Assembly: GCA_003567475.1 (NCBI GenBank)
Contig: PWZL01000045.1
Span: forward strand, 1-53,238
Direction of reading: 5' to 3'
From: Gammaproteobacteria bacterium
Lineage (GTDB): Bacteria > Pseudomonadota > Gammaproteobacteria > Steroidobacterales > PWYM01
Length of the DNA stretch: 53,238 bases
Of the stretch, positions 1-53,238 are shown piece after piece. The translations under genes were made by a program, and so were the position numbers. Below the pieces are notes generated by a model, which was not told where the DNA came from, did not search any database, and saw only the letters and a list, made by a program, of their open reading frames with translations. The first letter of the stretch is position 1, and every line of letters begins with the position of its first letter.

Positions 1-835
1 CCTGCCGTTCGAATTCGTGAAGGTCCACCACGAGCCCGACGGCAGCTTCCCGAACGGCGTGCCCAACCCGCTGCTTCCGGAAAACCGCAAACCCACCATC
101 GACGCGATTCTCGCCAGCGGCGCGGATTTCGGCGTGGCCTGGGACGGCGACTTCGACCGCTGTTTCTTCTTTGATCACGAAGGCCACTTCATCGAGGGGT
201 ACTACATCGTCGGTCTGCTGGCGCAGTATTTCCTCGAACACAGCACCACCAAAGGCGAGCGAGTCGTCCATGACCCGCGCATGACCTGGAACACCCGCGA
301 GATCGTCGAGTCCTACGGCGGCATCCCCGTGGTCTCCAAGACCGGTCATGCGTTCATGAAGGAACGCATGCGCAAGGAAAACGCCATCTACGGCGGCGAG
401 ATGAGCGCGCACCATTACTTCCGCGATTTCGCCTACTGCGACTCCGGCATGATTCCCTGGCTGCTGGTCGCCGCCATGATCTCGGCCACCGGCAAGCCGC
501 TGAAGACCCTGGTGACCGAGCGCCAGGCCCGCTATCCGGCCAGCGGTGAGATCAACCGCCGGATCGCCGATCCCGCCGCGATGCTCGCCACCGTCAAGGC
601 ACGCTTCGCCGACAAGGCCACTCACGTCGACCACATCGACGGGCTCTCGATGGAATTCGCCGACTGGCGCTTCAACCTGCGCTCGTCGAACACCGAGCCG
701 TTGGTCCGCCTGAATGTCGAGTCGCGTGGCGATGCGGCCCTGATGCAGGCCAGGACCGCCGAGCTGCTCGCGCTCCTTGACGGTAACGACGCTGACGACA
801 GCGCACGTACCGACAGCACTTCGGGCAAGCCCTGA
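1..835 (+). CDS. cpsG: Phosphomannomutase/phosphoglucomutase, 5'-truncated by window edge
   Basis: This alpha-D-phosphohexomutase interconverts mannose-6-P and mannose-1-P, and often glucose-6-P and glucose-1-P, in the cytosol. About 278 C-terminal residues are present; the frame is open to the left edge (first full codon at base 2), so the start and the catalytic serine lie outside. The metal loop DGDFDR is encoded at about 143-160, the sugar-specificity loop GEMSAHHYF at about 395-420, and the phosphate-binding loop RSSNTEP near 680-700. The sequence closely follows enterobacterial CpsG/ManB (about 456 aa). It ends 17 bp before glgA on the same strand, so a glucose-1-P supply role for glycogen synthesis is a reasonable inference, as is a role in GDP-mannose production. 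The family is certain; substrate preference cannot be read from this part. Confidence 0.93.
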
Positions 836-852
836 CCCTGCAGGCGCCAGCC

Positions 853-2232
853 ATGCGCATTCTGATGGTGACCGCCGAGTTCGCGCCGCTGGCCAAGGTC
901 GGTGGCCTGGCCGACATGGCGGCGGGTCTCGCGGCCTGGCTCGCCGCCGCGGGTCATGAGGTGCGCGTGATCATGCCCGCGTATGGAGTGACCGAGCCGC
1001 CGCAGCTGCGGCCCGTCACACTGGCGGAGGCGCCGGCGGGCCTGGAGGTCTTCGAGCTGATCGCCCCCGAACATTTCGGTACGCCGCCCGTGTATCTGGG
1101 CGACGATCGCGATGCCGTGCGCTTCGCCCTGCTCGGCGAGGCGGCGCTCGCGCATGCCCACGCCGACGGCTTTCACCCGGACATCATCCACGCCCACGAC
1201 TGGCACGCGGCCGCCGCCGTGGCCCTGCCAGCCCCCTGGCACCCGACGCCGCCCACAGTGCTGACACTCCACAACATCGGCTACCAGGGTATTTTCGGGC
1301 TCGATGCGCTGCCCGACGGACCGCTGCGCGAGGCCCTGCGCGACCCTACGGTCGTCGAGCCCCGCCTGAACTTCCTCGCCGCTGGCATCGCCCGCGCCAC
1401 CACGCTGACCACGGTCAGCCCGACCCATGCCAGCGAGATACTTACCTCGGAGTACGGCGCCGGTCTCGATGGGCTGCTCCGCGAGCGCGCCGATCGCCTG
1501 CATGGCATTCTGAACGGCGTCGACTACGACCTCTGGAGCCCGGCACACGATCCCCTGATCGAACATCCCTACAGTGCCGAGAACCCCGGGGGCAAGGCGG
1601 ACAACCGGGCGGCCCTGCTCGAAGCGCTCGGCCTGGTCGTCGATGATGACGTCGCGATCGTCGGCATGATCACGCGGCTCACGGCGCAAAAAGGCCTAGA
1701 CCTGCTGATCGACGCCTTGCCCGGTCTGGTCGCAGCGCAGGAATGCTCACTGGTCATCCTGGGCATGGGCGAAGCACGCTATGTCGATGCCCTTCGCGCG
1801 CTGGCCGATGCCCACCCCGGCGCGATCACCCTGCTGGAAGCCCACGACGAGACGTTGGCCCACCGGCTCCTGGCTGGCAGCGATCTGCTGCTCATGCCCT
1901 CGCGGTATGAACCCTGCGGGCTGACCCAGCTCTACGCCATGCGCTACGGCACCATCCCGGTGGTGCGCGCCACCGGCGGCCTCGCCGACAGTGTGCAGCA
2001 CTTCGACCCGCTCACGGGCGAGGGCACGGGTGTGGTGTTCCGCGACTACGACGTGGGCGGCATCCACTGGGGCCTGACCCAGGCGCTGGCCTGGCACGCC
2101 GAGCCTGCGTTGTGGCGGCAACTGATGACCAACGCGATGCGCAGCGACTTCTCCTGGGAGAAGCAGGGGCCGGCGTACCTGGCGGTGTACAGCGCGTTAT
2201 CCGGCGCCGTGTCAGGCGCGAAACAGGACTGA
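853..2232 (+). CDS. glgA: Glycogen synthase (ADP-glucose, GT5)
   Basis: GlgA transfers glucose from ADP-glucose to the non-reducing end of alpha-1,4-glucan in the cytosol. The 459-aa product opens with the GT5 ADP-glucose motif KVGGLADM (Lys15). The GT-B C-terminal half contains GMITRLTAQKG and the donor-site stretch PSRYEPCGLTQLYAMRYG, followed by ATGGLADSV. Length is close to the usual 470-480 aa. The start ATG at 853 lies 17 bp after cpsG; the ribosome site is weak (CAGG), which suggests co-translation with cpsG. The gene converges on the methyltransferase-like gene with only 4 bp between the stops. It works with glgC and glgB, encoded 2-6 kb away. Confidence 0.97.
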   Translation: MRILMVTAEFAPLAKVGGLADMAAGLAAWLAAAGHEVRVIMPAYGVTEPPQLRPVTLAEAPAGLEVFELIAPEHFGTPPVYLGDDRDAVRFALLGEAALAHAHADGFHPDIIHAHDWHAAAAVALPAPWHPTPPTVLTLHNIGYQGIFGLDALPDGPLREALRDPTVVEPRLNFLAAGIARATTLTTVSPTHASEILTSEYGAGLDGLLRERADRLHGILNGVDYDLWSPAHDPLIEHPYSAENPGGKADNRAALLEALGLVVDDDVAIVGMITRLTAQKGLDLLIDALPGLVAAQECSLVILGMGEARYVDALRALADAHPGAITLLEAHDETLAHRLLAGSDLLLMPSRYEPCGLTQLYAMRYGTIPVVRATGGLADSVQHFDPLTGEGTGVVFRDYDVGGIHWGLTQALAWHAEPALWRQLMTNAMRSDFSWEKQGPAYLAVYSALSGAVSGAKQD

Positions 2233-2236
2233 TCCG

Positions 2237-3082
2237 TCACTCAGGCCGGCGGAACTTCAGCATCATGCGGTCGGATTCACCGATGGCGTCGAAGGGCGCG
2301 TGATCGAACGCCGCGTTGGCCGGCTGCCCGGAACCGTAGGGCACCGAAATGCGCGTGGGCGGCAGGGTCCACACGCCAAACGGGTGATCACGGGTATCCA
2401 GGGGATTGGCGTTGAGTTCCGACCGCCCGATCAATTCCAGGCCCACCGCCTCGGCGGCGGCGATCACGAAGGCCTCGCTCACGTAGCCGGTGTCGATGAA
2501 CTGCTGCACGTCGTCCCAGTCGTCCGGTGCCCGGTGCTGCTCGATGGCGAAGATCCCGCCGGGCTTCAGGGCCGCGGCGATCTCTGGCATCACCTTGTCG
2601 AGCAGTCCGAAGCGCAACCAGCCGTGGACCGCGCGGGCGCTCAGGATGAAATCGAAACTCGCCTCGGGCAACGGGGCTGAGCGGGCGCCGAAACTCAGTA
2701 CCGTGAGATCACCGTAGCGCTCGCTGTCGCCAAACCTCTCCTCGAAACGGGCCCGGCCGGCACGCATCCGGTCCGATAACTCCGGGTTGGCCAGGTCGGC
2801 GCCCGTGGTGTGGTACTGCCCACCGGTGCGCGCGGCGTAGGGGGCCAGGATCTCCGTCCACCAGCCACCGCCGGGTTGCAGCTCGAGAATGCTCATCCCG
2901 GGCGCAAGACCCCAGAAAGTGAGGGCCTCGGCCGGCCGACGGTCACCATCGCGCGCCCGGTTGGCCTCACTGCGCCACTCGCCGGCGATGACCTCCAGCA
3001 GCACCACGTCGGGTTCGTTGGCCGTCGCCGTGTTGACGAAGGCGGTGAGGGACAGGCAGGCCATCATAACGAGCGTTCGCAT
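2237..3082 (-). CDS. Exported methyltransferase-like protein (COG4798 type)
   Basis: A 281-aa protein with an apparent N-terminal signal peptide: Met-Arg, a hydrophobic run of about 15 residues, then an Ala-rich stretch ending near residue 22 (TATANEP). The rest looks like a class I SAM-methyltransferase fold, with motif I ILELQPGGGWWTEIL, a motif IV region FDFILSARAVHGW and ALKPGGIFAIEQH. It resembles COG4798 'predicted methyltransferase' proteins, which also carry signal peptides and have no established substrate. The start at 3082 is chosen because GGAG sits at the right distance and the signal peptide begins there; the frame is open further upstream. It lies 77 bp downstream of malQ on the same strand and may be the last gene of glgC-malQ. 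A SAM-dependent enzyme outside the cytoplasm would be unusual, so catalysis is unproven. Confidence 0.8.
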   Translation of the reverse strand: MRTLVMMACLSLTAFVNTATANEPDVVLLEVIAGEWRSEANRARDGDRRPAEALTFWGLAPGMSILELQPGGGWWTEILAPYAARTGGQYHTTGADLANPELSDRMRAGRARFEERFGDSERYGDLTVLSFGARSAPLPEASFDFILSARAVHGWLRFGLLDKVMPEIAAALKPGGIFAIEQHRAPDDWDDVQQFIDTGYVSEAFVIAAAEAVGLELIGRSELNANPLDTRDHPFGVWTLPPTRISVPYGSGQPANAAFDHAPFDAIGESDRMMLKFRRPE

Positions 3083-3159
3083 CGAGGATCTCCGCTGCAG
3101 GGGGGGCGGCTGAACGCCGCGGCCGCCATTCTCCCACGGGACACGCGATCTGTCCCCTG

Positions 3160-4692
3160 TCAGCCGGTCACCGTCAGCGGCTCGATCCGACCGAACGCCT
3201 CGGCCACCTCCCGCCAGTGTGGGCCAAAGGCGGCGTCGACCTGCGCCCACTCGAAGCCCCACTGCCAGTTGCCCTCGGCCACCCCGGGGATGTTCATGCG
3301 CGCCGCTTGTCCGAGTCCCAGCAGGTCCTGCATCGGGATGACGGTCAGCCGTGCCGGCGAGGCGTAGGCGCAGCGGATCAGCGCATCAGGCATCGACACG
3401 CCGTGCGCCTCGCCGGGCGGGCGGTAGGGCTCGAGCGCCGAGTGCACCAGCCCCCGGGTGTGCTCATCCAGGGCGTCGAACCAGCCGAGCGTGGTGTTGT
3501 TGTCGTGCGTGCCGGTATAGACCACGGCGTTATCGGGATGTCGTGCGGGCAGGTAGGGATTGTCCGGAGAACCGTCGAAGGCGAACTGCAGCACCAGCAT
3601 GCCCGGCAGCTCGAAGGCATCCCGCAGCGCCAGCACCTCTGGCGTGATGGTGCCGAGGTCCTCGGCCACCAGCGGCAGGGCACCGAGCGTCTCGCGCAGG
3701 TGTGCGAGCAGCGCGTGGCCCGGCGTGGGACGCCAGTGACCATCGCGTGCGGTCTCAGCCCCTGCCGGCACGGCCCAATGGGCCTCCAGCGCGCGGAAGT
3801 GATCCAGGCGCAGCAGATCGAAGCGGGCGAGCTGTGCGGCCAGCCGGCGTTGCCACCAGTCGAACACCTGCTCGCGCGCGCCCTGCCAGTCGAACAGCGG
3901 GTTGCCCCACAACTGGCCCTCGGCACTGAAATAATCGGGGGGCACCCCGGCCACGGCTTCGGGCTGGCCGCTGGCGTCCAGTGCGAAAACGCGCCGCTCC
4001 GCCCAGGTGTCGGCACTGTCATGGTCCGTGTAGAACGGCAGGTCACCGAACAGCTGCACGCCGCGCGCCTGCGCCTGCGCCCGCAGCCGCCGCCATTGCA
4101 GTTCGAAGAGAAACTGCACGGCGACGAGATCGCCGAGCCGTGGTTCAGCCCTCGCTCGTGAGCGGAGGATCGCGGCCCCGGCTGTGCCAGGCTCGCGGGT
4201 CCCCTCCGCCCCGGCCGGCCACTGCCACCAGGGCCGTTGCCCATAGCGCTCGCGGCGCCATGCGTACTCCGCCCAGGGCAGCAGCCAGGGCGCGGCTGAC
4301 GTCAGAAAAGACTCGAAGACCTCATGTCGCGCGGCGGCGGCGAACAGCGTCCCGGCCGTGCCGGGCGCCGCCCCGAGCCCGCTCGAGCCCTCGCCGGCGC
4401 GCAGCGCGGCGGCCAGCATCGCCGTCTCCACCGACAGCTCGGTCGCCGCGTCATTCACATCGATCAGCGCCGGGTTGCCGGCAAAAGACGACTTGCTGCT
4501 ATAGGGCGAGCGCGAGGCATCGACGGGGCCCACCGGCAGCATCTGCCAGACGCTGAACCCGGCCTCGGCGATCAGGTCGATAAACCGCAGCGCGCTGTCC
4601 CCCAGCACGCCGCCCGCCGGCCCCGGCGGCAGCGAGGTGGGATGCAGCAGCACACCGGCGCGCCGGCGATCGAGCGGGGAGCTCATGGTCAT
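3160..4692 (-). CDS. malQ: 4-alpha-glucanotransferase (amylomaltase, GH77)
   Basis: MalQ disproportionates maltodextrins by transferring alpha-1,4-glucan segments, recycling the short chains left by phosphorylase and debranching enzyme. The 510-aa product has the GH77 signatures: nucleophile Asp in LLRLDHFRAL, acid/base Glu in LVAEDLGTI, and the transition-state Asp in YTGTHDNNT. Length fits the short bacterial amylomaltases (about 500 aa). The start at 4692 is preceded by GAGG with 4-nt spacing; a second ATG two codons on (4686) has 10-nt spacing, so either is possible. It begins 6 bp after the glgC stop on the same strand, so the two form an operon. Confidence 0.96.
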   Translation of the reverse strand: MTMSSPLDRRRAGVLLHPTSLPPGPAGGVLGDSALRFIDLIAEAGFSVWQMLPVGPVDASRSPYSSKSSFAGNPALIDVNDAATELSVETAMLAAALRAGEGSSGLGAAPGTAGTLFAAAARHEVFESFLTSAAPWLLPWAEYAWRRERYGQRPWWQWPAGAEGTREPGTAGAAILRSRARAEPRLGDLVAVQFLFELQWRRLRAQAQARGVQLFGDLPFYTDHDSADTWAERRVFALDASGQPEAVAGVPPDYFSAEGQLWGNPLFDWQGAREQVFDWWQRRLAAQLARFDLLRLDHFRALEAHWAVPAGAETARDGHWRPTPGHALLAHLRETLGALPLVAEDLGTITPEVLALRDAFELPGMLVLQFAFDGSPDNPYLPARHPDNAVVYTGTHDNNTTLGWFDALDEHTRGLVHSALEPYRPPGEAHGVSMPDALIRCAYASPARLTVIPMQDLLGLGQAARMNIPGVAEGNWQWGFEWAQVDAAFGPHWREVAEAFGRIEPLTVTG

Positions 4693-4698
4693 GGATCC

Positions 4699-6030
4699 TC
4701 AGATCTGCAGCCCCCGCCGAAGGCCGCGGTAGGTGCCCGTCTCGACGGAGACCTCTTCGGACTCTGGCTCCCCCTCGACTTCCCGTGCCAGCAGGTCCGG
4801 GGTTACCAGCACCACCCCGCGTTCGGTGACATGAAAGCGTCGCCGATCGGCTTCCGCGTCGTAGCCGATGATCATGTCGTCCGGGACATCGCATTCGCTG
4901 TCGATGATGGCGTTGCGGATGCGGCAGTTACGCCCGATGTGCACCTGCGGCAGCACCACCGTGCGAAAAAGCTCCGTGCCCTCGTCGACGCGCACGAAAG
5001 AGGAGAGCAGCGACTCGCGCACACTGGCCCCCGAGATGATGCAGCCACCGCTGACCAGCGAGTTGATCGCCGTACCGCGGCGCCCGGTCTCGTCCAGCAC
5101 GAATTTCGCCGCCGGCGTCTGGTCCTGGTAGGTCCACACCGGCCAGCTGTCATCGTAGAGATTGAGCTCGGGCGTGACGTGCGTGAGCTCCATGTTGGCA
5201 TCGTAGAACGCATCCACCGTGCCGACATCGCGCCAGTACGCCTGGGCGCTGGTGGCGACATCCTGGAAGGCATACGCGAACACCTTGTCTTCATGGATGG
5301 CGCCCGGAATGATGTTGCGTCCGAAGTCATGCTGGGAGTCGCCATCTTCGGCATCGCTGGCCAGTCGCTCGAAGAGGTATTCCCGGTTGAACACGTAAAT
5401 GCCCATCGAGGCCAGCGCGATGTCGTCGCTGCCAGGCATCGGCTGGGGTTGGGCGGGTTTCTCGTCGAAGGCGATGACCCGCTGTTCCTCATCCACCGTC
5501 ATCACGCCGTACTGCGAGGCCTGGGCCACCGGCACCTGCACCACGCCGACGGTGATGTCGGCCTGGTTCTGGGCATGGAAGGCGATCATCGGACCGTAGT
5601 CCATCTTGTAGACATGATCGCCGGCGAGCACCAGGACCATGTCCGGGTTGTAGGCCTCGATGATGTCGAGGTTCTGATAGACGGCGTCGGCGGTGCCCAG
5701 ATACCAGTGGCCGCCGAGCTGCTGCTGTGCCGGCACCAGCTGCACGAATTCACCAAGCTCGCCGCGCAGGAAACCCCAACCGCGCTGCAGGTGCTGGATG
5801 AGCGTGTGGGCCTTGTACTGGGTGAGGACCAGGATCTGGCGGATCCCGGAATTCACGCAGTTCGAGAGGGTGAAATCGATGATGCGGTACTTGCCGCCGA
5901 AAGTCACCGCCGGCTTGGCACGATGGCGGGTGAGGTGCTTGAGACGCTCGCCGCGCCCGCCGGCCATCACCACGGCCATGGTACTCTTGGTGAGCTGGCT
6001 GACGTAGCGGCCGGATTTGACGGGTTTCAT
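4699..6030 (-). CDS. glgC: Glucose-1-phosphate adenylyltransferase
   Basis: GlgC makes ADP-glucose from ATP and glucose-1-P, the committed and usually allosterically controlled step of bacterial glycogen synthesis. The 443-aa product contains the nucleotidyltransferase signature [10 protein letters not shown] at about residues 20-29, then the substrate region [11 protein letters not shown] and the catalytic region [11 protein letters not shown]. The C-terminal part has hexapeptide (left-handed beta-helix) character. E. coli GlgC is 431 aa. The start ATG at 6030 gives the normal N-terminus; the frame is open 39 codons further but without family similarity. It is divergent from glgB (about 100 bp between starts) and co-directional with malQ. 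Confidence 0.97.
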
Positions 6031-6130
6031 ACGCAGGCGCCCTCGGCGTGGCTCTCGCGGCAAGCATACGCGAATTTCGCTTAGCGTTGAGCACGCGTTC
6101 CGTGTGCCCGACAGGAGAGTATGGCCGTTC

Positions 6131-8419
6131 ATGGATGACACGCGCATGACGGACTCCCCCGATCATCCAGAGCTCGCGCAGCTGCTTGCGGGCAGGCATC
6201 ACGATCCGTTCAGTGTGCTGGGCCGTCATCCGTCCGGTGGCGGTGGCGTGGTGGTCCGCGCCTGGCTGCCAGGGGCCTTGCGGGTGCGCCTGCATCAGCA
6301 GGGGTCCACCGCGGCCGCCGGCGACGCCGCGGCGCCCGCCGACACTCCCGCCATGGCGGGCGAGTACGAGTTCATCCGTCTTGGCGGCACCGATCTGTTC
6401 TCCCTGCATGCGCCCGCCAATGCCGTACCGTTGCGTTACCGCTTGGCCTGGCAGGACGGCGCAGGCGCCTGGCACACGCACTGGGATCCGTATGGCTTCC
6501 CACCGGTGCTCGACGAGGCCGAGCTCGCGCGCTTCAATGCCGGTGAGCATACGCAGGCGTGGCGACTGCTGGGCGCTCGCGAGGTGTCTGTCGACGGGGT
6601 CGACGGCTGGCTGTTTGCCACCTGGGCACCGGAGGCGGCGCGGGTCAGTGTGGTCGGCGACTTCAATCGCTGGGACGGCCGCCGCCATCCCATGCGCGTG
6701 CGCGGGGCCAGCGGCGTGTGGGAGCTTTTCATTCCGGGACTTCCGCCGGGCGTGCTTTACAAGTTCGAGATCAGCAACGCGCGCAGCCATGCGCTGCTGC
6801 TCAAGGCCGACCCCTATGCGCGCGCTGCCGAACACCGGCCCGCAACCGCGTCCGTGGCCATCGCGGCGTCAACCTACGCCTGGCAGGATGGCGACTGGAT
6901 GGCGGCGCGTGCGCAGTGGAACTGGCTGCATGCGCCCATGACCATTTACGAGCTGCACGCCGGGGCCTGGCGACGCGAACCCGATGGCCGCCCCCTGGGT
7001 TACCGGCAGCTGGCCGAGACGCTGGTCCCGTATTTGCGCGACCTCGGCTTCACTCACGTGGAACTGCTCCCGATCACCGAGTATCCCTTCGATGACTCCT
7101 GGGGCTATCAGCCTACCGGTCTGTTCGCGCCCACCTGTCGCTACGGCTGTCCGGACGACCTTCGGTATTTCGTCGATCGCTGCCACGCCGCCGGCATCGG
7201 CGTGCTGCTCGACTGGGTGCCTGGACATTTCCCCCGCGACGCCCATGGCCTGGCCCGCTTCGACGGCAGCGCGCTCTATGAATACGATGACCCCCGCAAG
7301 GGCGAGCACCCGGATTGGGGCACACTGGTGTTCAACTACGACCGCCGGGAAGTGATGAGTTTCCTGCTCTCCAGTGCGCTGTACTGGCTGCAGGAATTCC
7401 ACTTCGACGGACTCCGGGTGGATGCCGTCGCCTCGATGCTCTATCTCGACTATTCCCGCGGCCCCGGCGAGTGGGCCCCGAATGTTCACGGCGGCAACGA
7501 AAACCTGGAGGCCGTGCGCTTTCTGCAACGGCTCAATGAACTCACCCATCGCGAGGTGCCGGGCAGCCTGACCATTGCCGAGGAGTCGACGGCCTGGCCC
7601 AAGGTCTCCCGACCGGTGTGGGACGGGGGGCTGGGGTTTTCCATGAAGTGGAACATGGGCTGGATGCACGACACGTTGAAGTACTTCGGCCTGGACCCGG
7701 TGCATCGCCGCCATCATCAGCAGCTGATCAACTTCGCCGCCCTGTATGCCTTTTCCGAGAACTTCGTACTGCCGCTGTCACACGACGAAGTCGTCCACGG
7801 CAAGGGCTCGCTGCTCGGCAAGATGGCTGGCGATCACTGGCAACGCTGCGCGAATCTGCGCCTGCTCTACACCCTGCAATGGACCTTTCCTGGCAAGAAG
7901 CTGCTGTTCATGGGCGGCGAGCTCGGTCAGCCGGGGGAATGGGATCATCGCGTGGGGCTGCCATGGTCGCTGCTGGACGATCCGGCACACGCCGGGATTC
8001 AGCGCCTGGTGCGCGATCTCAATCATCTTTACCGGGAGCTCGAGGCGCTGCATCGCAACGACTTCGATCCGCACGGCTTCGCCTGGCTGTGTTGTGATGA
8101 CGCGCTGCACTCGACGCTTGCATTTCAGCGGATCAGCGGTCAGGCACGCGTCGTGGTGGCGCTGAATTTCACGCCGGTGCCGCGCCATGGCTGGCGCCTG
8201 GGCGTCCCCCATCCGGGCAGCTGGCACGAGTGTCTGAATTCAGACTCGCGGTTTTATGGGGGCAGCGATCTGGGGAATCCCTTGCCGCTGATCAGCGAGC
8301 CTGTTCCGGCACACGGGTGTGAGCAGTCGATTCGATTGACCCTGCCGCCGCTGGCGGCGGTGGTCTTGCGGATCAGTGGTGCGAGGTCTGCTGCTGCAGA
8401 CCTCGCGTCCACACCCTGA
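6131..8419 (+). CDS. glgB: 1,4-alpha-glucan branching enzyme (GH13_9)
   Basis: GlgB cuts an alpha-1,4 chain and rejoins it through an alpha-1,6 bond, giving glycogen its branches. The 762-aa product has the N-terminal CBM48 modules ([14 protein letters not shown] near residue 20, then [19 protein letters not shown]). Its GH13 barrel carries catalytic Asp in [11 protein letters not shown], Glu in [10 protein letters not shown] and Asp in [13 protein letters not shown]. The start at 6131 is set by AGGAGAG at 6113-6119, 11 nt upstream; the ATG at 6121 is out of frame and closes after five codons. Long-form GlgB proteins of gammaproteobacteria are 720-760 aa. The gene is convergent with the PEP-CTERM gene, and its last codons hold a strong stem-loop. 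Confidence 0.97.
8381..8406. repeat. Perfect 11-bp inverted repeat (stem-loop) at the glgB 3' end
   Basis: Arms at 8381-8391 and 8396-8406 are perfectly complementary around a 4-nt loop. The hairpin lies inside the final coding part of glgB, 11 bp before its stop codon, in the convergent junction with the PEP-CTERM gene (stop at 8432). No T-run follows on either strand, so it is not a classical intrinsic terminator. It may stabilise 3' ends or slow polymerase for both converging transcripts. Confidence 0.6.
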
Positions 8420-8431
8420 TCGCGCGCCGGG

Positions 8432-9091
8432 TCACGCCACCCGACGCCGCCGCCGGACCAGCGCCGCGCCGAGCAGCCCTGCACCCAGCAGGGCCAGCGC
8501 GGCCGGTTCGGGGACAGCCCGTACTGCCAGCAGGTTCTGTGAGTTCGGCGAAATGAACACATAGAACTCGTATTCGCCGCTGACCTCGCCGAGGTCTGCG
8601 AGCCAGGAATTCGCCAGGCTGGCCGCACCGCCGAAGGTGGTGGCGTGGAAGCTGCCATGGGTCAGATCGAGGGGGTCGCCGTCCTCGTTGAGGATCTCCC
8701 ACAGGGCGAGCTGGAACGCCGCAGAGGCGATGTCGCTGTCCTTTGATGCCGCGTAGTAATTGGAAAACAGCGCAGCGATGTGCATTTGCTGAGAGGCCGT
8801 GAAGCTGCCCAGGCCGCTGACGATTTCATATTCGGCGGTGCCCGCCAGAGTCATGTCGATCTCGATACAGAAGGCCGACAGCCCGTCGTCCCAGTAAAGC
8901 GTGTCGCCAGCGGTATTGAACTGGAACTCACCGGCCCGGATGGTGGGGCTTCGGGTGCTGTCGTTGGTGATCCGGCCAGTGGGATTACCGAGGTTGTTGG
9001 TGTAAGTCAGCTCGATCGGGGCGGCCGCTGCGGTCCCCGACAAAAGAGCCACGGCGCTGACGATGGCCAAACTGCGCAGACGAATCGACAT
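8432..9091 (-). CDS. PEP-CTERM sorting domain protein
   Basis: A 219-aa secreted protein. It has a signal peptide (residues 1-24, ending in GTAAAA) and a middle domain rich in aromatic and acidic residues, including FCIEIDMTLAG and QLALWEILNEDG. The C-terminus is a textbook PEP-CTERM signal: VPEPAALALLGAGLLGAAL, then an arginine cluster. Such proteins are sorted and processed by an EpsH-type exosortase and are usually tied to exopolysaccharide or floc production. No exosortase gene is in this window, so one is predicted elsewhere in the genome. A GGAG ribosome site lies 8 nt before the ATG, and a sigma-54-like promoter lies just upstream. The function of the middle domain is not recognised. 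Confidence 0.9.
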   Translation of the reverse strand: MSIRLRSLAIVSAVALLSGTAAAAPIELTYTNNLGNPTGRITNDSTRSPTIRAGEFQFNTAGDTLYWDDGLSAFCIEIDMTLAGTAEYEIVSGLGSFTASQQMHIAALFSNYYAASKDSDIASAAFQLALWEILNEDGDPLDLTHGSFHATTFGGAASLANSWLADLGEVSGEYEFYVFISPNSQNLLAVRAVPEPAALALLGAGLLGAALVRRRRRVA

Positions 9092-9131
9092 GGTGAGGGT
9101 TCTCCAGAGGTGTTCCTTGCCTGGGAGTCAC

Positions 9132-9149
9132 AAAGCAGGATTCATGCCA
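9132..9149 (-). promoter_or_regulatory. Putative sigma-54 promoter of the PEP-CTERM gene
   Basis: On the minus strand this reads TGGCATGAATCCTGCTTT. The GG and GC dinucleotides are separated by exactly 10 nt, as in -24/-12 promoters (consensus TGGCAC-N5-TTGCA). The predicted transcript start near 9123 gives a leader of about 30 nt before the ATG at 9091. PEP-CTERM genes elsewhere have been linked to RpoN and the PrsK/PrsR regulators, which supports the reading. The last two -24 bases and the first -12 base are not consensus. Confidence 0.5.
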
Positions 9150-9184
9150 TAACCGGAACACCATGCAAAGCATAGGGTTATGGC
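9146..9184. repeat. Inverted repeat overlapping the -24 element of the PEP-CTERM promoter
   Basis: GCCATAACC (9146-9154) and GGTTATGGC (9176-9184) are perfect 9-bp arms around 21 nt. Inside lies a smaller symmetry, ATGC-AAA-GCAT (about 9163-9173). It sits at and just upstream of the putative -24 box, so it could be a binding site for a regulator of the PEP-CTERM gene. Confidence 0.45.
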
Positions 9185-9243
9185 GCCCTTGGCGGGCCTG
9201 ATGCTGAAGACTGTAAACCGGCTCGACGCCCGTCGTTTGCGCC

Positions 9244-11340
9244 CTAGCGCGACTCCAGGACAACGACACTGCGTGAGGCCAGCCGATAACTCAGCGTCTC
9301 GACCGTGGGTTGCGCGCGCGGCGGCAGGATGTCGTGCGGTGCGGCGAGACTGGTGTCGAGGGCGCGCTGCCAGCGCTGGCGTGGGGCTACCGGCAGCTGG
9401 ACATCGATGTCCTGATCTGCCGTATTCACCAGCACCGCAAGCACCGGCTCAGTGTCACTTCGGGCCCCCAGCAGCCATCCCAGGCATTTGGCTCCCGCAT
9501 CGTCCCAGTCCGGCGGTGCCCCGTCGGCGCCGAACCAGGTGATGTCGGGCAGCCCATCCATGGCGGTGCCGGGGTCGCCCGTGAGAAAGCGTCGCCGCCG
9601 AAGGGTCGGATGACGCCGCCGCAAGGCGATCATCTCGCGGGTGAATCTGAGCAGGTCCGCGTTGTCCTCGGTGAGCGACCAGTCGATCCAGCCGAGCGGA
9701 TTGTCCTGGCACCAGGCATTGTTGTTGCCCCGCTGGCCGCGCGCGAACTCGTCGCCGGCCAGCAGCATGGGGACGCCTTGGCTGAGCAGCAGCAGGGCGA
9801 TGGCGTTGCGCTGTTGGCGCCGACGCAGCGACTGGATGGCCGGATCGTCGCTAGGCCCCTCGACACCGCAGTTCCAGCTGAAATCATGATCGCCGCCGTC
9901 GCGGTTGTCCTCGCCGTTGGCCTCGTTGTGCTTGCGGTCGTAGCTGACCAGGTCGGCCAGCGTGAAGCCGTCGTGGCAGGTGATGAAATTGATGCTGTTT
10001 ACCGGCAGTCGTCCGGCCGCCTGGTAGAGATCGGCACTGCCCGCCAGGCGCATCGCCAGCTCGCCGCGCAGCCCCGTCTCGCCGCGCAGCCACCGGCGCA
10101 GCGTGTCGCGGTAGCGACCGTTCCACTCGGCCCAGCGATAGCCGGGAAAATCGCCGACCTGGTAGAGACCTGCAGCATCCCAGGCTTCGCAGATCAGCCG
10201 GGTGTGCGCGAGCGCCTCCGAGAACTCGATGTTCCACAGCAGCGGCGCATGGACCATCGGCTCGCCGTCCTCGCCGCGGGCCATGGCGCTGGCCAGATCG
10301 AAACGGAAGCCATCCACGTGCATCTCGCGCACCCAGTACTCCAGGCACTGCAGCAGCAGCCGTGAGACGGCCGGGTGGTTGCAGTTCAAGGTGTTGCCGC
10401 AGCCCGAATAGTCGCGATAGCGACGCAGATCGGTCGGGTCGAGGTGATAGAAGAATTCGTTGCCCAGCCCGCGGAAGCTGATGGTCGGGCCGTCTGCGCC
10501 GCCCTCGGCCGTATGGTTGAACACCACATCGAGGATGACGCCGATGCCGGCGCGATGCAGCGCCTTGACCATGTCGCGAAATTCGCGGCGAATATCGCCA
10601 TCTGCCCCGTAGCCGGGGTGCAGGGCGTAGAACCCGCAGGGGCTGTAGCCCCAGAAGTTGCCGAGACCGCGTGCGGCCACACCCTGGGGGACATCCTGCT
10701 CGTCGAAAGCCATGACCGGCATCAGCTCGACGTCGGTGATACCCAGTGACTGCAGATAGGGGATCTTCTCGACAATGCCACGGAAACTTCCCGGGTGCTC
10801 AACGCCGGCACTTACATGGCGCGTGAAGCCGCCGACATGCAATTCATATATGACGCAGTCTTCGAGCGGCCGATTCACCGGCCGGTCGCCTTCCCAGTCA
10901 TAGTCATCCGCGGCGACCACCTGAGCGCGCATCGAGGTGCTGCCGCGCGCCGGCCCCAGCGCCCGCTGACGATCCCAGCGCCGCATGGAGACCACGCGGG
11001 CCCGCGGGTCCAGCAGCTCGACCTCGGGGTCGAAGCGCATGCCGGTGGTGGCGGTGTCGCCGGGACCATCGACCTGCCAGCTGTACCAGAGGCCGGGTGA
11101 GGCGCCCTCGACGAAGACATGCCAGAAGAAAAACGTGCGGTGGTGAACCGGGTCGAGCGCAATCCGCGCGACCGGCGCCTCGTCGGTCTCGCGGTCATAG
11201 AGCAACAGCGTCACCGCGGTGGCATGACGGCTGAACACCGAGAAGTTCACGCCGCCCTCGCGCGGCGTCGCCCCCGGCGGTACGCCCTCGCCGTCGTGTA
11301 CCGTGAACCGGCCCACCGCCGCCGGGGGTCGGTCGATCAC
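9244..11340 (-). CDS. glgX: Glycogen debranching enzyme (GlgX/isoamylase type, GH13_11)
   Basis: GlgX hydrolyses alpha-1,6 branches of phosphorylase-limited glycogen. The 698-aa product has an N-terminal CBM48 region (GATPREGGVNFSVFSRHA) and a GH13 barrel with nucleophile Asp in VDGFRFDLASAM, Glu in LICEAWDAAG and Asp in FITCHDGFTLADL. The GTG at 11340 is chosen because it lies 5 nt after the glgP stop (11346-11348) and directly before the conserved N-terminus. The frame stays open 38 codons further into glgP, with low-complexity Arg/Ala sequence that does not look like this family. There is no clear Shine-Dalgarno site, so translation is probably coupled to glgP. The start is the only uncertain point. 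Confidence 0.93.
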   Translation of the reverse strand: MIDRPPAAVGRFTVHDGEGVPPGATPREGGVNFSVFSRHATAVTLLLYDRETDEAPVARIALDPVHHRTFFFWHVFVEGASPGLWYSWQVDGPGDTATTGMRFDPEVELLDPRARVVSMRRWDRQRALGPARGSTSMRAQVVAADDYDWEGDRPVNRPLEDCVIYELHVGGFTRHVSAGVEHPGSFRGIVEKIPYLQSLGITDVELMPVMAFDEQDVPQGVAARGLGNFWGYSPCGFYALHPGYGADGDIRREFRDMVKALHRAGIGVILDVVFNHTAEGGADGPTISFRGLGNEFFYHLDPTDLRRYRDYSGCGNTLNCNHPAVSRLLLQCLEYWVREMHVDGFRFDLASAMARGEDGEPMVHAPLLWNIEFSEALAHTRLICEAWDAAGLYQVGDFPGYRWAEWNGRYRDTLRRWLRGETGLRGELAMRLAGSADLYQAAGRLPVNSINFITCHDGFTLADLVSYDRKHNEANGEDNRDGGDHDFSWNCGVEGPSDDPAIQSLRRRQQRNAIALLLLSQGVPMLLAGDEFARGQRGNNNAWCQDNPLGWIDWSLTEDNADLLRFTREMIALRRRHPTLRRRRFLTGDPGTAMDGLPDITWFGADGAPPDWDDAGAKCLGWLLGARSDTEPVLAVLVNTADQDIDVQLPVAPRQRWQRALDTSLAAPHDILPPRAQPTVETLSYRLASRSVVVLESR

Positions 11341-11345
11341 GATGC

Positions 11346-13982
11346 TCAGCCGGGAACGTCGCCGAGCCGGCGCGACAGCCCGAGCTCGTGCGGGTGGGCC
11401 AGCGCCGGGTGCGTTGGCCGGGCGCGAATCTCCAGGCTCATGCGCCCGCACCAAGGCAGTTCCGCCGCGAGGCGGTACCGCTGCTCGCCGTTCTCCGGTG
11501 CCCCGACGGGGGCCAGTGGCGCGATATGGTGGGTCTCGCCGTCGAGATACATCAGGCCTTCAACCGGGCGGCCATTCTCGGCATGGCCGCCGATCGGTAC
11601 CGTGACCTCGGAGCCCAGCCCGCGCTGCATCACGCATTCCACGCAGACGTCTTCCGGCGCAAGCCCGTTCAGCACGACGCTGACTTCCATGCCGAGCTGG
11701 CCCTCGCACTCGATCATCGCCGGCGGGCACTCGATGAGCCGCAGGCTGAGGCCAGACCAGGCGGCCCGCACGCGCGACTTCCATGCCGCGAGCGTCTTCG
11801 CTGCCGCGTGGTCATCGCGTGCCATCGCGCGGCCACGCTTGCCCGCGGGCGCATAGAAATGCCGCAGGTAATCGCCGAGGAATCGCTGGCTGTTGAAGGA
11901 TGGCAGGATACTCGCCATCGAGCACTTGCTGCGTTCGACCCAGCCGGGCGAGAACCCGAGGCGCTCGTCACGCGCGTAATACTGCGGAATCACCTCATCC
12001 TGCAGCAGCTCGTAGAGCGTCTGCGCGTCCTGGTGATCGCGCTCGTGGTCCGAGGCGGCGTGTGTGGTCGGCGGGATCGCCCAGCCATTGCTGCCGTCAT
12101 AGCCCTCGGCCCACCAGCCATCCAGCACGCTGAGATTGATCGTGCCGTTGATCGCCGCCTTCATCCCGGAGGTACCGCTCGCCTCCAGCGGATAGACGGG
12201 GTTGTTCAGCCACACGTCGACGCCCGAGGTCAGCAGTCCGCCAAGCTCCATGTTGTAGCCCTCGACCAGCAGGACCTTGTCGAGGAACTCCGGCATGTTC
12301 GCCACGCGGTGGACTTCCTGCATCAGCCGCTGCCCGGGCTCGTCGGCCGGGTGCGCCTTGCCGGCGAACACGAAGACCACCGGCCGGCGCTCGTCACTGA
12401 CGATGGCCCGCAGCCAGTCGAGATCGGTGAACAGCAGCGTGGCCCGCTTGTAGGCGGCGAACCGGCGGGCGAAGCCGACCAGCAGCACGTCGGGGGCGTC
12501 GGGATCGATGTTGCGGAGCATGCGCTTGATATGCGCGCCACTGTAGCGGTTGTGCAGGTACTGCGCCTCGAGACGTTCACGCAGCACGCGTAGCGTGTCG
12601 CTCTTGATCTGCTGCTTGACGTACCAGAACCGCCCGGCGGGGATCGCCATGATCGAGTCGCTGATGTCGCGGTCCATGAGCTGGTAGGCCCAGGAGGGGC
12701 CGAGGTGCTCGGAGAGCAAGCCCGTCCATTCGCTGCGCAGGAACGTGGGGACATGCACGCCGTTGGTCACAAAGCCTACCGGGTTCTCGGCTGGCGGCAC
12801 CTCGGGCCAGGCCTCGGCAAGAATATCCGAGGAGACCTTGCCATGCAGGCGACTGACCCCATTCACGCCCCGGGCCAGCGCGGCGGCCAGACGGGTCATG
12901 TTGAAGCGCGGATGCTCGCCCGCGGCATTGCCCAGCGCGAGCACCTGCGTCTCGTCGACCCCCAGGTCGTCGATCAGCTGGCGCAGGTGATCGGTGACAA
13001 GGCCGGCATCGAAGACGTCATGTCCAGCCGAGACCGGCGTGTGCGTGGTGAATACCGCCGAGGCGGCAACCGCCTCGATCGCTGCGTTGAAGTCCAGCCC
13101 TTCGGCGACCCGTTCGCGCATGCGCTCGAGCAGCAGGAAAGCGGCGTGGCCCTCGTTGATATGCCAGATCGTCGGGGCCATCCCCAGGGCGCGCAAGGCG
13201 CGGACACCGCCGATCCCCAGCACGATCTCCTGGCGGATACGCGTGGTGTGATCGCCGCCGTAAAGCACGCGGGTGATGGCGCGGTCCTGTTCCTCGTTGG
13301 CCTCGATGTCGGTGTCGAGCAGGATGACCTGGACCCGGCCGACCTGAGCCTTCCACAGCTTGACCTGTACCGTGCGGTGCTGCATCGGACAGGGCACCAC
13401 GATGTCATGGCCGGTGGCGTCCGTCACCGGAAAGACCGGGATCTCGTGCGAGAGCACGGTGCGGTACTCGGCGATCTGCTGCCCGTGGCCGTCGATGCGC
13501 TGGTTGAAATAGCCCTGGCGATACAGGAGGCCTACGGCAATGAAAGGCAGGGCCAGATCGCTCGCGGTCTTGCAGTGGTCGCCGGCAAGAATGCCGAGGC
13601 CGCCGGAGTAGATCGGGACGCTGTCGTGGAAACCGAACTCGGCGCAGAAGTAGGCGATGAGATCGTCGTCGGCCAGCGGTGACCTCGATTGGCCGTTGGG
13701 ACCGGCCTCGTGGTAGGCGTCGAATTCCGCCAGCACGCTGCGATAGGCGGAGAGAAACGTCCGGTCTTCGGCGGCGCGGGTGAGGACCGACTGATCGACA
13801 TGACGCAGAAACAGTCGCGGATTGCGCCCGACCCGCCACCACAGCGCGCGGTCGAGCAGCAGGAACAGCTGGCGCGTGGGGCGGTGCCAGCTGAACCACA
13901 GGTTATCGGCCAGATCGGCCAGCCGGCTGATGTTCTCCGGCAGCGTGGGGACGACGTCGAGATGAAAACGATGGCCTGCCAT
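11346..13982 (-). CDS. glgP: Alpha-glucan phosphorylase, long form with DUF3417 domain
   Basis: This enzyme releases glucose-1-P from glycogen by phosphorolysis using pyridoxal phosphate. The 878-aa product belongs to the distant GT35 branch (TIGR02094 type). It has an N-terminal DUF3417-like domain (about residues 1-110, with NLWFSWHRPTRQLF), then IYSGGLGILAGDHCK, and the PLP site EASGTSGMKAAING with Lys at about residue 608. The start at 13982 follows the family N-terminus (MAGHRFHLDVVP); a GTG at 14015 would add 11 residues. A GGAG lies about 10 nt upstream of the chosen ATG. It is followed by glgX as an operon and is divergent from the phosphoketolase gene. A second, shorter phosphorylase lies at 17790-19556. 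Confidence 0.95.
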   Translation of the reverse strand: MAGHRFHLDVVPTLPENISRLADLADNLWFSWHRPTRQLFLLLDRALWWRVGRNPRLFLRHVDQSVLTRAAEDRTFLSAYRSVLAEFDAYHEAGPNGQSRSPLADDDLIAYFCAEFGFHDSVPIYSGGLGILAGDHCKTASDLALPFIAVGLLYRQGYFNQRIDGHGQQIAEYRTVLSHEIPVFPVTDATGHDIVVPCPMQHRTVQVKLWKAQVGRVQVILLDTDIEANEEQDRAITRVLYGGDHTTRIRQEIVLGIGGVRALRALGMAPTIWHINEGHAAFLLLERMRERVAEGLDFNAAIEAVAASAVFTTHTPVSAGHDVFDAGLVTDHLRQLIDDLGVDETQVLALGNAAGEHPRFNMTRLAAALARGVNGVSRLHGKVSSDILAEAWPEVPPAENPVGFVTNGVHVPTFLRSEWTGLLSEHLGPSWAYQLMDRDISDSIMAIPAGRFWYVKQQIKSDTLRVLRERLEAQYLHNRYSGAHIKRMLRNIDPDAPDVLLVGFARRFAAYKRATLLFTDLDWLRAIVSDERRPVVFVFAGKAHPADEPGQRLMQEVHRVANMPEFLDKVLLVEGYNMELGGLLTSGVDVWLNNPVYPLEASGTSGMKAAINGTINLSVLDGWWAEGYDGSNGWAIPPTTHAASDHERDHQDAQTLYELLQDEVIPQYYARDERLGFSPGWVERSKCSMASILPSFNSQRFLGDYLRHFYAPAGKRGRAMARDDHAAAKTLAAWKSRVRAAWSGLSLRLIECPPAMIECEGQLGMEVSVVLNGLAPEDVCVECVMQRGLGSEVTVPIGGHAENGRPVEGLMYLDGETHHIAPLAPVGAPENGEQRYRLAAELPWCGRMSLEIRARPTHPALAHPHELGLSRRLGDVPG

Positions 13983-14218
13983 GGCGCAGAAGCTCCGGGA
14001 CAACAACGCCGGCACACGCCGGCCCGCCTATTCTGGGACTCCCCCGGGGGCCTGCCAAGGGGCCAGGCGCCAGGACCTGGTTAATCACGCGGGGTGCATC
14101 GCGGTATTCCCCGATGATGGCGCCGTCGGTGCCGGCGTTACGCTGAGCGCAAATGTCGGCGCTGCACGCGCTGTCACCAGACGGTCATGCACGGGCGGCA
14201 AGCTCGTAAGGAATGAAC
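13983..14218. other. Divergent intergenic region between glgP and phosphoketolase gene
   Basis: This 236-bp region must carry promoters for both directions. I see a 10-bp palindrome (CCCCCGGGGG, near 14040) and G/C-rich imperfect repeats just after it, but no convincing -35/-10 pair or operator. Confidence 0.4.
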
Positions 14219-16627
14219 ATGCACGAACTTGGCGATGGATCGGCGGCGATGGGGCCGCTTTCGGCGGAGGAGCTGGCCGCGCTGCACGATTACTGGTGCG
14301 CGGCGAACTACCTTTCGGTGGGCCAGATCTACCTGCTCGCCAACCCGCTGTTGCGCGAGCCGCTGGTCCCGGAGCACATCAAGGTGCGGCTGCTCGGCCA
14401 CTGGGGCACGACCCCGGGGCTGAACCTGCTCTACGCGCATATGAATCGGGCGATCCGCCAGCGCGATCTCGATGCGATTTTCATCACCGGCCCTGGTCAC
14501 GGCGGCCCCGCGCTGGTGGCCAACACCTGGTTGGAAGGCAGTTTCAGCGACTTCTACCCTGATATTCCGCGCGACGGCGAGGGGATGCAGCGGCTGTTCC
14601 GGCAGTTCTCCTTCCCGGGCGGGCTGCCCAGCCATGTCGCCCCGGAGGTGCCCGGCTCGATTCACGAGGGCGGTGAACTCGGCTATGCCCTCTCGCACGC
14701 CTATGGTGCGGTGTTCGACAATCCCGAGCTCGTGGCGCTGTGCGTGATTGGCGACGGCGAGGCCGAGACCGGGCCGCTGGCCACGGCCTGGCACTCCAAC
14801 AAATTCCTGAACCCGGCCACCGACGGCGCCGTGCTGCCGGTGCTGCACCTCAACGGCTGGAAGATCGCCAACCCGACCGTGCTCGCGCGCATCCCGCGCG
14901 ATGAACTCGCCGCGCTGATGACCGGCTACGGTCATCGCATGATCGTGGTGGAAGGCGATGACCCGATGAGTGTGCATCAGCAGATGGCCGCCGCCCTCGA
15001 CGAGGCGCTCGACGATATCGCGGCCATCCAGCGCGCTGCCCGCGCGGACGGGGTGCGCAGCAGGCCCCGCTGGCCGATGATCGTCCTGAAGACGCCCAAG
15101 GGCTGGACTGGGCCGGCCGAAGTGGATGGCAAGCAGATCGAGGGGTCGTGGCGGTCGCACCAGGTGCCTTTCGGGGATGCCGCGAGCAGTGATGCCCACC
15201 GCGGGGTGCTCGAGCGCTGGCTCAAGAGCTATCGCCCGGAAGAGCTGTTCGACGAGCGCGGGGCGCCGCGGGCGCGGCTGCTGGCGCAGGTGCCCGAGGG
15301 GCTCAGGCGCATGGGTGCCAATCCGCACGCCAACGGCGGGCTGCTATTGCGTGACCTGGTGCTGCCGGATTTTCGGGACTATGCCCTGGAGGTCGAGCAT
15401 CCCGGGCGCGATATGGCAGAGACCACGCGGGTGATGGGGCGCTTGCTGCGCGACGTGATGCTGAAAAACGCCGCCCAGCGTAATTTTCGACTGTTCGGCC
15501 CCGACGAGACGGAGTCCAATCGCCTGGGTGCGGTGTTCGAGGCCACCGACCGCACCTGGATGGCCGAGCTTCAGGATGGCGATCAGCAACTCTCTCCCGA
15601 AGGCCGCGTGATGGAGATTCTCTCGGAGCACACCTGCCAGGGCTGGCTGGAGGGTTATCTCCTGACGGGTCGGCATGGGCTGTTCTCCTGCTACGAGGCA
15701 TTCATCCACATTGTCGACTCGATGTTCAATCAGCATGCCAAGTGGCTGAAGGTGGCGGCGCATGAGGTGCCGTGGCGCCGCCCCGTCGCCTCGCTCAACT
15801 ATCTGCTGACCTCGCATGTCTGGCGCCAGGACCATAACGGTTTCAGCCATCAGGATCCGGGCTTCATCGATCATGTCGTCAACAAGAAAGCCGACATCAT
15901 CCGTGTCTACCTGCCGCCGGATGCCAACTGCCTGCTGTATGTCACCGACAAGGTGCTGCGCAGCCGGGATTTCATCAATGTCATCGTTGCCGGCAAGCAG
16001 CTGCAGCCGCAGTGGCTGGACATGGACTCGGCCATCCGTCACTGCACCGCGGGCATCGGCATCTGGGAGTGGGCCAGCAACGATCGTGGCAGTGAACCCG
16101 ACGTGGTGATGGCCTGTGCCGGCGACGTGCCTACGCTGGAGACGTTGGCCGCGGTCGATCTGCTGCGCCAGCACGTCCCGGAGCTTAAAGTGCGCGTGGT
16201 CAACGTGGTTGATCTCATGACGCTGCAACCCCGCGAGGAACACCCACACGGCCTCTCCGACCGCGACTTCGATGCGCTGTTCACCACGGACAAGCCGATC
16301 ATCTTCGCTTATCACGGCTACCCGTGGCTGATTCATCGGCTGACCTACCGGCGCACCAACCATCGCAATCTGCACGTGCGCGGCTACAAGGAGGAGGGCA
16401 CGACCACCACGCCGTTCGACATGGCGGTGTTGAACGATCTCGATCGCTTCCATCTGGTGGGGGATGTGATCGACCGGGTCCCCAAGCTCGGGTATCTTGC
16501 CGCCTATGCGAAGCAGGTGATCCGCGACAAGCTGATCGACCATCACCACTACATCCGCAAGTACGGCCAGGATATGCCGGAGATTCGCAACTGGCGCTGG
16601 CCGCATGGGAGCGATGATGCATCCTAG
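14219..16627 (+). CDS. xfp: Xylulose-5-P/fructose-6-P phosphoketolase
   Basis: Phosphoketolase is a cytosolic thiamine-diphosphate enzyme. It splits xylulose-5-P or fructose-6-P with phosphate to give acetyl phosphate plus glyceraldehyde-3-P or erythrose-4-P. The 802-aa product matches the usual length of about 800 aa. It shows the family stretches [16 protein letters not shown] and the TPP-binding [17 protein letters not shown], with [10 protein letters not shown] after it. The second of two ATGs (14219) is preferred because AAGGA at 14208-14212 is 6 nt from it but touches the first (14213). It overlaps the transaldolase gene by 11 nt. With ackA 3 kb away it forms a bypass that yields acetate and ATP without decarboxylation. 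Confidence 0.96.
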
Positions 16628-17717
16628 GCTCTCCGCGCTCGCAGCCCAGGGGCAGGCGATCTGGCTCGACTCTATCGATCGCAACCTGCTCGAGAGCGGT
16701 GGTCTCGCCGCGCTGATCGAGCAGGGGGTGACTGGGGTCACGACCAACCCGACCATCTTCCACAAGGCGATCACCGCCGGCGCGGAGTATGACTCGAGCA
16801 TCCGGGCGTGGCTGGCAGCACATCCTGACGGTGAAACCCATGCGCTGCTCGATGCGCTGATGGTCGAGGATGTTGGCAGCGCCGCCGACCTGCTGCGGGA
16901 CGTCTACGAGCGCAGCGGTGGCGACGACGGCTATGTGAGTCTCGAGGTCTCGCCGCTGCTGGCCCACGACACGGACGCGACCATCGCCGCGGCCCGCCGG
17001 CTGTTCGATGCGGTCGATCGGCCTAACGTGATGATCAAAATTCCGGCGACAGCTGCCGGACTGCCGGCGATCGAGGCCGCCCTGGCCGACGGCATCAACG
17101 TCAACGTGACCCTGCTGTTTGCCGTGTCCCGTTACCTGGAGGTGCTGCACGCCTGGCGCGAGGGGGTCACTCGACTGGCCGCCCCGGGGAGTGTGGCCTC
17201 GGTGGCCTCGTTCTTCGTCAGTCGCATCGACACACTGGTAGACCGTGCGCTCGAGGAGCTCGGGAGCGAGGATGCACTGGCCCTGCGCGGGCAGGTGGCC
17301 ATCGCCAATGCCCGGCGCGCGTGGGCTGAGTTCAGTGCATTCATGGCGAGTCCGGAGGTCACTGCCCTGCGCGGTCGCGGCACCCGTGTGCAGCGTCTGC
17401 TCTGGGGCAGCACCGGCACGAAAAATGAGGCCTATCCAGACGTCCTCTACGTCGATGAGCTGATCGGCCGCGACACCGTCAACACACTGCCACCGGCCAC
17501 TCTCGAGGCTTTTCTCCACCATGGCACGGTGGCCGATACCCTTGGCGGGCGTGCCGAGGCGGCCGACGAGAGCCTCAGACGGGTCGAGCGCATGGGGATC
17601 TCGATGGCTGCAGTCACGGCGCAGCTCGAGCGCGAGGGCGTCGAGGCCTTCGCCGAGGCCTACCGTAAGCTGCTCGCCGCCCTGGACGCTCGTCGCGAGC
17701 GGCTGCACGCAGGCTGA
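16617..17717 (+). CDS. tal: Transaldolase
   Basis: Transaldolase moves a dihydroxyacetone unit between sedoheptulose-7-P/glyceraldehyde-3-P and erythrose-4-P/fructose-6-P. The 366-aa product is the longer transaldolase type also found in actinobacteria and cyanobacteria, not the 317-aa TalB type. The Schiff-base Lys is in [10 protein letters not shown], with [12 protein letters not shown] near the N-terminus and [13 protein letters not shown] near the C-terminus. Three ATGs are close together; 16617 is chosen because GGGAG at 16607-16611 is 5 nt upstream. It overlaps the phosphoketolase gene by 11 nt. The product can re-use the erythrose-4-P made by phosphoketolase, which explains the pairing. 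Confidence 0.95.
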
Positions 17718-17789
17718 TCTACGCAGATCTGGCAGACGCGGCCGCAGCGAGAGACACAACGGTCAGGCACGGGCACGAGGGTAGACGGC

Positions 17790-19556
17790 ATGCAGACGAC
17801 GGCAGAGATCGCTTATTTCTCGATGGAGGTCGCGCTGGATGCCCGCATGCCGACCTACAGCGGCGGGCTCGGCGTGCTGGCTGGCGACACCCTGCGTACG
17901 GCCGCAGATCTCGGGGTCCCGATGGTGGCTGTGTGCCTGCTGCACCGGCGGGGCTATTTCCGTCAGACCCTCGGTCCTGACGGCGAACAGCACGAGGCGC
18001 CCGAGGACTGGCCGGTCGAGCAGCTGCTCGAGCCGCTGCCCGGGCAGGTGACGGTCGCAGTCGCGGGACGGGACGTGCGCCTGCGCGGCTGGCGGTACGA
18101 TGTGCGCGGCTGTCGTGGCCATGTCGTACCGGTGATCTTTCTGGACAGCCGCCTCGAGGACAACGACGAGGCGGCCCGCACGCTGACCGATCAACTCTAC
18201 GGCGGCGACGCCCGCTACCGGCTGTCGCAGGAAATCCTGCTCGGGGTCGGCGGCGTGCGGATGCTGCGGCTGCTCGGCTTCGGCGGCATCCGGCGTTTCC
18301 ACATGAACGAGGGGCATGCGGCGCTGCTCACGCTGGAGCTGCTCGAGGAACAGCATCGCGGCAATGGGCACAACGGGGTCGGGGAGCAAGAGATCGAGAA
18401 GGTCCGCGAGCAGTGCGTATTCACTACCCATACGCCTGTTCCCGCAGGCCACGATCAGTTTCCCCTCGAGCTCGCTGCAGAACTGCTCGGCCGCGGTCGG
18501 GCGCCGAAGCTGCGCGACGTGTTTGCCATTGATGTCTACCGCCAGGTGCTGCGCAGCGACCAGCGCTTTGCCCCGCCTCGCGATGCGCTTGACCATGATC
18601 TCATGCTCAACATGACCTATGTTGCGCTCAATCTGAGCCGACATGTGAACGGAGTCGCGCACAGTCACGGCGAGATCTCCCGGCTGATGTTCGCCGAATA
18701 TTCGGTCGACGCCATCACCAACGGCGTGCATGCCGCCACCTGGATCGCACCGCCGATGGCCGCCGTGCTCGATCGCCACGTCCCCGGTTGGCAGGCCGAC
18801 AACTACAGCCTGCGCTACGCCCTTGCCATCCCGTTGGCCGAGATCGCCGAAGCCCACGCCGTCGCCAAGCGCGAGCTGCTCGAGCACGTGCTGGCGACCA
18901 CCGGCCGGCGTCTTGAGCCCACGCGCTTCACGCTTGGGTTTGCGCGCCGGGCCACCGCCTACAAGCGCCCGGACCTGCTGTTCGCCGACCTCGAGCGTCT
19001 ACGCGCCATCGCCCGATGTCACGGGGGCCTGCAGGTGCTCTACGCCGGCAAGGCGCATCCGGCCGATGCAGGCGGCAAGGCACTCATTCGTGACGTCTAC
19101 GCCGCCGCCCGGACGCTGCGCGACGATGGCATAGACGTCGTCTGGCTGCCGGACTACGACACCGCGCTCGCCGCGAAACTGGTCAGCGGCGTGGACGTCT
19201 GGCTGAACACGCCGTTGCCGCCCAACGAGGCTTCGGGTACCAGCGGCATGAAAGCGGCCATGAACGGTGTCCCCAGCCTGAGCACGCTCGATGGCTGGTG
19301 GATCGAAGGCCATCTTGAAGGCCTCACCGGCTGGGCCATCGGTGCCGCGAGCCCTGGCGATGGGGATGATGCCGAGGCCATCCGGGCGCGGGACGCCGCG
19401 AGTCTGTACGACAAGCTCGAGCATGCCGTGTTGCCCTGTTTCCTCGACCCGGGCGATGCGTTCCTGGAAGTCAGGCGGCATGCCATCGCGCTGAACGGTG
19501 CGTTTTTCAACTCGCAGCGGATGCTGCAGCAGTACCTGCAGCGCGCCTATGCCTGA
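17790..19556 (+). CDS. Alpha-glucan phosphorylase, short form
   Basis: A second GT35 phosphorylase, 588 aa. It lacks the DUF3417 domain and the C-terminal extension of the 878-aa paralogue at 11346-13982. It starts directly at the catalytic core (AYFSMEVALDARMPTYSGGL), then has FHMNEGHAALLTLELLEE and the PLP site EASGTSGMKAAMNGV with Lys488. GAGGG about 9 nt upstream supports the ATG at 17790. It follows tal by 72 bp and may be co-transcribed with xfp-tal, tying glucose-1-P release to the phosphoketolase branch. Family assignment is firm. Whether it prefers glycogen, maltodextrin or another glucan cannot be told. Confidence 0.93.
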   Translation: MQTTAEIAYFSMEVALDARMPTYSGGLGVLAGDTLRTAADLGVPMVAVCLLHRRGYFRQTLGPDGEQHEAPEDWPVEQLLEPLPGQVTVAVAGRDVRLRGWRYDVRGCRGHVVPVIFLDSRLEDNDEAARTLTDQLYGGDARYRLSQEILLGVGGVRMLRLLGFGGIRRFHMNEGHAALLTLELLEEQHRGNGHNGVGEQEIEKVREQCVFTTHTPVPAGHDQFPLELAAELLGRGRAPKLRDVFAIDVYRQVLRSDQRFAPPRDALDHDLMLNMTYVALNLSRHVNGVAHSHGEISRLMFAEYSVDAITNGVHAATWIAPPMAAVLDRHVPGWQADNYSLRYALAIPLAEIAEAHAVAKRELLEHVLATTGRRLEPTRFTLGFARRATAYKRPDLLFADLERLRAIARCHGGLQVLYAGKAHPADAGGKALIRDVYAAARTLRDDGIDVVWLPDYDTALAAKLVSGVDVWLNTPLPPNEASGTSGMKAAMNGVPSLSTLDGWWIEGHLEGLTGWAIGAASPGDGDDAEAIRARDAASLYDKLEHAVLPCFLDPGDAFLEVRRHAIALNGAFFNSQRMLQQYLQRAYA

Positions 19557-20782
19557 TCGGGAACGAGGCCCAGTGTCCGCGCCGTGTGCCGGGCGATGAT
19601 GGCTTCTTCGTCGGTCGGCACGATCCGCAGTTTGACCGTGCTTTCGGCGCGCGAGAACACCGGTCGGTTGGAGCCGTTGGCCAGCGCATCGAGCTTGACG
19701 CCCAGCACGCCGAGGTGTTCAGCGATGGCCGCCCGGACAGGCTCGGCGCGCTCGCCCATGCCGCCGGAGAAGACGATGGCGTCGACGCCGCCCAGGGCCA
19801 CGGCCATCGCGGCCATCCCCTGGGCGACCCGGTAGCAGAACACTTCGACGGCTTCGCGGGCGGCGCCGGTGTCGGTGTCGAGCAGGATGCGCATGTCGGC
19901 GCTGGTGCCCGACAGCGCCAGCAACCCTGACTTTCGCCAGAGCAGCTCGGCCAGGTGCTCGGGGGAATGGCCACCCGAGCGCTGCAGCCAGAGCACCAGC
20001 CCCGGATCCAGCGCGCCACTGCGCGTGCCCATGGGCACGCCGTCCAGCGGCGTGACTCCCATGCTGGTGTCCACGCTCTGTCCGGTGTCGATGGCGCAGA
20101 GGCTCGCGCCATTGCCCAGGTGTGCGGCGATGATGCGGCGTTCGGTCGGGGCGATGCGCAGCATCTCGCCAGCGATGGCCTCATAGGACAGCCCGTGGAA
20201 CCCGAAGCGGCGCAGCGGCAGATCGGCGATCTCGGCCGGTACGGCGATGCGGTGCGCGCGCGGGGGCAGGGTGCGATGAAACGCGGTGTCGAAACAGGCG
20301 ACCTGTCCTGCGCTGGGCAGTTGGCGGTGGACGGCGTGAACCGCGGCCAGATCATTGGGCTGATGCAGCGGCGCCAGCGGGGCGAGCGACTCGAGCGTGC
20401 GCAACAGTGCCGGGGTGATCAGTGCCGGCGCGTCGTGGGTGCCGCCATGAACGACGCGGTGGCCGACGGCTCCGATGCCGGTACGAAAGCCTCGCTCGGC
20501 CAGCCAGTCGAAGATCTCGGCCAGCGCAGTGTCCTGATCGACCACATGCCGGCGCGTGGAGCCCGAGTACTTTGCCGCCCCCGCGGTGAGATGCAGCCGC
20601 GCTGAGCGCCGGGTCGCGGGCAGCTCGACGTGCAGCCCGAAGATCGGCTCTGGCAGCTCGCCCGTGGGGGTGTTCGGGTCGTCCTGCCGAATGGCGGCCG
20701 CGGCCGCCTCAGTGGCGGTGAACAGCCCGCAGCGCACGCTCGAGGAGCCGGCGTTGACGGTCAGCAGGTAGGGACGTTGCAT
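19547..20782 (-). CDS. ackA: Acetate kinase
   Basis: AckA converts acetyl phosphate plus ADP to acetate plus ATP, and the reverse. The 411-aa product carries the ASKHA signatures: LTVNAGSSSVRCGLF at the N-terminus, IGAVGHRVVHGG, AHLGNGASLCAID and IVFSGGMGERAEPVRAA. The start ATG at 20782 matches the family N-terminus; the open frame upstream is not coding in character. It is convergent with the short phosphorylase and shares 10 bp with it at the 3' ends. No phosphotransacetylase gene is visible, so acetyl phosphate here most simply comes from phosphoketolase. Confidence 0.96.
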   Translation of the reverse strand: MQRPYLLTVNAGSSSVRCGLFTATEAAAAAIRQDDPNTPTGELPEPIFGLHVELPATRRSARLHLTAGAAKYSGSTRRHVVDQDTALAEIFDWLAERGFRTGIGAVGHRVVHGGTHDAPALITPALLRTLESLAPLAPLHQPNDLAAVHAVHRQLPSAGQVACFDTAFHRTLPPRAHRIAVPAEIADLPLRRFGFHGLSYEAIAGEMLRIAPTERRIIAAHLGNGASLCAIDTGQSVDTSMGVTPLDGVPMGTRSGALDPGLVLWLQRSGGHSPEHLAELLWRKSGLLALSGTSADMRILLDTDTGAAREAVEVFCYRVAQGMAAMAVALGGVDAIVFSGGMGERAEPVRAAIAEHLGVLGVKLDALANGSNRPVFSRAESTVKLRIVPTDEEAIIARHTARTLGLVPDQA

Positions 20783-20976
20783 ACGCGCAGTCTGGCGGAT
20801 TGCCCTGCGCCGGTCGAGGGGGAAATCCGGCAGCGTGGCCTTGTAAGGATTCTCCGCAGAGGTCTCTCGGAGAGTGCGGGCTGGCGGTGACCCCCTGCCG
20901 GGAGCGATGATCGGACTGCGGTGCCTGCAGGGGTGCCGGCGTCCACAGCCCACAGTCCACAATGGAGGGTAACGCC
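20783..20976. other. Divergent intergenic region between ackA and the hsp20 remnant
   Basis: This 194-bp region holds the upstream sequences of ackA (minus) and the former hsp20 gene (plus). A good ribosome site GGAGGG (about 20964-20969) remains before the hsp20 ATG. I looked for a heat-shock (sigma-32) promoter and found only a poor -35-like CTTGTAA near 20840, without a matching CCCCAT box. Confidence 0.35.
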
Positions 20977-21191
20977 ATGAGCCTGATGCGTTGGGATCCT
21001 TTCCAGGATTCGGGAGATCTAAGGTCCACCGCGTCGAGAGCTTCTACGGCAGTTTCTCGCGGAGTTTCCGGTTACCGGACGATGTCGACGTCGAGGGGAT
21101 TGCCGCCGAGAGCAGAGACGGCGTGTTGAAAGTGCGTCTGCCGAAGAGCAAGGCGGCGGCGCCGCGCAGCGTCGAGATCAAGGTCGGATGA
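20977..21191 (+). pseudogene. Small heat-shock protein (Hsp20) remnant with internal deletion and frameshift
   Basis: The ATG at 20977, preceded by an intact GGAGGG site, begins MSLMRWDPFQD, the typical start of bacterial Hsp20 proteins. After about 12 codons similarity stops; that frame continues only to a TGA at 21127-21129. In another frame, from about 21021 to 21191, the C-terminal half of an Hsp20 follows: KVHRVESFYGSFSRSFRLPD, then DGVLKVRLPKSK and the end VEIKVG. A normal protein is about 145 aa, so roughly 75-80 residues, most of the alpha-crystallin domain, are missing and the two ends are out of frame. A TTG at 20991 could open the second frame but would give only a 66-aa fragment. 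Confidence 0.85.
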
Positions 21192-21249
21192 GTCACAGCG
21201 ACGGCCGAACCTCAGCCGTCGCCAGGCCGGCGCTGACCGGGCCGGGCAT

Positions 21250-22143
21250 TTGACCGACCCGGTCAGCGAGGCGTCCTTCGATACCCTGCGGCATCTGGCT
21301 GCCGCGGACGGGGTGGTGTTGGGCTACCGTCGCCGGCTGCCGACCGCGCCCTCGGCGCCCACGGCAGTGGTGCTGCTCCATGGCGCGGCCAGCAATGGCA
21401 CGCGCTGGTGGCATTTCGTGGATCACACGCGCCTGGCGAACCATCTGCTGCTGGCCCCCGATCTGCGTGGTCACGCCGACTCCGTATGGCGAGGGCCGGC
21501 CCGGATGGATCACTGGTGCGCTGATCTCGTCGCGCTGCTCGACCATGAACAGGTCGAGCGTGCGGTCATCGCCGGCCACTGCCTGGGCGCGAACCTCGCC
21601 GTGCACTTCGCCGCCCGGCACCCGGCGCGGTGTGCGGGCGTCGTGCTGATCGAGCCCATGCTCAGCGAGGCACTGACCGGGCGGATGGCCTGGTTGCGAC
21701 GTCTGGCGCCGCTGCTGCGCCTTGGGGCCTGGGTGATCGGGCGGGTCAATCGCCTGGGGGTGTTCCGCCGCCGGCTGCGTCGGGTCCATCTGCGTGAGCT
21801 CGACGCGCCTGTGCAGGCCGCCGAGACCCACGATCTGCTTGAGGTCCATGGCTCGCTGCGCCACGATGCCGGCGTGCTGCCGCTGGCCCAGCTGCTGGGC
21901 AACTTCGTCGAACTGCTCCGAGCGCTGCCGCTGGCCGAGCTGCAGGCCCCGGTGCTGGTCATTCAGGCCAGTGGCCGGCGCATGACCGATGCCGCGCTGA
22001 CCCGGCGCAGGCTCGAGTCCGCATGGGCTGACGCGCGTTTCGTCGAACTGCCCTCGGAACACTGGATCCCGACGACGCACCCGGACAGGCTCCGGGTGCT
22101 GATCGACGACTGGGTGGCCGGTCTCGAGGACCGCGCCGACTGA
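21250..22143 (+). CDS. Alpha/beta hydrolase with cysteine nucleophile motif
   Basis: A 297-aa alpha/beta-hydrolase fold protein. The oxyanion region is VVLLHGAASNGTRW, the beta6 region LLAPDLRGHADS, and the nucleophile elbow is AGHCLGAN, with Cys where most relatives have Ser. The likely catalytic His is in LPSEHWIPTTHPD near the C-terminus. Dienelactone hydrolase is the known precedent for a Cys nucleophile in this fold. The start is a TTG at 21250: an in-frame stop lies at 21235 and no other start codon precedes the conserved region. The ribosome site is poor. The gene converges with the universal stress protein gene, 4 bp between stops. The substrate is unknown. Confidence 0.82.
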   Translation: MTDPVSEASFDTLRHLAAADGVVLGYRRRLPTAPSAPTAVVLLHGAASNGTRWWHFVDHTRLANHLLLAPDLRGHADSVWRGPARMDHWCADLVALLDHEQVERAVIAGHCLGANLAVHFAARHPARCAGVVLIEPMLSEALTGRMAWLRRLAPLLRLGAWVIGRVNRLGVFRRRLRRVHLRELDAPVQAAETHDLLEVHGSLRHDAGVLPLAQLLGNFVELLRALPLAELQAPVLVIQASGRRMTDAALTRRRLESAWADARFVELPSEHWIPTTHPDRLRVLIDDWVAGLEDRAD

Positions 22144-22147
22144 CCTC

Positions 22148-22966
22148 TCAGGTCTGCGGCGGCAGCTTGGCGAAGCCCGGGCGCACGATGGCGAGCACGT
22201 CGCCCGGCACAGCATTGAGGATGCGTTCGGCCGTGTTGCCGACCACCATGCCTTTCACGCCGGGGCGGATCACCGCGCCCATGATCAGCAGGGGATTGCC
22301 CAGTCGCTCGCAGGTCTCGGTAATCATGTCCTCGGCGGCCCCCTCGCCGACATGGGCCTGATTGCGCGCAATACCGAATGTCTTCGCGAGATCCGGCGGA
22401 TGCACGAACTCCATGCGGTTCGGGAAGGCGTTGACCACGTGCATCTCTGCCCCCAGCTGCTCGACCAGTTCCCGGGCGTAGCGCGTCACCGTTTCGCGCA
22501 GTTCGCGGCGCTCCGGGTCATCGGCGTTGACGTTGACCGCCACCAGGATTTTCTCTGGTCCCCGCTCGGCCAGGGTACTGTCGGTCTTAGAGAACAGGAT
22601 GGGGCAGCGGGCCGATTTCAGCAGCAGGTGATCGGAGTTTCGCAGCAGCCAGCGGCGGACCGCGGGACGGCGATAGGTGCTCTTGGTGATGAGGTCGGCG
22701 CCGCTGCGCTCGGCAGCGGTGGCAATCGCCTGGCGCCAGTCGGTGTTGTGCTCGATCTGCGTCTCGAGGGTCAGGCCCTGCTCGCGGAACGGAGCGAGCT
22801 GCGTCTCGAGCCAGCCCTCGGGGTCAGCCATGTCCTCGTCTTTCGGGACCACCAGATAGGCGGTGATGGCTGCACCCTGGGCCCGGGCCACGAATGCCGC
22901 GCGGGCCAGCGCATGCTGGGTCTCGGCCGTGGGGTCCATGACGCAGAAAATGTTCTTGATCTTCAT
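22148..22966 (-). CDS. Tandem universal stress protein (UspE-like)
   Basis: A 272-aa cytosolic protein with two UspA domains (about residues 1-140 and 150-270). Each begins with a buried beta-strand (IKNIFCVMDP; KILVAVNVNAD) and ends in the family pattern (LLLKSARCPILF; ILNAVPGDVLAIVRP). The second repeat contains GNTAERILN, corresponding to the ATP-binding G-x9-G(S/T) region. Length and layout match E. coli UspE. GGAG with 6-nt spacing supports the ATG at 22966. Its neighbour upstream on the same strand is the CBS-domain protease. A role in stress survival is inferred from the family; no specific ligand is evident. Confidence 0.9.
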   Translation of the reverse strand: MKIKNIFCVMDPTAETQHALARAAFVARAQGAAITAYLVVPKDEDMADPEGWLETQLAPFREQGLTLETQIEHNTDWRQAIATAAERSGADLITKSTYRRPAVRRWLLRNSDHLLLKSARCPILFSKTDSTLAERGPEKILVAVNVNADDPERRELRETVTRYARELVEQLGAEMHVVNAFPNRMEFVHPPDLAKTFGIARNQAHVGEGAAEDMITETCERLGNPLLIMGAVIRPGVKGMVVGNTAERILNAVPGDVLAIVRPGFAKLPPQT

Positions 22967-23044
22967 TTATCGCTCCGTAAGCCAACTGCGCTCAGCATAC
23001 GACGGGTGTCAAGCCGGTGAAAATGCGGAATTGCCGCAGCCGGC

Positions 23045-24256
23045 TCAAGGGTCAGCCGGAGGGGAGCGTCCCTCGTCGCCCAGAAGCGCGAGCCAGCGCA
23101 CGATATCCTCGCGACGCACCAGGCCGAGCACCTGGTCCCTGGCCAGTACCGGCACCTGGTTCAGGTTACGTTGACCCAGCAGCGACAGCACCTCGAAGGC
23201 ATCGTCCTCGGGCGCGACACTCACCAGCCGCTCGGCCGGGGTCATGATCTGGCCCACTGGCGTTTCAGGCCAGCGCTCGCTCGACAGCGCCCGCACGTCA
23301 CGCAAGGTCACCAGCCCGGCCAGGCGGCCGGCGTCGGTGACCGGATAGGCGCGCTGTTCCCGGTGCATCAGGTGCTGTGTCACCAGCCGCTCGACCGGCA
23401 GGGACGCCTCGACACTCTCCAGCCCCGTGCACATCAATCGTGACACCGGCACCGATTCCAGGGCGTCACGGGTAACCAGCTGTCGATAACTGACCAGCGC
23501 AGCGTTGTTGAGGAACCAGCCGATGAACATCAGCCACAACCCGCCGACCAGGCCTGCGCCGAACACCGGGACCTGCACGCCGACCGCCATCGCCACACCA
23601 AGCCCGATCAGCGTCCAGGCGAAGGCCTGACCGCCCAGCGAGGCCCAGCGGGTGGCGCGGCGCATGTCACCGGTCATACCCCACAGCAGCGCGCGCAGCA
23701 CCCGTCCGCCGTCCAGCGGGAAGCCGGGCACCATGTTGAAGATCGCGAGGATGATGTTGATCTGCCCGAGCCAGAGCAGCACGGAGGGCACCAGGCCGAG
23801 TTCGGCGAGCAGCGCCTCGGGGGCCTCCGGGTCGAACTCCACGGGCCCGATCAGCACGCCGGCCAGCAGCAGACAGGTGGCGCCGATCACCAGGCTCGCC
23901 AGGGGCCCGGCGATCGCCATCCAGAACTCGTCGCGCCAGCGCTGCGGTTCGTTGTCCATGTGCGCCATGCCGCCGAACACGAACAGCGTGATCTGGCGGA
24001 TGGTGATGCCACGGCGCCGCCCGACCAGTGCGTGGGCGAACTCGTGGGCGAGGACCGAGAGCAGGAACAGCGTGGCCGCGCCGAGCCCTGCGACCCAGGC
24101 GGTGATGGCCGACCACTCCGGATGCCAGGCGGGGAACAGCCCGATGGCCAGCGCCACGGTGATCAGCGTGAAGATGATCAGCAGCGACCAGTCGAGTTCT
24201 ACCGCGATTCCGGCGATGTGGCCCACCCGCAGACGGTGGCCGGTGCGTTGCTGCAT
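23045..24256 (-). CDS. Site-2 protease family (M50) zinc metalloprotease with two CBS domains
   Basis: A 403-aa inner-membrane protease. The zinc site is HEFAH at residues 71-75 and the third ligand Asp182 lies in GFPLDGGRVLRAL. About six hydrophobic helices occupy residues 20-250. The C-terminus (about 275-395) is a tandem CBS pair (for example MTPAERLVSVAPEDDAFEVL), which in this subfamily is thought to sense adenine nucleotides. AAGGAG 6 nt before the ATG supports the start. These proteins cut substrates within the membrane; no anti-sigma factor or other candidate substrate is encoded next to it. It lies 78 bp upstream of the UspE-like gene on the same strand, consistent with a stress role. 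Confidence 0.92.
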   Translation of the reverse strand: MQQRTGHRLRVGHIAGIAVELDWSLLIIFTLITVALAIGLFPAWHPEWSAITAWVAGLGAATLFLLSVLAHEFAHALVGRRRGITIRQITLFVFGGMAHMDNEPQRWRDEFWMAIAGPLASLVIGATCLLLAGVLIGPVEFDPEAPEALLAELGLVPSVLLWLGQINIILAIFNMVPGFPLDGGRVLRALLWGMTGDMRRATRWASLGGQAFAWTLIGLGVAMAVGVQVPVFGAGLVGGLWLMFIGWFLNNAALVSYRQLVTRDALESVPVSRLMCTGLESVEASLPVERLVTQHLMHREQRAYPVTDAGRLAGLVTLRDVRALSSERWPETPVGQIMTPAERLVSVAPEDDAFEVLSLLGQRNLNQVPVLARDQVLGLVRREDIVRWLALLGDEGRSPPADP

Positions 24257-24374
24257 CTGCTGCTCCTTGGCGCCGGGCGGCGTTGCGCGCCTGTGGTCAT
24301 TTCAACACCCGCCCCCGGGCTCAGCAAGCGCGCGCTGATCACGTAGACTCCCCGGACGAATGCAGGGAGTGCGG

Positions 24375-25115
24375 ATGTTCGAACTCAAGGCCGTCAGCAA
24401 GTCGTTCGCCGGGACACCGGCTCTCTCGGGGGTCGATCTCACCCTGTCCGCGGGGACGACCACTGCGCTGATCGGGCCTTCAGGCTGTGGCAAGTCGACG
24501 CTGCTGCGACTGCTGATCGGCCTGCTGCAGCCCTCGTCGGGTGAGGTGCGGTTCGACGGCCAGCCGCTGACGCCGCGGAGTCTGGCGGCCGCGCGCCAGC
24601 GCATCGGCTACGTGATCCAGGACGGCGGGCTGTTCCCCCACCTGAGCGCGCGGGACAACGTCGCGCTGATGGCGCGGCATCTCGGTTGGCCGGTCGAGCG
24701 GATCGACGCCCGGCTCGAGACGCTGCGCGCGTTGACGCATTTTCCTGCGAGCGGCCTGGATCGCTATCCAGCCGAGCTTTCCGGCGGACAGAATCAGCGC
24801 GTCGCCCTGATGCGCGCCCTGATGCTTGACCCGGAGGCGCTGCTGCTGGATGAGCCGCTGGGTGCACTCGACCCGATGATCCGCCACGAACTCCAGGTGG
24901 AGCTTGCGGAGATCTTCGCCCGCCTGGGCAAGACCGTGGTGCTGGTGACCCACGACTTGGCCGAGGCGGCCTTCCTGGGGCAGACCCTGGTACTGATGCG
25001 CGCGGGGCGTATCGTCCAGCAGGGCAGTGTCGAGGCGCTGCAGAGGTATCCGGCGGAGGCCTTTGTCGAGCACTTCCTGCGCGCCCAGCGGGGGCTTGTG
25101 GGCGCGTGGGGGTGA
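24375..25115 (+). CDS. Osmoprotectant (betaine/choline) ABC transporter ATP-binding protein
   Basis: A 246-aa ABC ATPase of the ProV/OpuCA/OsmV group. It has Walker A GPSGCGKST, signature LSGGQNQR, Walker B ALLLDEPLGALDP and the switch His in LVTHDLAEA. There is no C-terminal CBS pair, unlike classical OpuA/OpuC ATPases. The ATG at 24375 is preferred over 24360 because AGGGAG at 24364-24369 is 5 nt upstream of it. The stop overlaps the start of the next gene (GTGA), so the two are translated together and form the transporter. The osmoprotectant role comes mainly from the binding domain of the neighbour. Confidence 0.93.
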   Translation: MFELKAVSKSFAGTPALSGVDLTLSAGTTTALIGPSGCGKSTLLRLLIGLLQPSSGEVRFDGQPLTPRSLAAARQRIGYVIQDGGLFPHLSARDNVALMARHLGWPVERIDARLETLRALTHFPASGLDRYPAELSGGQNQRVALMRALMLDPEALLLDEPLGALDPMIRHELQVELAEIFARLGKTVVLVTHDLAEAAFLGQTLVLMRAGRIVQQGSVEALQRYPAEAFVEHFLRAQRGLVGAWG

Positions 25116-26644
25116 GCGCGGTGCGGCATCTGAGCGCGCTGATCGTGGCGACGGCCCTGCTGCTTGCCGTGCTGGCCGGCGGCTGCAGCGGCAGCCGCGA
25201 GGCCCCGCGGGTGGTCATCGCCAGCAAGAGCTTCACCGAGAGCGTGATTCTCGGCGAGCTGCTCGCGCAGCTGGCAGCCACCGAGGGCGTGGCCCCCCGG
25301 CACCGTGCCGGCCTGGGCGGGACGCAGCTGGTGTTCAACGCGCTGGTGGCGGGCGATGTGGATGCCTATGTCGAGTACACCGGCACACTACGCTACCAGG
25401 TGTTTGCGGGCCTCGATGAGGCGGTGGAAGCGGACCTCGCGGGCCTGCTGGCGGCGCGCGGGATCGGCATCGCCGGCGAGCTCGGCTTTGGCAACCACTA
25501 CGCGCTGGGCATGCCTGAGGCGCGTGCCGAGGCGCTGGGGATCCGACGCATCTCCGACCTGGTCGACCATCCGGCGCTGGTCTTTCGTTTCAGCAACGAG
25601 TTCATGGGCCGGGCGGATGGCTGGACGGCGCTGCGCGAGCGTTACGCCCTGCCGCAGACCGACGTCCGGGGTGTCGAGCACGATATCGCCTATCGCGCGG
25701 TCGCCTCGGGCCTTGCGGATCTCACGGACGTCTACACCACCGATGCCGAGATCGCGCACTACCGTCTGCGCGCCCTGGACGACGATCGCGGGCATTTTCC
25801 CCGCTATGACGCGGTCCTGCTGTATCGCCTCGAGCTTGCCGAGCGGGCGCCGGCGGCGCTGACGGCCCTGCGGCAGGTCCTCGGCCGGCTGGACGAGACG
25901 CAGATGACCGCCATGAACGCCGCGGTGAAGCTCGAGGGACGCGCCGAGGCGGAAGTGGCGGCGGCGTTCCTCCGCGAGGGTCTGGGGCTGAGCCCTGGCC
26001 CCGTGCACGTCGAGGGTCGCACGTCACGGGTGCTGGCCCGCACGGCCGAGCACCTGTTCCTGGTGGGCGTGTCGCTTGGCGTGGCCGTGCTGGTTGCCGT
26101 GCCGCTCGGCATTTTTGCGGCGCGACGCCCGCGGCTCGGCCAGGCGGTGCTCGGCGTGGTCGGGGTCGGCCAGACCATCCCCGCGCTGGCATTGCTGGTG
26201 ATCATGGTGCCAGTGTTCGGGATCGGTCCGATGCCGGCGCTGGTGGCGCTGTTCGTCTACAGCCTGCTGCCGATCGTGCGCAACACCCACGCCGGCCTGA
26301 CCGGTATCCAGTCCTCGCTGCTCGAGTCGGCCGATGCGCTCGGTCTGCCGCGGAGTGCACGGCTGTGGCGTATCGAGCTGCCGTTGGCGGCGCCGACCGT
26401 GCTGGCCGGCATCAAGACCGCCGCGGTGATCAACGTGGGTGGCGCCACGCTGGGTGCGCTGGTCGGGGCCGGCGGCTACGGCCAGCCGATCCTCACCGGG
26501 ATCCGCCTGGATGACACGGCATTGATTCTGGAAGGGGCGATCCCGGCGGCGCTGCTCGCACTGCTGGTCCAGGGGCTGTTCGAACGCGGTGAGCGTGCGC
26601 TGCTGCCCGGCCCCCGCTTTCGGCGGGCAGCACGGCTGCGGTAG
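25112..26644 (+). CDS. Osmoprotectant ABC transporter: substrate-binding protein fused to permease
   Basis: A 510-aa fusion. Residues 1-25 form a signal or membrane anchor with a lipobox-like Cys25 (AVLAGGC). About 30-290 is an OpuCC/OsmF-type periplasmic binding domain starting VVIASKSFTESVILGEL. About 305-500 is a binding-protein-dependent permease of five to six helices, with the cytoplasmic-loop motif ESADALGLPRSARLWRIELP contacting the ATPase. The order is binding domain first, then permease; better known fusions such as OpuABC have the permease first. Several GTGs are possible; 25112 gives a GTGA overlap with the ATPase gene. Quaternary-amine uptake in osmotic stress is the likely job; the exact solute is unknown. 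Confidence 0.88.
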   Translation: MSAVRHLSALIVATALLLAVLAGGCSGSREAPRVVIASKSFTESVILGELLAQLAATEGVAPRHRAGLGGTQLVFNALVAGDVDAYVEYTGTLRYQVFAGLDEAVEADLAGLLAARGIGIAGELGFGNHYALGMPEARAEALGIRRISDLVDHPALVFRFSNEFMGRADGWTALRERYALPQTDVRGVEHDIAYRAVASGLADLTDVYTTDAEIAHYRLRALDDDRGHFPRYDAVLLYRLELAERAPAALTALRQVLGRLDETQMTAMNAAVKLEGRAEAEVAAAFLREGLGLSPGPVHVEGRTSRVLARTAEHLFLVGVSLGVAVLVAVPLGIFAARRPRLGQAVLGVVGVGQTIPALALLVIMVPVFGIGPMPALVALFVYSLLPIVRNTHAGLTGIQSSLLESADALGLPRSARLWRIELPLAAPTVLAGIKTAAVINVGGATLGALVGAGGYGQPILTGIRLDDTALILEGAIPAALLALLVQGLFERGERALLPGPRFRRAARLR

Positions 26645-26678
26645 AGTGCGGGCGCTACGACGCCGTCCAGGAGCCGCC

Positions 26679-27758
26679 ATGGCGATGACCGATAACCTGC
26701 AACGCCTCGCGGCCGGCGCGATACTGGCGCTGGCGATCGGCTATATCCTGCATATCGGTCGCGGCATCCTGGTCCCGCTGGTGCTGGGGCTGTTCATCGC
26801 CTACGTGTTCTGGACCGTCGTCGCCTGGGTGCGCAATGCGCCGGTGATCGGGCGGCATCTGCCCGACTGGCTGGCGCACGTCGGCGCGCTGGTGCTGATC
26901 ACTTTGGTGATCTGGGGGCTGGTGCTGATGGTCACCCAGAACATCGCCATGGTCGAGCGTCAGTTGCCGACCTATCGCGCGAACCTGCAAGTGCTGCTCG
27001 AGCAGATCGCGGAGCTGCTGCGGCTGGAGGATGTCCCGACGTTCTCACAACTGGGCGACGAGATCGTTGCCCGGGTGGACATGGGGCGGCTGCTCGGCGG
27101 CGCCGTCGGGGTGGTGTCTGCGTTGATCGGCAATCTCGTCGTGGTGTTCGTCTACACGGCGTTCATCATGATCGAGCGCCTGGCGCTCGTGACCAAGCTG
27201 GAACGCCTGACCGGCAGTGCCGAGGGTGGCCGACGCATGGCCAAGGCGCTGGGCGAGATCAGTGGGCGGATCGGCCGCTATCTCTCCCTCAAGGCGTTCG
27301 TTTCGGCGCTCGTAGGGGCAGGCAGCTGGGTGATCATGCGCCTGATCGGCATCGACTACGCCGAGTTCTGGGCGGTTCTGATCTTCGTGTTCAACTTCGT
27401 GCCCTACGTCGGCAGTTTCTTCGCGGTGCTGCTGCCGGTGATTTTGACGCTGGTGCAGTTCGGCGCTATCGGACCGTTCCTGATTGCGCTGGTGAGCCTG
27501 ACCGGGGTGCAGCTGGTGGTCGGCAATTTCCTGGAGCCGCGGCTGATGGGCCGCTCGCTGAATCTGAGCCCCATCGTCATCCTGCTCGCGCTGGCGGCAT
27601 GGTCATCGCTCTGGGGGGTCGTCGGGGCATTTCTCTGTGTGCCGATCACGGTGATCATGCTGATCGTGTTTTCCGAGTTCCAGACCACCCGGCCGCTCGC
27701 CATCCTGCTGAGCCAGGACGGCAGGATCGATCCGGAGGAGCAGGGCTCGGGCGTCTGA
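26679..27758 (+). CDS. AI-2E family transporter (PerM/YdiK-like membrane protein)
   Basis: A 359-aa integral membrane protein with about seven to eight hydrophobic segments: two or three at the N-terminus (residues 10-90), then a soluble stretch with amphipathic helices (about 90-190) and a C-terminal cluster. It contains the family stretch FVFNFVPYVGSFFAVLLPV. The family (UPF0118) includes exporters of AI-2 and sodium/proton antiporters, so the substrate cannot be named. The ATG at 26679 is preceded by AGGAG with suitable spacing, 34 bp after the transporter fusion gene, and may belong to the same transcript. Confidence 0.9.
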   Translation: MAMTDNLQRLAAGAILALAIGYILHIGRGILVPLVLGLFIAYVFWTVVAWVRNAPVIGRHLPDWLAHVGALVLITLVIWGLVLMVTQNIAMVERQLPTYRANLQVLLEQIAELLRLEDVPTFSQLGDEIVARVDMGRLLGGAVGVVSALIGNLVVVFVYTAFIMIERLALVTKLERLTGSAEGGRRMAKALGEISGRIGRYLSLKAFVSALVGAGSWVIMRLIGIDYAEFWAVLIFVFNFVPYVGSFFAVLLPVILTLVQFGAIGPFLIALVSLTGVQLVVGNFLEPRLMGRSLNLSPIVILLALAAWSSLWGVVGAFLCVPITVIMLIVFSEFQTTRPLAILLSQDGRIDPEEQGSGV

Positions 27759-27820
27759 CGGTGGTCACAGGACTGCAACATATCTGCCGTATAAAGATCG
27801 GTTGGCCTGAACGCTGAAGG

Positions 27821-29422
27821 ATGCTGCCGCGCGCGATGCGATGCTTTCCGACACTGCTGGCCCTGCTGCTGGGGATGACAGCTGCGGCGTTGCCGCCACC
27901 GGCCAGCGCAAGTGAGGAGGTCCTGGAGCGTCCGCTGCCGGATGCCGGCGACTTCCCGCGCCAGCCGATCCGCATCATCGTCTACACCAGCCCCGGCGGA
28001 CTGATCGACTTTACCGCTCGCCGTTTCGCCGACATCGCGCGCCGCCATGCACCGGAGCAGCCCTTCGTGGTCATCAACCGGCCCGGCGGGGGCGGTATCG
28101 TCGCCTTCGAGGAAGTGCTGCAGCAGCCGGCTGACGGCTACCACATGCTGGCCGTGACCCGTTCGAACATTTCCAAGATGATCGCCACCGGCCGCGACGA
28201 TCTGATCGAGCGCATCGACTGGCACTCCTACATCATGGAAAACGCGCACGTGATCATCACCAACGCGCGGATCGGTAAGCAAAGCTGGCGCGAGGTCTAC
28301 GAAGATGCCTTGCGCAGTGGCGATCGCCAGCTCTGGCTGGGCGCTGACATCGGCGGCGTCAAGCATGTCTCCGGGGTGAAAATGGCCCGTCAGGCGGGCA
28401 TGGAGATGCGCTGGATTCCCTACAGCAGCGGCGGCGAGGCCATGGCCGCGCTGATGGGCGGGCTTGGCAGCGTCTATCTCGGCAATCCACGCGATGCGAT
28501 GATTTCAGATGACCTGCGGATCGTCGCCGTGGCGGCGAGTCGGCGACTGCCGGCATTTCCTGATGCGCCGACCTTCAACGAGCTGGGCGTGCCCGGCCTT
28601 GAGAGCGAACTCATCTGGCGCGGATTCGCCTTTCGGCAGGGCATGCCGGAAGCCCGCCGTGCCTGGTTCGCCGCCCTGATCGAGAAGGTCGCCAACGACC
28701 CCGAATGGATCGACACCTGGGCCGACGAAGGTGTGGAACTGGAATACCGCGACAGTGCGGAGTTCAACCGCATGGTGGAGCGCGACGTCGAGGAGTTCTC
28801 ATTCTACCTCCGGGAAATGGGACTGCTGCGCGAGCCCGGAACCCGCGAGACGCTGCTCGCCGGGATCGGGGAGGCGCCGGCGCTGCAGTTCTTCCAGGTG
28901 CTGCTGGTGGTGATCAATCTGGTGCTCGGGTTTGTGCTGCTGCGGACCTCGTTCCGTGATCGTCTGGGTGAGCTCATGGTGTTGTCTGTGGTGCTGTCGC
29001 TGGCAGTGCTGTTCTTCGTCATGAGCGAGGGGTTGCCGCCGCCGAGTCCGGTGGACACGGTAGGCGCGCGCGGCGTACCCCGCCTCTGGTTATTCGTGCT
29101 GCTGCCGCTGGCCCTTTACCAGATGTTCCTGATCCTACGGCAGCGGAGAAAAGGGGGCGGCAAACCAAAGACCAAACCGTTGCTGCTGTTTACGTCGCTG
29201 GGCTTCATGACCAGTTACGTCCTGCTGATCCCTGTGCTGGGCTACCTGCTCGCCTCGGCCGTCTATATGCCGGCGCTGCTCTGGCTATTGAATTATCGTC
29301 ATCCGCTGATGATCGCCTCGTTGACCGGCGCCTGGCTGGCGTTCTCGTTTTTCGTATTCCAGCGGGTGCTGTTTGTCGACCTGCCTGCCGGCATGCTGCT
29401 GGCCAGGTTGCCGTTCGGCTGA
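27821..29422 (+). CDS. Tripartite tricarboxylate transporter: TctC binding protein fused to TctB membrane subunit
   Basis: A 533-aa protein joining two normally separate subunits. Residues 1-31 look like a signal peptide (ending PASASEE). About 35-345 is a Bug/TctC extracytoplasmic receptor with QPIRIIVYTSPGG, INRPGGGG and PAFPDAPTFNELGVPG. From about residue 353 to the end there are four hydrophobic helices and a short basic loop (QRRKGGGKPKTK), the size and layout of TctB. The TctA gene follows 31 bp later, so the operon has a complete transporter in two genes. The first ATG at 27821 touches its AAGG site; ATG 27836 is an alternative. The substrate (a carboxylate) is unknown. Confidence 0.87.
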   Translation: MLPRAMRCFPTLLALLLGMTAAALPPPASASEEVLERPLPDAGDFPRQPIRIIVYTSPGGLIDFTARRFADIARRHAPEQPFVVINRPGGGGIVAFEEVLQQPADGYHMLAVTRSNISKMIATGRDDLIERIDWHSYIMENAHVIITNARIGKQSWREVYEDALRSGDRQLWLGADIGGVKHVSGVKMARQAGMEMRWIPYSSGGEAMAALMGGLGSVYLGNPRDAMISDDLRIVAVAASRRLPAFPDAPTFNELGVPGLESELIWRGFAFRQGMPEARRAWFAALIEKVANDPEWIDTWADEGVELEYRDSAEFNRMVERDVEEFSFYLREMGLLREPGTRETLLAGIGEAPALQFFQVLLVVINLVLGFVLLRTSFRDRLGELMVLSVVLSLAVLFFVMSEGLPPPSPVDTVGARGVPRLWLFVLLPLALYQMFLILRQRRKGGGKPKTKPLLLFTSLGFMTSYVLLIPVLGYLLASAVYMPALLWLLNYRHPLMIASLTGAWLAFSFFVFQRVLFVDLPAGMLLARLPFG

Positions 29423-29453
29423 GCCGCCGCGCACGGGCGGGGAGGCCTGTGAC

Positions 29454-30935
29454 ATGCTTGAACTTCTGTTAGGGGGCCTGGGTACCGTACTCACGCCGGT
29501 CGCGATTGCCGCCATCGTCGGCGGCATTGTGCTGGGCATCATGGTCGGTGCCATGCCTGGGCTTTCGCCTTCGATGGGCGTGGCACTGCTCGTGCCCTTC
29601 ACCTATGGCATGTCGCCGTTGCTGGCATTGATCCTGCTGGTGGCCATCTATATCGGCGCGAGTTATGGCGGCTCGATCACGGCCATCACCATCAACGCCC
29701 CTGGGACGGCCTCGGCGGTGGCCACCGCCCTCGATGGCTACGTGATGACCACCCAGGGCCGGGCGGCGACCGCCCTGGGCTTGTCGATCGTGGTCTCCTC
29801 AGTCGCGGGGATTCTCGGCACGATCGTCCTGATCTTCTTCTCGGTCCCGCTGGCGGCCGTCGCTGTCGGCTTCCACCCGGCGGAGTATTTCGCCATGTCG
29901 GTGTTCGGGCTCGCCACCATCGCGTCGATGGCCGGTGAGAACTGGATGAAAGCCTTTACCGCGGCGCTGCTCGGTCTGCTGCTCAATACTGTCGGAACGG
30001 ATCCGATCTCCGGCGCAGAGCGGTTCACTTTCGATGTCACTCCGCTCTCCGACGGTTTCCTGCTGATTCCTGCGCTGATCGGTCTGTTTGCGCTGAGCGA
30101 AGTCTTCACCGGCATCGAAAAACGCGCCTTCAAAGTTGCCCGTCTCGACAGCATGGGCAGCCAGTGGCCGACACTCCGTGACTACTGGCATCTCAAATTC
30201 CTCACCCTGCGCTCGACCCTGATCGGTACCCTCATCGGCATTTTTCCAGGCGCGGGCGCGACCATCGCATCATTCATCTCCTACGACCTTGCCAAACGCG
30301 TCAGTCGCACGCCCGAGGATTTCGGTAAAGGCAGCAGCGAGGGTGTGGCGGCGGCCGAGGCGGCGAATTCCGGGTCCGTCGGTGGCGCGATGGTCCCGCT
30401 GCTGACCTTGGGGATTCCTGGCAGTGCGACCACTGCGGTGTTGATCGGCGCGATGATGATCCATCGCTTGACGCCCGGCCCGCAGCTGTTCATCTCCGAT
30501 CCCGGGCTGATCTACGGCATCTTCGCCGCGATGCTGCTGTCGAATCTCGTGCTGCTGGGTGTCGGGCTGGCGGGCAGCCGGCTGTGGATCAAGGTGACCG
30601 TGATTCCCAAGGAGGTTCTGTTCACCCTGGTGACCATGATGGCCGTGGTCGGTTCCTACGCCGTGCGTAACTCGATGTTCGACGTGCTGTGCTGTCTCGG
30701 TTTCGGCATCCTCGGCTGGATCCTGCGCCGCTACGACTACCCGCTCGCGCCGGTGATTCTCGGCATGGTGCTGGGCTCAATTGCCGAGACCAACTTCCGC
30801 CGAGCGATCATGATGGATGGGGCGATGGTGTTCTTCACGCGCCCGGTGAGCGCGATCATGCTGGCGCTGGGACTGGCCTCGTTCATCCTGCCGTTTCTGG
30901 CCATCCGGCGGGCACGCCGGCGGGCTGCGGCGTGA
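29454..30935 (+). CDS. tctA: Tripartite tricarboxylate transporter large permease TctA
   Basis: A 493-aa membrane protein with about 11-12 hydrophobic segments. It has the TctA signatures GAMPGLSPSMGVALLVPFTY near residue 30, YGGSITAITINAPGTASAVA, GIFPGAGATIASF and TLGIPGSATTAVLIGAMM. It is the transport channel that takes substrate from the TctC domain using an ion gradient. GGAGG about 9 nt upstream supports the ATG at 29454. It is the partner of the preceding TctC-TctB fusion. E. coli-type TctA is about 500 aa. Confidence 0.94.
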   Translation: MLELLLGGLGTVLTPVAIAAIVGGIVLGIMVGAMPGLSPSMGVALLVPFTYGMSPLLALILLVAIYIGASYGGSITAITINAPGTASAVATALDGYVMTTQGRAATALGLSIVVSSVAGILGTIVLIFFSVPLAAVAVGFHPAEYFAMSVFGLATIASMAGENWMKAFTAALLGLLLNTVGTDPISGAERFTFDVTPLSDGFLLIPALIGLFALSEVFTGIEKRAFKVARLDSMGSQWPTLRDYWHLKFLTLRSTLIGTLIGIFPGAGATIASFISYDLAKRVSRTPEDFGKGSSEGVAAAEAANSGSVGGAMVPLLTLGIPGSATTAVLIGAMMIHRLTPGPQLFISDPGLIYGIFAAMLLSNLVLLGVGLAGSRLWIKVTVIPKEVLFTLVTMMAVVGSYAVRNSMFDVLCCLGFGILGWILRRYDYPLAPVILGMVLGSIAETNFRRAIMMDGAMVFFTRPVSAIMLALGLASFILPFLAIRRARRRAAA

Positions 30936-30987
30936 TGCGTTAGGCTAGGGGTCTGGTTTGCGTGGCACAGATGCCAGGGAGGACATC

Positions 30988-31164
30988 TTGGGAGAATGGT
31001 TTTCGGAATACCCGTTTGCGCTGCTGCTGATTGCGGCAGGGATTGCCGTGACTGTGGTGCTGACCCTGCGTGTGCTCAGTCGTCGCCGCAATCTGTCCCG
31101 CGGTCCCGACAAGGGCACCGCGGCAAATCCACAGCAGGTCAAGCGCGATAATCCGCCAGACTGA
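30988..31164 (+). CDS. Small single-span membrane protein, unknown
   Basis: A 58-aa protein with a short acidic/aromatic N-terminus (GEWFSEYPF), one hydrophobic helix (about residues 9-31), then an Arg-rich cytoplasmic-type tail ending KRDNPPD. The TTG at 30988 is chosen because AGGGAGG at 30976-30982 is exactly 5 nt upstream; another TTG at 30958 would add ten residues but has no such site. It lies 52 bp after tctA on the same strand. I do not recognise a family. It could be an accessory of the transporter or unrelated. Confidence 0.6.
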   Translation: MGEWFSEYPFALLLIAAGIAVTVVLTLRVLSRRRNLSRGPDKGTAANPQQVKRDNPPD

Positions 31165-31183
31165 CCGGCTCAGCGGCCTGAAA

Positions 31184-31260
31184 TGGTCGGGGTGAGAGGA
31201 TTCGAACCTCCGGCCCCTGCCTCCCGAAGACAGTGCTCTACCAGGCTGAGCTACACCCCG
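31184..31260 (-). tRNA. tRNA-Pro (anticodon CGG)
   Basis: A 77-nt cloverleaf including an encoded CCA (31184-31186). The acceptor stem CGGGGTG pairs with its 3' partner. The anticodon stem CTGTC/GGCAG has one G-T pair; the loop TTCGGGA places CGG at positions 34-36. The T-arm has GGTTCGAATCC. It reads CCG codons, which fits a GC-rich genome. It lies 27 bp downstream of ispB on the same strand and may share its transcript. Confidence 0.95.
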
Positions 31261-31287
31261 TTCCGTCGCACGCTCTCCTCCGCCGGG

Positions 31288-32310
31288 CTAGAAACGCCTG
31301 CGGACAGCAAACCCTGCCAAGGCTGCGAGTGCATCCTTGAATTCCGAATCGGGAATGGCGCCTAAGGCGCTTTCGGCCAGGGTGGCTTCAGACTGCGCGA
31401 GCGCGAGAGTGTACTCAAGCGCCCCGGTGGATTCAATCGCCTGTTGAATCGTCTCCAACTGATCCCGGCCGCCGTGCTCGATGGCGTCCCGGATCAGCGC
31501 CCGCTGCTCGGCCGTGCCTTGCTGCATGGCGTGGATCAACGGCAGGGTAGGTTTGCCTTCGGCCAGGTCATCGCCGAGGTTCTTGCCCAGTTCATCGCGA
31601 TCCGCGGAATAATCCAGCGCATCGTCGACCAGTTGGAACGCGGTGCCCAGGTGCCGGCCGTAGGCCGCCACCGAAGCGCGGGCCTCGCCTGCGAGCCCCC
31701 CAAGCACCGCGGCGATCTCGCTGCCGGCCTCGAACAGTCGCGCGGTCTTGCGGTAGATCACCTGCCGGTAACGTTCTTCGGTGGTGTCCGGGTCATGGAC
31801 GTTCAGCAGTTGCAGGACCTCGCCTTCGGCGATGGTGTTGGTGGCGTCTGCCATGATCTGCATGACGGGCATCCGACCGAGCTTCACCATCATCTGGAAG
31901 GCGCGCGAGTAGAGGAAGTCGCCGACCAGCACGCTCGCCTGGTTACCGAACAGTTCATTGGCCGTTTCCTGCCCGCGGCGCAGGGCCGACTGATCGACGA
32001 CATCGTCGTGCAGCAGGGTCGCCGTATGAATGAACTCGACGATGGCGGCGGCGTCGATGTGTTCGCGCCCCCGATACCCGCAGGCTCTCGCACCGAGCAG
32101 AACGATCAGGGGCCGCAGCCGTTTGCCGCCGCCGCCAGTGATGTGGCTGGCGACCTGGTTGACCAGCACGACGTCGCTGGCGAGCGACTTGCGGATCAAG
32201 GCATTGACGGCCGGCCAGTCCTCGCCGAGCAGAGCACGGATCGTTGCCAGGCTGAATTCGGGCTCGGGCTGTGCGGTGGCGGGGTGCATGACACGTGAAT
32301 GATGCCCCAT
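31288..32310 (-). CDS. ispB: Octaprenyl diphosphate synthase
   Basis: IspB extends farnesyl diphosphate with isopentenyl diphosphate to make the ubiquinone side chain. The 340-aa product has the first Asp-rich motif in HTATLLHDDVVDQS and the second in QLVDDALDYSAD, with GGGGKRLRPLIVLLG near the N-terminus and VLVGDFLYSRAFQMM between. It aligns along its length with E. coli IspB (323 aa). The start at 32310 has a weak GAG 6 nt upstream; ATG 32289 is an alternative that fits the conserved N-terminus about equally. It is divergent from rplU, the usual gammaproteobacterial arrangement. Confidence 0.95.
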   Translation of the reverse strand: MGHHSRVMHPATAQPEPEFSLATIRALLGEDWPAVNALIRKSLASDVVLVNQVASHITGGGGKRLRPLIVLLGARACGYRGREHIDAAAIVEFIHTATLLHDDVVDQSALRRGQETANELFGNQASVLVGDFLYSRAFQMMVKLGRMPVMQIMADATNTIAEGEVLQLLNVHDPDTTEERYRQVIYRKTARLFEAGSEIAAVLGGLAGEARASVAAYGRHLGTAFQLVDDALDYSADRDELGKNLGDDLAEGKPTLPLIHAMQQGTAEQRALIRDAIEHGGRDQLETIQQAIESTGALEYTLALAQSEATLAESALGAIPDSEFKDALAALAGFAVRRRF

Positions 32311-32403
32311 TTGGGGCTCGGTGACGAGATTTGGCCGCGGGAGTGGCCCGCGAGGGCGGCCAGCCGCCCGAAGGTTGATCTGACCGGGGCCTGCGCGGTT
32401 TCG

Positions 32404-32433
32404 TTGACGGGCGAGCAGCGCACGGATTAGAAT
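32404..32433 (+). promoter_or_regulatory. Sigma-70 promoter of rplU-rpmA
   Basis: TTGACG (32404-32409) and TAGAAT (32428-32433) are separated by 18 nt. The expected transcript start near 32440 gives an 80-nt leader before the rplU ATG at 32521. Both hexamers have five of six consensus bases, and the position in the ispB-rplU divergent region fits. Confidence 0.7.
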
Positions 32434-32520
32434 TCGCGTTTGGTTGCCGGCTCGGTCTGTGGCGGGATGGTGTGGCCATCCGAGACGTGGGTCTCCGGCG
32501 ATATCCGGGAGAACATAAAG

Positions 32521-32835
32521 ATGTACGCGGTTTTCAAGACCGGCGGCAAGCAGTACCGCGCTCGGCAGGGCGAACGCCTGCGTATCGAGAAGATCGATGC
32601 AGGTGAGGGCGATGCCGTCGAGTTCGATCAGGTGCTCCTCGTCGGCGAAGGCAGTTCAGTCACGGTCGGCAAGCCGCTGGTCGATGGCGGTCGGGTGCAG
32701 GCCACCGTGCGCGCCCAGGCCAAGGGCGACAAGGTGTCGGTGATCAAGTTCAAGCGCCGGAAGAACTATCTGCGCATGAAAGGGCATCGCCAGCATTACA
32801 CGGAAATCGAAGTGACCGGCATCGTTGGCGCCTGA
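32521..32835 (+). CDS. rplU: 50S ribosomal protein L21
   Basis: A 104-aa ribosomal protein of the large subunit. It starts [20 protein letters not shown] and contains the L21 signature [14 protein letters not shown](H)YTEI near the C-terminus. Length equals the usual 103 aa. GGGAG lies 9-10 nt before the ATG. It precedes rpmA by 32 bp, the universal L21-L27 pair. Confidence 0.98.
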
Positions 32836-32867
32836 GCGCCCGGCCGATCCTGCAGGAGGACAACGAG

Positions 32868-33131
32868 ATGGCACATAAGAAAGCCGGCGGCAGTTCCAAG
32901 AACGGCCGCGATTCAGAATCCAAGCGTCTGGGTGTCAAGCACTTCGGTGGCGAGGCGGTGACGCCGGGTAATATCCTGGTGCGCCAGCGTGGCACGCGGT
33001 TCCACGCCGGCCGCAATGTCGGTATCGGTCGCGACCACACGCTGTTCGCCACGGCACCGGGTAGAGTGCTGTTCGAGCGCAAGGGGCCGGCCCAGCGGCG
33101 GTACGTCAGCGTGGTGGCCGAAGAGGCCTGA
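32868..33131 (+). CDS. rpmA: 50S ribosomal protein L27
   Basis: An 87-aa ribosomal protein whose N-terminal tail reaches the peptidyl-transferase centre. It starts [20 protein letters not shown] and contains the L27 signature [16 protein letters not shown] strong AGGAGG site lies about 8 nt upstream. The tail begins directly with AHKK, so no protease-cleaved N-terminal extension of the Firmicutes kind is present. It is followed by an intrinsic terminator and then obgE. Confidence 0.98.
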
Positions 33132-34521
<1,390 letters not shown>

Positions 34522-34580
34522 CGGATAACCTCGGAAATGCTGCACTGAACCGGGCCGTGCATGGCCCGACGAAGCCGGGA

Positions 34581-34610
34581 AGTATCTGAAAAGAAGCACC
34601 TTCGTGTCAA
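34581..34610 (-). promoter_or_regulatory. Sigma-70 promoter of rpsT
   Basis: On the minus strand a perfect -35 TTGACA (34605-34610) and a -10 GATACT (34581-34586) are separated by 18 nt. The expected start near 34575 gives a leader of about 50 nt to the GTG. This strength is typical of ribosomal protein genes. Confidence 0.78.
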
Positions 34611-34638
34611 GGGAAATCCCCTGTACACTGGCGCCACC

Positions 34639-36246
34639 ATGGAATCCCCGCCGCCTGCCGAGCCCGCCGCCGGACGCAGTGGACTGCTGCGTTCCACCGG
34701 CGTGGTCGGCGGAATGACGCTGATCTCGCGTGTGCTCGGACTGGTGCGCGACGTCGTGTTCGCGCGGGTTTTCGGTGCCGGCATCGGCATGGATGCGTTT
34801 TTCGTCGCCAACAAGATCCCCAACATGTTGCGACGGTTTTTCGCCGAGGGTGCCTTCGCCCAGGCCTTCGTGCCGGTGTTCACCGATTATCGCAACACGC
34901 GGGGCGAGGCCGAGACGCGGGCGCTGGCCGACGCGGTCACCGGCGTGCTGGCGCTGGCGCTGTTTCTGGTCACCCTGGTCGGCGTGCTGGCTGCCCCGGT
35001 GCTGGTTTTTCTGGTGGCCCCGGGCTTCACCCAGGATGGCGCGCGCTTTGATCTCTCGGTCGACATGCTGCGCTGGACCTTCCCCTATCTGCTGTTCATT
35101 TCCCTGACGGCGCTGGCGGGCGGCATGCTCAACAGCCATGGCCGCTTTGCCGTGCCGGCCTTCACTCCGGTGTTGCTCAACCTGGTGTTGATCGCTTTCG
35201 CGGTCTGGGTCTCACCGCACTGGGCGCGACCGGAAATGGCGCTGGCGGTCGGGGTCTTCGTGGCCGGCATCGTCCAGCTGGGGTTTCAGCTGCCGGCGCT
35301 GGCCCGGATCCGGATGCTGCCCCGGCCGCGTCTGCGACTGGATCATCCGGGGGTCCGGCGCATCGGCGTATTGATCCTGCCGGCGATTTTTGGCTCCTCG
35401 GTCGCCCAGATCAACGTGGTGTTCGACAACATCATCGCCTCGTTCCTCCAGGCCGGCAGCGTCAGCTGGCTGTATTACGCCGATCGGCTGATGGAGTTTC
35501 CGCTCGGCGTGTTCGGCATCGCGCTGGCGACGGTGATCCTGCCCGGGCTCTCGGCGCAGCATGCCAAACGCTCGCGGGAGGGCTTTGCCAGCATGCTGGA
35601 TTACGCGCTGCGGCTGGTGCTGCTGATCGGCGTGCCGGCGACGGCTGGGCTGGCCGTTCTCGCCACGCCGCTGATCGCGACGATCTTCTTCGGCGGCGAG
35701 TTCGCCGTGCGCGATGTGGGCATGGCGTCGGTGGCGCTTGGCGCCTACGCCGCGGGGCTGCTGGGTTTCATTCTGGTGAAAGTGCTGGCGCCGGGTTACT
35801 TCTCACGCCAGGACACGCGCACGCCAGTGCGGATTGGCGTGATCGCGCTGGCGGTCAACATGATGCTGAACGTGGTGTTTGTCGTGAGCCTGCTACGACT
35901 GGGGTTTGACGCCCCGCACGCGGGTCTGGCGCTGGCGACCTCGCTGGCCGCCCTGCTCAACGCCGCATTGCTCTATCGGGGGTTGCGTCGCGAAGGGGTG
36001 TACTGGCCGGGGCCGGGGTGGTCTGCGCTGCTGCTGCGTATCGTCTTGGCGGTCGCTGCGATGGTGCTTGTGCTGGGCTGGCTGCGAGCGCTTCCGGGGG
36101 ACTGGCTGGCGCTGACCACCTGGGCACGGATCGGCTGGCTGGCGCTGGCTGTGGTGGGCGGGGCGGCCTGTTACTTCGGGGTGCTGTTCGCCAGCGGCTT
36201 CCGCCCGGCGCAGCTGCATGGGAAAACCCCCGACCCTTCCCTATAA
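34639..36246 (+). CDS. murJ: Lipid II flippase MurJ
   Basis: MurJ flips lipid II across the inner membrane for peptidoglycan synthesis. The product from ATG 34639 is 535 aa with about 14 hydrophobic helices. It has the N-terminal signature GGMTLISRVLGLVRDVVFAR, then FFVANKIPNMLRRFFAEGAF and FGSSVAQINVVFDN. An ATG at 34561 would add 26 residues without family similarity. No clear ribosome site precedes 34639. The gene is divergent from rpsT and followed by ribF, the common gammaproteobacterial order. Confidence 0.94.
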   Translation: MESPPPAEPAAGRSGLLRSTGVVGGMTLISRVLGLVRDVVFARVFGAGIGMDAFFVANKIPNMLRRFFAEGAFAQAFVPVFTDYRNTRGEAETRALADAVTGVLALALFLVTLVGVLAAPVLVFLVAPGFTQDGARFDLSVDMLRWTFPYLLFISLTALAGGMLNSHGRFAVPAFTPVLLNLVLIAFAVWVSPHWARPEMALAVGVFVAGIVQLGFQLPALARIRMLPRPRLRLDHPGVRRIGVLILPAIFGSSVAQINVVFDNIIASFLQAGSVSWLYYADRLMEFPLGVFGIALATVILPGLSAQHAKRSREGFASMLDYALRLVLLIGVPATAGLAVLATPLIATIFFGGEFAVRDVGMASVALGAYAAGLLGFILVKVLAPGYFSRQDTRTPVRIGVIALAVNMMLNVVFVVSLLRLGFDAPHAGLALATSLAALLNAALLYRGLRREGVYWPGPGWSALLLRIVLAVAAMVLVLGWLRALPGDWLALTTWARIGWLALAVVGGAACYFGVLFASGFRPAQLHGKTPDPSL

Positions 36247-36247
36247 T
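36219..36247 (+). promoter_or_regulatory. Possible promoter before ribF
   Basis: A perfect -10 TATAAT (36242-36247) overlaps the murJ stop codon. The -35 match at 17-nt spacing (TGGGAA, 36219-36224) is poor. It could drive ribF-ileS-lspA-ispH separately from murJ. Confidence 0.35.
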
Positions 36248-36294
36248 CCCGGGGCTGAACCCTGTGGGCCCACCGCCCCGCCCGGATTCCCGCC

Positions 36295-37236
36295 ATGCAA
36301 GTCTTCCGCAGCCTCCAGGCACTCGCCGCGCTCACCGCCCGTGACCGCCGACGGTGCGTCGCGACCATCGGTGCCTACGACGGGGTGCATCTTGGTCATC
36401 AGGAAATCCTGCGCCGGGTTTGCGAGCGCGCGCGCGAGCGCGGCGTGCCAAGCCTGGTGTTTTCTTTTGAACCGATTCCCCGGGAATATTTCGCCGCTGA
36501 CCTCCCGCCGCCGCGGCTGACGCGCTTCCGGGAGCGCGCTGAACTGTTTGCCACGGCCGGGATTGACTGGTTTTTCTGCCCGCGCTTCGACGCCCGCATG
36601 CAGGGTATCCGGTCGGGCGAATTCATCGATCGGTTGCTGGTCGGCGGGATCCGTCCGGCCCGCGTGGTGATCGGCGATGACTTCCGGTTCGCGCGCAACC
36701 GCGAGGGCGGTCTCGAGGAACTGCGCGAGGCGGGCAACCGCAACGACTTCGAAGTGGAACAGGTCGGCAGCGTGTTCGTCGATGGCGATCGGGTCAGCAG
36801 TACGGCCATCCGCGCTGCCCTGCAGGCGGGCGATCTCGTCCGTGCCGAGCGTATGCTGGGTCGGCCTTACCGGATGAGCGGTCGGGTGGTGCCGGGGCGC
36901 AGGCTTGGCCGGGAGCTGGGGTTTCCTACGGCCAATGTCAGCCCGGGACGGCGCAGCAGCCCGCTGTCCGGTATTTTCGCCGTGCGGGTCTACGGACTGG
37001 GCGCGGGGGCATGGCCTGGCGTGGCCAGCATCGGGACGCGGCCCACGGTGGAGGGCGACGGCCAGGTGGTGCTCGAGACCCACCTGTTTGACTTCAGCGG
37101 GGACCTCTACGGCCGGCAGATCGCCGTGGAGTTTGTCGCACGCTTGCGTAACGAGGAGAAGTTCGACAGCCTTCCGGCGATGGTCGAACAGATGCACAGG
37201 GACTGCGCGCTGGCGCGGGAGATTCTCGCCGCCTGA
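36295..37236 (+). CDS. ribF: Bifunctional riboflavin kinase/FAD synthetase
   Basis: RibF makes FMN from riboflavin and then FAD. The 313-aa product has an N-terminal FAD synthetase domain (about 1-185) with the nucleotidyl-transfer motif YDGVHLGHQ and [15 protein letters not shown]. The C-terminal riboflavin kinase domain (about 186-306) has [11 protein letters not shown]. Length matches E. coli RibF (313 aa). The ribosome site is weak. It lies 48 bp after murJ and 19 bp before ileS. Confidence 0.97.
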
Positions 37237-37255
37237 GCGGCATGGAAAAACTATA

Positions 37256-40078
37256 GTGGCTGACTACAAACACACCATCAACCTGCCGAAGACCGACTTC
37301 CCCATGCGCGCGGGCCTGGCCCAGCGCGAGCCGCAGATGCTCGAGCGCTGGGAGGCGATGGCGTTGTATGGGCGCATTCGGGAGGCTGGCCAGGGTCGGC
37401 CGGTGTTCTACCTGCCCGATGGTCCGCCCTACGCCAATGGTGCGATCCACATCGGCCACTGCGTCAACAAGGTTCTGAAAGACATGGTGGTGAAGTCGCG
37501 CCGGCTGGCCGGCTTCGATGCCCCGTATGTGCCCGGCTGGGACTGCCACGGGCTGCCGATCGAGCTGCAGGTGGAGAAAAAACACGGCAAGGTCGGGCAC
37601 AAGCTCGACGCCAGCGCCTTCCGCCGGGCCTGCCGCGAGTACGCGCTCACCCAGGTCGACGCACAGCGCCGCGATTTCCGCCGCCTGGGCGTGCTGGGTG
37701 ACTGGGAGCAGCCCTATCTCACCATGGCGCCAGCCTACGAAGCCGAGCAGTTGCGCGCCTTCGCCCGCATCATCGAGAACGGCCACCTCCATAAGGGCCA
37801 CAAGCCCGTACACTGGTGCCTGGACTGCGGTTCGGCGCTGGCCGAAGCCGAGGTGGAATACCAGGACAAGCGCTCACAGGCCATCGACGTGCGCTTCGAG
37901 GCGGTCGATCCGGCCGCACTGCTGGCCGCCGCCGGCGTGGCGCCGGACGCCACCGCCCGCGCCAGCATCCCCATCTGGACCACCACGCCCTGGACGCTGC
38001 CGGCCAACCAGGCCGTGGCGCTCAATGCCGGGCTGGCCTACGCCGTGCTGCGGCTGGACGCCGGGCAGGGACCGGAAGTGCTGGTGCTGGCGGCGGAGCT
38101 GGTGGCGACGGTGCTCGAGCGTCTCGGTGTCGACCATCACGAGCGGCTCGCCACGGTGCCCGGCGAGGCCTTTGGCGGGCTGAGGCTTCGCCACCCGTTC
38201 ATCACCCGTGACGTCCCGGTGGTGTTCGGCGAGCACGTCACCACCGAAACCGGGACCGGCGCTGTGCATACCGCGCCCGGCCACGGCGAGGAGGATTTCG
38301 CTGTCGGCGAGGCGTATGGGCTGCCCTTGGACAACCCGGTAGATGGTCGCGGGGTGTTTGTCGAGGGCACGCCCGAGCTGGCCGGTCAGCACATCTATCG
38401 CGACGAGGCGGCGATCATCGGGCTGCTGCGCGACCGCGGCATGCTGCTGCACGTCGAGCCTTTTCAGCACAGCTACCCGCACTGCTGGCGCCACAAGACG
38501 CCACTGATTTTCCGCGCGACGCCGCAGTGGTTTATCAGTCTCGACCAGAACGGACTGCGGAGCACCGCCCTCGAGGCGATCCGCGGGGTCAGCTGGACAC
38601 CCGAGTGGGGCGAGCAGCGGATCACCGGCATGGTCGAGGGCCGGCCGGACTGGTGCATCTCGCGCCAGCGCACCTGGGGGGTGCCGATTGCCCTGTTCGT
38701 GCATCGCGTAACCGGTGAACCGCACCCGCGCACGCCCGCCTTGCTGCACGAAGTGGCCGCGCGCGTGGAGCGTGAGGGCATCGAGGCCTGGTTCGAGCTG
38801 CCCCCCGAGGAACTGCTCGGTGACGAGGCCGCCGAGTACGAGAAGGTCACCGATACCATGGATGTGTGGATGGACTCCGGGATGGTCCATCACTGCGTCT
38901 CGGCCTTGCGCCCGGAACTGCCCGCCCAGGCCGATCTCTACCTCGAGGGCTCGGACCAGCATCGCGGCTGGTTCCAGAGTTCGCTGCTGAGCTCGGCGGC
39001 GATGTTCGGGCGGGCGCCCTACCGCGGCGTGCTCACCCATGGGTTCACCGTAGATGAGCGCGGTCACAAGATGTCGAAGTCGCTGGGCAACGTGGTCGCC
39101 CCGCAGCAGGTCATCGGCACCCTTGGGGCGGATATCCTGCGCCTGTGGGTGGCGGCGACGGATTTCCGCTATGAAATCCACGTCTCCGACGAGATCCTGA
39201 AGCGCATCAGCGACTCCTACCGGCGGATGCGCAACACGCTGCGCTTCCTGCTCGGCAATCTCGATGGGTTCGATCCGGCGCATGATCTGCTGCCGGTCGA
39301 GGCGCTGGTCGAGCTCGACGCCTGGGCCATCGACCGCGCCGCCGCCCTGCAGGCGGAAGTGCAGCGCGCCTATGAGCGCTTCGAGTTTCACCAGATCTAC
39401 CAGAAGGTGCATAACTTCTGCGTGGTCGATCTTGGTGGCTTCTACCTGGACATCATCAAGGACCGGCTGTACACCACCGGGGCCGACAGCCCGCCGCGGC
39501 GAAGCGCCCAGACGGCGATGTACCACGTGCTCCAGGCAATGCTTCGGTGGTTGGCACCGGTGCTCAGTTTCACTGCCGAGGAGGCCTGGGGCCTGTTGCC
39601 GGGCGAGCACGAGGACTCGGTGTTCCTGGCCACCTGGTACCCCCTGCCCGAGGTGGCGGCCGAGCAGCTGACGCTGCCGTGGAACACGCTGATCGGGATG
39701 CGCGATGCCGTGTCGCGGGAACTCGAAGCCTTGCGCGGCGCGGGCGACATCGGCTCCGGGCTCGACGCTGCCGTGCAGGTGCATGCCGATGGGGCGCTGG
39801 GCGAGGCGCTCGCGCGTATGGGTGAGGAGCTGCGTTTCCTGTTGATCACTTCGGCAGCGTCGCAGGGTGCGGCTGCGGCCCGGCCGCCTGAGGCGCGGGC
39901 CTGCCGGCTCGAAGACGGTACCGAACTGTGGCTGACGGTCCAGCCGACCCGTGAGATCAAGTGCGTGCGCTGCTGGCAGCGGCGGGCGGACGTGGGCGCT
40001 GCGGATGCGCATCCGGAACTGTGCGGGCGCTGTGTGAGCAATGTGGAGGGGCCAGGTGAGCAGCGGCGCTGGGCCTGA
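37256..40078 (+). CDS. ileS: Isoleucyl-tRNA synthetase (GTG start)
   Basis: A 940-aa class I synthetase charging tRNA-Ile, as in E. coli (938 aa). HIGH is at residues 65-68, KMSKS at 605-609, the CP1 editing domain lies between, and the C-terminal zinc ligands are Cys903, Cys906, Cys923 and Cys926. The GTG at 37256 gives the expected start [17 protein letters not shown]. It is preceded by a weak GGAAA and by a four-codon frame (ATG at 37242, stop 37254-37256) whose stop overlaps the GTG by one base. It overlaps lspA by 23 bp. Confidence 0.97.
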
Positions 40079-40637
40079 GGGCACCGCCCGGCGCCCGTCC
40101 GACGCGCCGACGGCGCGTCGACGGCGGTTTGGCGGCGTGTTTGCAGGTGCGAGCCATTGGTTGTGGCTGAGTGCCGTGATCGTGGTGCTGGATCAACTGA
40201 CCAAGCGCTGGATCCTCGATACGCTGCAGCTGTTCGAGCGTATCGAGATCGCCCCCTTTCTGGACATTACCCATCTGCGTAACGAAGGCGCGGCGTTCAG
40301 TCTGCTGGCCAGCGCCTCTGGCTGGCAGCGCTGGTTTTTCATCGGCGTCGCGGCCGTGGTGAGCGTAGCGATAGTGATCTGGCTGCGCCGGCTGCCGGCC
40401 CGCGGTCAGCTGATGCTCGCGAGCGGCCTGGCGCTGGTGCTCGGCGGCGCACTGGGCAATGTGATCGATCGCATCCTCTACGGCAGCGTGGTCGATTTCA
40501 TCTACTTCAATTACGAGCGCTGGTATTTCCCGGCGTTCAATGTGGCCGACATGGCGATCACGCTGGGTGCGGGACTGCTGATCCTGGACAGCCTGCTGGA
40601 GCTTCGCCGCGAACGCGCGGCTGGCCGCGGCGGTTGA
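40056..40637 (+). CDS. lspA: Lipoprotein signal peptidase II
   Basis: LspA removes signal peptides from diacylglyceryl-modified prolipoproteins in the inner membrane. The 193-aa product has four hydrophobic helices and the two catalytic Asp motifs, [15 protein letters not shown] and FNVADMAI. An Arg-rich N-terminal extension of about 35 residues precedes helix 1. The GTG at 40056 is supported by GGAGGGG 4 nt upstream, inside ileS. No fkpB gene lies between lspA and ispH, unlike E. coli. Confidence 0.95.
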
Positions 40638-40667
40638 CCGACAGTCCTGCCATGGGAGAATGAGGGC

Positions 40668-41648
40668 ATGAAAATCCTGTTGGCCAATCCCCGGGGCTTC
40701 TGTGCCGGCGTCGATCGCGCGATCGATATCGTCGAGCGGGCGTTGACGCTGTTCGGTGCACCGATTCACGTCCGCCACGAAGTGGTGCACAACAAGTACG
40801 TGGTCGACCAGCTGCGGGAAAAAGGCGCGATTTTTGTTGAAGAGCTCGCGGAAGTGCCGGATGACGCCACCGTGATCTTCAGCGCCCATGGGGTCTCCCG
40901 GGCGGTCGAGGACGAGGCCAGGACGCGCGGGCTGAAGGTGTTCGATGCCACCTGTCCGCTGGTCACCAAGGTGCACATGGAGGTGCGGCGGTATTCCGAG
41001 CAGGGGCTGGACGTGCTGCTGATCGGCCACGCCGGACACCCGGAAGTCGAGGGTACGATGGGGCGCTTCGATGAGTCCAAGGGCGGGCGCATCCTGCTGG
41101 TGGAGAGCAAGGCGGACGTCGCGCGGCTCCAGGTGCGTGATCCGGAGCGCCTGGCGTTCGTCACCCAGACGACGCTGTCGGTGGATGACACCGCCGAGAT
41201 CGTCGACGCCCTGCGCTCGCGTTTCCCGTCGCTCAAGGCGCCGCGGCGTGAGGACATCTGCTACGCCACTCAGAACCGCCAGGACGCCGTGAAGGAGATG
41301 GTCGGCCAATGCGACGTGCTGGTCGTCGTCGGGTCTGCCACCAGCTCGAATTCGAGCCGGCTGCGGGAGCTGGCAGAGAAGTCGGGCGTGCCTGGCTATC
41401 TTGTCGATGGCCCGGAACACATGGAGCGCGCCTGGTTCGAGGGCGCGCGTACGGTCGGTGTCACCGCCGGCGCCTCGGCGCCTGAAATCCTGGTTCAGCG
41501 CGTGGTCGAGCAGCTCAGGGCCTGGGGCGGTGAGACCTCGGAGGAGGTGGTCGGGCGTGAGGAGCATGTGCTCTTCAGCCTGCCGCGGGAATTGCGCAAG
41601 GTGCCGCCGATCGGTCAGCACGCCAGCGCTCGTCCGTCTGGCAAATAG
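40668..41648 (+). CDS. ispH: 4-hydroxy-3-methylbut-2-enyl diphosphate reductase
   Basis: IspH is the last enzyme of the MEP pathway, reducing HMBPP to IPP and DMAPP with a [4Fe-4S] cluster. The 326-aa product has the three cluster cysteines at Cys12 (PRGFCAGV), Cys96 ([10 protein letters not shown]) and Cys198 ([10 protein letters not shown]), with the substrate Glu/Thr region nearby. GGGAG is about 9 nt upstream. It supplies the precursors used by ispB. The 3' end overlaps the convergent pseudopilin gene by 34 bp. Confidence 0.97.
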
Positions 41649-42139
41649 GGGCTGCTGCGGGGCCGGCCGGTGTGGCTGACGATCACCGCACGGGCGCTCG
41701 TGCTGCCTCGCTGATCGCAGAACATGACCGTCCCGTTGGTGCTTCGCTGGGGCGCCGGGCGGAACACGAAGGCGTCGCGATTGGCGCTGATCGTGCCGCG
41801 GTAGGGCGGTTGATCGACCCGCAGCACCACCGCGCCGGTGTCGAAGCGGGTCGGTCGTGTGGGTTGCGAGGGGACGAAGACCAGCCAGCCTCCCGACCAG
41901 TCCGCCGCAGACCCCGCGCAGCTCAAACCATCGGCGGTCTTGCAGACGGTGACCGGACGGGTGCGTTTGACAGCCTCGCTACGCGCCAGCTGCACCGCGC
42001 CGACCAGGGCGTTCACGCTGGCGCTGCGCCGGCTGTCCAGCAGCAGTTCGGTGAACGCGGGCACTGCCAGTGCCGCGAGAACCCCCAGCACCGCAAGCGC
42101 CGTGATCAGTTCAATGAGTGTCAGACCCCGCAGTCGCAT
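41615..42139 (-). CDS. FimT/GspH-like type IV pseudopilin
   Basis: A 174-aa protein with a class III (prepilin) signal: short basic leader ending at Gly5, then [20 protein letters not shown] with Glu at mature position 5. This is followed by the GspH/FimT head, with [23 protein letters not shown] and two cysteines near the C-terminus ([12 protein letters not shown] end). FimT-type minor pilins often follow ispH in gammaproteobacteria and act in type IV pilus assembly or DNA uptake. The remaining minor pilins (FimU, PilV-X) are not here, so this copy is isolated. GGGAGG about 7 nt upstream supports ATG 42139. Confidence 0.88.
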
Positions 42140-42249
42140 CCTCCGGCCTCCCTGCCGTCCACCTGCGTCTGCAAACCTGACCTGTGGCGCCCGGCCGCGC
42201 CAGACCTCAAACCGGGCGGAGCGCGCGAATTCGTGATCCAGCACAAGGA

Positions 42250-42264
42250 TGAGAATTGTTCTCA
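42250..42264. promoter_or_regulatory. Operator palindrome (ICE/Fur-type) before the Irr-like gene
   Basis: TGAGAA-TTG-TTCTCA is a perfect 6-3-6 inverted repeat. It overlaps the -35 element of the regulator's own promoter. The AGAA-N3-TTCT core resembles the iron control element bound by rhizobial Irr, from memory of that family. Negative autoregulation is the simplest reading. Confidence 0.65.
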
Positions 42265-42284
42265 TTCCATCTCAGGGCTATACT
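42256..42284 (+). promoter_or_regulatory. Sigma-70 promoter of the Irr-like gene, predicted leaderless
   Basis: TTGTTC (42256-42261) and TATACT (42279-42284) are 17 nt apart. The -10 ends only 6 nt before the ATG at 42291, so transcription should begin at or within a base or two of the start codon, giving a leaderless mRNA. No Shine-Dalgarno site precedes the ATG. Confidence 0.6.
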
Positions 42285-42290
42285 CAGCCC

Positions 42291-42719
42291 ATGAGCACTC
42301 CTGGCACAGCGCAGCTGGCCCCGCGGGCGCGAGTGGTTGAACTGCTCGAGCGTCGGGGCGTGACCGCCACCCAGCAGCGGGTGGAGGTGGGGCAGGTCCT
42401 GTTCGCCTGTCCCCAGCACCTGTCCGCCGACCAGATCCTCGAGCGGGTGCTCGCCATGGGTGCCCGGGTCTCCAAGGCGACGGTCTACAACACGCTGAAC
42501 CTGTTCAGCGAGCGGGGCCTGGTCCGTACCCTGTCGATCGATGGCGACCGACAGTTCTATGACCCGACGACCGCGCCCCATCACCATTTCTACAACGTCG
42601 ATACCGGCGAACTGATCGACATTCCTGCCGATGCGCTGGCACTGGCGTCGCTGCCGGCGCCACCGGCAGGGACGGCTCACGAGCGCATCGACGTCATCAT
42701 CCGGGTCCGCAGCAGCTGA
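42291..42719 (+). CDS. irr: Irr-like Fur-family transcriptional regulator
   Basis: A 142-aa DNA-binding regulator: winged helix at residues 10-85 (recognition helix in SKATVYNTLNLF) and a dimerisation domain. It follows rhizobial Irr rather than Fur, with a three-His run HHHFYNVDTGELIDIP (His97-99) and the ending PAGTAHERIDVIIRV. There is no CxxC structural zinc site; the only Cys is Cys40. In Irr the three-His motif takes part in haem-dependent control, so this protein may sense iron through haem. The ATG at 42291 follows the promoter by 6 nt; ATG 42249 lies inside the operator and is unlikely. Nearby haem-related genes are discussed at 50.8-53.2 kb. Confidence 0.85.
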   Translation: MSTPGTAQLAPRARVVELLERRGVTATQQRVEVGQVLFACPQHLSADQILERVLAMGARVSKATVYNTLNLFSERGLVRTLSIDGDRQFYDPTTAPHHHFYNVDTGELIDIPADALALASLPAPPAGTAHERIDVIIRVRSS

Positions 42720-42741
42720 ATGCTGGCGCCGCGGACCGGCG

Positions 42742-42771
42742 TTGCCGGGCCTGGCGCCGAGTGCGTATACT
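42742..42771 (+). promoter_or_regulatory. Promoter of tRNA-Thr
   Basis: TTGCCG (42742-42747) and TATACT (42766-42771) are separated by 18 nt. A GC-rich discriminator (CGCGCC) follows the -10 closely, typical of stringently controlled stable-RNA promoters. The expected start near 42778 leaves about 50 nt of 5' leader to the tRNA. Confidence 0.6.
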
Positions 42772-42828
42772 TCGCGCCTTCCGACTGGCGGCCGCACATC
42801 ACTGCAGCCCGCCGGTCACCCGCACGAC

Positions 42829-42904
42829 GCCGATGTAGCTCAGCTGGCAGAGCAACGCATTCGTAATGCGTGGGTCGGGGGTTCGAATCCCTCCATCGGC
42901 ACCA
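42829..42904 (+). tRNA. tRNA-Thr (anticodon CGT)
   Basis: A 76-nt cloverleaf with encoded CCA. The acceptor stem GCCGATG pairs with CATCGGC, the D-arm is GCTCAGCTGGCAGAGC, the anticodon stem ACGCA/TGCGT closes loop TTCGTAA (anticodon CGT), and the T-arm is GGGGGTTCGAATCCCTC. It reads ACG codons. Confidence 0.96.
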
Positions 42905-42941
42905 CCTCCCGGCGGTCCAGGCGAGGGCTCCCCGACGCTGT

Positions 42942-44972
42942 TCACGGCTCGCCCGTGGCGTCTTGTGGTGAACCGAAACCCAGCCAGTCGCCCAGCCGGG
43001 GTGCGATGTCGATGACCCGCATGGCCGGAGTGCGCCCCTGCGCCACGTCCTCGCCCCACTCGCAGAACACCGTATGCATGTCCGGCTCGGTCGAATCGAA
43101 GCCGTGGCCTGCCCAGATGCGCGCCGGGGTGATCGCCGCGGTGGCATGGACCGACGTGGTGGTGCGGTAGCCGGGTGCAAGGCGCCAGTAGATGTCGCCG
43201 CCCGCGGCGCCACCAAGGCCGAGATCGACATGTTCCTCGGCACGGTACACCCGCGTCACGATCGGCTTGCCGGCACTGTCGACGATGGCCTCGAGTGCTG
43301 CAGTCACCTCGTCGATGACCGCGCGGCGGTCCTCGGGCGCGACAATGCCCTCTCGCCAGTCGGTCGTGTTGACGGTGATCCAGTAGCCGTTGGGCGAGAC
43401 GGCGCGGCTGCGGCTCAGCTCGATCTCGCCGTCCTCATCCAGCACCAGCAGCCCGGCCTCGCGGAGTACGACGTTGAGATGCAGGAACTGCCAGGTCACG
43501 CGCATGCCGTGATCGCCGAGCAGCACCAGCCGGCCATCGGCGGCAGCCACGAGATCCCGCAGCATGGCCAGCCGGAGGTCGGCCAGCGCCCACAGTCGGC
43601 CACGCAGCTCGCCGACCCGCTCTGCCAGTTCGGCGTCGTAGCCGGGCCAGCGCGGGTCGAGAAAACCGAGCAGATAGTGGTCGACCGTATCCGGAAGCGG
43701 AAAATAGTCGATCATCAGTTCCGGTTCGAGCGCCGCCCACAACCAGCGAGAGCCGGCGTTGAACACCTCGGTGACCAGCTCTGCCGTCTCGAGCATGCGC
43801 CGCTCGGCGGTGCCATCGCCGCCCTGATCCAGTCGTGGCCCAAAGGCGCCGCGGGCCCACAACCCCATCGAGGAGTTGCCGAACCAGCCGGGCACACCAG
43901 CCTCGTAGGCCTGCTGGACCTCCGGGCGGTTGGCCTCGGCCACATGGACCGCCGGATGGTAGAGCAGGAAATCGCTGCCGTCGCGGGCCACGTCGAACAG
44001 CCGGAAGCGCATGGCCACGGGTTCGCCGCCCGTGCTCTGTACCCGCAGCGCCGCGGAGAAAAACCGCCCGAGCGGGCGGTTGCCGGCAGGCTGGGTCTCG
44101 GTCGGGTGGGCCTCGGCGACCACCGCTGCGCTCAGGTCCGGCTGCGTGGCGATGAACAGGCGCTGATAGGCGTCATCATCGCCGTGCAGCAGGGCGTACA
44201 GACGCCCCAGCGGGGTCTCCCAGGTGAAGGCGCGTGGCGACGGGCCGTTCGCGGGCAGGGCATCGAGTCCGCGCCAGGCCGCAGCGTCGGCGACCGTCAT
44301 GTCAGCCCGGCGCAGCACGCGATCGTCCATCGGGCGCTGGTTGTAGCCGTTGAACACCATGATGTTCGCCTGGTCGAGAATACGCCGCTGCTCCGCGCGC
44401 CGGGCCTGGGTCTCGCGCTCCGTCCAGTCCTCATGCTGCGGCGGGAATCCGGCCGGGAACGGCGCCTGGGTCGGGTGGTGGCCGCCGACCCGCAGGCCAT
44501 GACGGGCAGCAGTGAGCCAGACGGGCTCGGCGGCCAGCGGTTCATAGGAGAAGCCGCTGCGCAGCTCCAGTATCGAGTGGGCGCTGCGTGGCAGCCGGTG
44601 CAGGGCGTTGCCGGTCAGGCCGGTCACATTGCCCCACGCGCCGTTCCAGATGGCTGCGTGGCTTGCGGCGGTCAACGACGGAAACGAGGGGATGACGTAG
44701 TCCGCGCAGCGGCCTTCGTCCAGTACCTGATAGAAGGTAGGGACCTGAGCCGGCGACAGGGTACGGCGCAGGATGGCCTCGTTGAGCCCGTCCATGCTGA
44801 CCACCAGCAGTGGCGTGTGCCCGTCGGTGACTGCAGCCGTGGGCGTGGTCGTGTCCTCGGCGTCCCGGGCGCCGCCGCAAGCCACCAGTGTCGCCAGGAC
44901 GACGGTGACGACCAGGGTGTCCAGCGCAGCCGCGGGCACGCAGTGGCGACGGGCAAGGCGGGGTAGGGGCAT
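42942..44972 (-). CDS. Lipoprotein alkaline-phosphatase-superfamily phosphodiesterase
   Basis: A 676-aa exported lipoprotein: signal peptide with lipobox LVAC at about residues 29-32, processed by LspA. The enzyme domain belongs to the type I phosphodiesterase/nucleotide pyrophosphatase family. Metal and nucleophile stretches are VSMDGLNEAIL, FPSLTAASHAAIWNG (Thr as probable nucleophile), PLPDTVDHYLLGF, LLGDHGMRV and AGHGFDST. GAGGA about 6 nt upstream supports the ATG at 44972. The substrate (nucleotide, phospholipid or other phosphodiester) cannot be told. It is divergent from the methyltransferase gene, with 149 bp between starts. Confidence 0.88.
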   Translation of the reverse strand: MPLPRLARRHCVPAAALDTLVVTVVLATLVACGGARDAEDTTTPTAAVTDGHTPLLVVSMDGLNEAILRRTLSPAQVPTFYQVLDEGRCADYVIPSFPSLTAASHAAIWNGAWGNVTGLTGNALHRLPRSAHSILELRSGFSYEPLAAEPVWLTAARHGLRVGGHHPTQAPFPAGFPPQHEDWTERETQARRAEQRRILDQANIMVFNGYNQRPMDDRVLRRADMTVADAAAWRGLDALPANGPSPRAFTWETPLGRLYALLHGDDDAYQRLFIATQPDLSAAVVAEAHPTETQPAGNRPLGRFFSAALRVQSTGGEPVAMRFRLFDVARDGSDFLLYHPAVHVAEANRPEVQQAYEAGVPGWFGNSSMGLWARGAFGPRLDQGGDGTAERRMLETAELVTEVFNAGSRWLWAALEPELMIDYFPLPDTVDHYLLGFLDPRWPGYDAELAERVGELRGRLWALADLRLAMLRDLVAAADGRLVLLGDHGMRVTWQFLHLNVVLREAGLLVLDEDGEIELSRSRAVSPNGYWITVNTTDWREGIVAPEDRRAVIDEVTAALEAIVDSAGKPIVTRVYRAEEHVDLGLGGAAGGDIYWRLAPGYRTTTSVHATAAITPARIWAGHGFDSTEPDMHTVFCEWGEDVAQGRTPAMRVIDIAPRLGDWLGFGSPQDATGEP

Positions 44973-45121
44973 GAACTGTCCTCGGCCAGGCGTTTTCAGC
45001 AAGTGTGGCGGCGCAATGTTACAGGGGTCCGACCGCGCTGCGGTGCGCCAGGGTGCCGCGCGGGGTGCTAAGGTACGTGGTTGATATTGACGTCCGATTA
45101 CTGATTGCTGGAGTTCTGCCC

Positions 45122-46273
45122 ATGACCGATGCCAGTCTGCGCGAGGTCTACCGCCCGACCCATGACGAGAACGCCCGCCAGCGTTTCGTCGGTGTGCTGA
45201 AGGGATATGCCAACGGCGCCCTCGAGGCGAGACTCGATGAACACTACAGCGCGCGCCTGGAGCCCGCGTTCGTGGCGGCCAGGGGACGCCCACCGGCTGA
45301 TCGCGACGAGGCCACGCCGCTGTTCGAGCCCGAGCCGCTTTATCAGCTCTGGGGCTCGCTGGTCTACGCTTCCCAGGACCTGATGTGGCAGACCGTCGGC
45401 GAGACCTGCCGGCGCATTCTTCCCGACTTCGAGGCGCGCGCGGCGCGCACCACCGGTCAAGCCGGCGGCACGCTGTCGCTCTCGCCGACACTGGCGCTGC
45501 CGGAGCCGATTGCCAGCACCCAGATCCACCGCCAGCCTGGCGGCTACTTCGCGCGGCATGCCCCGCATGAACTGCTCACCGGGCTGCTGTATTTCGGTAC
45601 GGTGGAACTCTATCGCGCGGCCAAAGGCCTGTCGGCCAATGCCCCGGTGGGTGAACCCGGCATGGCCCGCTATATCCTCTCGGTGGTGCAGAAGCACTAT
45701 CCGGAGCTTCAGCCGCGGCGCATTCTCGACCTGGGTTGCGGACCGGGTACGGAGACCATCGGTCTGAAGCAGGCCTTCCCGGATGCCGAGGTCCATGGCC
45801 TTGATCTCTCTGCGCCGTTCATGCGGTTCGCCCACGCCTGGGCCGAGGACTGCGGCCTGCCGCTGCACTTTCGGCAGGCGGATGCGCGCGATACCGGTTA
45901 CCCGGACGGCCATTTCGACCTGATCGTTTCGCACATCCTTTGCCACGAGACCTGGCACGATGTGCTGCCCGCGATCTTTACCGAGGCGCACCGTCTGCTG
46001 GCGCCAGGCGGGCTGTTGCTGAACGCCGATGTGCCCTATCAGCCGCAGCGTCTGTCGATTCCCAAACTGGTGACCAATCACTGGCAGGTGCGCAATAACG
46101 GTGAGCCCTTCTGGACCGGTTTCGCTGATTCTGAAGTGCCCGCGCTGCTGCGCGCCGCCGGGTTTGCCGAAGACGAGGTCCATGCCAGCTACGAGCCCCT
46201 GGGGGCCGGCGCCTATTACTTCTTCGGTGGCCGGCGCGGCGCCGCCTCGGCGACCCGCCGGGAGGCGGCATGA
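45122..46273 (+). CDS. SAM-dependent methyltransferase with unrecognised N-terminal domain
   Basis: A 383-aa cytosolic protein. Residues 1-170 form an alpha-rich domain I do not recognise (for example YQLWGSLVYASQDLMWQTVG). From about 198 a class I methyltransferase domain follows, with motif I ILDLGCGPGTETIGL (201-215), then VHGLDLSAPFMRFA and LLAPGGLLLNADV. GGAG 8 nt before ATG 45122 decides the start; the frame is open 39 codons upstream. It overlaps the next small gene by 4 nt (ATGA), a sign of a functional pair. The substrate is unknown. Confidence 0.85.
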   Translation: MTDASLREVYRPTHDENARQRFVGVLKGYANGALEARLDEHYSARLEPAFVAARGRPPADRDEATPLFEPEPLYQLWGSLVYASQDLMWQTVGETCRRILPDFEARAARTTGQAGGTLSLSPTLALPEPIASTQIHRQPGGYFARHAPHELLTGLLYFGTVELYRAAKGLSANAPVGEPGMARYILSVVQKHYPELQPRRILDLGCGPGTETIGLKQAFPDAEVHGLDLSAPFMRFAHAWAEDCGLPLHFRQADARDTGYPDGHFDLIVSHILCHETWHDVLPAIFTEAHRLLAPGGLLLNADVPYQPQRLSIPKLVTNHWQVRNNGEPFWTGFADSEVPALLRAAGFAEDEVHASYEPLGAGAYYFFGGRRGAASATRREAA

Positions 46274-46554
46274 GCGCCGCCGGGCAGGGCCGCAGCGAGG
46301 GTTGGCCGGGACCAGATCAGCCGCTGGATGCGGCCAGCGTGGCCCAGCTGACCGCGGTGGCGATGCGCCTGGCGATGGAGGTCAGCGTGCTGCGCGACCG
46401 GCTGCGCAGTCACGAACTGCTGCTCGAGCGCCACGGACTGCTCAGCCCCGCTGCGGTAGATGCACTGAAGGTGCCCGAGGAAGAACAGCGCCTGCGCGAC
46501 ACCGCCAGCCGCGCGCTGATCGAGTCGCTGGCAACCGATATTGGCCCGCGCTGA
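46270..46554 (+). CDS. Small protein paired with methyltransferase, unknown
   Basis: A 94-aa acidic, largely helical protein. Residues 22-55 have a heptad-like pattern (VAQLTAVAMRLAMEVSVLRD) that suggests a short coiled coil; the C-terminus is also helical. It starts by ATGA overlap with the methyltransferase gene and ends 33 bp before the aminopeptidase gene. I do not recognise a family. A partner or oligomerisation role for the methyltransferase is inference from the overlap alone. Confidence 0.7.
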   Translation: MSAAGQGRSEGWPGPDQPLDAASVAQLTAVAMRLAMEVSVLRDRLRSHELLLERHGLLSPAAVDALKVPEEEQRLRDTASRALIESLATDIGPR

Positions 46555-46587
46555 GCGGTCGCCCCGAGGGACTGGACAGGACCGAGC

Positions 46588-47967
46588 ATGAACGACCACG
46601 CACTGGATACCACGCCGACCGGCGAAGAGGCACTGCTGGCCTGTGTGACCGAGAAGACCTATCCGACCTGGCTGGCCGCGCAGGCGGCGGGGGTCCAGCA
46701 TTGGCTGGCGGAGGCACGGTTTCAGCCTGAGGCCGGCAAGGTCTGCTGGCTGCCGGCCAGGGATGAGGTGGCGCGGGTCCTGGCTGTGGTCGATCCGTCA
46801 CCGCTGCCGTCGCTGGCCGGCCTGCCGTCGCGCCTGCCGGAAGGACGCTATCGGTTGGAAACGCCGGTCGAGGGGGACGCGGGGTATCTGGCGGTACTGG
46901 GCTGGGGCCTGGGGGCGTATCGCTACGAGCGCTACCGCGCGTCCAAACGCCGGCCGGCGCGGCTGCTCGTGCCGGAGGGGGTCGATACCGCCGAACTCGT
47001 CGCCGAGCTGTCCGCCGTGTCGCTGGTGCGCGATCTCATCAATACGCCAGCCGGTGACATGCTGCCCGATCAGCTGGAGGCGGCCAGCCGTGAACTGGCG
47101 GCAGAATTCGGTGCGGAGGTCGAGTGCATCACCGGTGATGCACTGCTCGCCGCCAATCATCCCACCATTCACGCGGTGGGCCGCGCCAGCGCCTCGGCGC
47201 CCCGCCTCATCGAGCTGCGCTGGGGAGACCCTGGTCATCCGCGCGTATCGTTGGTCGGCAAGGGGGTGTGTTTCGACAGCGGTGGTCTGAATATCAAGCC
47301 GGCGTCGGGCATGCGGCTGATGAAGAAGGACATGGGCGGTGCAGCCCATGTGCTCGGTCTGGCCCGGCTGGTGATGGCCGCCCGTCTGCCGGTGCAGCTG
47401 CAGGTGCTGGTGCCGGCGGTGGAGAACGCCATCGCAGGGAACGCCTTCCGGCCGGGCGATATCCTCCGCACCCGCAAGGGCCTGAGCGTGGAAATCGACA
47501 ATACCGACGCCGAGGGCCGGCTGGTTCTTTGCGATGCTCTGGCGCGGGCGTGCGAGATGCGGCCTGCCCTGCTCATGGACTTCGCCACGCTCACGGGTGC
47601 GGCGCGCGTGGCACTCGGCACCGACCTGCCAGCGATGTTCTGCAATGACGATGCCCTGGCGGGCGAGCTGCTCGCAGCGGCCTCGGCCGTGGCCGATCCG
47701 CTGTGGCGCATGCCGCTGCATTCGGCTTATCGCGGGATGCTCGACTCCAGCGTGGCCGACCTGCTGAATTCCGGTAACAGCCCCTATGCCGGTGCCATCA
47801 CGGCTGCGCTGTTCCTCGAACGCTTCGTGGCGCCGGGGATTCCCTGGGTGCACATTGATGTCATGGCCTGGAACCTGTCGTCCAAACCAGGGCGACCCGA
47901 GGGTGGCGAGGCCATGGGGCTGCGCGCGAGCTACGCGGCGCTGCGCCGGCGTTTCGGCGACGGCTGA
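46588..47967 (+). CDS. Leucyl aminopeptidase family protein (M17)
   Basis: A 459-aa cytosolic di-metal aminopeptidase. The metal ligands Lys225, Asp230 (GKGVCFDSGG), Asp248 (KKDMGG), Asp307 and Glu309 (NTDAEGRLVL) have exactly the spacing of E. coli PepA (offset of 45), so it should be active. It is shorter at the N-terminus than PepA (503 aa), as in the PepB-like group. AGGA precedes ATG 46588. It is convergent with the SLC13-like transporter gene, 8 bp between stops. Confidence 0.93.
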   Translation: MNDHALDTTPTGEEALLACVTEKTYPTWLAAQAAGVQHWLAEARFQPEAGKVCWLPARDEVARVLAVVDPSPLPSLAGLPSRLPEGRYRLETPVEGDAGYLAVLGWGLGAYRYERYRASKRRPARLLVPEGVDTAELVAELSAVSLVRDLINTPAGDMLPDQLEAASRELAAEFGAEVECITGDALLAANHPTIHAVGRASASAPRLIELRWGDPGHPRVSLVGKGVCFDSGGLNIKPASGMRLMKKDMGGAAHVLGLARLVMAARLPVQLQVLVPAVENAIAGNAFRPGDILRTRKGLSVEIDNTDAEGRLVLCDALARACEMRPALLMDFATLTGAARVALGTDLPAMFCNDDALAGELLAAASAVADPLWRMPLHSAYRGMLDSSVADLLNSGNSPYAGAITAALFLERFVAPGIPWVHIDVMAWNLSSKPGRPEGGEAMGLRASYAALRRRFGDG

Positions 47968-47975
47968 GCCGGCGC

Positions 47976-49787
47976 TCAGAAGGGGAACAACCGGGGCACG
48001 ACCAGCAAGGTGGCCACCAGAATCAGCAGTTGCAGCGGGATACCTGCGCGCGCGAAATCTGCGAAGCGGTAGCCCCCGGGATTGAGCACCAGGGTATTGA
48101 CCGGCGAGGCCACCGGCGTGGCGAATGCCGTGGATGCGGCGATCGCCACCGTCATCAGCATGGCGTACGGACTGACCTCCATCGCGAGGGCCGCCTGCAG
48201 GGCGATCGGTGCCACCAGCACGGTGGTGGCCGTGTTGGACACCACCTGGCTCAGTACCGAGGTGAACACGAACAGCGCGGCCATCAGTGCCAGCGGCCCC
48301 AGGTCCCCGGCCAGCCGGAGGAGTGCCTTCGCAGCCAGGTCCATGCCACCCGTGTTATCCAGCGCGGTGGCCATCGGGATGATGGCCGCGATCAGCACCA
48401 CGCTCTCCCAGTTGATGCTGCGGTAGGCCTGCTCCATCGACAGGCAGCGTGTCAGCACCAGCAGCACCGCCGCCGCGAGCACGGCGATGACGTTGGCGAC
48501 CAGCCCCAGGGTCATGGCCGTCATCATGGCCAGCATGATGCCGATGGCCAGTGGCGCATGGCTGCGTCGACGATCCTGGGACTCGGCACCCGCGCCGAGC
48601 AGCACCAGGTCCCGAACACCGTTGCCCAGCGTGCCGATCGACTTGGCCCGGCCGGTCAGCAGCAGCGCGTCGCCGGCAGCCAGCGGGCGGTCCAGGTCGG
48701 GCGGCCCTGGCTCGCCACCGGAGGGGCGTTCGCCCAGTACGGTGATGCCGCGGCCGCCGCGCAGGCGCAGCTCGCGCAGCGAGCGTCCGACGAACCTCGA
48801 GCGCGGCGGGACCAGCGACTCGATCAGCAGCAGGGGCGCAGGCAGCTCGGGTGCCCACGCCAGCACCTCCAGACCATGGCGCGCAACCGCCGCCTCGATC
48901 CGTTCCCGGTGCCCGCTGACGTACAGCTCGTCGCCTGCGCGGATCACGCTGCCCGGCTCGGCAGGCCGAATCTTGTGGCCGCGGCTGGTGTCGCTGTCAA
49001 GCGCCAGCACGGTGACACCGAGTTCGGAACGCAGCCGGGTGTCGACCACGTTGCGCCCCGCCAGCGACGTGCCTTCCGGCACCCGCACGCGCGCAAGTTC
49101 GGTATCCAGCCGGTAGTCCCGGAACAGCTCCAGCCAGTCAGGCCCCTCCGGGATGCCCTGGCCGTCCGGGGTGTCGCGCTCGGGGACCAGGTGCGGGCTG
49201 AACACCACCATGAACAGGATGCCGATGGTCAGCATCACCAGCCCGACCGGGGTGAACTCGAAGAACCCGAAGGGCTCGAGCCCCGCCTGAGCCAGGGTGG
49301 TGCTGGCGATCAGATTGGGCGGCGTGCCGATCAGCGTCTGCATGCCCCCGAGCAGGGATGCGAAGGCCAGTGGAATCAGCAGTCGTGAGGGGCTGATGCC
49401 GCGGCTGCGTGCGATTGCGATCACCACCGGCAGCATCACCGCCACGGTTCCGGTGGAGCTGAGGAAGGCCGAAAGAAAGGCGGTGACCAGCATGATGACC
49501 GCGATCAGTCGTGCCGGACTCTGCCCGGCCACCCGCTCCACCCAGCGGCCCATGGCGTCGGCCACGCCGGTGTTGAACAGCCCGGCACCCACCACGAACA
49601 GGCCCGCGATCATCAGCACCACGGGCTCGGCGAAGCCCGCGACCGCCTCGCTGGTCGAGACCACACCGGTGAGCGCCAGCGCGAGCAGGGCCATCAGGGC
49701 AATCAGATCGAGCCGCAGCCGGTCGCTGACGAACAACGCCAGCGTCACCGCCAGGACGACCAGGACGATGATCAGGTCGGTGGTCAC
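47976..49787 (-). CDS. SLC13/DASS-family transporter with RCK_C (TrkA-C) domains
   Basis: A 603-aa inner-membrane carrier. Hydrophobic helices fill residues 1-190 and about 390-603. Between them lies a soluble insert (about 200-370) with two TrkA-C/RCK_C modules (VIRAGDELYVSGHRERIEAA; LDRPLAAGDALLLTG). The transport signatures SSTGTVAVMLPVVIAIAR and LIGTPPNLIAS belong to the sodium:dicarboxylate/sulfate family. The insert is typical of putative sulfate permeases of the SAC1-like type. The GTG at 49787 starts directly before helix 1, with no convincing ribosome site. The substrate (sulfate or dicarboxylate) is undecided. Confidence 0.88.
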   Translation of the reverse strand: MTTDLIIVLVVLAVTLALFVSDRLRLDLIALMALLALALTGVVSTSEAVAGFAEPVVLMIAGLFVVGAGLFNTGVADAMGRWVERVAGQSPARLIAVIMLVTAFLSAFLSSTGTVAVMLPVVIAIARSRGISPSRLLIPLAFASLLGGMQTLIGTPPNLIASTTLAQAGLEPFGFFEFTPVGLVMLTIGILFMVVFSPHLVPERDTPDGQGIPEGPDWLELFRDYRLDTELARVRVPEGTSLAGRNVVDTRLRSELGVTVLALDSDTSRGHKIRPAEPGSVIRAGDELYVSGHRERIEAAVARHGLEVLAWAPELPAPLLLIESLVPPRSRFVGRSLRELRLRGGRGITVLGERPSGGEPGPPDLDRPLAAGDALLLTGRAKSIGTLGNGVRDLVLLGAGAESQDRRRSHAPLAIGIMLAMMTAMTLGLVANVIAVLAAAVLLVLTRCLSMEQAYRSINWESVVLIAAIIPMATALDNTGGMDLAAKALLRLAGDLGPLALMAALFVFTSVLSQVVSNTATTVLVAPIALQAALAMEVSPYAMLMTVAIAASTAFATPVASPVNTLVLNPGGYRFADFARAGIPLQLLILVATLLVVPRLFPF

Positions 49788-49945
49788 GATGTGGACAGGC
49801 CTGCAGGTCCTTGAGCTTGGAATGACACCATGTCCGCATCTTAACCAAGCGCACACCGGCGTGGCGGGTCAGTGGGTCGTTTACCGGGACATATGCGCAG
49901 TTTCCGTGACTGCCATGCGGGCCTGTGCTGCGGTAAGCTGAGGGT

Positions 49946-50839
49946 ATGCACACCGTCAGATTTTTCCAACTCGATGTCTTCGCCGATCGCGCCGGCTGTG
50001 GCAATCCGCTGGGTGTGGTCGTCGGCGCCGAGGGCTGGTCCACGGCCGACATGCAGCGCTTCGCCACCTGGACGAACCTGGTCGAGACCACGTTCCTGCT
50101 GCCGGCGGCGCGCCTCGAGGCCGACTACCGCCTGCGCATCTTTACGCCACATCGCGAGATCCCCTTTGCCGGACATCCCACACTGGGCAGCGCGCACGTG
50201 GCGCTTGATGTGGGGCGCGTCACCGCGGCCGACGGCCGCCTGATCCAGGACTGCGGCGCGGGCTTGCTGCCGATCCTCGTCGAAGGCGAGGGCGGGTCGC
50301 GCCAACTGTTCGTGCAGGCGCCGCCCGCCGAGGTGGTGGTGTCGGGTGTGGACGCGGAGCCACGGCTCGGTGCGGTGCTCGGCGACCGTCGCCTCGGCCG
50401 TCTGCCGCCGGCCTGTGTCTCCGGTGGGCGACGATGGTGGGTGGCGGAACTGGCCGACGAGGCGGAGTTGAGGGACTGGTCGCCGGACCATGCAGCGATC
50501 CGTGCGCTGGCCGAGGCGAGCGATACGCTGGGGCTGTGTGCCTTTGCCCGCTGCCAGGGGGGAGACTACGAGGTGGCTGCTCGGGCGTTTCCTGCCGGCG
50601 CCGGCATCGTCGAGGACCCGGCCTCGGGCGCGGCCAATGCCCTCCTGGCCGCCTGGCTGCAGCACGCCGAGCCCGAAGGCCCGTTGGCGCGTGGCTATCG
50701 GGTCAGCCAGGGACGGGAGATCGGTCGCGACGCCACCCTGGTGCTGCGTATTGACGACAACGGCATCTGGGTCGGCGGGCAGTCAGTGACGGTCATCGCC
50801 GGCGAGGCCCGCTGGCCGGTTCAGTCCTCGGGCACGTAA
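49946..50839 (+). CDS. PhzF family phenazine-biosynthesis-like isomerase
   Basis: A 297-aa diaminopimelate-epimerase-fold protein. It starts with the PhzF pattern FFQLDVFADRAGCGNPLGVV, has the catalytic Glu47 in NLVETTFLLP, then FTPHREIPFAGHPTLGSAH and the C-terminal half-domain motif GIVEDPASGAANALLAAW. There is no phenazine cluster here, so a small-molecule isomerase of unknown substrate is the fair call. It is convergent with the DUF2149 gene, sharing 19 bp. Confidence 0.93.
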   Translation: MHTVRFFQLDVFADRAGCGNPLGVVVGAEGWSTADMQRFATWTNLVETTFLLPAARLEADYRLRIFTPHREIPFAGHPTLGSAHVALDVGRVTAADGRLIQDCGAGLLPILVEGEGGSRQLFVQAPPAEVVVSGVDAEPRLGAVLGDRRLGRLPPACVSGGRRWWVAELADEAELRDWSPDHAAIRALAEASDTLGLCAFARCQGGDYEVAARAFPAGAGIVEDPASGAANALLAAWLQHAEPEGPLARGYRVSQGREIGRDATLVLRIDDNGIWVGGQSVTVIAGEARWPVQSSGT

Positions 50840-51135
50840 ATCATCCTGCCATCCGGTAGGCGGTAGGCCGTGCCGGCGCGGATGCCCTCGCCATCACCGA
50901 TCTCGCCCGTGGTCTCGTAGCGGGTCAGCTCCTGGCCTTCCTTGATGACGATGCGCATATCGTCCTCACCGGGGTTGGTGATGACCACCACGCGCTCGTC
51001 GGTGAACGGGTTGAGGGGATTGGCGGCCACGATGATCAGCAGCACGGCGATGATCACCAGGAACACGTCGACCACGTTCACCACCGAGAGGATCGGGTCC
51101 TCGTCTTCCTCGAAATCCAGAAACCGGTGGCTCAT
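50821..51135 (-). CDS. DUF2149 membrane protein (HmuT-like)
   Basis: A 104-aa protein: acidic N-terminus (DFEEDEDPI), one transmembrane helix (about residues 16-40, starting SVVNVVDVFLVIIAVLLI), then a periplasmic domain of about 60 residues ending YRLPDGRMIYVPED. This is the DUF2149 pattern, with the topology of an ExbD-like partner. The start overlaps the TolQ-like gene by 4 nt. From memory, DUF2149 genes accompany cobN-like and tolQ-like genes in haem- or corrin-linked operons, including hmuT of Bacteroidetes. Its role as the accessory subunit of the proton channel is inference. Confidence 0.85.
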   Translation of the reverse strand: MSHRFLDFEEDEDPILSVVNVVDVFLVIIAVLLIIVAANPLNPFTDERVVVITNPGEDDMRIVIKEGQELTRYETTGEIGDGEGIRAGTAYRLPDGRMIYVPED

Positions 51136-51620
51136 GCACGACCCTCCCGGCGCTCGAGTTCGTGCAGCGAGGCGAGCAGCCAGCGCCGCCGGACGGTGAG
51201 CACCAGGAAGGTGATCGAGGCGCTGATCAGCGCGATGATCACGGCGGCGAAGGCCACGACGAGATTCTCGCCGACGGCCGCCAGGTCGCCGTCCCCCAGC
51301 GCCAGCAGCGCGGGAGCCAGCGGGATCATGGTGGCCACCAGTCCGAGCATCGGTGCCGTGCGGGTACTGATCCGCAGCGGCTCGAGCAGCTTGAGGATCC
51401 TGAGCTCCATGGCCTCCGAGTCGATCGGATGCCCTGTTGGCGCGGCGCGATACAGGGGGCAGATCGCCTGTCGTCGCGTCGGCTTACGCCGCTGCCAGGC
51501 TTCCACCGCGAAGGCGCCGAGCGCGATGAACGCATAACAGAACAGCCCCATGATGATCAGCAGCACCGGGGTCAGAAACACCCGGGCGATCTCGTACATC
51601 GTCAACTCAAGCGGATTCAT
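51132..51620 (-). CDS. MotA/TolQ/ExbB-family proton channel protein (HmuU-like)
   Basis: A 162-aa membrane protein with one N-terminal helix (about residues 12-35), a cytoplasmic loop and two C-terminal helices: TAPMLGLVATMIPLAPAL, a conserved stretch in this family, then VVAFAAVIIALISASITFLV. It lacks a long cytoplasmic domain, so it is shorter than ExbB (about 240 aa). ATG 51620 overlaps the cobN-like stop (ATGA), and its own stop overlaps the DUF2149 start, so all three are translated as one unit. It probably forms an ion-driven motor with the DUF2149 protein. Confidence 0.87.
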   Translation of the reverse strand: MNPLELTMYEIARVFLTPVLLIIMGLFCYAFIALGAFAVEAWQRRKPTRRQAICPLYRAAPTGHPIDSEAMELRILKLLEPLRISTRTAPMLGLVATMIPLAPALLALGDGDLAAVGENLVVAFAAVIIALISASITFLVLTVRRRWLLASLHELERREGRA

Positions 51621-53238
51621 GCAGCGCTCCGTGCGGCAGAGGATATCGGGGGCCGGCGTCCGCGCCGGGCCTGAGTGAAGGCACCCGCCAGCATCAGCAG
51701 GACCAGTGCCAGTAGGACCAGCCACGCCCGCGGGTCGACCGGCAGCCCGCCGGGCGGGGTGTCCACCGGGGCGAGCAGCGGCCCGGTGACTTGCCGGGTG
51801 AGGGTTTCGGCCAGCGGTGCACCGACGCCAAAGCCGGCAGCAAGGCCATCGATGTACTCGCCCAGACGTCCCGGGATGCCGTCCTCGGCGAGGGCGCGGT
51901 GACGTTCGACGAGATCGCGGAGCCCCTCTTCGCCGGCGTCCCAGTACTCCCGTCGTGCCGCCTCCAGCATGCGCTCGATGATCCGCTGGAGGGCCTCGGG
52001 ATTGACTTCGCTGAACCACTCTTCGAGCCCCAGCGCGAGGCTGTCGCGCACGTAGATGTCGTGAAACGCCGCCCACTGGTCGTCGCGTACGCTGGTCGGG
52101 TCGGTCACCTGCCAGCCGAAGAAATTATTGACGACGTTCAGCAGCTCCAGCGAACCGGCATAGCCTTCTGCGCGCATACCCTCGATCCAGCCGGGATGCT
52201 GATAGCGGCTGCGCAGCTCACCGGCGAGAAAGCGCCCGGCGCTCACCGTGCTCGCACCGGCGGGGTTGCGCAAATTGCTGACGTAGAGCTCGGGGGTGCG
52301 GCCGGTGAGGCTGCGGACCGCCATCGCCATGCCGCCCAGGTATTCGAAGGGGTGATCGGTCGAGAGCAGCCCATGCAGGTTGGATGAGCGACCCAGCAGG
52401 GCCCCTTCGACGCGGGAGAGGTGTTCGGCATAGAGGTTGACCCCGCCCGAGATCACGCCCTGCAGCCCGCCCGCGCCATAGCCGTATTGCATGCGCGCGA
52501 GATAGGCGTCGGCGAGTTCGCCGTCTTCCTCCCAGCCCTCGGTGTCGAACAGGCCGTCCGGGACGCCGGTACCGTAGTCGCCCGGTTCGCTGGAGAACAC
52601 CCGGATGGCCGCGAGGCGCAGCGCCTCGGCCGGCGCGACACCATTGCCATTGCTGGTCAGCCGCGCGGCGAGTGAGCGGGTATTTGCCGCGACGGTATTG
52701 CCCGGCTCCTCCAGCTCGGCCAGGCGCTCCAGGGCGGTGGCCAGCTGTTCGATGAACTGGGAGAACTGGTCGCGGTAGACGCCGGTGACCGAAGTCACCA
52801 CATCCACACGTGGACGCCCGAGCGCCTCGCCCGGCACGATCTCCAGACGGTTGAGCCGTCCGCCCTGGTCCCAGCGCGGCTCCAGGCCAAGCAGGTGCAG
52901 CACCTGGGCCTCCATCACGCCCTGGTGGCGCATCGCCTCCGAGGACCACAGCGAGACCCCGAGACTGGCCGGCCAGTCGCCATGGCGCTCGCGATGGTTG
53001 GCGACCAGTTCCTCGGCCAGCGCGCGGCCCACCTCCCAGGCGCGTGGACTGGGCAGGCGGGCCGGGTCGAACCCGTAGAGGTTGCGGCCGGTGGGCAGGA
53101 TTTCCGGATTGCGGATCGGGTCGCCGCCGAAACTGGTCGGGATATACCGGCCCGCCAGCGCGGCGAGCAGGTGGGCGAGTTCGTCGTTGCCGGTCATCGC
53201 ACGGTCCCAGGCGAGCGCCTGGGACCGTGCGATGACCG
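51617..53238 (-). CDS. CobN-like chelatase (HmuS-like), N-terminal part missing at window edge
   Basis: About 540 C-terminal residues of a CobN/BchH-family large subunit (usually 1200-1400 aa). Visible family stretches are [20 protein letters not shown] and [10 protein letters not shown] near the right edge, then [55 protein letters not shown] and [15 protein letters not shown]. The protein ends with a transmembrane helix ([17 protein letters not shown]) and a basic tail, which true cobaltochelatase CobN lacks but HmuS-type proteins have. No cobS/cobT is present. Context with TolQ-like and DUF2149 genes points to a membrane-anchored tetrapyrrole enzyme, possibly a haem dechelatase. The first 8-16 residues before about base 53214 lie in a fold-back and are unreliable. 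Confidence 0.88.
53191..53238. repeat. Perfect 23-bp inverted repeat ending at the last base
   Basis: Arms 53191-53213 and 53216-53238 are perfectly complementary around a 2-nt loop (53214-53215). The inner arm (53191-53213) encodes normal CobN sequence (AWDRAMTG on the minus strand), so the outer arm is an inverted copy of it. A hairpin ending exactly at the end of the sequence is typical of a chimeric read or assembly fold-back. Confidence 0.9.

Follow-up and report, generated by a model that had tools for sequence, protein, structure and literature searches.

The three genes at the end of the window (the whole stretch of 53,238 nucleotides analysed here, from a gammaproteobacterium of the Steroidobacterales) close a metal-uptake operon of four genes, in the order TonB-dependent receptor, CobN-like protein, TolQ-like protein and DUF2149 protein. 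This operon type is already known, and on balance we read it as a Zur-controlled zinc-acquisition operon of the Pseudomonas aeruginosa PA1922-PA1925 kind, which would import a zinc complex and demetallate it in the periplasm, with the proton gradient as a possible source of power. The link to zinc is well supported; demetallation, zinc as the metal handled, the power source and the importer are what we infer, and regulation by Zur in the living cell is carried over from P. aeruginosa. What we propose here is the connection of this operon type to HmuS, for which haem dechelatase activity is reported as demonstrated (PMC12583661), and the comparison suggests how zinc could be released. We found no paper making this connection in the open-access literature searched.

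An earlier, sequence-only reading of the window had recognised three minus-strand genes with ATGA overlaps at both junctions (CobN-like/TolQ-like and TolQ-like/DUF2149), and the ORF coordinates and Pfam matches bear it out (Table 1). The C-terminal part of the CobN-like protein matches CobN-Mg_chel with an E value of 8e-149, over profile positions 678-1088 of 1090. Its gene is split by the contig end into two halves on two contigs, C28 and C77, which are the two PF02514 matches of the genome (98.4% complete). In the relatives L034 and L028, the four genes are unbroken, and a single intact gene of 1310-1311 codons matches both halves. The last 23 bases of the window pair with the adjoining bases as a perfect hairpin. 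No counterpart turned up in the relatives L034, L028 and L035, and an assembly artefact is the probable origin. The same reading had named the upstream gene as decisive, and a TonB-dependent receptor gene (Pfam) was found on C28 directly upstream of the CobN-like gene, with three bases between them. It is the first gene of the operon and the next gene upstream is divergent; there is thus no hmuY ahead of the receptor, where the earlier reading had advised looking for an HmuY-like haem binder. No sigma-70-like promoter was found at the operon start by pattern search.

Table 1. Features of the operon and of the contig end (positions in the window unless another stretch is named)
Feature	Position	Strand	Basis or remark
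CobN-like ORF, C-terminal part (539 aa), putative (de)chelatase	51617-53236	-	Pfam; open at contig end
N-terminal half of CobN-like gene	L003:11935-14256		end of contig C28
MotA/TolQ/ExbB-family protein, 162 aa	51132-51620	-	Pfam MotA_ExbB E 3.2e-6; ExbB profile
DUF2149 protein, 104 aa, one N-terminal hydrophobic helix	50821-51135	-	Pfam E 4.7e-27
Asp-His pair aligned with HmuS Asp1208-His1209	52352-52357	-	alignment of intact relatives
C-terminal hydrophobic segment of CobN-like protein, predicted membrane anchor	51671-51727	-	hydropathy only
23-base hairpin arm, contig end, probably assembly artefact	53216-53238	.	

A box matching the published Zur consensus starts 44 bp before the receptor ATG, which is the one place with such a match in the 14 kb of L003 (both strands; 0.09 matches expected), and zinc shortage is probably what turns the operon on. 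The box recurs in relatives: searched with the published consensus ahead of hand-picked lead genes, in promoters that are related to one another, it is exact in 7 of the 12 promoters of the window type and its sister clade (3 of the 5 loci of the window type and 4 of the 7 in the sister clade) and in 0 of 15 in neighbouring groups. Six of the seven exact boxes lie 39-50 bp out, against 185 bp in L117. The five promoters without an exact box agree at 10 of the 11 positions in four cases, a level also reached by 17 to 46% of shuffles, and at 9 in the other. Zur boxes also stand ahead of the HmuS-type operon L128 and of L121, so that the box is not a mark of the window type alone.

Sites of the same kind lie near some zinc-type genes elsewhere in the genome. 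The Zur-type pattern has 23 matches in this genome, against 9 for the reversed control, and one site precedes a DUF1826 gene plus ZigA (677.9 bits, cut-off 600). Another precedes the gene of a ZnuD-like receptor, and a further one separates an ABC gene from a gene of the Fur family that fits the Zur model best; the model scores of the ZnuD-like and the Fur-family gene are both under cut-off. No zinc gene was recognised at the pattern sites on C11 and C75, and the sole match to PF01297 (the ZnuA family) has no exact box in 3 kb. Among the relatives, zinc-related genes neighbour 4 of the 7 sister-clade loci: Zur-like, CobW-type GTPase and ZIP genes at L115, DUF1826, CobW-type GTPase and FtsX genes at L117, and a Cys-poor DksA sharing the box at L110 and L111. 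At the window-type loci, and likewise at L112, L114 and L073, no zinc gene was recognised among the neighbours scanned.

PA1922-PA1925 is published as a Zur-regulated operon whose role its authors give as undetermined. It is reported to be strongly induced by zinc depletion (44.7 to 147.3-fold in a znuA mutant) and to have a promoter bound by Zur in EMSA, and the papers label its CobN-like protein as one of B12 or cobalt. The operon studied here has the same order of receptor, CobN-like, ExbD-annotated and small-protein genes together with a Zur box, a likeness of published architecture and regulation and not of sequence alignment. In addition, the relative L114 carries an O-methyltransferase gene divergent from the receptor gene, a parallel to PA1921, which appears in the published list as a methyltransferase whose Zur-site value equals that of PA1922. 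The occurrence of such a module outside the Bacteroidetes, which the earlier reading had raised, is not new: P. aeruginosa is described with this layout, and HmuS-type relatives are also present in genomes of the window's class. Two published views run against our reading: a review regards the control of PA1922 by Zur as apparently peculiar to P. aeruginosa within Pseudomonas, and the authors of the Pseudomonas papers prefer free zinc or cobalt as the cargo.

As for the CobN-like protein itself, a signal-like sequence is found at its N-terminus (in the half on C28) and, as had been noted, a hydrophobic segment near its C-terminal end, by hydropathy only. In alignment, five HmuS positions are kept in the intact relatives (His254, His538, Glu577, Asp1208 and His1209); His538 and Glu577 are common to CobN and ChlH also, so that the direction of the reaction is not readable from them. 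The intact relatives score 1437.7, 1461.5 and 1460.1 bits with the NCBIfam model NF004644 (cut-off 1248 bits), and the two halves 770.7 and 651.6 bits. In a tree of 49 rows, the window type, represented by intact relatives, is placed outside both the HmuS clade and the true CobN clade, and both of these placements were rejected by the AU test on a 21-row subset with a simpler model, whose p values, very small as they are, stand for rejection and not for exact figures.

The operon could then work as follows. When zinc is scarce, Zur would leave the box upstream of the receptor gene, and the TonB-dependent receptor would bring a zinc complex through the outer membrane. After secretion, the CobN-like protein would stay anchored through its C-terminal helix and reach with its body into the periplasm, where it may bind the zinc complex and free the metal from the ligand in the way HmuS treats haem. 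A proton-driven unit of the inner membrane, made up of the TolQ-like and DUF2149 proteins, may power the CobN-like protein and would replace the ATPases of its cytoplasmic relatives, namely CobST and ChlID. The freed zinc would finally be passed to an inner-membrane importer.

The TolQ-like protein is homologous to MotA/TolQ/ExbB (88% probability in a profile comparison with ExbB), and it has Ala-Val where HmuS-type loci have Thr-Thr, at a site that we take to lie near a position functional in ExbB. The DUF2149 protein has a helix with a conserved Asp23, and this single helix, with Asn20 and Asp23, is all in it that resembles ExbD; comparison of profiles gave no firm likeness to ExbD (hhalign 2%; E value of 1.0 for TolR). 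The predicted structures, each from a four-row alignment, are poor (pLDDT 61 for the TolQ-like and 55 for the DUF2149 protein). Among PDB chains, one named sc-CC-6-95 (8qag, E 2.3e-5) matched the DUF2149 profile best, and this was taken for a chance match.

The module was followed in other genomes. A scan of genome contigs with a single protein yielded three loci. In a separate search, 19 genomes besides the window's own had a match, and 14 of them were examined (G226, G245, G260, G382 and G388 were left out). In G025, where DUF2149 is matched weakly and below the cut-off, the stretch examined had nothing matching the CobN-like, TolQ-like or DUF2149 protein of the window. From the 88 genomes with an NF004644 match, the loci of 17, chosen by hand, were examined (20 stretches). 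CobN-like and TolQ-like matches occur together in 17 of 17 screened loci; at L068 and L069 the DUF2149 query found nothing and the Pfam model did match.

In an alternative that we judge unlikely, it is the receptor that the TolQ-like and DUF2149 proteins energise, and the CobN-like protein has no chelatase activity but binds zinc in the periplasm or hands it over. The Pseudomonas authors propose such an energising role for PA1924, and the TolQ-like protein is indeed of the right family. However, its gene keeps company with the CobN-like gene in two 18-kb stretches that have no receptor match, L065 and L069, and the core residues are kept in the window type. A receptor was also missed in the cut stretches L060 and L071, that of L071 being visible in L027. 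The divergent members L072 and L121 fail to align at the HmuS core residues, so a non-chelatase protein is possible elsewhere.

It appears improbable that the operon is a gammaproteobacterial HmuRSUV serving the dechelation of haem or iron-porphyrin. The gene kinds are those of hmuR, S, U and V of Bacteroidota (HmuS, PDB 9d26), P. gingivalis HmuS is reported with signal and end helices, the haem ligand His254 and the Asp-His pair are kept, and the receptor comes nearer to the cut-off of the haem/haemoglobin model (246.8 of 316.85 bits) than to that of CirA (372.3 of 745). Nevertheless, the window type stands in a separate clade (28.7% identity between L034 and HmuS over 857 aligned residues), it has the Zur box, and the methionine-rich insertion (B. 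theta HmuS 780-898) is missing, HmuS 701-930 corresponding to 64 residues with one Met in L034; in view of these differences, neither haem as the cargo nor membership in HmuS is supported. The stretch with the HmuS haem ligand Met79 does not align with the window type, and the HmuS relative L128 has Arg there. Unlike the six-gene hmu operon, the present one runs from the CobN-like gene straight into the TolQ-like gene, with nothing like hmuT in between, and has no hmuY at the operon start. In the published operon, hmuU is the MotA/TolQ/ExbB gene, hmuV the DUF2149 gene and hmuT a hypothetical or putative permease gene, which corrects the earlier assignment of hmuT to DUF2149.

Cobalt or corrinoid scavenging, with cobalt standing in for zinc under starvation, is distinctly improbable. 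Cobalt is reported to increase in the P. aeruginosa znuA mutant, and the authors suggest a role in cobalt handling; the CobN-like fold and a Trichlorobacter relative that adjoins BzaF (lower-ligand synthesis) and TonB genes point the same way. Against it, this relative is on another branch of the tree, the B12 receptor model gives the receptor a lower score (217.1 bits) than CirA does, neither reaching its cut-off, and the genome has no match to CobT or to CbiC. The name of the matching NCBIfam model notwithstanding, a true cobaltochelatase subunit CobN of B12 synthesis is hardly tenable: the sequence family and the core His538 and Glu577 are shared with CobN (PDB 7c6o) and ChlH (4zhj), which are described as soluble and cytoplasmic, but the window type lies in another clade and carries signal-like and anchor segments, and the same genome content contradicts it.

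Returning to the Zur-controlled zinc operon, a wider and more tentative generalisation, which we hold as somewhat doubtful, is that there may be a class of Zur-controlled periplasmic zinc dechelatases, which would take zinc from a macrocyclic or porphyrin-like zincophore imported by the receptor, with a TolQ/DUF2149 proton drive in place of ATP, and whose sister branches would serve other metals. Such sister branches are hinted at by the corrinoid gene of Trichlorobacter and by the hydrogenase genes found around the Runella copy of the module.

The window is the entire contig C77 of a draft genome of 3.06 Mb in 102 contigs, and the CobN-like, MotA/TolQ/ExbB-family and DUF2149 genes observed at its right end were confirmed by their reading frames and by Pfam, both junctions of the row being ATGA overlaps. 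The last 23 bases of the contig were not found in three relatives, and this hairpin arm is probably an assembly artefact. Besides the window gene, the sole PF02514 match in the genome lies at the end of another contig, C28. The C28 frame covers positions 7-744 of the NCBIfam model NF004644 and the window part positions 750-1284; in the relatives L034 and L028, a single uninterrupted gene of 1310-1311 codons spans both parts. Three of the relatives, those that carry a name, are metagenome assemblies labelled Gammaproteobacteria. The sequence-only reading had predicted a receptor upstream of the module, and a TonB-dependent receptor of 650 aa indeed stands three bases before the CobN-like frame on C28, in the stretch L003. 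Its top NCBIfam score is that of CirA, 372.3 bits (cut-off 745), and it also scores as haem/haemoglobin receptor (246.8 bits, cut-off 316.85), siderophore receptor (186.1, cut-off 223.5) and B12 receptor (217.1, cut-off 599.7). None of these scores reaches its cut-off; the cargo therefore cannot be read from the receptor.

Features of the module, of its missing part and of related loci (L-numbers, fetched loci)
Feature	Location	Strand	Remarks
CobN-like reading frame	51617-53236	minus	strong Pfam match to CobN
MotA/TolQ/ExbB-family gene	51132-51620	minus	modest Pfam match
DUF2149 gene	50821-51135	minus	strong Pfam match
Perfect 23-base inverted repeat	53216-53238		contig end; hairpin with adjoining bases
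Fur-family gene	42249-42719		
N-terminal part of CobN-like gene	L003:11935-14256		end of contig C28; hydrophobic signal-like segment at start
Cys-poor DksA-family gene	L110:4007-4541		divergent from receptor; common Zur box
Cys-poor DksA-family gene	L111:3984-4518		divergent from receptor; common Zur box
Neighbours at L115			CobW-type GTPase, Fur-family gene (best model Zur), ZIP transporter
Neighbours at L117			DUF1826, CobW-type GTPase, FtsX permease
HmuS-type module	L128:3760-12451		
Divergent CobN-like module	L072:8306-15674		
Divergent CobN-like module	L121:3876-10869		

Upstream of the receptor gene we found GTTATATAGTTACG, which matches the Zur consensus GWWAYWNNNTWHCR published in PMC10393844 (available excerpts) and is the only place fitting it on either strand of the 14 kb of L003, for 0.09 matches expected. 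Among 43 lead-gene promoters of related modules, taken from -250 to +60 with starts that we picked ourselves, exact boxes were present in 3 of the 5 promoters of the window type and in 4 of the 7 of its sister clade. Six of these seven boxes lie 39-50 bp ahead of the start, the other, at L117, lying 185 bp ahead of it, and each is attained in 0.5 to 3% of the shuffles of its own promoter; they are not seven independent events, since L110 and L111 are near copies. The relative G001 (L035) retains a box, at -39, in a promoter of different sequence. Two neighbouring groups had no exact box in their promoters (0/3 and 0/12, one of the twelve, L059, being absent from the tree); elsewhere the HmuS type gave 1/3, and the remaining groups 0/3, 1/2 and 0/8.

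A related 18-base pattern, searched in the window's own genome with up to 2 mismatches, gave 23 matches, against 9 for the reversed control. Among the sites inspected, that on contig C29 precedes DUF1826 and a ZigA GTPase gene (ZigA over its cut-off), that on C31 precedes a ZnuD-like receptor (under its cut-off) adjoined by a second one, and one on C8, found separately, has an ABC gene on one side and on the other a Fur-family gene that scores highest with the Zur model, at 111 bits (cut-off 167). No zinc gene was recognised from the reading frames at the C11 and C75 sites, nor was there any exact Zur box in the 3 kb around the genome's single match to PF01297 (the ZnuA family). Zinc-starvation-type neighbours accompany the module at 4 of the 7 sister-clade loci (L115, L117, L110 and L111). 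The DksA-family protein of L110, identical at L111, retains one of the usual four cysteines. Among the neighbours scanned at L112, L114, L073 and the window-type L034, L035 and L036, no zinc neighbour was recognised.

The window operon is of the Zur-regulated PA1922-PA1925 kind of Pseudomonas aeruginosa, a likeness drawn from published descriptions of gene order and regulation. In the excerpts of PMC4542158 available, these genes encode a receptor, a CobN-like protein, one product annotated as ExbD and one hypothetical protein. A znuA mutant has 147.3, 122.2, 44.7 and 56.4 times more of their transcripts, and their exact function "remains to be determined". Excerpts of other papers report EMSA binding of Zur to the promoter of PA1922 (PMC8531726), and free zinc or cobalt is what their authors put forward as the cargo (PMC10393844, PMC8531726, PMC11761036, PMC8456098). 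Within Pseudomonas, the available text of PMC10393844 places PA1922 under Zur control only in P. aeruginosa, which is narrower than the box pattern across the present loci. For the window operon, we consider that zinc is probably the physiological metal.

The sequence-only reading had likened these genes to the HmuSUT haem module; the haem assignment is not supported. A tree was built by a short search from 49 proteins of the CobN/HmuS/ChlH type, three intact relatives standing for the window type. The window type falls there inside a 24-row clade with full support, in whose members TolQ-like and DUF2149 genes are close at hand, and it adjoins the sister clade that holds most of the boxes, at a support of 77 that is not decisive. 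One separate clade consists of HmuS and three relatives from the window's class, another of true CobN, and grouping the window type with either HmuS or true CobN was rejected on a 21-row subset under a simpler model. The methionine-rich insertion of HmuS is absent from the window type. Of the HmuS residues that we took from the available part of the EMBO J. paper on this protein, His254, His538, Glu577 and Asp1208-His1209 align in the window type and in the seven sister proteins, His538 and Glu577 being common also to CobN (7c6o) and ChlH (4zhj). In the 11 proteins of the neighbouring group the pair reads Asp-Asp and His254 is missing, and three other proteins have Asp-His without His254. As the Asp-His pair and His254 each require three changes on the tree, they may be old or may have arisen more than once.

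Genomes of the window's class also hold HmuS-type modules, at L128, L123 and L026; L128 matches HmuS (9d26) at 1082 bits and has a weak Zur-like box 24 bp ahead of its receptor, reached in 4.5% of shuffles. L072 and L121 carry divergent CobN-like genes with TolQ and DUF2149, the GTHG and Glu577 residues being unaligned, and a Zur box before the receptor at L121 and about 300 bp before it at L072. L065-L070, L126 and L127 form a separate clade of CobN-like proteins of 1433-1504 aa, in which GRHSTYEF replaces GTHG..E, with a TolQ-like gene, in most cases a weakly matching DUF2149, and an exact Zur box in none of the eight.

HmuS frees iron from haem, and the periplasm is its proposed site of action. 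The CobN-like protein of the window type, which combines signal-like and anchor segments, the HmuS core residues, a zinc-type promoter and a receptor of its own, may strip zinc from a ligand; whether it performs demetallation at all appears to us evenly balanced. Of 17 loci searched using the proteins of the window, all gave both a CobN-like and a TolQ-like match and 13 gave a receptor, a mild hint that the CobN-like protein is what TolQ and DUF2149 work for. The four receptor-less loci are two cut stretches, one of which has its receptor in L027, and L065 and L069, without receptor in 18 kb; the stretch from genome G025 had no CobN-like, TolQ-like or DUF2149 match to these proteins. The single hydrophobic helix of DUF2149, in which Asn20 and Asp23 are conserved, resembles ExbD; homology to ExbD was shown by no method tried. 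The TolQ proteins of the HmuS type carry Thr-Thr at a place that reads Ala-Val in the window type, a difference that speaks against a standard proton path, or else in favour of an altered path; we take proton-driven powering to be a tentative proposal, somewhat on the doubtful side.

With the window's own genome counted, DUF2149 matches were found in 8/117 related genomes (7 over cut-off) and, in a sample of 370 genomes of the class, in 20 (19 over cut-off). In a different order of the same class, NF004644 exceeds its cut-off in 10/245 genomes, one of them G267. The metal may differ between branches, as the copy on a Runella slithyformis plasmid (L077) is surrounded by hydrogenase maturation genes and that on a Trichlorobacter lovleyi plasmid (L079) adjoins BzaF and genes of the TonB system. 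Such surroundings hint at versions of the module for nickel and for cobalt. Within the window itself, the Fur-family gene scores best with the NCBIfam models IrrA, at 128.6 bits (cut-off 150), and Irr, at 118.4 bits (cut-off 170), and an Irr/IrrA-like gene of this family would be unusual in a gammaproteobacterium.
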